Shown here: positions 1 to 35,046 of the stretch, piece after piece
Layout of the letters: each line of letters starts with the position of its first letter
Position numbering within the stretch: the first letter of the stretch is position 1
Assembly (NCBI GenBank): GCA_021298285.1
Contig: JAJTFN010000055.1
Coordinates: 1 to 35,046, forward strand
Direction: 5' to 3'
Length of the DNA stretch: 35,046 nt
From: Verrucomicrobium sp.
Lineage (GTDB): Bacteria; Verrucomicrobiota; Verrucomicrobiia; Limisphaerales; UBA9464
Program-made: the position numbers and the translations under genes
Notes under the pieces: model-generated
The model's input: only the letters and a program-made list of their open reading frames with translations
Told to the model about the DNA's origin: nothing
Databases searched by the model: none

Positions 1-1854
1 CCCCGGATCGGCTCCCGCCTCCAAGCCATAGGGCGCCAACGCGTCATGAGCGGATTCGTTGAGCTCTTCTTCGCTGGGGTCATTCGGATCGGCAGGGGTT
101 TGATCCGGAGGCACCGGCGGATCACCCGGTGCTGGCTCGTAAATTTGCACCGGGTCGCCATCGAAGTTCGGGTCGGCAAACAAGGCCGTTGCCCCGCGAA
201 AATCCATGATGGTGAAGAACAACTTGCCGTAGTCCTCTTGGATGCGGGTGCCGCGACCGATGATTTGTTTGAACTCGGTCATCGAGGCGATGCGCTTGTC
301 GAGGACGATCAGGTGGCAGGTCTGGGCATCCACACCGGTGCTCATCAAGCGAGAGGTGCAGGCGATCACCGGATAGGTCGATTCGGGGTCGATGAAGTTG
401 TCGAGCTGAGCCTTGCCTTCGTCATCATCGCCGGTGATGCGCATGACGTACTTGCTGTTGGCAGCGGCCAGGTCGGCATTGGCATTCACCAACGCCTGAC
501 GCATCCGCTCCGCGTGATCGGTGGTCTCACAGAAGACGATGGTCTTGGCGAAGCGATTGGTGGCCCGGAGAAACTCCGAGACCTTGGCCGCCACGAGTTC
601 GGTGCGCTTTTCGAGGATGAGGTTCTTGTCGAAGTCGCGGAGGTTGTATTCGCGGTCTTCGATGAGCTGCCCGTACCTGTCCACCTGACCGAGTTGGGGC
701 CGCCAACCGAGGATGTCCCTGTCGAGGCCGATGCGAACCACCTTGTAGGGTGCGAGGAAGCCATCGGCGATGCCTTGGCGCAGCGAGTAGGTGTAAATCG
801 GTTCGCCGAAGTATTCGATGTTGGAGACCTCCTTGGTTTCCTTGGGCGTGGCGGTAAGGCCGATCTGCGTCGCCGAGGCGAAATATTCCAGGACTTGCCG
901 CCACGCCGCATCATCGGCGGCACTGCCCCGGTGACACTCGTCCACGACGATGAGATCGAAGAAATCCGGCGAGAACTCCTTGTAGATGTTCTTGTCCTCC
1001 TCGGTGCCGGTGACGGCCTGGTAGAGGCACAGGTAGATCTCGAATGCCTTGTCCACCTTGCGATGGGTGATCTTCGTCATCGCCGCCCCGAAGGGCTTGA
1101 AGTCGTTGGTCTTGGTCTGGTCGGCGAGGATGTTGCGATCCACGAGGAAGAGGATGCGTTTCTTCGCCCCGGCCTTCCAAAGCCGCCAGATGATCTGGAA
1201 GGCGGTGTAGGTCTTGCCGGTGCCAGTGGCCATGACCAGCAGGATGCGGTTTTCTCCCCGGGCGATGGCCTCGACCGTGCGGTTGATGGCGATGAGCTGG
1301 TAGTAGCGCGGTGATTTCCGAGAACCGTCGTCGTAATAATCCTGAGTCGTGACCGCGACCTGCGTCGACGTGAGCCCCTTGGCAGCGCAGAAACGCGACC
1401 ACAACTGCGCCGGCGACGGAAACTGATCGAGCGGAATCTCGCGGGTCACCGTGCCGCCGGCGGCCGTGCGGTCGTGCTCCAGGAAGGCATCGCCGTTGCA
1501 ACTGTAGGCGAACGGCACATCCAGGATCTCCGCGTATTCGAGAGCCTGCTGGATGCCGTCGCCAACGGCATGGCGGTTGTCCTTCGCCTCGATGACGGCG
1601 ATGGGAAGGTTCGGTTTGTAATAAAGCAGGTAATCCGCCTTCTTCGCCTCACCGCGCCGGACCGTCTTGCCACGGACCATCACCCGACCTTTGGTGAAGT
1701 AGGCTTCCTCCCGAACCTGGGTCATCAGATCCCAGCCCGCTCCCTCCGGACCGCACAGGGCCGGAGTGATGAACTTGGAACGGATGTCGGTTTCGGAAAG
1801 CGCCTTCTTGTTCACGCGGGGGTCATGAGGTCTCGGTCGCTGAGTTTGGCCCAT
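1..1854 (-). CDS. hsdR: type I restriction enzyme subunit R (HsdR), 3' end cut by window edge
   Basis: This is the motor and nuclease subunit of a type I restriction-modification complex, which translocates DNA with ATP and cleaves unmodified DNA. The frame stays open for 618 codons to position 1, so the C-terminus lies outside. Visible in order: a PD-(D/E)xK nuclease core (D74, then E89-A-K91), Walker A in MATGTGKT (K214), the DECH box (D305-H308), a GLTATPKE motif III, and [10 protein letters not shown] motif VI near residue 550. It resembles the EcoEI-type R subunit. The start at 1854 (ATG) is a choice; in-frame alternatives are ATG 1875, GTG 1857 and GTG 1815, and conserved sequence ([20 protein letters not shown]) begins at the last. 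The gene is visibly lower in GC than mutL and its neighbours, which fits horizontal acquisition. HsdM and HsdS would be expected further left but are not visible. Confidence 0.93.
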
Positions 1855-2377
1855 CACCGACGGTTCACCCCGCATTCACAGATGGCATCATGAGGTGTCA
1901 TTCCGGTTCTGGCGTATTGGCGTGAGGTTGAATCTTCGACACCCCATCCGCACGCGAAATCCGCCAGTTCGGAAGACAACCGACGCCTCCCAGGGCCCAC
2001 GTTTTGAAGGTCAAAATCCACCCCCGATTTGTAACGGATAATCGTCGAAACCTCTCCGGGTCCCGAAGGTGCCATGGTTGTTTTCGCGGAACACCGCTCC
2101 AGGATTGCAACCTGGTTTCCCCGCCGAGTACGGAGCGTCATCACCGTCCCGGCCGAGGATTGAATCCGAGGAATAAACCGTTAGCCGGCCATCGAGCCGA
2201 CGCGGACACCGACGACCACCCCACGGTCTCGGAGCCCACACCCAGAAACCCGCAGCGGAGCGGGATCGGTCCGCGCCGAGCGTAGGAACGTCGACACCCT
2301 GCTCCCCCTCGCGCGTCAGCGCGAACGTCCCGCTGGCCCCAACGTTCCCCGCGAGCGCGGACTGGTCCCGCGGAGCC
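1855..2377. other. gene-free spacer between hsdR and the 2378-2725 gene
   Basis: About 520 bases without a convincing gene. Short open frames exist on both strands, but none has recognisable protein features. The right part (about 2251-2376) is copy 1 of the palindromic repeat described separately. The left part (1880-2250) is less GC-rich than most of the window and shows no recognisable coding or RNA feature. The hsdR promoter should lie here, but I cannot place it. Confidence 0.6.
2251..2376. repeat. structured palindromic repeat, copy 1
   Basis: Three nested inverted arms are visible. The outer arm is GCGGGATCGGTCCGCGC (2260-2276) against GCGCGGACTGGTCCCGC (2355-2371), 17 positions with two mismatches that would both be G-U pairs in RNA. 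The middle arm is GGAACGT against ACGTTCC. The apical hairpin is TCGCGC-GTCA-GCGCGA. The core between the middle arms is nearly identical to the copies at 15959-16206. The element ends one base before the stop codon (2378-2380) of the upstream minus-strand gene, so it could act as a 3' hairpin or terminator. It resembles REP/BIME or MITE-like elements in design, but I do not recognise it as a named family. Confidence 0.85.
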
Positions 2378-2725
2378 CTACCGCCAACCCACCTCGCTGA
2401 TGTCGAGGTGCCAGTCGCTGCCGTCGCTGACACGGACGGCCGTGCCCTCCTGGCGGTAGGTGATCTTCGACAGGTCCACCGAGGCCGGGATGATGTTCAC
2501 GATCACCTCGCCGCTCACCACCGACACCACCCGGGTGCGCTGCTCCGGACGCCGGATGAACTGATAGGTCGTGGGATCCACCGCGTAGACGTGACCCGTC
2601 ATCCGCAGCACGCCCTCGCGGTAGTCGTTCACCACGCCGACGAAGTGCCGGTGCGGCTCGTGGTCGAAGTGACGGCGATGGATCACGTGGATCTTCTCAC
2701 CGGGAGCGAGGATCGAGGCGAACAT
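2378..2725 (-). CDS. conserved-looking small protein of unknown function
   Basis: A 115-residue protein with no signal peptide or membrane segment. I cannot name a family. The sequence has good coding character, mixed hydrophobic and charged strands (HVIHRRHFDHEPHRHFVGVV, RTRVVSVVSGEVIVNIIPAS) and looks like an all-beta cytoplasmic domain. It is histidine-rich near the N-terminus (residues about 13-25). ATG at 2725 was chosen; a GTG at 2731 is in frame. It lies 55 bases downstream of the phosphodiesterase gene on the same strand and may be co-transcribed with it. Its stop codon directly abuts the palindromic repeat. Function unknown. Confidence 0.75.
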   Translation of the reverse strand: MFASILAPGEKIHVIHRRHFDHEPHRHFVGVVNDYREGVLRMTGHVYAVDPTTYQFIRRPEQRTRVVSVVSGEVIVNIIPASVDLSKITYRQEGTAVRVSDGSDWHLDISEVGWR

Positions 2726-2780
2726 GGCCACGGACCCTGTCCACGCGACCGTCGGTTGTCCAGTACGGGCAACCTCTCTC

Positions 2781-3668
2781 TCAACGCCGGCCCCGCCGCT
2801 CGGCCATCGCCCGCCACGCCCGGCCGGGGTTGTTCGTGATCAGGCCGTCGATCCCCAGGTCCAGCAACCGGCTCATGTCTGCCGGATCGTCGATCGTGTA
2901 CACCCACACCTTCATCCCCCGCTGGTGGGCGAGCGCCACCGCCGTGGCATCCAGGTTCTGGTTCCACACCACCACCCGCGCCCCGACGCGTCGCGCCTCG
3001 TCGATCCAACGTCCCGACAACGACTGATCCTGCTCCGTCAACGCCACCCCGCGATACGACTTCCACGGCCCCAGCGCCCCCAGCACCTGCGACGGCTCCA
3101 GCCGGTGGTAGTCTTCCAGGTATTGCCAATCGAACGACTGCACCACCACCTGGTTCACCTCGCGGCGATCCCGGATGAGCCGCACACACGCCTCGGCCGG
3201 CCCGGCCTTGCGCTCGATCAACGTCACCGAGCGCGCCTGGATGAGATCCAACGCCTCGACCAACGACGGGATGGTCGCCGGCGGCTGGTTTGAGCCCCGC
3301 CACGACGAGGCGTCCAATTCCCGCATCCTCGCGAAGCTCGCCTGCGAGACCCGGTTCGTTCCGGTGCCCCATCGCCGCACCGCATCGGTCGTGCGATCCA
3401 GCGTCCCATCGTGGACCACCGTCAGCACCTGGTCCTTCGAATGGTGGTAGTCCAATTCCACCAGGTCGGCCTCGGCCTCCAGGGCCAGAGCGAAGGCCGG
3501 GAGCGTGTTCTCGGGCGCGGCCGACGAATAGCCCCGGTGCGCGATCACCAGCGGGCGATCCAGCCGCAGCAGCGCCTCCGCCTTGGGCACGACCTCCGCC
3601 GCCGCCAGACCTTGGAACGAAACCCCCACCAGACACCCCATCAGCCAATGCTTGAGCCCGACACGCAT
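2781..3668 (-). CDS. exported glycerophosphodiester phosphodiesterase
   Basis: Predicted to hydrolyse glycerophosphodiesters to an alcohol and glycerol-3-phosphate outside the cytoplasm. The 295-residue protein opens with a signal peptide (positive MRVGLKHW, hydrophobic core, then GLAAAE around residue 24). The GDPD catalytic set is visible: H44-R45-G, PENT at about 52-55, the metal ligands E71 and D73 in ELDY, and H86-D87 in the VVHD motif. The C-terminus carries the usual ..DGLITNNP closing strand. The start at 3668 is preferred because it gives the signal peptide; the frame stays open upstream into mutL but has no family similarity there. It is divergent from mutL, with an 87-base shared spacer that contains two palindromes. 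Confidence 0.93.
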   Translation of the reverse strand: MRVGLKHWLMGCLVGVSFQGLAAAEVVPKAEALLRLDRPLVIAHRGYSSAAPENTLPAFALALEAEADLVELDYHHSKDQVLTVVHDGTLDRTTDAVRRWGTGTNRVSQASFARMRELDASSWRGSNQPPATIPSLVEALDLIQARSVTLIERKAGPAEACVRLIRDRREVNQVVVQSFDWQYLEDYHRLEPSQVLGALGPWKSYRGVALTEQDQSLSGRWIDEARRVGARVVVWNQNLDATAVALAHQRGMKVWVYTIDDPADMSRLLDLGIDGLITNNPGRAWRAMAERRGRR

Positions 3669-3678
3669 GGGCCCATGC
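3665..3678. promoter_or_regulatory. perfect 14-bp palindrome over the phosphodiesterase start codon
   Basis: GCATGGGCCCATGC is a perfect palindrome that includes the ATG of the minus-strand phosphodiesterase gene (3666-3668) and lies within the divergent spacer with mutL. It could be an operator or a translation-blocking hairpin, or chance. No regulator is identified. Confidence 0.4.
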
Positions 3679-3683
3679 AAGGG

Positions 3684-3701
3684 GACCCGCCGGCGCGGGT
3701 C
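3684..3701. promoter_or_regulatory. 7-bp hairpin in the phosphodiesterase-mutL divergent spacer
   Basis: GACCCGC-CGGC-GCGGGTC forms a perfect 7-bp stem with a 4-base loop. It sits midway between the two divergent start codons. The role is not known; no T-run follows on either strand, so an intrinsic terminator is unlikely. Confidence 0.4.
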
Positions 3702-3755
3702 AAGCCGGGCGCATTCTCCCGCTTTCTGGACTCCACGCCCGTCGGCGGACCCTCC

Positions 3756-5909
3756 ATGCTGGGGCTCGTGAACCGGATCCGGCTGCTCCCAGAACAGGTG
3801 GCGAACCAGATCGCCGCGGGCGAGGTGGTGGAGCGCCCCGCCAGCGTGGTGAAGGAGCTGGTCGAGAACGCCCTCGACGCCGGGGCGACCCGCATCACCG
3901 TGGAGATCGGCGCCGGCGGCCGCAGCCTCATCCGCGTCACCGACGACGGGCGGGGCATGAGCCGCGACGACGCCCTGCTCTGCCTGGAGCGGCACGCCAC
4001 GTCGAAGATCGCCAAGGCCGAGGACCTCGCCTCCATCGCCACCATGGGTTTCCGCGGCGAGGCCCTGCCGAGCATCGCCAGCGTCAGCCGCTTCGTGCTC
4101 ACCACCCGCGAGCGCGAGGACAGCTCCGGCGAAGCGACCCAGGTGGTGGTGAATGGCGGCAAGATCGTGGAGGTCAAGGCTGCGGCCTCACCGGCCGGCA
4201 CGACCATCGAGGTGCGCCAGATCTTCTTCAACCTGCCCGCCCGCCGGAAATTCCTCCGTGCCGAGGAGACCGAGCGGGCCCACATCCAGCACTACCTGAC
4301 GCTGGTCGCGTTGGCCTGGCCCCAGGTCGGCTTCGGCTTCGTCACCGACGGCCGACCGGCCTGGCAATTGCCACCCGTGCCCTGGACCTCCGACGCCGAC
4401 CGGTTCGCCGCACTCAAGGAACGCCTGCGCCAACTGCACGGATCCGAGACGCCCCTGCTGCCGCTGGAGTTCTCCGCCGGCATCGAGGAGGCCCCCGACG
4501 CGGAGCCCGGCGAGGCTTGGGGGCTGCGCGATGCGGGCAAGCTCTCGCGGTTCCGCCTGTGGGGATTCATCGGGGCGCCCGGCGTGTCGCGGGGTTCTCG
4601 CGACGAGCAGCACCTCTTCGTCAACCAACGCCCCGTCGAGAATCGCGGGCTGCAGTTCGCCCTGGCCGAGGGCTACCACACGAGCCTGATGCGCGGGCGC
4701 CATCCGGTCTGCTGCCTCTTCCTCGAGATCGACCCGGCGGCGGTCGACGTGAACGTCCACCCGCAGAAGCGCGAGGTGCGTTTCCGCGAGGAGGCGGTCG
4801 TGCGTCGCCTGGTGGCCAGGGCCATCCGCGACACCCTGCTGAAGTTCCACCAGGCGCATCCCGAGGCCGCGGGATTCACTCCCGAACCGCGCCTGCCGAT
4901 GCTGGCCGGCGAGGCCGCGGGATCCTCGGTGGGATCCTCCTTCCAGGCCACGCCCGAGGCCGCCCTGCTGCCGGGATTCTCGGGCCCGGATCCCACCGGG
5001 CAAAAACCGCCCGCGACGCCCCCGGCCACTCAGCCAAGCCTCGGGATCCCGATCACCGAGGCCGATGCGTCTCCGGCCCCGGCTGCGAGCATTCCCGCGG
5101 CGGAGTCCGCTCCACGGTCCGCCCACGTCTCGATCCCGACACCACGGGCCGCCGAACCTTCGATCGCGCGCCCCACGGAACGGTCGTCCGGTCCCATTCC
5201 GATCCCTCCGCCATCGGCGATGGCCCACGCGGTTCCTCCGGTGCCCGCAGCGCACCCGGCCCCGATCAGCGCACCCCCCGCTCCGTTCCCGACGGCGACC
5301 GGCACCCTTCCTGTCGCCCTGCTGCAGCGGCCCTTGCGGATCATCGGCGTCGTGGGCCGCCTCTATGTGCTGCTCGAGTCGGAGCGCGGACTCGTGCTGC
5401 TCGACCAGCACGCCGCCCACGAGCGCATCCTCTTCGAGCAGATGCTGCAACGGCTCGAGTCGGGCCATCAGGCGGCCTCGCAGCGGCTGCTCTTGCCCGA
5501 GACCGTCGAACTCTCGGTGCGCGACGCCGACTTCGTGCGGAACAACCTCGAGACCCTCACACGGATGGGCATCGGCCTGAGCGAGTTCGGCGACCGCACC
5601 TTCCTCCTCGATGCGCTCCCGCCGATGGTGAAATCCAACCACCCGAAACGGTTCACCCTCGACCTCATCGATGCGCTGAAGTCCGCGGGCTCCGGCGTGA
5701 ACCTGATGCGCCTGGGCGAGGACGTGATCGCCAAGACGGTGTGCCGCCATGCGGTGAAGGCCAACGACCCGCTCTCGGGCCGCGAACTGGACCAGCTCCT
5801 CGTCGATCTCAAGAAGTGCTCCATGCCCTACACCTGCCCGCATGGACGCCCCACGATGATCGAGATGGGATGGCGCGACCTGGAGAAGCGGTTCGGGCGG
5901 ACCGGTTGA
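3756..5909 (+). CDS. mutL: DNA mismatch repair protein MutL (endonuclease type)
   Basis: MutL couples mismatch recognition by MutS to strand nicking and removal. The 717-residue protein has the GHKL ATPase head (E37-N38 in ENALDAG, DDGRGM at 63-68, GFRGEALPSIASV near 95). A long Pro/Ala-rich, low-complexity linker spans about residues 390-525, followed by the C-terminal dimerisation domain. The metal-binding nuclease motif DQHAAHERILFE starts at D550 and the CPHGRP motif at C694, so this is the nicking type used by bacteria without MutH-directed repair. Start: ATG 3756 is used; GTG 3768 (VNRIRLLPEQ) is an equally plausible alternative because family members usually start there. No mutS is in the window. 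Confidence 0.96.
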   Translation: MLGLVNRIRLLPEQVANQIAAGEVVERPASVVKELVENALDAGATRITVEIGAGGRSLIRVTDDGRGMSRDDALLCLERHATSKIAKAEDLASIATMGFRGEALPSIASVSRFVLTTREREDSSGEATQVVVNGGKIVEVKAAASPAGTTIEVRQIFFNLPARRKFLRAEETERAHIQHYLTLVALAWPQVGFGFVTDGRPAWQLPPVPWTSDADRFAALKERLRQLHGSETPLLPLEFSAGIEEAPDAEPGEAWGLRDAGKLSRFRLWGFIGAPGVSRGSRDEQHLFVNQRPVENRGLQFALAEGYHTSLMRGRHPVCCLFLEIDPAAVDVNVHPQKREVRFREEAVVRRLVARAIRDTLLKFHQAHPEAAGFTPEPRLPMLAGEAAGSSVGSSFQATPEAALLPGFSGPDPTGQKPPATPPATQPSLGIPITEADASPAPAASIPAAESAPRSAHVSIPTPRAAEPSIARPTERSSGPIPIPPPSAMAHAVPPVPAAHPAPISAPPAPFPTATGTLPVALLQRPLRIIGVVGRLYVLLESERGLVLLDQHAAHERILFEQMLQRLESGHQAASQRLLLPETVELSVRDADFVRNNLETLTRMGIGLSEFGDRTFLLDALPPMVKSNHPKRFTLDLIDALKSAGSGVNLMRLGEDVIAKTVCRHAVKANDPLSGRELDQLLVDLKKCSMPYTCPHGRPTMIEMGWRDLEKRFGRTG

Positions 5910-6009
5910 GGAAGACCGCCGCGCCGGGCGACGGAGATCGTCCCGTCAAGCCCATCGGGAGCTCTGGCGACTTGGCGGCGTTCCCCGGGTGGTCAACACT
6001 GGCCGGACC

Positions 6010-7287
6010 ATGAACCCGCTGCGCCTCTCCCCCGCCGGCCTCCTCCTGGCCGGGGCCCTCGCCGGAACCCTGTCCGCGGCCGACTGGCCCTCCTGGCGCG
6101 GTCCCCGGCAGGACAACAGCTCGCCCGAGACGCGGTTCCCGGAGCGCTGGAGCAAGACCGAGCATGTCCGCTGGCGCACCGAGTTGCCCGAGGCCGGCAA
6201 CTCCTCGCCCATCGTCAGCGGCAACACGGTGTTCGTGACCCAGGCCCTGCAGGATGGCAGGCGGCGCACGCTCATGGCCTTCGAGCGGAAGACCGGCAAA
6301 CTGCGCTGGCAACAGGGGGTCGGCTACGACGAGGCCGATCCCCGGCACAAGACCAACCCGCACTGCGCGGCCTCGCCCGTCACCGACGGCACGTGCGTGG
6401 TGGCCAGCTTTGGATCGGCCGGCATCGTGGCCTACGACTTCGCGGGCAAGACCCTCTGGAAAGCCGACCTGGGCAAGCAGCGCCACGAGTGGGGCCAGGG
6501 TTCCAGTCCGGTGATCCATGGCGACCGGGTGATCGTCTACCACGGCCCCGGCGAGTTCTCCGCCCTCTACTCGCTGGACAAGAAGACCGGCCAAGTCCAG
6601 TGGAAGGTCGCCCTCAAGGAACAGCACCCGGCCGAGCGTTTCGACGGATTCGCCGGGAAGAACGACGGAGCCCTGGGCACCTTCAGCACCCCGCTGGTGA
6701 TCCGGGCGAAGGGACGCGACGAGATTGTCCTGCCCGTGGCCAACAAGGTCCGCGCCTTCGCCCCGGCCGACGGTCGCGAGCTCTGGACCACCGACGGCAT
6801 CAACCCGCTGGTTTACAGCTCCACCACCTTCGGCGAAGGGACCCTGCTGAGCATGGGCGGGTTCTTCGGCGGCGTGGTGGCCATCGCGCCGGGCGGCGAG
6901 GGCGACCGGACCGGCCAGCGGCTCTTCCACGAGCAGCGCATGAAGAAGCACACCATCGGTTCGCCCATCATCCATGAAGGCCATGCCTACGTGAGCGTCA
7001 CCGACGGGTTCCTGCAGTGCTACCGGATGTCCGACGGCAAGATGGTCTTCGAGGAACGCCTCCCGGCGTCGGGTGGGGCCAGCGCCACCTGGGCCACCGG
7101 CGTCCGGGTCGGCGACCGGATCTACGTCGTCAACCAGTCGGGCGACACCCTGGTGGTCAAGGCCGCGCCGAAGTACGAGCTGATCGCCTCCAACCCGCTC
7201 GGGGAACTCTCCAACTCCACCCCGGCCTTCTCGGACGGCGAGATCTTCCTCCGAACCCACAACGCGCTCTACTGCATCGCGCAGTGA
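6010..7287 (+). CDS. exported PQQ-like beta-propeller protein
   Basis: A 425-residue protein with a clear signal peptide (MNPLRLSP, a Leu/Ala-rich core, cleavage near LSAAD at residue 25). The mature part opens with DWPSWRGPRQDNSS, the signature opening of the PQQ-binding-like propeller proteins abundant in Planctomycetota and Verrucomicrobiota. Repeated blades carry motifs such as GNTVFVTQAL, GKTLWKADL, GQVQWKVAL and GRELWTTDGI. Known relatives include BamB-like scaffolds and PQQ dehydrogenases; I see no evidence for a specific substrate. The methionine at 6010 gives the signal peptide; an in-frame extension to 5989 adds residues without support. It follows mutL by 100 bases on the same strand but is unlikely to be functionally linked. 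Confidence 0.88.
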   Translation: MNPLRLSPAGLLLAGALAGTLSAADWPSWRGPRQDNSSPETRFPERWSKTEHVRWRTELPEAGNSSPIVSGNTVFVTQALQDGRRRTLMAFERKTGKLRWQQGVGYDEADPRHKTNPHCAASPVTDGTCVVASFGSAGIVAYDFAGKTLWKADLGKQRHEWGQGSSPVIHGDRVIVYHGPGEFSALYSLDKKTGQVQWKVALKEQHPAERFDGFAGKNDGALGTFSTPLVIRAKGRDEIVLPVANKVRAFAPADGRELWTTDGINPLVYSSTTFGEGTLLSMGGFFGGVVAIAPGGEGDRTGQRLFHEQRMKKHTIGSPIIHEGHAYVSVTDGFLQCYRMSDGKMVFEERLPASGGASATWATGVRVGDRIYVVNQSGDTLVVKAAPKYELIASNPLGELSNSTPAFSDGEIFLRTHNALYCIAQ

Positions 7288-7408
7288 CGGTCTGGTCCGC
7301 CCGATCGGCCGCCCCGTTCTTCGCCTCAGTGAATGCCGGTCTGCGGACCCGGCGCTCCTCGTTTCCCCCTTGCGCACGGCCCCGGGGGACAGGCGCAATC
7401 GCCGCGCC

Positions 7409-8062
7409 ATGCGACCTTATGCGGCGGTGATCTTCGATATGGACGGCGTGATCGTGGACAGCGAACCGCTGCACGAGAAAGCCTTCCAGCAGGTCTTCGA
7501 GGAGATGGGCTATGGGACGACCCATGGCTTCCACTTCCCCGACTACTACGGGCGTTCCGACAAGGCGCTGTGGCTGGACTTCATCGCCCGCCACGCGCCC
7601 CCGCAGCCCTTCGACGAGCTGATGGCCTGGAAGCAGGGTCGCTTCCTGACCCTGCTTGAGGCCGCCGAACCGATCTTCCCGCCCATCCCGTCCCTGGTGT
7701 CCGACCTCGCGCGCCAGACGCGCCTGGCCCTGGCCTCCGGTTCCAACCACGCGGTGATCGACGCCGTGCTGCGGATGCAGGGCCTGCGGACGCATTTCGA
7801 GACGGTGGTCAGCGCCCAGGATGTCGCCCGTGGCAAGCCTGCGCCCGACATCTTCCTGCACACCGCCCAGCGGTTGGGTGTGGACCCCGCCGACTGCGTG
7901 GTGATCGAGGACTCCGCCGCCGGGGTCGCCGCCGCCCGCGCGGCCGGCATGCGCGTCATCGGCATCACCAACACCCTGCCGGCAGGGAAGCTGCAGGACG
8001 CCACCGCCGTGGTGGCCGACTACGACGCCGTCCGCCGGCTGCTGTTGGACGGGGCGGCCTGA
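7409..8062 (+). CDS. HAD-superfamily phosphatase (beta-phosphoglucomutase/CbbY-like)
   Basis: A 217-residue cytoplasmic hydrolase. Motif I is FDMDGVIVDSEP, with nucleophile D10 and acid/base D12. Motif II is ALASGSN (serine), motif III is the lysine in GKPAPDIF, and motif IV is VIEDSAAGV. A helical cap lies between motif I and II (about residues 17-85). This arrangement fits subfamily I HADs acting on sugar phosphates; beta-phosphoglucomutase-like activity is possible, but the substrate cannot be read from sequence. ATG 7409 starts directly at the conserved MRPYAAVIFDMDG; the in-frame upstream extension is not family-like. It ends 22 bases from the convergent DUF1552 gene. Confidence 0.9.
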   Translation: MRPYAAVIFDMDGVIVDSEPLHEKAFQQVFEEMGYGTTHGFHFPDYYGRSDKALWLDFIARHAPPQPFDELMAWKQGRFLTLLEAAEPIFPPIPSLVSDLARQTRLALASGSNHAVIDAVLRMQGLRTHFETVVSAQDVARGKPAPDIFLHTAQRLGVDPADCVVIEDSAAGVAAARAAGMRVIGITNTLPAGKLQDATAVVADYDAVRRLLLDGAA

Positions 8063-8088
8063 GGGTGGGGACCCGGGGCGGTCCTCAG
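8059..8088. terminator. inverted repeat between convergent HAD and DUF1552 genes
   Basis: CTGAGG (8059-8064) and CCTCAG (8083-8088) form a 6-bp stem that embeds both TGA stop codons, with an 18-base GC-rich loop. No U-tract follows on either strand. It may act as a bidirectional terminator; three of the six pairs come simply from the two TGA stops. Confidence 0.3.
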
Positions 8089-9392
8089 ACCTCGTCGAGC
8101 GGCTGGCGGGCGTCGCCAAAGGTGCCGGGACGCACGTCCATCTTGTCCATCATCGACAGGAAGAGCCGGCACATCTGGCGCTCGGGCTTGTCCTTGTAGT
8201 CGAGCACGCGACCGCCCCGGATGCGGCCGCCGCCACCGCCGACCAGCACCACCGGCAGCTGGGTGGCGTCGTGGTTGCCGTTCAGCATCGACGAGCAGTA
8301 CAGGAGCATCGTGTTGTCGAGGAGCGTGCGCTCGCCCTCGCGGATGGCCTCGAGCCGGCGGGCGATGTAGGCCACCTGCTGCATGAAGAACTGGTTCACC
8401 TTGAGCCAGTCGGCCGAGTCGCTGTGCGAGAGCAGGTGGTGGATCATGTAGTCCACGCCCAGGTTGGGGAACCGCAGCGAGCTGTGGTCGTTGTTGAGCT
8501 TGAGGGTGGTGATGCGCGTCGTGTCGGTCTGGAACCCCAGCACCAGGATGTCGCACATGAGCTTCATGTGCTCGGCGATGTCCTGCGGGATGCCGTCGGC
8601 CGGGCGGGCCATGTCGGGCTTGGAGAGCGTGGGCCTCCAGCCCTGCAGCTCGCCCTTCTTGCCGGCGTTCTCGATGCGCTGCTCCACGTCGCGCACCGAG
8701 TCGAGGTACTCGTCGAGCTTGCGGCGGTCGTCGAGGCTGATCTGGCGGCGCAGGCTCTGCGCGTCGGTCATCACCGCGTCGAGCACGCTGCGGTCGCCCT
8801 TCTCGTTGGAATCCTTGAAGAGCCGGTCGAAGGCCAGGGCCGGGTAGATCTCCAGCGGCGTCGGGGTGGTCGGCGAGGTCCACGAGATGTGCGAGCTGTA
8901 CAGCATCGAGTAGTTCTTGTGGACCGACGGGTTGGACTTCTCGCAGCCCAGCACCAGGCTCGGCACCTTGGTCGTCCGGCCCTGCGCCTGCGCCACGAAC
9001 TGGTCGAGGCTGGTGCCCGAGCGGATCTCGCCGCCGGAGGCCAGCGGCGCGCCGGAGAGCAGGTTGCCGGTCTGCGAGCTGTGGATGTTCCCCTTGAGCG
9101 CCTCGGCGTTGTAGAGGCCTCGGACGAACACCGTCTTCTGGCGGAACTCCTGCAGGGGCGCCAACACCTGCCCCAGCTCCATCGAGGCCCCCTCGCCGCG
9201 GGCCCACCATTCCTTGGAGTGGAAGCCGTTGCCGGAGAAGAGCACCGCCAGGCGCACGGGGGCCTCGCTGGCCGGACGCTTGCCTGCCGGCGGCGTGTCG
9301 CCCCAGACCGTGAGGGACTCCATCCAGGGGAGGGCCATGGTGACACCGACGCCGCGCAGGAACGCGCGCCGATTCAGGGAATGTTGAGGCAT
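8085..9392 (-). CDS. DUF1552 family exported protein
   Basis: A 435-residue protein of the DUF1552 family, which is nearly confined to Planctomycetota, Verrucomicrobiota and some myxobacteria and is almost always encoded beside a DUF1592 cytochrome-like gene, as here. It starts with a Tat-type leader (NRRAFLRGVGVTMALPWMES), so it probably folds before export. The family resembles alkaline-phosphatase-like or sulfatase-like (DUF1501-related) exported proteins, but its biochemical role is not established. Visible features are the LAVLFSGNGFHSKEWWARGE segment after the leader and HDATQLPVVLVGGGGGRIRGG near the C-terminus. It starts 38 bases after the stop of the DUF1592 gene, in the same operon. 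I see no Shine-Dalgarno before ATG 9392. Confidence 0.92.
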   Translation of the reverse strand: MPQHSLNRRAFLRGVGVTMALPWMESLTVWGDTPPAGKRPASEAPVRLAVLFSGNGFHSKEWWARGEGASMELGQVLAPLQEFRQKTVFVRGLYNAEALKGNIHSSQTGNLLSGAPLASGGEIRSGTSLDQFVAQAQGRTTKVPSLVLGCEKSNPSVHKNYSMLYSSHISWTSPTTPTPLEIYPALAFDRLFKDSNEKGDRSVLDAVMTDAQSLRRQISLDDRRKLDEYLDSVRDVEQRIENAGKKGELQGWRPTLSKPDMARPADGIPQDIAEHMKLMCDILVLGFQTDTTRITTLKLNNDHSSLRFPNLGVDYMIHHLLSHSDSADWLKVNQFFMQQVAYIARRLEAIREGERTLLDNTMLLYCSSMLNGNHDATQLPVVLVGGGGGRIRGGRVLDYKDKPERQMCRLFLSMMDKMDVRPGTFGDARQPLDEV

Positions 9393-9430
9393 GGGAGCGT
9401 GGGGTTGGAGGGGGTCGATGGAAGTCGGGG

Positions 9431-12400
9431 TCACTCGTCGGCAGGGCGGTCCATGCCCCGGATCCTCTGGAACTGGGGGCTGGCAACGATCGTCTCGATG
9501 GCGGCGCCGACCCGGGCGTCGCGGGCGGAGAGCTTGCGCTGCAGGTCGGCCACGAGGGGCTCGTCGGACAGCAGCACGCCGCGGCCGAGCGAGTAGCCCA
9601 GCAGCTTGCGGCTGAACTGGCGCAGGAAGGCCTCCTTGCGCTGGTGCGAGAGATAATGCCGCAGGCCGGCCGCGCCCTCGAGGAGCGTGCCATCGGGGGC
9701 CTTGGCCCGGACGTCGATCGGCCGTCCGCCAAGATCCTTCTCGCGGAACCGGCCCACCGCGTCGAAGGACTCCAAGGAGAACCCATAGGCGTCGATGCGA
9801 CGATGGCACCCCGAGCACTTGGGATCGGTGCTGTGCTTCTCGGTGAGTTGGCGGACGGTGAGCTGGTCGAGCGATTCATCCTCGGGCAGGCGAGGCACGT
9901 CCTTCGGCGGCTTGGGCAGCTTCTCGCCGAGGATCACCTCGCTGATCCAGTTGCCGCGCAGGATGGGGCTGGTGCGCGAGGCGCCCGACTGCCGGGCCAG
10001 CGTCGCGGCCTGTCCCAGGATGCCACCACGGCCGATGGACCGCAGACCCGTGACCCGCCGCCAGTCGTTCGTGCCGGAGAATCCGGTCGAGGAGACCCCG
10101 TAGAATCGGGCGAGGTCGGCGTTCAGGAAGGAATGGTCGGCATCCAGGATGTCGAGCACCGGCCCGTTGTTCTGGAAGAGGTCGGTGAAGAAGCGGACGG
10201 TCTCTTCCCGCATGGCCCCGCGGAGCCCGCGGAACTCGGGGAAATGCCGCTCGCTCTTCTCGTCGAGGCTCTCGAAGTCGTACAGGTGCAGCCACGCCAG
10301 CGCGAACTCGCCGGCCAGGCGGGAGACCTTCGGATCCTTCAGCATCCGTCGGACCTGCGCCCGCAGCACCTCGGGCCGGTGGAGGCGGTTGCGCACGGCG
10401 GCATCCATCAGCTCGGCGTCCGGCGTCGAGGCCCAGAGGAAGTAGCTCAACCGGGTGGCCAGCTCGAGGTCGCCGACCCGAGCGGCGGCCACCCCGGGGC
10501 CCGGTTGCTCGGCGCGGTACAGGAAGCTCGGCGACACCAGCACCCGCGCCAGCACGCCCCGGATGGATTCCTCGTGGGTCAGGCCATCGCCGCGGAGTCG
10601 CCCATAGAGTCCCTTCAGGGCGTCGGTCTCGGTCGCCGTCAACGGGCGCCGATAGGCCTTGGCCGCGAAGCCGACGAGCGCCTGCAGGTGGACCGGTTCG
10701 GTGTCCACCAGCAGGCGGCGGAACGCCTCGGCCCGCCGGCGGATCGGCTCGCCCATGGGCGTGAACGCGCTGGGATCGGCATCCTGGGTGGCGAATTGCC
10801 ACAGCTGCTCGAAGGCGTCGACCAGCTTGAAGGCATCCTGGCTGACGTAGTGCAGCTCGGACCACAGGCGCTCCAGCTCGGCGTTCTCGGACGGGCCCAG
10901 CATCAGTCGGCGCAGCGCATCGTCCTCGCGGTGGAACAAGGTCAGGGTGACCACTTCGTCGACCGGCACGATCTTGGTGTAGCAGAGGGCGGCCGGGAAC
11001 AGCGCGCGGAACCGCTCCAGCGACGCGTCCCAACGCCGGTGGGCGGCGCCCCCGTCGGCCACCAGCACCGGCAGGTCCGACTGCATGGGCAACTCGCCAT
11101 CCGACCAGGTGCCTTTTCCGCCCTTGGCGCTGACCGAGCCGGCCACCAACGCCAGGGAATCCGGACGGCGCGGCAGGATCCGCATCTGGACGCTGGCCTC
11201 GGGGCCCGCGGAGGCGTCGAGGCCGGCCGTGGCGACCAGCTCACCCCCGGCGGCCCATTCGGCCGGCAGGCGGATCTCGACCACCGACGGAGCCTTCACG
11301 CACAGGTCCATCGGGGCGACCCGGGGACCGCCGACCGGGTGACTCCCGAACAGGGCCGGATCGGGCCCGGGACCCGAGGTCGCCACGGAGGCCGCGGTGG
11401 CAAGTCCCTGCCCCGGCTCCTGCAGCAGGCCCCGGAGCACCGCGCCCAGCAGAGGCCCCTGCAGGGAGGTCCACTGCCGGCGCAGGACGGCGTCCGGAGA
11501 CTCCTTGGCCAATTCCGCCGGCTCGGAGGAGAACAGCCGCTGGAGAGCCACGGCCAACGCACGCTGTTCGTCGACCGAGGCCGCGGCACGCCAGCGGGCG
11601 AGCAATGAGCCCTCAGGGATCGTGGTCTCGAGGGCACCGCCACGGGCCTCGGGCTCGCTGAAGAAATGCCACACTGCCGGATGACCCAGCCGGTCGGCAT
11701 GCGGATTGCCCGCCAGGATCGACGGCGACACGTCGCCCGACAGGCTCCAGGCCCGCGCGGGATCCCGGGGGTCGGTCACTTGCAGGTCCACGCGGGTGAG
11801 GTCGCAGGAGTGGTTGCCGTCCCGCGGACCCACCGACAGGCAGACCACGTCGCCGGGACCCACGGTCACCGCCGGGAACGGCCCGAAACGCACCTCCTTG
11901 GCTCCCTGGGACACGCCCGAGGCCAGCGTCTGGCGCGTGGCCCCCCGACGCAGTTCCAGCGTCCAGCTCACCCCATTGCCGCACTCGATGTGGGAGTGCT
12001 GCACCAGGCCCTCGACCCGGAAGGTGCCCGCCACCGGACCGCGCCATCCGACGATCACCCGGCGCGACGGCGAGGGATGCACGGCGACGCTGTGCGGGCG
12101 CATCAACCCCGGCACACGCACCTCGCGGTCGGACGAGTTGGCCGTGACGCTCAGGGCATCGGCGGCGGTCCACCCCTGGATGAAGGCATACCCTTGGGCG
12201 CTTTCCATCGAGGAGGTCATGTGCCCCTCGATGCGGGTGCCACCCGGGCGCATGCCCAGCGCCTCGAGCCAGGCGGCGAAGGCCTGCGGATCCAGGTTCC
12301 TGGATCGGGCCAGCGCGGTCAGCGCCTCGCCGGAGGGCACCTCGGTCAACCCGGCCGCGGCCTCCAGGCAGGCGCCCGCCTGGGCGAAGAGGGGCCCGCG

Positions 12401-13738
12401 CGCCTGATCCACGCGACGGATCAACGACCGCACCCGGGCCAACGGCATATCGGGCCGCCCCGGGACGACCAACCGTGGATTCGACCACAGCGCCAGGTCC
12501 GGCTCGGAGCCATCCCCGGCATCGGAAGCGACCAGGAAGGCGCTCACCTGGCCCGAGGCGTCGGGCGCCGGAAGCTTGAGCCGCACCTCGCGCGAGGCGG
12601 CCAGCGGCGAGACCGGCACCTGCCAGGCGCTCGGACCGTCGCGCTTGCCGATGTGGCCCACGGTGGTGAAACGCCAGACGGCCCGCTGCCACGACTCCAC
12701 CACGGCGGCCACGGTGGCTCCCTCGGCCGGCTTGGCCTCGCGCCAGCGGGCCCGGACCGTGTCGAGGAGCGGGGAGGCCTCGGGCGGCGCGGACGGATTC
12801 AACGCGTCCCACAACCGGCCGAGGTAGCGGGCATTCAGGCCCCGGGCAGCGGCGAAGGCCTCGATGGCGCGCGCACCCTGCTTCCGGGGTCCGCCGGCGG
12901 CCCGCAGTTCCAGGGTGGCGTCGAAGTACTCCGCCAAGGGCAGGACGCCGCCGTCGCGGGTGTCGAACCGGATGCCCTGGAGATTGACCGAAGTGCCCCC
13001 GCCATTGCGGGTGTAGCGACCGTAGAACTCGCGGATGGCCGTGAGGCGCTCCTCGGTCCAGTCACGCTGCGAGGTGCTCGGCGAGAAGCCCAGTCCGTCG
13101 GGAAGGAAGACCGTGTGGCGGGCCACCTCCTTGGCCGCATCCAGGTACTTGGTGACCAGCGAGGGCGACATCACCAGCGACTGGCCCACGTTCATGAAGC
13201 CCTCGCCCGCGGCCGAATCCACCGGGAACTCCCGGGCCGGGTCGAGCGTGGGCACCCCGGTCAGGTCCCGGATCGTATGCGTGTACTCGGCGTTGGAGAG
13301 CCGTCGCAGCACCACCGGTCCGGGGTCGCCGGCATTGAGGCGCGCCCACCGGTTGAGCTGGGACCGCACGCCGGACATCAACTGCTCCCGCGACTTGGCG
13401 TCCATGACCGGCCGGTCCTTCGGCGGCATCTCGCCCAAGGACACCTGCTCGATGACCTGCTGCCAGACCTTGGCCTCGGTCGCCCCGGTGGACGAGCGGA
13501 CGAGGTGCTCCAGGTCGAGGTCGCCCTTGTGCTTCTCGGTGGAGTGACAGTCGAGGCAGTGCGCCTCGAACACCGCACGGGTGCGGGCATCCAGCGCCTC
13601 GGCGGCATGGACACGGGGGGCGACCAGCAGGACCGCCGCCGCGACGACCACCGCGCCCAGGCCCGCAACCACACCGGCACGCCTCACCGCCGGCGAATCC
13701 TCGCCACGGGAACCCGGGTTCATCACGCCTCGTTTCAT
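9431..13738 (-). CDS. very large DUF1592-type 'Planctomycete cytochrome' protein
   Basis: A 1435-residue exported protein, well above the roughly 750-900 residues usual for the family. After a membrane-spanning leader (residues 20-45) it has the PSCyt1 haem motif C61-LDC-H65, then DUF1587 (RLSNAEYTHTIRDLTG near 145), DUF1595 (AYRRPLTATETDAL near 1025), DUF1592 (LATRLSYFLWASTPDAEL near 1090), DUF1588 with a second haem motif C1308-SGC-H1312, and DUF1585 at the C-terminus. Some 800 residues separate DUF1587 from DUF1595; part of this (about 505-655) reads as a beta-rich, lectin-like domain. Role: probably periplasmic electron transfer or oxidation, not proven. Start: ATG 13738, one base after the upstream stop; ATG 13723 is an alternative with a GAGG nearby. 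Confidence 0.92.
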   Translation of the reverse strand: MKRGVMNPGSRGEDSPAVRRAGVVAGLGAVVVAAAVLLVAPRVHAAEALDARTRAVFEAHCLDCHSTEKHKGDLDLEHLVRSSTGATEAKVWQQVIEQVSLGEMPPKDRPVMDAKSREQLMSGVRSQLNRWARLNAGDPGPVVLRRLSNAEYTHTIRDLTGVPTLDPAREFPVDSAAGEGFMNVGQSLVMSPSLVTKYLDAAKEVARHTVFLPDGLGFSPSTSQRDWTEERLTAIREFYGRYTRNGGGTSVNLQGIRFDTRDGGVLPLAEYFDATLELRAAGGPRKQGARAIEAFAAARGLNARYLGRLWDALNPSAPPEASPLLDTVRARWREAKPAEGATVAAVVESWQRAVWRFTTVGHIGKRDGPSAWQVPVSPLAASREVRLKLPAPDASGQVSAFLVASDAGDGSEPDLALWSNPRLVVPGRPDMPLARVRSLIRRVDQARGPLFAQAGACLEAAAGLTEVPSGEALTALARSRNLDPQAFAAWLEALGMRPGGTRIEGHMTSSMESAQGYAFIQGWTAADALSVTANSSDREVRVPGLMRPHSVAVHPSPSRRVIVGWRGPVAGTFRVEGLVQHSHIECGNGVSWTLELRRGATRQTLASGVSQGAKEVRFGPFPAVTVGPGDVVCLSVGPRDGNHSCDLTRVDLQVTDPRDPARAWSLSGDVSPSILAGNPHADRLGHPAVWHFFSEPEARGGALETTIPEGSLLARWRAAASVDEQRALAVALQRLFSSEPAELAKESPDAVLRRQWTSLQGPLLGAVLRGLLQEPGQGLATAASVATSGPGPDPALFGSHPVGGPRVAPMDLCVKAPSVVEIRLPAEWAAGGELVATAGLDASAGPEASVQMRILPRRPDSLALVAGSVSAKGGKGTWSDGELPMQSDLPVLVADGGAAHRRWDASLERFRALFPAALCYTKIVPVDEVVTLTLFHREDDALRRLMLGPSENAELERLWSELHYVSQDAFKLVDAFEQLWQFATQDADPSAFTPMGEPIRRRAEAFRRLLVDTEPVHLQALVGFAAKAYRRPLTATETDALKGLYGRLRGDGLTHEESIRGVLARVLVSPSFLYRAEQPGPGVAAARVGDLELATRLSYFLWASTPDAELMDAAVRNRLHRPEVLRAQVRRMLKDPKVSRLAGEFALAWLHLYDFESLDEKSERHFPEFRGLRGAMREETVRFFTDLFQNNGPVLDILDADHSFLNADLARFYGVSSTGFSGTNDWRRVTGLRSIGRGGILGQAATLARQSGASRTSPILRGNWISEVILGEKLPKPPKDVPRLPEDESLDQLTVRQLTEKHSTDPKCSGCHRRIDAYGFSLESFDAVGRFREKDLGGRPIDVRAKAPDGTLLEGAAGLRHYLSHQRKEAFLRQFSRKLLGYSLGRGVLLSDEPLVADLQRKLSARDARVGAAIETIVASPQFQRIRGMDRPADE

Positions 13739-13739
13739 G

Positions 13740-14921
13740 TCACCAGCACATCGCCCAGAAGATGAACAACACCGCTGCTCCCTCGATGGCGGGAGCATAC
13801 ACGCCGAACCTGTCGGGCCAGAAGGTCTTGCCGAGATGGGTGCGCAGGTTGTCGCGGAAGAATCCGTCCCACAGGTGGCTGGTCACATACATGAAGATGG
13901 AATTCATGCCCACGACCTGCAGCGGGAAGGTGAGCCACGACTGCTTCAGCCGATCGGCCACCACGTGGAACCCGGTGAGGAGCAGGCAGCACCAACCGCC
14001 GCTGAAGAGCACCCACGACGGCGTCCAGATGCGCTTGACCACCGGGGCGATCCCGGTGCGGTCGAGAATCCATCCGGCTCCCAGGCCCGCCAGGCCGAAC
14101 AGGGCGATCCGGAACAGCCGCCGGCCGATGGGCACGTCCTCGCGCCGCAGCCAACCGCCGACCAGCAGGCCGCAGATCATCGTGCCCAGCGTCGGGATGA
14201 AGCTCAGCGTCAGGTAACCGCCCCCGTTGTAGAGGAAGGGCTTGGCGCGCGGGAACAGGTTGAGGAACCAGACGTCGAAGTGGTGGGCCGGGTTGGCGTT
14301 CTTGTTCCAGTGGGCCGCGAAGCCACCCAGGCCGTGCTGCTTCATCCAGTCGGCCGAGACCCCCACCGTCGCGGGGTCGAAGTCCGGACCGGGCAGCGGA
14401 GCCATCGCAAACCAGGCCCAATATCCCAGCAGGAGGGCCACCAGCGCCAAGACCTGCGTGCGCACGCTCCGCCAGGCCAAGAGCCACAGGAAGGTGTAGC
14501 CCAGGCCGATCTGGGTCAGGGTGTCCTCGAAGGTGAAGTTCGTCTGGGCCGAATGCGTCGAGCGCAGCGCGATGCCCAGCGCCGACAGGGCCAGCGCCCG
14601 CCACAGCGTGTGGAAGAGCATCCGCAGGAATCCCTGGTCGGACTGCTGCCGGGAGGCGATGGACCACGGCAAGGCCATGCCCACCAGGAAAGAGAACGAC
14701 GGCTGGATGAGGTCATGGAGCGTGCATCCCTGCCACTCCACGTGGTCCTGATGGTGCGCGAGCAGATGCCACACGCTGTCCGCAGGCATCTTGGCCGCCA
14801 CCGCGCCGAGGCGGACCATCTCCCCGGCCATGAGCAGCATCACGAACCCGCGGTAGGCGTCCATGGACACCAATCGCTGCGGCATCGCCGGGGCTTTTCC
14901 TGCACTCGAGGACGGGGGCAT
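13740..14921 (-). CDS. HGSNAT-like multi-pass membrane acyltransferase (DUF5009/DUF1624 type)
   Basis: A 393-residue integral membrane protein with around ten hydrophobic segments. The N-terminal motif RLVSMDAYRGFVMLLMAGE and the HDLIQPSFSFLVGMALPWS segment are typical of the heparan-alpha-glucosaminide N-acetyltransferase family, whose members move acetyl groups across the membrane to amino sugars. Bacterial homologues are common in Verrucomicrobiota, Planctomycetota and Bacteroidota and are thought to act on glycans or cell-surface sugars; the substrate here is unknown. Start: ATG 14921; ATG 14885 (MPQRLVSMDAYRG) is also possible and closer to the domain start. It is the first gene of the three-gene minus-strand operon, separated from the DUF1592 gene by one base, and it diverges from the DUF3445 gene. 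Confidence 0.88.
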   Translation of the reverse strand: MPPSSSAGKAPAMPQRLVSMDAYRGFVMLLMAGEMVRLGAVAAKMPADSVWHLLAHHQDHVEWQGCTLHDLIQPSFSFLVGMALPWSIASRQQSDQGFLRMLFHTLWRALALSALGIALRSTHSAQTNFTFEDTLTQIGLGYTFLWLLAWRSVRTQVLALVALLLGYWAWFAMAPLPGPDFDPATVGVSADWMKQHGLGGFAAHWNKNANPAHHFDVWFLNLFPRAKPFLYNGGGYLTLSFIPTLGTMICGLLVGGWLRREDVPIGRRLFRIALFGLAGLGAGWILDRTGIAPVVKRIWTPSWVLFSGGWCCLLLTGFHVVADRLKQSWLTFPLQVVGMNSIFMYVTSHLWDGFFRDNLRTHLGKTFWPDRFGVYAPAIEGAAVLFIFWAMCW

Positions 14922-15064
14922 GGCTGTTTGTGACAAGGTTCCCGGGACCGCGCAATCCCGATGGCGGCAGCCCACCTGGCGCCGGCGCCCAGGCGCTGGC
15001 CAAGCCCGGCAACCCCGGCAATCCGGGCATTGGCGGCAGGGCATCCCGCGGGCACCGTCGGGAC

Positions 15065-15991
15065 ATGGAACCGGTGCTGCCCGAGACGCTGGCCGAGCGG
15101 TTGTTCCCCGAGGGTGACTTCGCCTTCGGCTTCGGCATGCAACGGCCCCGTCAGGAATGGTTCCGGTGGAACCCCGCCGATCCCGAGGCCCTCGAGGAAC
15201 GGCGGCATTGGCTGTCGGCCGAACCGCATCGACACCTGGCCTCGACCGACGAAGCCGGCCCCGTGCTGCAGGAGGCCATGGCGCTCTTCCCTGGGGCGCC
15301 GATTGCGACGGAGGCCGATCCGCAACCGGGATCCGCGCCCAGCGATCCAACCGGCAAAAGGAACGCCGGGGACTTGAGGAGCCTGTCCCTCCGTTGGGAA
15401 CCCGACCTGCTGCTTCTGCGGCGGGATGCCGCAGGCCCATTCCGTCTGGTCGCCGGAGCCGTCTGCTTTCCGTCGGCCTGGGACCTCCGCGAAAAGGTCG
15501 GCAAGACCGTCGATGCCATCCATGCCGGTGTCCCCACCCTCAACGCCACACTGGCGACCCGAATCAACGCCTTCCTCGATCGCCTTCCGGCCGGCCAAAC
15601 CTTCGAGCGCGACAACTGGGGCCTGGCCGCCCACGGCCAACGCAACGCCCATCCCGATCGCGCCCTGCCCCGGCTCACCGCCGACGCCACCCTCGAGACC
15701 ACCTGGCTGCGGCTCGAACACCAGGCCTTCCGCGCCCTCCCCCAGAGCGGCGGCCTGCTCTTCGCCATCCACCTCACCGTGCACCCGCTGGTTCGCGTCC
15801 TGCAGGCCCCCGGTGCCCGCGATCGGCTCGCCCGACAACTCCGCTCCATGCCCGACCCCATCGCCGCCTACAAAGGCATCCTCCCCGCCCGCGATCGCCT
15901 GGTCCGCCTCCTCGAAACCGACTCACCGTTGCCGTGCACGCAACCGTCCATATCCCCCCGGCGGAGCGGGATCGGTCCGGAGTGCGTGTAG
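15065..15991 (+). CDS. DUF3445 protein, haem-dependent oxidative N-demethylase-like
   Basis: A 308-residue protein of the DUF3445 family, whose studied members are haem-dependent oxidative N-demethylases. Family motifs visible are the ICFPS-type strand (GAVCFPSAWDLREKVGKTVD), IHAGVPTLN, RDNWGL, and the LRLEHQAFRALPQSGGLLF segment. No signal peptide is visible, so it is presumably cytoplasmic. The frame enters the palindromic repeat at about 15937, so the last 17-18 residues, including the stop codon, are encoded by repeat DNA; the authentic C-terminus may have been replaced. ATG 15065 is used because conserved sequence (LPETLAERLFPEGDFAFGFGM) follows directly; the frame extends to 14930 without similarity. 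The substrate is unknown. Confidence 0.82.
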   Translation: MEPVLPETLAERLFPEGDFAFGFGMQRPRQEWFRWNPADPEALEERRHWLSAEPHRHLASTDEAGPVLQEAMALFPGAPIATEADPQPGSAPSDPTGKRNAGDLRSLSLRWEPDLLLLRRDAAGPFRLVAGAVCFPSAWDLREKVGKTVDAIHAGVPTLNATLATRINAFLDRLPAGQTFERDNWGLAAHGQRNAHPDRALPRLTADATLETTWLRLEHQAFRALPQSGGLLFAIHLTVHPLVRVLQAPGARDRLARQLRSMPDPIAAYKGILPARDRLVRLLETDSPLPCTQPSISPRRSGIGPECV

Positions 15992-16063
15992 GAACGTCGA
16001 CATCCTGATCCCCCTCGCGCGCTCAGCGCGAACGTCCCGCTGGCCCCAACGTTCCCCACGCAC
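15959..16063. repeat. structured palindromic repeat, copy 2 (tandem with copy 3)
   Basis: It has the left outer arm GCGGGATCGGTCC (15966-15978), middle arms GTGCGTG..GGAACGT against ACGTTCC..CACGCAC (ending 16063), and the apical hairpin TCGCGC-GCTCA-GCGCGA. It lacks its own right outer arm and runs into copy 3. A flanking CACGCAACCnTCCATA stretch (from 15937 and from 16061) is duplicated as well, so the tandem unit is about 121-124 bases. It carries the stop codon of the upstream DUF3445 gene. Confidence 0.85.
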
Positions 16064-16080
16064 GCAACCATCCATACCCC

Positions 16081-16206
16081 CAGCGGAGCGGGATCGGTCC
16101 GGAGTGCGTGTAGGAACGTCGACATCCTGATCCCCCTCGCGCGCCAGCGCGAACGTCCCGCTGGCCCCAACGTTCCCCACGCACGCAGGACCGATCCCGC
16201 GGAGCG
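16081..16206. repeat. structured palindromic repeat, copy 3
   Basis: This is the most complete copy. The outer arms GCGGGATCGGTCC (16088-16100) and GGACCGATCCCGC (16188-16200) pair perfectly over 13 bases. The middle arms GTGCGTG/CACGCAC and GGAACGT/ACGTTCC pair, and the apical hairpin is TCGCGC-GCCA-GCGCGA. It ends 38 bases before the thiH start codon, so any thiH promoter must overlap it or lie within it unless thiH is transcribed from upstream. Confidence 0.87.
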
Positions 16207-16244
16207 CCTTGCCTGCAAAACCTCCCCGGCTATGGTCCGCCCAC

Positions 16245-17447
16245 ATGAGTTTCGTCGAGGCCTTCCGGGCCTTGCCCCTGGAGGGCTTGATGAGTCAGGC
16301 CCAGTCATCGAACACCGAGCACATCGACGCCGTGCTCCGGCGCGGGCCCGCGTCCCTCGCCGATTTCGCCACCCTTCTTTCACCGGCCGCCTCCACCCGG
16401 CTCGAGGAACTGTGCCGCCGCTCCCAGGCCCTCACCCGCCAGCGCTTCGGCAAGACCATCCGCCTCTTCGCCCCGCTGTACCTCAGCAACGAGTGCATCA
16501 ACAACTGCGCCTACTGCGGCTTCTCGCGCGACAACCCCATCCTCCGGGTCACCCTGGCCCGGAAGGACGTCGAGCGGGAGGCCCGCGCCCTCGCCGAACA
16601 GGGCTTCCGCAACCTCCTGCTGGTGGCCGGTGAACATCCCAAGTTCGTCTCCAACGGCTACATGGCCGACTGCGTCCGCGACCTTCACGCCTTCATCCCG
16701 TCCCTGTCGCTCGAAGTCGGCCCCATGGAGACGCCCGACTACCGACCCCTGGTCCAGGCCGGGGCCGAAGGCCTGGTGGTGTACCAGGAGACCTACGACC
16801 GCGAGGTGTATGGCCGGATGCACACCCTGGGCCCCAAACGCGACTTCGACTGGCGCCTCGCCACCCCCGAACGGGCCTACGAGGCCGGGTTCCGGCGCCT
16901 GGGCATCGGCGCCCTGTACGGCCTGGCCGACTGGCGGCGCGAGGCGATTTCCGTGGCCGCGCACGCGGCCTGGCTGCTCAAGCACTGCTGGAAGGCCCAG
17001 GTCACCGTGTCCCTGCCGCGACTGCGTCCCTGTGCCGGCGAGTTCCAGCCCCTGACCGGGTTCCAGGACCGGGACCTCGTGCAGGTGATCGCCGCGCTGC
17101 GGCTGTTCCTGCCCGACGTCGGCCTCGTGCTCTCGACCCGCGAGCCGGCTCCCCTGCGCGACGGACTGCTGCCCCTGGGCATCACCCACGCCAGCGCTGG
17201 CAGCCACACCGAACCCGGCGGCTACACCGGCGCCGGCCAGGAGACGATCCACCACACCGTGCGTGGCAGGATCGAGGCCCTCGCACCCGACGCCCCCGAA
17301 CGATCGGTCACCGCCGGCCGGACCACCAACGCCACGGGCCAGTTCGACATCGCCGACGACCGATCGCCTGCGGAGGTGGCAGGCGTGATCCGCAGGCTCG
17401 GCTACGAGCCGGTGTGGAAGGACTGGGACGCCGCCCTGTCGGAATAG
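16245..17447 (+). CDS. thiH: 2-iminoacetate synthase ThiH (radical SAM)
   Basis: ThiH cleaves tyrosine with S-adenosylmethionine to give dehydroglycine and p-cresol, supplying the thiazole part of thiamine in anaerobic-type synthesis. In the 400-residue protein the radical SAM cluster motif is C84-INN-C88-AY-C91, inside PLYLSNECINNCAYCGFS. Further family blocks are LLVAGEHP, VVYQETYDREVYG, IGIGALYGLADWR, VSLPRLRPCAGEFQP, LVLSTREPAPLRDG and SAGSHTEPGGY. HydG is similar but carries an extra C-terminal cluster motif, absent here. ATG 16245 was chosen; the in-frame start at 16209 adds non-family residues. No thiG, thiS or thiF is in the window. I see no ribosome-binding site, and the promoter region is occupied by the repeat. 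Confidence 0.93.
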   Translation: MSFVEAFRALPLEGLMSQAQSSNTEHIDAVLRRGPASLADFATLLSPAASTRLEELCRRSQALTRQRFGKTIRLFAPLYLSNECINNCAYCGFSRDNPILRVTLARKDVEREARALAEQGFRNLLLVAGEHPKFVSNGYMADCVRDLHAFIPSLSLEVGPMETPDYRPLVQAGAEGLVVYQETYDREVYGRMHTLGPKRDFDWRLATPERAYEAGFRRLGIGALYGLADWRREAISVAAHAAWLLKHCWKAQVTVSLPRLRPCAGEFQPLTGFQDRDLVQVIAALRLFLPDVGLVLSTREPAPLRDGLLPLGITHASAGSHTEPGGYTGAGQETIHHTVRGRIEALAPDAPERSVTAGRTTNATGQFDIADDRSPAEVAGVIRRLGYEPVWKDWDAALSE

Positions 17448-17518
17448 GGGGCAGACCGCGGCTCCGGGAGGCCTCGGGCATTTCCAACCGGACCGAAAGC
17501 CCCTCCAGGTCCCCCCGA

Positions 17519-17528
17519 TGACGCGTCA
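17519..17528. terminator. palindrome between convergent thiH and GT9 genes
   Basis: TGACGCGTCA is a perfect 10-base palindrome that includes the stop codon of the minus-strand GT9 gene. It lies in the 78-base convergent gap. It is too short to be a confident terminator. Confidence 0.2.
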
Positions 17529-18554
17529 CGGCAGGACCAACCGGGCCGACACGGCCGACGCGACCTGGGCCGGGGTGATGCCGTGCAGGCAGGCCAACGG
17601 CTCGGAGTGGCGGCAGAACGCCTTCAGGCAGGGCGCACAAGGCGGCGGCTGCGGAGCCCGGAGCGCCGCCTCCACCTGGCCGTACGGACCGGTCCGCGAG
17701 GGATCGGTCGGACCGAACAGGGCGACCACCGGTTTGCCCAGGGCTGCGGCCACATGCATCGGGCCGGTGTCGTTGGTGACCAGAAGGTCCACTCGCCGCA
17801 TCGCCTCGATCATCCCGGGCAACGAGATCCGCCCCGTCAGGTCGAGGCAACGGGCGGGATCGGCCTGGGCCACCGCCTGCCCGAGGGACCGGTCTTCAGG
17901 CCCCCCGAAAAGGACGATCCGGTGTCCGGGATGCGACCGCGACAACCGGCCGACGAGGTCCACAAAACAGGGCACCGGCCAACGTTTGTTGTCCCAGCGG
18001 GCGCCCGGTTGAAGGCCGATCCAGCGGTCCCGCGACAACTCGGGAACGTCCCGAACCAACTGCCCGGCAGCCGCGGTCCGACTCGGGATCCATTCCCACC
18101 CGGTCCGCAGCGGCACGCCCAGGTGCGCCAGCAATGCCCGCTGCCAGTCCACGGCGTGGGCCCGCGGGGCCGGCCGGGGCACGGACTCGCCATGGAGCAT
18201 CGGCGCCAGTTCCCGCCAGTCGCGCACACCCACGAAGCGGGATCCGCCGCAGGCCCGGCCAAAAAGGGCCGATCGCGCGAGCCCCTGCAGGTCCAGCACC
18301 CAGTCATACCGCTCGGAACGCAGTTGCCGGACCAGTCGCCCCACCGCCGGCCAATGGCGCGGCTTGCCCCAGTCCTTCCGGTCGAAGGGGATCAACCGGT
18401 GGATGTCCGGGTCGCCCTCCAGGAGCGGCATCAGGCCGCGCAGGATCCACCAATCGACCCGGGCCTGCGGGAACTCCAGCCGCAGCAACCGGAGCACGGG
18501 CAACGCATGGATCACGTCCCCGAGGGAGCTGGGCTTGAGGATGAGGATCTTCAC
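17526..18554 (-). CDS. glycosyltransferase family 9 (heptosyltransferase-like)
   Basis: A 342-residue protein of the GT9 family, which includes the ADP-heptose:LPS heptosyltransferases WaaC and WaaF of lipopolysaccharide core synthesis at the inner membrane. Visible are the N-terminal KILILKPSSLGDVIHALPVL, the LQPGARWDNKRWP block, the VTNDTGPMHVAAALGKPVVALFG sugar-nucleotide block, and the closing cysteine-rich CAPCLKAFCRHSEPLACLHGI. Start: the only sensible start is GTG 18554, directly before the conserved KILILK; no in-frame ATG lies upstream near it. It is downstream of the metallophosphoesterase gene by 97 bases, on the same strand. It may act on LPS core, but the acceptor is not shown. 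Confidence 0.9.
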   Translation of the reverse strand: MKILILKPSSLGDVIHALPVLRLLRLEFPQARVDWWILRGLMPLLEGDPDIHRLIPFDRKDWGKPRHWPAVGRLVRQLRSERYDWVLDLQGLARSALFGRACGGSRFVGVRDWRELAPMLHGESVPRPAPRAHAVDWQRALLAHLGVPLRTGWEWIPSRTAAAGQLVRDVPELSRDRWIGLQPGARWDNKRWPVPCFVDLVGRLSRSHPGHRIVLFGGPEDRSLGQAVAQADPARCLDLTGRISLPGMIEAMRRVDLLVTNDTGPMHVAAALGKPVVALFGPTDPSRTGPYGQVEAALRAPQPPPCAPCLKAFCRHSEPLACLHGITPAQVASAVSARLVLP

Positions 18555-18651
18555 ACGCTGGGCCGGTGCCCGGCGGGGATAATCCGGAACGGCTCGACCC
18601 GTCGAGCCCAGAGGCGCCGGAACCGATGGAGGGTCCAGAGCACCGGCAGGC

Positions 18652-19374
18652 CTAGCGGCCCACGGCCAGGCGCTCGGCCAACCGGGCCGGCAACCCGGCG
18701 GCCAGGATCTTCTTCTGGGCCGTTGGGATGTCGTACTCGAGCCGGCGCAACTCCACGGTCTGGGTCGGAAAATCGTACACCACGTAGGCGGCCCGCGGGT
18801 CGCCATCCCGGGGCTGGCCGACGCTGCCCACGTTGATGAAATACTTCCGGCCCGGCTCGATCTTCAGCTTGGAGTACTGCCCGCCTCGCACCCCGGTGTC
18901 GCGGATGAAGGCCACCGGCACGTGGGTGTGCCCGAAGAAGCACAACTGGGTGTTCTGGTAGGTGAAGCTTGCGGCGGCCTCCAGCTTCTCGAACACGTAG
19001 CCCCAGCGCTGGGGCCCGTCGAGGGTGGCATGGACGATCGAGAAATTGGCCACCAACCGGAAATACTTCAGGTCGCGCAGCCACTTGCGGTCGTCGGCGG
19101 TCAATTGCGCCCGGCTCCACGAGACGGCCTCGGCCGCCGCGTCGTTGAAGCCTTCCGGGTCCTCGTCGAGGCCGATGTACTCGTCGTGGTTGCCCTTGAC
19201 CGTGGGCAGGTTCATCCCGCGCACGATGTCGAGGCACTCCTTCGGGTTGGCCCCGTAGCCGACGACGTCGCCCAGGCAGACCACGTGGGTGCACTTCTGC
19301 TCCTGGATGTCCGCAAGCACCCTCTGGAATCCCTCCAGGTTGCCGTGGATGTCCGCTATGATGGCGTACCTCAT
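18652..19374 (-). CDS. metallophosphoesterase (calcineurin-like, YfcE/MJ0936 type)
   Basis: A 240-residue cytoplasmic phosphoesterase with the full metal-binding set: D8-I-H10-G in ADIHGN, GDVVGYG at about 35, GNHDE near 61, a histidine in VHATL near 115, and the GHTH motif near 147. The family binds two divalent metals and hydrolyses phosphomonoesters or diesters (including 2',3'-cyclic nucleotides); the substrate is not readable here. ATG 19374 sits six bases after the acylphosphatase stop, so the two are co-transcribed. The C-terminal extension (about 200-240) ends in a basic helix. Confidence 0.92.
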   Translation of the reverse strand: MRYAIIADIHGNLEGFQRVLADIQEQKCTHVVCLGDVVGYGANPKECLDIVRGMNLPTVKGNHDEYIGLDEDPEGFNDAAAEAVSWSRAQLTADDRKWLRDLKYFRLVANFSIVHATLDGPQRWGYVFEKLEAAASFTYQNTQLCFFGHTHVPVAFIRDTGVRGGQYSKLKIEPGRKYFINVGSVGQPRDGDPRAAYVVYDFPTQTVELRRLEYDIPTAQKKILAAGLPARLAERLAVGR

Positions 19375-19380
19375 TCTCGT

Positions 19381-19659
19381 CTACCGCACGATCTCGAAAC
19401 CCCGGAAACCGCCCGTGGCCTCGGTCCATGTCACGTCCTCGCTGCGGATCATCGGCCCCAACCCGCACTCGCGGATCGCCTTCCGAAACTCCTCCAACTC
19501 GGACCGCTCGCCCTCGGCGATCAGTTCAACCCGACCATCTAGCAAGTTCCGCACCGTTCCGGACACCTCGAAGCCCGCCGCCTGCCGTTTGGCTTGGTAG
19601 CGGAAGCCCACGCCCTGCACCCGACCCGAGTACAGCACCTGCACGCGCCAGCGCTTCAT
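19381..19659 (-). CDS. acyP: acylphosphatase
   Basis: A 92-residue protein that hydrolyses the carboxyl-phosphate bond of acylphosphates. The family signature GRVQGVGFRYQ carries the catalytic arginine R20, and the water-positioning asparagine N38 lies in GTVRNLLDGRVEL. Length and fold pattern (beta-alpha-beta-beta-alpha-beta) fit the family. Start ATG 19659 has a GAGG five bases upstream, a good ribosome-binding site. First gene of the minus-strand group with the metallophosphoesterase and probably GT9. Confidence 0.95.
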   Translation of the reverse strand: MKRWRVQVLYSGRVQGVGFRYQAKRQAAGFEVSGTVRNLLDGRVELIAEGERSELEEFRKAIRECGLGPMIRSEDVTWTEATGGFRGFEIVR

Positions 19660-19687
19660 GGTATCCTCGATGTTGAAGAACCGCCAA

Positions 19688-19708
19688 TTCCGGGCCGTTT
19701 GCCCGGAA
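19688..19708. promoter_or_regulatory. 8-bp inverted repeat upstream of acyP
   Basis: TTCCGGGC-CGTTT-GCCCGGAA is a perfect 8-bp hairpin 29 bases upstream of the acyP start codon, in the 190-base divergent spacer with the cytochrome gene. It may be an operator or a 5' leader hairpin. No regulator is identified. Confidence 0.35.
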
Positions 19709-19849
19709 AGGCGCGAAACTTAGCCACACCCCAGACCGGAGGCGCAACCAGTATTTCCCCCTTCCACCGCCGCACGGGATGCCCGGATCCCGCCGGCCCG
19801 GCCGGAACGACGGCTTGATGCCCACCGCCCGCCGCGTAGCCTTCCTTGC

Positions 19850-21079
19850 GTGAACTCCACGCAACGGTCCGCTCTTGGACGCCCCTGGACCCTGGCCCTT
19901 GCCCTGGCCCTCGGGCTGGGCCTGCTCTCGTTCCCGCTCGTCGCGGAAGGCCCGCTCGACCGGTTGACGACGCTGGCGGGCTCGACCGCCGACCCGGCCC
20001 TGCGCCTGGACGTGCTGCGGGGCATGGAGGCCGCCCTGCGCGGGCGCAACGGGGTGGCCGCCCCGGCCGGATGGAACGACCTCGAGACCCGCCTGTCCGA
20101 GGCCCCGGACGCCGAGACCCGGCGGCTGGCGCGGAACCTGGGCACCGTCTTCGGCAGCCCCCGGGCCATGAAGGCCCTGCGGGACATCGCCGCGGACCCC
20201 AAGGCCGTCGCCGCGGACCGGATCGCCGCGCTCGAAGCCCTGCTGCGGACCCGGGACACAGGCTTGGTGCCCCTGCTGCAGAAGCTCGCCGGCGAACCCG
20301 GTATGCGTTCGACCGCCCTCCGCGGTCTGGCCGGCTTCGACGACGCGAACACCCCCTCGGTCATCCTGAGGTCCTTTGCGCAGTTCTCCCCGTCCGAGCA
20401 GCGCGACGCCCTGAACACGCTGGCCTCGCGCAACGCCTACGCCCGGCCGCTGGTTCAGGCCGTCGCGGCCGGCAGGGTGCCCAAGGCGGCGCTCACCGCC
20501 GACCTGGTCCGGCAGCTCCGCTCCCTGAAGGACACAGACCTCGCGGCCGACCTGACCCGGATCTGGGGCGTGATGAGGGAGACCAGCCCCGACATGAAGG
20601 CCGAGGTGGAACGGGTGAAGAAGGTGTATTGGGCCGGCGGCTCCCAACCCGGGGACGCCCCGCGCGGTCGCGTGGTCTTCAACCAGGTCTGCGCCCAGTG
20701 CCACCATCTGTTCGACACCGGCGGCAATGTCGGCCCGGACATCACCGGGGCCAACCGCGCCGACCTCGACTACCTGCTGCAGAACATCCTCTATCCCAAC
20801 GCGGTGATCCCCAACGAATACCTGGCCTCGACGGTCGAGACCAAGGACGAGCGGGTCCTCACCGGGATGGTCAAGTCCCAGGACGCCAATGGGGTTACCC
20901 TCCAGACCGCCAACGACGTGGTCACCCTGCCCCGCTCCGAAATTCGGAAGATCGAGGCCACGGCCATCTCGATGATGCCCGAGGGCCTGATCGCCAACCT
21001 GACCGAGCAGCAGACCCGGGACCTGCTCTACTACCTGAGCCGACCGGGCCAGGTGCCCCTGCCCGCCGGTTCGAAGTGA
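19850..21079 (+). CDS. exported haem-binding protein of Pirellula/Verrucomicrobium type
   Basis: A 409-residue protein with an N-terminal signal sequence (Leu/Ala-rich, ending around FPLVAEG at residue 33), an alpha-helical middle that reads like HEAT-type repeats (about 40-240), and a C-terminal cytochrome c-like domain with the haem motif C281-AQC-H285. The domain continues with GGNVGPDITG, the DYLLQNILYPNAVIPNEY segment, and LTGMVKSQDANGVTLQTAN, matching the haem-binding domain described for Pirellula and Verrucomicrobium. That domain is often fused to a sugar-dehydrogenase-like propeller; here no propeller is present. The start is GTG 19850. It presumably serves periplasmic electron transfer; the partner is unknown. 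Confidence 0.9.
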   Translation: MNSTQRSALGRPWTLALALALGLGLLSFPLVAEGPLDRLTTLAGSTADPALRLDVLRGMEAALRGRNGVAAPAGWNDLETRLSEAPDAETRRLARNLGTVFGSPRAMKALRDIAADPKAVAADRIAALEALLRTRDTGLVPLLQKLAGEPGMRSTALRGLAGFDDANTPSVILRSFAQFSPSEQRDALNTLASRNAYARPLVQAVAAGRVPKAALTADLVRQLRSLKDTDLAADLTRIWGVMRETSPDMKAEVERVKKVYWAGGSQPGDAPRGRVVFNQVCAQCHHLFDTGGNVGPDITGANRADLDYLLQNILYPNAVIPNEYLASTVETKDERVLTGMVKSQDANGVTLQTANDVVTLPRSEIRKIEATAISMMPEGLIANLTEQQTRDLLYYLSRPGQVPLPAGSK

Positions 21080-21109
21080 GCGGGCCCGGGCCGCCCGACG
21101 GCGGCTCAC
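21076..21109. terminator. inverted repeat between convergent cytochrome and asparaginase genes
   Basis: GTGAGC (21076-21081) and GCTCAC (21104-21109) form a 6-bp stem that embeds both TGA stops; the 22-base loop is GC-rich. No U-tract is seen. A possible bidirectional terminator. Confidence 0.3.
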
Positions 21110-22143
21110 AGGCGGTTGCCGCCGAGGGGACCCACGGGCTTCTGCGTGACCCCGGGGCTCTGCAACACCTTGCTGAAATCGTCGCAGGCCACCGCATACT
21201 GGAAGCCCTGCCCCGTGCCCGCGGCCCCGTAGCGGCCGCGCTTGTCGAGGGCGATGAAGTTGACGCTCAGGTCGTAGCCCTTGGGATCCAGCGAGGCGAT
21301 CCGGTGCAGCGTCGCCAGGCAGGCCTCGGTGGGCGACATGCCCTGCCGCATGAACTCCACCACGAGGAACGACCCGCAGTAGCGCATCACGTTCTCGCCG
21401 ATGCCGGTGGCGCCGGCGGCACCGACGGTGTTGTCGACATAAAGCCCGCCCCCGATGATGGGAGAATCCCCCACCCGGCCGGGGATCTTGTAGCCCCAGC
21501 CCGAGGTGGAGCAGGCGCCGAAGAGGTCGCCCGACGGGGTCAGCATCAACAGCGCGATGGTGTCGTGGTTGGGCACCTTGGCCTTCTCGGCCTCCTGCGC
21601 CTTCTTCCAGGCCTCCCACGCCGCCTTCTGGCCCGGGGTGACGGCCGGTCCCTCCTCGAACTTCCGGTCGCGGGCGAAACGCTGGGCACCCTCACCCACG
21701 AGCATGACATGCCGGGTCTCCTCCATGACCCGGCGTGCGATGGAGACGGGGTGCTTGAAGCCCTCGACCGCAGCCACCGATCCGGCCCGATGCCCCGGAC
21801 CCGACATGATGCAGGCGTCCAACTGCACGATGCCGTGGGCGGCGGGGATGCCCCCCAGGCCCACGCTCGGGTTGGACAGGTCGGCCTCGGCCTGCCGCAC
21901 CCCCTGCTCGACGGCGTCCAGGCCGCCCTTCCCGGAGCGGAACACCTCGAGGGTGCGATCGTTGGCGGGCTTGCCGAAGGGCCAGGTCGAGATCACCACC
22001 GGCGGCCTGGAAGAGGGATCGGGCTCACGTCGGCCGCGCTTGCCCGATCCGCCCTTGCCGGGTTTCGGGTTGGCGGCGGCGAGCGGCGCGGCCGACATGG
22101 CCGCCAACGAGGAACCCAGGAAGGCCCTGCGGGGAATCTTCAT
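21106..22143 (-). CDS. N4-(beta-N-acetylglucosaminyl)-L-asparaginase (glycosylasparaginase)
   Basis: A 345-residue Ntn-hydrolase predicted to cleave GlcNAc-asparagine linkages from glycoprotein fragments, outside the cytoplasm. A Tat-type leader is present (KIPRRAFLGSSLAAMSAAPLAAA). The autocatalytic cleavage site is in NHDTIALL, with nucleophile T195 becoming the N-terminus of the beta subunit. Downstream are GWGYKIPGRVGDSPIIGGG and YVDNTVGAAGATGIGENVMR, typical of the glycosylasparaginase branch rather than plain isoaspartyl peptidase. A lysine/glycine-rich, low-complexity segment (about 27-45) links leader and enzyme. Convergent with the cytochrome gene, divergent from the GT2 gene. Confidence 0.92.
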   Translation of the reverse strand: MKIPRRAFLGSSLAAMSAAPLAAANPKPGKGGSGKRGRREPDPSSRPPVVISTWPFGKPANDRTLEVFRSGKGGLDAVEQGVRQAEADLSNPSVGLGGIPAAHGIVQLDACIMSGPGHRAGSVAAVEGFKHPVSIARRVMEETRHVMLVGEGAQRFARDRKFEEGPAVTPGQKAAWEAWKKAQEAEKAKVPNHDTIALLMLTPSGDLFGACSTSGWGYKIPGRVGDSPIIGGGLYVDNTVGAAGATGIGENVMRYCGSFLVVEFMRQGMSPTEACLATLHRIASLDPKGYDLSVNFIALDKRGRYGAAGTGQGFQYAVACDDFSKVLQSPGVTQKPVGPLGGNRL

Positions 22144-22219
22144 GGCCCAAGGCTCCCCAAGAAACGCCCCGATGCAAGCGCGGGCGGCCGGGATGGGAGG
22201 CCCCGGGGAGCGGCCCTGC

Positions 22220-22234
22220 CGGGAAGATTTCCCG
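22220..22234. promoter_or_regulatory. 6-bp hairpin in the asparaginase-GT2 divergent spacer
   Basis: CGGGAA-GAT-TTCCCG is a perfect 6-bp stem with a 3-base loop, 50 bases upstream of the GT2 start codon. The spacer (22144-22283) must hold both promoters; I cannot place them. Confidence 0.25.
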
Positions 22235-22283
22235 CCTGTTCAGGCACTCCCCGTCCCGATACCGTCCCGCTTGGAGCCATTGC

Positions 22284-23027
22284 ATGCCGGCCGAGACCCT
22301 CATCATCGTCCCGACCTACAACGAGCGCGAGAACCTGCCCGAGCTGGTCCGACGGCTCGGCTCGCTGCCCGTCGCGGTCGACCTGCTGGTGGTCGACGAC
22401 AACTCCCCGGACGGCACCGGCCGCATCGCCGACGAACTGTCCGCGCAACACCCGTGGGTGAACGTCCTGCACCGGACGGTGAAGGACGGCCTGGGCCGGG
22501 CCTACGTGGCGGGCTTCCAATGGGCGCTGGCCCGCGACTACCGGTTCATCTTCGAGATGGACGCCGACTTCTCCCACAATCCGGCCGACATCCCCCGTTT
22601 CCTGAAGGCGGCGGAGGATCAGAAGGCCGACCTGGTGCTGGGGTCGCGCTATTCGGGCGGCATCCGGGTCATCAACTGGCCGCTGCCCCGCCTGCTGCTC
22701 TCGCTCTGGGGCGGTTTCTACACGCGGATGATCACCGGGATGCCCTTCAGCGACCCGACCGGGGGCTTCAAATGCTTCCGCCGGGAGACCTTGGCGGCGA
22801 TCGACGTCGGCTCGGTCACGGCCAACGGCTACAGCTTCCAGATCGAGCTCACCCACCGGGTGTGGCGGCGCGGGCTCAAGGTCGCCGAGGTTCCGATCAT
22901 CTTCACCGACCGCGAGCAGGGCGTCTCCAAGATGTCGCGCGACATCGCCATCGAGGCGGCCTGGATGGTCTGGCGCCTCCTGCTGGAGAACCGCCTGCGC
23001 CGTCATCCCGACACCGAGGGGCAGTGA
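22284..23027 (+). CDS. polyprenyl-phosphate mannosyltransferase-like GT2
   Basis: A 247-residue family 2 glycosyltransferase close to dolichol/polyprenol-phosphate mannose synthase, which transfers mannose from GDP-mannose to a polyprenyl phosphate at the inner face of the membrane. Motifs: IIVPTYNERENLPELV, VVDDNSPDGTG, the DxD-type EMDADFSHNP, GSRYSGGIRVINWP and SDPTGGFKCFRRETL. There is no C-terminal transmembrane domain, so it is the soluble single-domain form that associates with membranes. A GGAG lies about nine bases before ATG 22284. The lipid-linked sugar it makes would feed glycan or glycoprotein synthesis; the actual sugar is inferred. Confidence 0.9.
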   Translation: MPAETLIIVPTYNERENLPELVRRLGSLPVAVDLLVVDDNSPDGTGRIADELSAQHPWVNVLHRTVKDGLGRAYVAGFQWALARDYRFIFEMDADFSHNPADIPRFLKAAEDQKADLVLGSRYSGGIRVINWPLPRLLLSLWGGFYTRMITGMPFSDPTGGFKCFRRETLAAIDVGSVTANGYSFQIELTHRVWRRGLKVAEVPIIFTDREQGVSKMSRDIAIEAAWMVWRLLLENRLRRHPDTEGQ

Positions 23028-23087
23028 CCCGGGTCGATGTCCCGGGCCCTTGGCACCATCGCGGTCCTGCGGCAAGGTCGCCGTCGT

Positions 23088-24158
23088 ATGCGTTCGCAAT
23101 CGCTGGCCTTCCTGGAAACCCTCGTCAACACCCCCAGCCCCGTCGGCCATGAGACCCGAGGCCTCCGGGTCTGGCTCGACTACGCGGGGCAATACGCCGA
23201 CGAGACCTTCTCCGATGCCTACGGCAACTGCGTGGCCGTGCTCAACAAGGGCGGCGGCCCCCGGCTGATGCTCGCGGCGCACGCCGACGAGATCGCCATG
23301 TCGGTGAACTTCATCACGTCCGAGGGATTCATCCACGTCCGCAAGACCGGCGGCATCGATCCGGCCATCACCAAGGCCCAGCGGGTGACCATCCACACCC
23401 GGCAGGGTCCGGTGCTGGGCGTGGTCGGCAACGTCGCCCCGCACCTGACCCGCGGCGACGGCGAGGCCAAGGCGCCGAAGATCCACGAACTGTTCATCGA
23501 CATCGGATCACCGTCGAAGGAGGAGGCGATGAAGCGGGTCCGCATCGGCGACCCCATCACGCTGAACGACCGCTTCGAGCGGCTGCATGGCGACCTGGCC
23601 GTGGCCCGGGCCTTCGACAACCGCATCGGCACCTTCGCCGTGGCCGAGACCCTCCGCCTGCTCAAGCCGGTGGCCAAGAAGCTCCACGTCGAGGTGTGCG
23701 CCGTGGCCAACGTTCAGGAGGAGGTCGGCCTGCTCGGGGCCCGGCAAATCGCCTACTCGCTGAACCCCGCGACGGCGCTGGTGGTGGACGTCACCCACGC
23801 GACCGACTATCCCACGGTGGACCAGCGCGCCCATGGCGACATCAAGCTCGGGGCCGGGCCGGCGCTGACCCACGGCGGCTGCAACCATCCGGCCGTGGTC
23901 CAGCGCCTCGAGGAGGTGGCCGCGAAGAAGAAGATCCCCCTCCAGCACGAGGCCATGAGCGCCACCAGCGGGACCGACACCGACGTCATCTTCTGGACCC
24001 GGGGCGGCATCCCCAGCGGGCTCATCAGCCTGCCCAACCGCTACATGCACTCGCCGGTGGAGATGGTGAACCTGAAGGACCTGGAGCTCATCCCCGAGCT
24101 GATGGCCGGCTTCGCGCTGTCGATCGGCAGGGGCGAGACCTTCAAGGTGAAGATCTGA
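23088..24158 (+). CDS. M42-family aminopeptidase
   Basis: A 356-residue di-metal aminopeptidase of family M42 (glutamyl/deblocking aminopeptidases, FrvX-like), usually a large tetrahedral cytoplasmic oligomer that trims short peptides. Metal and catalytic residues visible: H in AAHADEIAM, the bridging D in ARAFDNRIG, the E-E pair in NVQEEVGLLGA, D in VVDVTHATDYP, and the closing H in YMHSPVEM. ATG 23088 begins the family-like MRSQSLAFLETLVNTPSPVG; an in-frame ATG 23037 would add a non-family extension. It follows the GT2 gene by 60 bases on the same strand. Confidence 0.92.
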   Translation: MRSQSLAFLETLVNTPSPVGHETRGLRVWLDYAGQYADETFSDAYGNCVAVLNKGGGPRLMLAAHADEIAMSVNFITSEGFIHVRKTGGIDPAITKAQRVTIHTRQGPVLGVVGNVAPHLTRGDGEAKAPKIHELFIDIGSPSKEEAMKRVRIGDPITLNDRFERLHGDLAVARAFDNRIGTFAVAETLRLLKPVAKKLHVEVCAVANVQEEVGLLGARQIAYSLNPATALVVDVTHATDYPTVDQRAHGDIKLGAGPALTHGGCNHPAVVQRLEEVAAKKKIPLQHEAMSATSGTDTDVIFWTRGGIPSGLISLPNRYMHSPVEMVNLKDLELIPELMAGFALSIGRGETFKVKI

Positions 24159-24191
24159 CCCCCCGGCCATCCCGGCCATGGGCAGGGGTCA
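24156..24191. terminator. inverted repeat between convergent M42 and ABC-F genes
   Basis: TGACCCC (24156-24162) and GGGGTCA (24185-24191) form a 7-bp perfect stem that starts exactly at one stop codon and ends at the other. There is no U-tract. A possible bidirectional terminator. Confidence 0.35.
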
Positions 24192-26090
24192 CTCGACCGA
24201 GGCGGCCTCCAGCTCGGTGAGCTTGGTGGCCGCGGCCTCCCAGTCGGTGGTGGCCTTGTGGAGGTCGTGGCCGACGGCACGGATCTGCTGCTGGAGTTCC
24301 TGGGAGCGGCCCGGCCTGGTGTAGGTCTCGGGCTTCTCCATCTCGGCGGTCAACTGCACCTGCTTGGCCTCGAGCGTGGCGATGCGCGCCTCGAGGGTGG
24401 CCACGTGCTTCTTCTGGAAGGTCATGGCCTTGCGCGCCTCCGCAGCCTGCTGGCGACGCTCCTTGGAGGAGGCGCTGATCACCGGCTTCGACGAGGCGAC
24501 CGGACCCGTGGTCGCCGGGCGGGCGTTGGTGAGGCCGCTGCCGTTGGACGCCTGGGTCAGGGCCGTGCGCGCCGACGAGGCCTTGGTCTTCTCCAGGTAG
24601 TAGTCGTAGTCGCCCGCGTACGGCGTCAACACGCCACCGCTGATGTGCAGCACCCGCGTGGCGATGGCCCGGATGAAGTACACGTCGTGGCTGATGAACA
24701 CGAGGGTTCCGATGAACTCGCTCAGGGCCGCCACCAGCGCATCGATGCTGGCGATGTCGAGGTGGGTCGTCGGCTCGTCCATGAGCAGCAGGTTGGGCGG
24801 ATCCAGCAGGAGCTTCACCAGGGCCAGCCGGGTCTTCTCGCCGCCGCTCAGGACGGCCACCTTCTTGAAGACGTCGTCGTCCCGGAACAGGAAGCACCCG
24901 AGCAGCGAGCGGATGTACAGCTCGGTCACGCGGGCCGGCGTGTCGCTGGCCTCCTCGAGCACGGTCCGCCCCGGCTGGAGCATCTCGGTGCGGTACTGGG
25001 AGAAGTAGCCCACCTTCACGCGCAGCCCCAGGTCGCGTTCGCCGGCCTGCGGGGTCAGGTTGCCCGCCAGGAGCTTCAGCAGGGTGGACTTGCCGGCGCC
25101 GTTGGGCCCGACCAGCACCGTGCGGTCGCCGCGCTGGGCCTCGAACTCCAGGCCCGTGTAGATGACATTCTCGCCGTAGGCGAAGTCGATGCCCTTCAGG
25201 GTGATCACCCGCTGACCGCTCTTCTCGGGCTGCGGAAACGCGAAATCGACGGTCGCCGCCGCCTGCTCCGGCGCGTTGATCTTCTCCATGCGGTCGATCT
25301 GCTTGAGCTTGGCCTGCGCCCGGGTCGCCGTGGTGTTCTTGGCCCGGAAGCGGTTCACGAAGTCCATCAGGCGGCCGATCTCGCGCTGCTGGTTCTTGAA
25401 GGCGGCCAGCTGCTGCTCCTGCTGCGCCTCGCGCTCGTCCAGGAAGGCGTCGTAGTTGCCCGAATAGCGGTAGAGGCGTTCGTTGCGGATCTCGACGATG
25501 CCGGTCACCAGCTGATTGAGGAACTCACGGTCGTGCGAGATGACCAGGATGGCCCCGGGGTAGTTCTTCAGGTAGCCCTGGAACCAGATCAGCGTCTCGA
25601 GATCGAGATGGTTGGTGGGCTCGTCGAGCATCAGGATGTCCGGCTCCTGCACCAGCAGGCGCGCCAGATGCGCCCGCATGACCCAGCCGCCCGACAGCTC
25701 GCGCGCCGGCCGCTCGAAGTCGGTGTCGCGGAAGGCCAGCCCCTTGAGCAGGCGCTTGGCCTTGGCGATGGCCGGGCCGTCGGCGTAGAAGTGGTAGTCG
25801 TCCTCCGGCTCCGAGCCGGGGGCATGCTGGCTGGTGGCGATTTCCAGCACCGTCTGGTCGCCCACCGGCGCGCTCTCCTGCGGCAGGAACCCGACGGTCG
25901 TGCCGCGCTGGAAGGTCACCAGACCGTCGTCCGGCTCCTCCTGCTGGAGGATGAGCTTGAAGAGGGTCGATTTTCCGGCGCCGTTCGGCCCGACGAGGCC
26001 GAGGCGGTCCTGGCGGTTGAACTGCAGGGAAAGGTCGGTGAACAGGGTCTTTCCCCCATATCCCTTGGAGACATTCGAGACGGTCAGCAT
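24189..26090 (-). CDS. ABC-F family ATPase (EttA/Uup type)
   Basis: A 633-residue soluble protein with two ABC ATPase domains and no membrane domain, the ABC-F arrangement that acts on the ribosome. Domain 1: Walker A GPNGAGKST (34-42), signature LSGGW, Walker B ILMLDEPTNHLD. A linker with the charged REAQQEQQLAAFKNQQREIG helix corresponds to the P-site tRNA interaction motif. Domain 2: GPNGAGKST, LSGGEKTRLAL, LLLMDEPTTHLD. A charged coiled-coil C-terminus (about 555-633) resembles that of Uup/YdiF-type members. ATG 26090 starts directly at MLTVSNVSKGYGGK; the in-frame extension upstream has no family similarity. Likely role: translation factor or stress/antibiotic protection; which one cannot be decided. 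Confidence 0.93.
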   Translation of the reverse strand: MLTVSNVSKGYGGKTLFTDLSLQFNRQDRLGLVGPNGAGKSTLFKLILQQEEPDDGLVTFQRGTTVGFLPQESAPVGDQTVLEIATSQHAPGSEPEDDYHFYADGPAIAKAKRLLKGLAFRDTDFERPARELSGGWVMRAHLARLLVQEPDILMLDEPTNHLDLETLIWFQGYLKNYPGAILVISHDREFLNQLVTGIVEIRNERLYRYSGNYDAFLDEREAQQEQQLAAFKNQQREIGRLMDFVNRFRAKNTTATRAQAKLKQIDRMEKINAPEQAAATVDFAFPQPEKSGQRVITLKGIDFAYGENVIYTGLEFEAQRGDRTVLVGPNGAGKSTLLKLLAGNLTPQAGERDLGLRVKVGYFSQYRTEMLQPGRTVLEEASDTPARVTELYIRSLLGCFLFRDDDVFKKVAVLSGGEKTRLALVKLLLDPPNLLLMDEPTTHLDIASIDALVAALSEFIGTLVFISHDVYFIRAIATRVLHISGGVLTPYAGDYDYYLEKTKASSARTALTQASNGSGLTNARPATTGPVASSKPVISASSKERRQQAAEARKAMTFQKKHVATLEARIATLEAKQVQLTAEMEKPETYTRPGRSQELQQQIRAVGHDLHKATTDWEAAATKLTELEAASVE

Positions 26091-26114
26091 CGCTGCGCCC
26101 CACCGTAGGGATTC

Positions 26115-26129
26115 CCCGACCGGGTCGGG
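26115..26129. promoter_or_regulatory. interrupted palindrome upstream of ABC-F gene
   Basis: CCCGACC-G-GGTCGGG is a perfect 7-bp inverted repeat around a single base, 24 bases upstream of the ABC-F start codon. It could be an operator; as an RNA hairpin the loop would need to open to three bases. Some ABC-F genes are regulated by leader attenuation, but no leader peptide was recognised here. Confidence 0.3.
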
Positions 26130-26167
26130 AGTCGTATTTTGTCCTGAAGGTTCCGCTGCGGCTCGTG

Positions 26168-26196
26168 TTGACAACGGCGGGTCGGTTCTACATAAC
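26168..26196 (+). promoter_or_regulatory. sigma70-type promoter of tRNA-Lys
   Basis: The -35 box is TTGACA (26168-26173, perfect consensus), followed by a 17-base spacer and the -10 box CATAAC (26191-26196, four of six). The tRNA begins 16 bases after the -10, as expected for a stable RNA promoter. Confidence 0.7.
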
Positions 26197-26211
26197 AGCC
26201 GCGGTTTTGGC

Positions 26212-26286
26212 GCCTCGGTAGCTCAATGGCAGAGCAGCTGACTCTTAATCAGTTGGTTCTAGGTTCAAGTCCTAGCCGGGGCACCA
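26212..26286 (+). tRNA. trnK: tRNA-Lys (anticodon CUU)
   Basis: A full cloverleaf is visible. The acceptor stem GCCTCGG pairs with CCGGGGC (one T-G pair). The D stem is GCTC/GAGC. The anticodon stem GCTGA/TCAGT holds the loop CTCTTAA, giving anticodon CTT (26244-26246). The T loop is TTCAAGT within CTAGG-TTCAAGT-CCTAG, with the discriminator A and an encoded CCA end (26284-26286). CUU reads AAG, the lysine codon most used in this GC-rich DNA. Confidence 0.97.
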
Positions 26287-26324
26287 CTCCTCCGTTTTCC
26301 GTCTTTCCACGTCCCCTTCTTCAC

Positions 26325-26345
26325 GATACCCATCCCTGAGGTATC
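26325..26345 (+). terminator. weak hairpin downstream of tRNA-Lys
   Basis: GATACC-CATCCCTGA-GGTATC is a perfect 6-bp stem with a 9-base loop, about 40 bases after the tRNA. It is not followed by a T-run, so terminator function is only a guess. The rest of the 26287-26483 spacer is C-rich without a recognised feature. Confidence 0.25.
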
Positions 26346-26483
26346 CCTTCCCGAAGCATTCCTGTCCACGGCATCCCCAATGGATCGTCCAAGATCCGCC
26401 ACCCCAACCCTGACCCCCCGGAACGTTCGAGCCTCGCGACGTCCCTCCAGCCCAATGGCCCCAGCCTGGGGCGACATCGATCG

Positions 26484-27938
26484 ATGAAACGTTTCCCAGC
26501 CGGTTTGGTTTGCAGCCTCGTCCTCATGGTGCTCACGGCGCTTGGCCTCCGCACCCATGCCCAGGTCCCGGAGATCGTCTTCGACAACACCCGGGGGATC
26601 ACGACGAACTACTACCTGATCGGCAGCCAGCATGGCGACGACATCAATCTCGCCGGGACCAGCCGGGTCGTCACGCACTTCACCTTCATGTACTTCGGCA
26701 ACGTGCTGACCCCCTCGGGTGGCTGGAGGATCCGCTTCTACAGGAATGACGGGGAGCGCGAGTACCCCACGGTCGCGAACACCCAGAAACCCAAGACCCT
26801 GATCTGGGAAAGCGCGCTCTACCCCGTGCTGCCGGGTCTCCAGCCGACCACGCTCGACGTGCCCCGGGTGACGGTGCCTGACCGCTTCACCTGGACGGTC
26901 GAGTTCCAGGACCTCGCGCAGGATGCCAACAACGGTGCCGGCCTCATCATCTCCCACCCGCCGACCGTGGGCGCGCTGTTGCCGGGCAAGAACCGGAACG
27001 TCATCGGAAGCTATGCCGACTTCTGGAAACTGGAGGAGGCCGACGTGGCCGACTCCTGGGCGTTGAACATGTTCAGCACCAACCCCGACTCGGGGCCCCA
27101 GGGCAACTTCTACGCCCGGGTGGTCACCGAATCGGTCACGAACCGGGCGCCGGTCTGGGCGTCCGCGGTGAATCGCCGGGTCAGCGAGGGATCCGTCCTG
27201 TCGTTCCAACTGCGGGCCACCGACGCCGACCTGCCCGCCCAGCCCCTGGCCTACCGCCTGGCGTCCGGGCCGACGGGCCTGACGGTCTCCACCAACGGCC
27301 TGCTCTCCTGGCAGCCCACCGAGGCGCAGGGGCCGAGCACCAACCGGGTCCGGGTCGAGGTGAGCGACGGCGTCGCCGCGGTTGCCCAGGAATTCGAGAT
27401 CGTGGTCCAGGAACGGAACACCCCGCCGACGCTGGCGCCGGTCGGCACCCGGCGGGTCAGCGAGGGACAACGCCTTTCCTTCCAGATCCGCGCCACCGAC
27501 GCCGACCTGCCCGCCCAGGCGCTGACCTACCGCCTCGTGTCCGGACCGGTCGGTCTCTCGGTCACGACCAACGGCGTCCTGTCATGGCTGCCGACCTTCG
27601 AGCAGGGCCCCAGCACCAACCGGGTACGGGTGAGCGCCAGCGACCCCTTCGGTGCCGTCACCCAGGACTTCGACATCATCGTCCGCGATGCGACACCCAC
27701 CGCACCCGAGGCGTCGCTGGCGCTGGTCCCGGGCTCCGGGCGCGCCTGGAATCTCCACCTCCGGGCCACCGCCGGGGTGGCCTTCCAGGTCGAGCAGACC
27801 ACCCGCCTGACCGGCGAGGGCTGGACGGCCGTCCCGGGCCTCGGGCCCGTGGCGGGACGGGGCCCGGCCGAGCCGGTCGTCCTCCCGCTGGCCGAGGACG
27901 CCTCGGCAACGCGGTTCTACCGGGTCCGCCGCCCCTGA
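26484..27938 (+). CDS. secreted protein with two tandem Ig/cadherin-like modules
   Basis: A 484-residue exported protein. A signal peptide (MKRFPAGLVCSLVLMVLTAL, cleavage after THAQ near residue 27) precedes an N-terminal beta domain of unknown function (about 30-215). Two near-identical Ig-like modules follow (about 216-310 and 311-403), each with RRVSEG, the ATDADLPAQ motif, a YRL.SGP.GL segment, TNG.LSW.PT, and GPSTNRVRV. These modules match the 'putative Ig' type found in large Verrucomicrobiota surface proteins. The C-terminus (about 405-484) ends in ..ATRFYRVRRP, a closing element common in such proteins. A role in adhesion or polymer binding is inferred. No sorting or anchoring signal was recognised. 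Confidence 0.85.
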   Translation: MKRFPAGLVCSLVLMVLTALGLRTHAQVPEIVFDNTRGITTNYYLIGSQHGDDINLAGTSRVVTHFTFMYFGNVLTPSGGWRIRFYRNDGEREYPTVANTQKPKTLIWESALYPVLPGLQPTTLDVPRVTVPDRFTWTVEFQDLAQDANNGAGLIISHPPTVGALLPGKNRNVIGSYADFWKLEEADVADSWALNMFSTNPDSGPQGNFYARVVTESVTNRAPVWASAVNRRVSEGSVLSFQLRATDADLPAQPLAYRLASGPTGLTVSTNGLLSWQPTEAQGPSTNRVRVEVSDGVAAVAQEFEIVVQERNTPPTLAPVGTRRVSEGQRLSFQIRATDADLPAQALTYRLVSGPVGLSVTTNGVLSWLPTFEQGPSTNRVRVSASDPFGAVTQDFDIIVRDATPTAPEASLALVPGSGRAWNLHLRATAGVAFQVEQTTRLTGEGWTAVPGLGPVAGRGPAEPVVLPLAEDASATRFYRVRRP

Positions 27939-27995
27939 GACCCCGAACCGGGCCCATCCGGCGGCCCACCGGCCGATCCATCGCCCCCACGCCCC

Positions 27996-29537
27996 GTGCC
28001 CGACACCTCCGCTCCCGCGACGACCGCCGAACGCCCGAAGCTGCGGGCCCTCATCGTGGAGGACTCCGAGTTCGACGCGCTGATCCTGGTCAACCACCTC
28101 CGCCAGGGTGGCTGGAAGGTCGAATCCAAGCGGGTGGCCGACGCGGGCGCGTTCGAGCGCGAACTGCGCTCGGGCGGATGGGACCTCGTGCTTTGCGACC
28201 ACTTCATGCCCGGGTTCAGCGCACCCCAGGCCCTGGAGATCTACCAACAGTCGGGCAGGGACATGCCCTTCATCATCGTCTCCGGCGGCATCGAGGAGGG
28301 GGTGGCCATCGAGGCCATGAAATCCGGGGCGCACGACTTCATGACCAAGGGTTCGCCCGGCCGCCTCGTGCCGGCGGTGCAGCGGGAACTGCGCGAGGCC
28401 GCCGTGCGGGCGGCCCGACGGCAGGCCGAGACCGCCCTGCGCGAGAGCGAGCTGCGGTACCGCTCGGTGTGGGAGAATTCCACCGATGCGGTGCTGCTCA
28501 TGGACCTCGAGGGTGTCATCCGCTTCGGCAATCCCGCCGTGAAGGTGATCTTCGGGTGGGATGCCCCGGAGGTCTGCGGACACACCCTGGACTTCCTCCA
28601 GGCGGCCGAGGCCCCGCCGGGCACCTGGAAGACGGCCGCCGAGGCCGAGGATCGCCGGGTCTTCGAGACCCGGGCCCGACGCTCCGACGGCTCGGAGGTG
28701 GAGGTCGAGATCGGCTTCACCCGCATGCGGATGGGCACCCAGCAATGGCTCGTGGCCTTCATCCGGGACATCACCGAGCGCCGCCGGCACGAGGCCGAGA
28801 TCCGCAAGGGTCGCCAGGAATTCGCGGCGGCCCGGGAGGTCCAGTCGCGGCTCTTCCCGAAGTCGGCACCCCGGGTGCCGGGGTTCGACATCGCCGGGCT
28901 CTCCCAGGCCGCCGAGGCCACCGGGGGCGACTCCTTCGACTACCTGCCGCTGCCGGACGGCTCCTGGGGTGTGCTGGTGGCCGACGTCGCAGGGCATGGC
29001 ATGGGACCGGCCCTCCTCATGGCCGAGACCCGCTTCTGCCTGCGCATGACCGCGCGTTCGGCCTCGGCCCCGGCCGACATCCTCACCCAGGCCAACCGGC
29101 TGCTTGCCGAGGACCTCGGCGGCGACCGCTACGTGACGGTGTCCCTCGCGGCGATCCACCCCGGCAGCCGGGTCCTCCGGCACGCCAGCGCCGGACACCC
29201 GGCCACCTGGATCCTCGACGCCACCGGGCGCATCAAGGCCAGCCTGAGACGCACCGGCAAGCCCCTGGGCAGGCAGGGCCCGGCCGCCTACACCGAGAAC
29301 CCACCGGTCCCGCTCGAGTCGGGGGACACCGTGCTGCAACTGACCGACGGCATCGACGAGGCCATGCGGTCGGACGGGACGCTCTTCACGGTGGAACGGG
29401 TCCTCGACCTGATCCGTGCCCACCCCGGGGTGCCTGCGGCCGAGCTGGCCGGTCGCATCTGCCAGGCGGCCCGCGACTTCACCCGGCCGGAACCCCAGAC
29501 CGACGACTTCACCGTCGTCCTCGTGCGCGTCCTGTGA
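27996..29537 (+). CDS. response regulator with receiver, PAS and PP2C (SpoIIE) phosphatase domains
   Basis: A 513-residue cytoplasmic signalling protein. Receiver domain (about 17-135): acidic E22-D23, phospho-acceptor D68 in LVLCDHFMPG, and lysine in FMTKGSPG. PAS domain (about 150-265) beginning RYRSVWENSTDAVLLMDLEG and ending in IRDITERRRHE. SpoIIE/RsbU-type PP2C phosphatase (about 290-510): GGDSFDY, VADVAGHGMGPALLMA, LTDGIDEA and TDDFTVVLVRVL, with the metal-binding aspartates present. Such proteins typically dephosphorylate an anti-sigma-factor antagonist in a partner-switching cascade; no antagonist or anti-sigma gene is next to it. Start is GTG 27996. Its stop overlaps or abuts the DUF2007 gene. 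Confidence 0.92.
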   Translation: MPDTSAPATTAERPKLRALIVEDSEFDALILVNHLRQGGWKVESKRVADAGAFERELRSGGWDLVLCDHFMPGFSAPQALEIYQQSGRDMPFIIVSGGIEEGVAIEAMKSGAHDFMTKGSPGRLVPAVQRELREAAVRAARRQAETALRESELRYRSVWENSTDAVLLMDLEGVIRFGNPAVKVIFGWDAPEVCGHTLDFLQAAEAPPGTWKTAAEAEDRRVFETRARRSDGSEVEVEIGFTRMRMGTQQWLVAFIRDITERRRHEAEIRKGRQEFAAAREVQSRLFPKSAPRVPGFDIAGLSQAAEATGGDSFDYLPLPDGSWGVLVADVAGHGMGPALLMAETRFCLRMTARSASAPADILTQANRLLAEDLGGDRYVTVSLAAIHPGSRVLRHASAGHPATWILDATGRIKASLRRTGKPLGRQGPAAYTENPPVPLESGDTVLQLTDGIDEAMRSDGTLFTVERVLDLIRAHPGVPAAELAGRICQAARDFTRPEPQTDDFTVVLVRVL

Positions 29538-29551
29538 GCGAACCCACCGCC

Positions 29552-29797
29552 ATGCGGCACTTCTTCACCGGCCCGTGGATCAAGGGCGACCTGCTGCAGG
29601 CATGGCTCGAGAAGCACGGCATCGCCGCGATCCTTGAGCCGGCGGAACCCGACGGAACGGTCGGACCAACGCCGACCGGTGGCGCGGTGGCCGACGAGAT
29701 CGAGGACCTCGACCGCACGGTGCGCGTGCTCGTGTCCGAGGCCGATTTCCCGAGGGCGCACGCCCTGTTCTTCACCGAGCGGGAAGGAGAGCTCTGA
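29552..29797 (+). CDS. DUF2007 small protein
   Basis: An 81-residue protein matching the DUF2007 pattern: MRHFFTGPWIKGDLLQAWLE, then KHGIAAILEPA, and a closing VRVLVSEADFPRAHALFF, a small ferredoxin-like alpha-beta fold often described as a putative signal-transducing domain. Function is not established. An in-frame GTG at 29534 would overlap the TGA of the phosphatase gene (GTGA), making coupling likely; ATG 29552 is used because the domain starts there. Its own stop TGA overlaps the ATG of slyX by one base, so the three genes are one transcription unit. Confidence 0.82.
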   Translation: MRHFFTGPWIKGDLLQAWLEKHGIAAILEPAEPDGTVGPTPTGGAVADEIEDLDRTVRVLVSEADFPRAHALFFTEREGEL

Positions 29798-30015
29798 TGA
29801 CACCCCAAACCCAGGAGGACCGGCTCGACCGCGCCGAGGCCGCCCTCGCCCATCTCGAACGGAATTTCGACGCCTTGAACTCGGTCGTGATCGACCAGGG
29901 CAAGGTCATCGCCCGGCTGCAGCGACAACTGGAGACTCTGGGCGAGACGCTCCGCGCGCAGGACGGAGACCGCATCGCGCCCCACAACCAGAAGCCGCCC
30001 CATTACGCGCCCTGA
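29797..30015 (+). CDS. slyX: SlyX-like coiled-coil protein
   Basis: A 72-residue protein: a single heptad-patterned coiled coil (RLDRAEAALAHLERNFDALN through RLQRQLETL) followed by a short tail ending in the family hallmark KPPHY. SlyX has no established function. The strong ribosome-binding site GGAAGGAG lies seven bases before ATG 29797, and the start overlaps the preceding stop by one base. It is an unusual companion for a PP2C-type regulator. Confidence 0.9.
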   Translation: MTPQTQEDRLDRAEAALAHLERNFDALNSVVIDQGKVIARLQRQLETLGETLRAQDGDRIAPHNQKPPHYAP

Positions 30016-30017
30016 GA

Positions 30018-30103
30018 CGGGAGCGCCGGGCCGGCTGACGTCCGGCCGGTGGCGGGCCAGGGGCCCATCCCCCGGGATCTGGCACCACCCCCGGACGCTC
30101 CCG
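30018..30103. terminator. branched inverted-repeat structure between convergent slyX and tyrS
   Basis: The outer arms CGGGAGCG (30018-30025) and CGCTCCCG (30096-30103) pair perfectly over 8 bases. Between them sit two further hairpins, GGCCGG-CTGACGT-CCGGCC (30029-30047) and GCCAG..CTGGC (30056-30083), so the whole could fold as a three-way junction. It fills the 99-base gap between the two stop codons. Probably a bidirectional terminator; no U-tract is seen. Confidence 0.45.
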
Positions 30104-30114
30104 GAAAACACACC

Positions 30115-31367
30115 CTACCCCTGGACCGTGACCACGGCGTAGTTGCGCCGCCCCTTGCGCAGGAGCAGGTGCTTGCCGAAGAGCAGGTCGGCGGTGGTGA
30201 CCGCGCGCTGGACCTCGGCCACGCGCACATTGTTGAGCGAGGCCCCGCCTCCCTGGATGTCCGTGCGGGCCTGGCCCTTGCTGGCGGAGAGCCCGGCATG
30301 CACCAGCAGCTCGGTGACGGGCATGCCCGCCCCGGACAACCGCGAGGCCTCCAGCGCCTTGGTCGGCACCTCGCCGAGCAGCTCGTTGAAGGTGCCTTCG
30401 CCCACGCCCGCCAGGTCGCCCCCGAAGAGGATCTCGCTGGCCCGGACGGCCTCGTGGGCGGCCGACTCGCCATGCACCAGCGTCGTCACCTCGCGGGCCA
30501 GGGCCTTGTGCGGGGCTCGGGCGCCGGGGTTGGCCACCAGGTCCTGCTCGAGGGCGGCAATCTGCTCGGAGGAGAGGAACGTGAGGACCTTCAGCAGCTT
30601 GACCACGTCGCGGTCGTCGCTCTGGACGAAGAACTGGTAGAAGCGGTACGGGCTGGTCCGCTTGGAATCGAGCCACACGGCCCCCGAGGCGCTCTTGCCG
30701 TACTTGGTGCCGTCGGCCTTGGTACGCCGAGCTTCTTGCGGCACAGCTCCGTGCCGGCGGTGATGTTGCCCCACTGGTCGGTCGCGCCGATCTGGCGCTC
30801 GCAGTGGGCGTCGCGGCGCAGGTGGTAGAAATCGTAGGCCTGCAGCAGCATGTAGCTGAACTCGGTGTAGCTGATGCCGTTGTCGCGGTCCTCCATGCGG
30901 GCCCGGACCGATTCCTTGGCCACCATGGCGTTGACCGTGAAGTGCTTGCCCACGTCGCGCAGGAACTCCAGGTACGAGATCGGGCCGAACCAGTCGAAGT
31001 TGTCCACCAGGCGGGCGGCATGGCCCGGGGCGTCGAAGTCGAGGAACCGCGCCAACTGGCCCTTGATGGACGCGATGTTGTGCTTCAGCACGTCCGGGGT
31101 GAGCAGGTTGCGCTCGGACGACCGGCCGCTGGGGTCGCCGATCATGCCGGTGGCCCCGCCGGCCAGCGCGATGGGCACGTGGCCGGCCTGCTGGAAGCGC
31201 CGCAGGCACAACAGCGGCACCAGGTTGCCGACGTGCAGCGAATCGGCCGTGGGATCGAAGCCGCAATACAGGGTCGTGGGGCCCGAGGCGAGCCGGGCGG
31301 ACAGGGCTTCGAGGTCGGTGCAGTCGGCGTAGAGGCCCCGCCAGCGCAGTTCGTCGAGAATGTTCAT
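30115..31367 (-). pseudogene. tyrS: tyrosyl-tRNA synthetase with internal deletion and frameshift
   Basis: TyrS charges tRNA-Tyr with tyrosine. The first part (about 214 codons from ATG 31367) reads [18 protein letters not shown], the HIGH-type [13 protein letters not shown], and [21 protein letters not shown]. At about 30720-30728 the frame shifts; the second part continues as [19 protein letters not shown] (KMSKS-type KYGKS) through the S4-like C-terminus to the stop at 30115. Compared with the E. coli enzyme about 11-12 residues (the stretch equivalent to ..FGLTVPL.) are missing at the junction. Both halves are otherwise intact and near family length. Either the gene is dead and another tyrS exists, or the junction is a sequencing/assembly error. 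An in-frame ATG at 31379 is also possible. Confidence 0.9.
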
Positions 31368-31424
31368 CGGCCCGGCCATTGAACCACAGAGCCCGGCCGG
31401 CGGGAACAGCGCGTCGATCCCGTC

Positions 31425-32612
31425 TCAGCGTCCACCCGGGGCCGGTGGCGCACCGTCACGGACGCAGCGGAACCCCAGATGCGAGCTGCCGGTGTCCACC
31501 GCACCCTTGCCCCGGGTGCCGATGAGGAAGCGCGCGCAGTACTGGTCGCTGCACAGGAACGACCCGCCCCGGTGGACCCGCTTGGGCACGCCCGGTTCGT
31601 CCGGATCGTGGCTGTCGGCAGGCCCGCGGGGGTTGCGGACCACCCCGCCGTCGGCCGCCCGGGAGCGGTAGGCGTCGGGCCGGTACCAGTCGCTGCACCA
31701 CTCCCAGACGTTGCCGGCCACGTCGTACAGGCCGAATCCGTTGGGAGCGTACCGTCGCACGGGGGCGATGCCCCGGAACCCGTCGAGGGCGGCATCGGCG
31801 TCGGGGAACCGACCCTGGAAGGCATTGCAGCGCCAGCGGCCATCCGGGCCGAGCCGTTCATCGCCCCAGGCATAGGGCTTGCGGTCCAGGCCTCCGCGCG
31901 CGGCGAACTCCCACTCGGCCTCGGTGGGCAGGCGCTTGCCGGCCCAGCGGGCGTAGGCCTCGGCATCGGCATAGGCCACGTTCACCACGGGGTGGTCGCC
32001 TTTCCCCTCGACGGAGCTGCCCGGCCCCTCCGGATGCCGCCAGTCGGCCCCGGGCACGTAGCGCCACCATTGCAGCGGATCCTCCAGCGTCACCGGGCCG
32101 TCGGGCCTGACGAAGACCGCCGCGCCGGGGACCAGCAGCGCCGGGTCGGCACCGGGAAAGTCCTCCGGCCGGGGCGCGTGCTCGGCCACCGTGCGGTAGC
32201 CCGTGGCCGCCACGAAGCGCGCGAACTGGTCGTTGGTCACCTCGGTGGCATCCATCCAGAACCCTCCGACGGCGACCCGGTGGACCGGCTCGGAATCGGT
32301 GAACCCGTCGCGCAGGCCGGTGCACATGGGCTCGCCCGCCCCGAGGCCCGCCCGGAGCGCGGTGGTCACCGTCGTTCCCGGCCCGCCCATCCAGAACTCG
32401 CCGCCGGGAATCCACACCATGCCCTCGGCCGGATCCGTGGCCGCAGCCGAAGGGCTTTCCTGCACGGCCCCGACCGGCGCCGGGGACGTCTCCGGACCTC
32501 CCGACCTCCCGCATCCCGGGGCGGCCAGGAAAGCCACCATCGCCAGAAGCCCGGCGGCGAATCGGTGGACCCGGATCCCCGGGGTTGGCACCTGGGAGGC
32601 GGCGCGTTTCAC
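31425..32612 (-). CDS. formylglycine-generating enzyme family lipoprotein with both catalytic cysteines
   Basis: A 395-residue FGE-sulfatase (SUMF1) domain protein. FGE oxidises a cysteine in sulfatases to the catalytic formylglycine. Motifs: MVWIPGGEFWMGG near 70, FWMDATEVTNDQFARFV, HPVVNVAYADAEAYARWAGK, LPTEAEWEFAARGG, GLYDVAGNVWEWCSDWY, and RGGSFLCSDQYCARF, which places cysteines at about 354 and 359 in the C-x4-C spacing of true FGE. The N-terminus has a leader ending in FLAAPGCG, which fits a lipoprotein signal. GTG 32612 overlaps the exonuclease stop (GTGA), so translation is coupled. Many paralogues lack the cysteines and are not FGEs. No sulfatase gene is in the window. Confidence 0.9.
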   Translation of the reverse strand: MKRAASQVPTPGIRVHRFAAGLLAMVAFLAAPGCGRSGGPETSPAPVGAVQESPSAAATDPAEGMVWIPGGEFWMGGPGTTVTTALRAGLGAGEPMCTGLRDGFTDSEPVHRVAVGGFWMDATEVTNDQFARFVAATGYRTVAEHAPRPEDFPGADPALLVPGAAVFVRPDGPVTLEDPLQWWRYVPGADWRHPEGPGSSVEGKGDHPVVNVAYADAEAYARWAGKRLPTEAEWEFAARGGLDRKPYAWGDERLGPDGRWRCNAFQGRFPDADAALDGFRGIAPVRRYAPNGFGLYDVAGNVWEWCSDWYRPDAYRSRAADGGVVRNPRGPADSHDPDEPGVPKRVHRGGSFLCSDQYCARFLIGTRGKGAVDTGSSHLGFRCVRDGAPPAPGGR

Positions 32613-33523
32613 AGGAGGGTCCCCTGGCCTGAGGTCTCCCACGGCAGGCCCAGTTCCGAGAGCAGGCTGCGGAAGCCCCACTGGCGGTACATGGCCCCGA
32701 GGCGTTCGCGGCGGGCGGCATCGGGCGGGTCGATGCGCAGCGAGTCGAGGTCCGGACCGCCGACCAGGTCGGTGCGCAGCGCGATGAGCCGGCGGTTGCG
32801 CGCCAGGGAACCCACCGCGGCCTCGAGGTTCGTCCGCTGGGACTCGGACTTCACCTCGGAGAGCCGTGCCAGGAGCGCGTCGATGCTTCCGTACTTCTGC
32901 AGGAGCTGGGTCGCGGTCTTGGGCCCCACGCCCGGAACCCCGGGGATGTTGTCGACCGCGTCGCCGACCAGGCTCAGCCAGTCCACCACCTGTTCGGGCC
33001 GCACCCCGGTCTTGGCCTCGACCTCCGCGGCCGTCCAGACCTTCTCGGACTTGTCGTTGGGGTTGAAGAGTCCCACCCGCTCGCCCACGAGCTGCATGAA
33101 GTCCTTGTCCGAGCTGGCCACGACGGTCCGCCAGCCGGCCGCCTCGGCCCGGCGGGCGTAGGTCCCGATCCAGTCGTCGGCCTCGGTCTGCGGTTGGCTC
33201 CAGGCGGCCACGCCGGCGGCCTCCAGCCATCCCTCGATCTCGGGAAACTGCCGCTCCAGGTCGTCCGGGGTCGGCGCGCGTTGCTGCTTGTAGTCGGGAT
33301 GCTCGGCCATGCGCTCGGCGGCCAGACCCCGGTCCCACAGCACCAGCCGGTGGGTCGGACGCAGGATGCCCTCCATCTTCTGGAGCATCTTCACGAAGCC
33401 ATAGATGGCATTGGTCGGGGCGCCGTCGGGCGAGTTCAGCGAGCGGATCGCGTAGAAGGCCCGGTAGGCATAGGCGTGGCCATCCACGAGCAGCAGGGTG
33501 GGCGGGGAATCCGAGGGCGACAT
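32609..33523 (-). CDS. stand-alone 5'-3' exonuclease (PolA N-terminal-like)
   Basis: A 304-residue nuclease of the FEN/PolA 5'-nuclease family, which removes RNA primers or flaps. Visible are [20 protein letters not shown], the acidic [17 protein letters not shown], and the helix-turn-helix [20 protein letters not shown]. No polymerase domain follows. It may be an Xni/ExoIX-like paralogue or the nuclease part of replication and repair separate from polA, which is not in the window. ATG 33523 starts [15 protein letters not shown]; the open frame further upstream has no similarity. Its stop overlaps the FGE gene. Confidence 0.9.
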
Positions 33524-33701
33524 GCTCCGTCGAAGGTGTGGACAATCGCCCCGGACAGACAAGGACGCCGTTGCCTCCGGGCTTTCGTCCGCCCGGCCCG
33601 GGCGGGGCCGAATGCCACGATTCCCGAGGAAAACCGGGGGTTCCCGGGGTCGCCGACAGAAAAACCCGCGATTTACCGCCTGTTTCCCGATTTTTCCCGC
33701 G

Positions 33702-33729
33702 TTGACGCTCGCCCGCCCCCGGATAACCT
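33702..33729 (+). promoter_or_regulatory. candidate promoter of ppdK
   Basis: TTGACG (33702-33707) is followed after 16 bases by TAACCT (33724-33729), a weak -10; GATAAC at 33722-33727 would give a 14-base spacer. The ppdK ATG is about 58 bases further. The box match is moderate in GC-rich DNA. Confidence 0.35.
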
Positions 33730-33787
33730 GCCGGTTCTGCTTCCACGCGGATTCCCGCGTTCTCATCCAAAGACACAACTAGCGATT

Positions 33788-35046
<1,259 letters not shown>

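Follow-up and report, generated by a model that had tools for sequence, protein, structure and literature searches.

Nested hairpin repeats between the genes of one genus of freshwater Verrucomicrobiota

MIRU-type repeats are tandem intergenic sequences whose unit number varies at fixed intergenic loci. ERIC sequences in Yersinia are co-transcribed, and their effects on mRNA depend on their orientation (PMC2229807). GTAG-REPs have a short unit of 20-40 bp with a stem of 6-9 bp, and in most families more than 90% of the members carry GTAG at one end; such GTAG repeats were reported in the verrucomicrobium O. terrae (PMC3733652). The TIR repeats of TIRYT-type tyrosine transposases are partly self-complementary and clustered, and occur in genomes with such transposases (PMC3733652). 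Exact excision is known for REPINs (PMC3116915). We found no described family with the sequence of the element reported here, and the Verrucomicrobiota have few known repeats of this sort.

Copies in the window and their fold

The window is the whole stretch of DNA analysed here, 35,046 nucleotides from Verrucomicrobium sp. Three copies of the element are present where a sequence-only reading had placed them (Table 1), and each is a nested palindrome. The concentric outer arms, middle arms and apical hairpin of that reading were all located in the sequence, with the outer arms intact in copies 1 and 3 and the right outer arm gone from copy 2. The near-invariant core was also confirmed: the 15-mer GTAGGAACGTCGACA has exactly three sites in the window, each with 0 mismatches; shuffled sequence gave a mean of 0.74 matches even when 3 mismatches were permitted. 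The description of the copies as lying at well separated loci holds for copy 1, but copies 2 and 3 form one tandem array and are 99% identical across 106 bp. The linker GCACGCAACCATCCATACCCCC stands before copy 3 and a near twin of it precedes copy 2, which gives a repeating unit of ~122 bp and an array that begins in the remnant of an earlier unit.

The middle arms GTGCGTG/CACGCAC are found in copies 2 and 3, and GGAACGT/ACGTTCC in all three. The hairpin is bracketed by a 7-bp direct repeat, GCGGAGC; of 36 aligned copies, 34 have an exact 3' repeat. Copy 1 ends 2 bp from the stop codon of a 117-aa gene on the minus strand, and copy 3 ends about 39 bp before the start of a radical-SAM/BATS gene. 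We note that the last residues of the HODM_asu-like gene (..PCTQPSISPRRSGIGPECV) are encoded by the array and linker; in the orthologues of G011 and G015, the stop codon lies ahead of the array remnant. Positions 1-1815 of the window hold a restriction-type helicase gene (ResIII/SWI2_SNF2, HSDR_N) that is interrupted by the contig start.

Table 1 Features of the three element copies and the adjoining genes (window coordinates)
Feature	Position	Strand	Remark
Copy 1, complete	2251..2376	+	Covariance-model match 2253-2378, E 5.5e-16
Copy 1, left 7-bp direct repeat GCGGAGC	2255..2261	+	
Copy 1, left outer arm GCGGGATCGGTCCGCGC	2260..2276	+	
Copy 1, right outer arm GCGCGGACTGGTCCCGC	2355..2371	+	
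Copy 1, right 7-bp direct repeat GCGGAGC	2370..2376	+	
117-aa gene	2378..2731	-	No Pfam match; array adjoins its stop codon in relatives too
HODM_asu-like gene	15065..15991	+	Stop codon TAG at 15989-15991, inside copy 2
Copy 2, without right outer arm, array unit 1	15959..16063	+	Covariance-model E 5.4e-10
Linker, copies 2-3	16064..16080	+	From sequence
Copy 3, complete, array unit 2	16081..16206	+	Covariance-model match 16081-16207, E 3.0e-19
Copy 3, left direct repeat GCGGAGC	16083..16089	+	
Copy 3, left outer arm GCGGGATCGGTCC	16088..16100	+	
Copy 3, left middle arms, GTGCGTG then GGAACGT	16104..16119	+	
Copy 3, apical hairpin TCGCGC..GCGCGA	16137..16152	+	Helix 3, 97% of cells paired
Copy 3, right middle arms, ACGTTCC then CACGCAC	16170..16184	+	
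Copy 3, right outer arm GGACCGATCCCGC	16188..16200	+	
Copy 3, right direct repeat GCGGAGC	16199..16205	+	
Radical-SAM/BATS (ThiH-like) gene, 3' of array	16245..17447	+	Array at this site in several species

Against dinucleotide shuffles, the RNA folding z was -3.7 for copy 1 and -5.1 for copy 3, and the DNA folding z (plus strand) was -2.5 and -6.1, respectively. The truncated copy 2 folded no better than its dinucleotide shuffles (RNA z -1.0). A conserved structure had been proposed, and compensatory base changes in the nested hairpin speak for one. The covariance model was built from 36 copies and is 127 positions long. The conserved unit is ~126 bp and consists of a nested stem with 24 counted pairs and the apical hairpin. 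Across 30 pairs in 36 distinct copies, standard pairs make up 94% of the cells and nine pairs have changed on both sides; none of 500 shuffles matched the observed pairing, although this control is weakened by the relatedness of the copies. When the partners were slid by 1-3 columns, pairing fell to 25-47%. Two sub-families differ in the middle arm, which reads GGAACGT/ACGTTCC in one and GGAAGC/GCTTCC in the other. The slid control and the two sub-families agree with the shuffle control, and together they argue that the structure is conserved.

Distribution and history of the family

A search for further copies, the absence of which would have spoken against a repeat family, found dozens to more than 100 per genome in relatives. 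BLAST gave only three copies in the window's own genome (G000) and many more among 59 relatives, nearly all of the same genus. The count of three was rejected, as the covariance model gives seven matches in this genome at E<=0.01, including C97 and C148. Carriers are 13 of the 19 genus genomes, with seven copies in our genome and 17 to at least 134 (in G007) in the twelve others; these copy numbers are lower bounds, as many copies lie at contig ends. The repeats may account for contig break points in many of these metagenome-assembled genomes (MAGs). The covariance-model search found 0 copies in the six other, more distant genus members. The ThiH-like protein is 89-94% identical to that of G000 in carriers vs 75-82% in the six non-carriers, and on the basis of these identities we take the carriers to form an inner clade, with the non-carriers branching off more deeply.

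Outside the genus, a single copy was found among 286 sampled genomes of the class, in another genus of the family. The plasmid search returned no element, and the viral contigs contained no element and only one exact 18-mer. Reyranella and a Bacilli MAG also contain exact matches to the core; these were set aside as chance, as the profile search finds no element there. The named records with the core belong to Verrucomicrobiota MAGs, and several of these evidently come from lakes such as Lac Pavin. The repeats are a newly recognised family that sits in one genus of freshwater Verrucomicrobiota. We note that the carrier MAGs at L082, L087, L090, L091 and others (CAMCYJ and CAMATE records) were deposited as Akkermansia muciniphila.

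The arrangement of the elements was analysed in 340 kb of regions and at other loci, with genes called by a home-made codon-usage finder. This sample contains 116 elements in 66 clusters, of which 33 are multi-unit and half are single copies, and merging orthologues leaves 31 independent loci. None of the 66 clusters has elements inside predicted genes. Adjacent units are head-to-tail in 50 of 50 pairs, separated mostly by 13-22 bp (less than 23 bp in 30 of the 50). An integron attC-like site was ruled out, as no gene cassettes lie between the units. At L086, L107, L109 and L082, the element and a second palindromic repeat (..GTATGCGGCGTTCCTTCAGAACGC..GGTTTCACCCCGGGCTGGTATGCGGTGCCCCGTTGGGGCA..) together form composite tandem units of ~430 bp.

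Both window loci can be followed across species. An array stands before the radical-SAM/BATS gene at the same site in G001, G005, G007, G010, G014, G016 and G017, with 1-5 units, and 3' remnants remain there in G002, G011 and G015. The 117-aa gene was found in ten carriers, and in every one of them 1-4 units lie next to it, mostly a few bases from the stop codon; in non-carriers, no units lie beside it. Each window locus has its own linker (CCAACAAAAAGTACGCAG and CACCAAATACGTCAA), which shows that the multiplication of units was local. One unit has been lost in G010 and G014, and a single GCGGAGC is left there between linker and flank; the deletion thus ran precisely from one of the direct repeats beside the hairpin to the other. 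The arrays at both window loci are old and mostly inherited. In G000, one site that is filled in G016 and G011 is empty except for a 3' remnant.

Other loci differ in the presence and orientation of the element. The L091 locus is empty in G000, G015 and G016, filled in plus orientation in G005 and G014, and filled in the opposite orientation in G007. The L111 and L116 loci have no element in G015. These differences indicate that dispersal also occurs, although the element may have been lost from some of the empty sites, which would then not be pre-insertion sites, and part of the presence and absence could come from incomplete MAGs. Of the 62 copies at shared loci, 28 have their closest relative at a different locus; window copy 1, for example, is nearest (94%) to a G016 copy at a different locus. 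For some copies, this could reflect gene conversion instead of transposition.

How the units may spread and persist

We consider it probable that these are lineage-specific, non-autonomous intergenic hairpin repeats that spread in a MITE/REPIN-like manner and were then amplified and deleted in place. The sequence-only reading had suggested a REP/BIME- or MITE-like non-autonomous element; this is still the best class, and the dispersal fits a mobile origin, but the element does not qualify as a classical GTAG-REP or BIME. It would have reached new intergenic sites as a hairpin moved by some enzyme; no mobilising enzyme for it was found in this analysis. In place, slippage or recombination would duplicate or delete units between their directly repeated ends, which would comprise the GCGGAGC on both sides of the hairpin and the ~18-bp linker, and the hairpin should favour this step. 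Effects on neighbour genes, for instance where an element forms a hairpin in the mRNA or supplies the stop codon, would be secondary.

That the repeats are a REP/REPIN family moved by resident RAYT (Y1) transposases appears doubtful. The search for RAYT genes called for earlier did find RAYT-like (Y1) genes, in 18 of the 19 genus genomes, and their number correlates with that of the elements (Spearman 0.62, p=0.004 over all genomes; 0.49, p=0.09 within carriers; neither corrected for phylogeny). The element lies just upstream of a RAYT gene in G001, G005 and G010 and, truncated, in G002; its outer arm GGGATCGGTCC is similar to the RAYT-flank sequence GGGGTCGGTCC. In Pseudomonas, REPINs are known both to stand in tandem and to be excised (PMC3116915). 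However, the four elements linked to RAYT genes appear to represent a single orthologous locus, and G008 has 10 Y1 matches and no element. The more specific proposal of a classical REP/BIME fails, as GTAG stands at the expected position in only 14 of 102 copies, the arrays are not alternating, and the RAYT flanks carry a repeat of their own, GTGTAAATAnGnGGGACCGACCCC, at 9 of 30 RAYT loci (on both sides in L057 and L058). This repeat also occurs away from RAYT genes, 18 times in the 340 kb of element regions, and makes up a TIR-type family of its own in this genus. We note that GTGTAAATAnGnGGGACCGACCCC is found at the RAYT genes of L056-L058, L060, L063, L072 and L074-L076, and that its 18 solitary sites are in L246-L285. 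At L063, L075, L076 and, truncated, L060, the element lies between two copies of a RAYT flank repeat, and the RAYT gene that follows directly appears to be orthologous in these four genomes.

That selection keeps the repeats in gene leaders as a cis-acting structured RNA or DNA control element is an unlikely reading. It would suit the positions at the two window loci, which are common to several species, and the tandem G.A/A.G of the middle stem, which 31-33 of 36 copies retain on the plus strand, while three have Watson-Crick pairs in its place. Also in its favour, the 3'-side gene runs in the direction of the element at 20 of 28 independent loci (p=0.036), although this bias looked stronger (44:13, 44 of 57) before orthologous loci were merged (20:8); the 5'-side gene is co-directional at 15 of 29 merged loci. 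Against such selection, wobble changes are even between strands (21 GT vs 18 AC), unlike those of a selected RNA, and thus give no sign of selection on one RNA strand; with no bias between strands, choosing the strand by wobble counts was dropped. The neighbour genes are unrelated and largely housekeeping, of assorted functions (SecA, SRP54, S15, RtcB and DAHP synthase), window copy 1 is antisense beside a stop codon, the element has been lost at several loci in sister species, and it matches no RNA family in Rfam.

It is similarly improbable that the element is a miniature of a DDE-type insertion sequence with common terminal inverted repeats. Its size of ~126 bp and terminal inverted arms suit a MITE, but the sampled loci contain no split element ends around a gene-length insert. 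The flanking GCGGAGC is constant in nearly every copy and is therefore part of the element and not a target duplication. At the empty sites, no target-site duplication is readable, because the intergenic flanks diverge too fast between these species.

We regard as still less probable a new type of element, a long hairpin with flanking direct repeats, spread by neither known RAYT nor DDE transposition and built into head-to-tail leader arrays whose unit number would tune expression of the next gene. An immobile, MIRU-like minisatellite expanding in place would explain the strict head-to-tail order and the variable unit number at fixed loci but is the least credible reading, as half of the clusters are single copies, and dispersal is needed to explain the 31 or more independent loci of the sample and the copy numbers above 100 in some genomes.

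Copy numbers run from none in some members of the genus, through a few in this genome, to more than 100 in certain species, which makes the genus a natural series for the rise, array formation and decay of a bacterial hairpin repeat. The genus is also useful for the long-standing question of what moves ERIC-type repeats.

Comparison with described repeat families

On the best reading, what is new is the sequence of the family, and its type, ERIC/REPIN-like non-autonomous hairpin repeats, is already known. Like ERIC (IRU, RU-1) of enterobacteria, the element is palindromic, intergenic and interspersed, and the ERIC description of a 127-bp imperfect palindrome between genes agrees with the length of its covariance model and its absence from genes in all 66 clusters. 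However, it has no sequence match to ERIC, its ends are not TA, and head-to-tail arrays with linkers are frequent. Both ERIC primer sites are absent from the window at 3 mismatches.

With REPIN, REP and BIME repeats, the element shares the multi-copy hairpin and tandem clusters in flank-unit-flank order. It differs in having no conserved GTAG tag and no recognised REP doublet in its arms, and it is not the RAYT-flanking repeat. Its arrays are in the same orientation only, with 50 of 50 neighbours the same way round, unlike the inverted or alternating order of REPINs and BIMEs, and its ~126-bp unit, with 24 counted pairs and an apical hairpin, does not have the size of a GTAG-REP. The TIR repeats resemble it in self-complementarity and clustering; some Y1 genes here have a different TIR-like repeat. 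MIRU-type units differ in that the units of the element are long hairpins, also scattered as single copies. By sequence and by the defining marks tested, the element belongs to none of ERIC, REPIN, GTAG-REP and TIR repeats. It comes closest to ERIC in size, palindromic form and intergenic spread, and is REPIN-like in its tandem units and exact excision.
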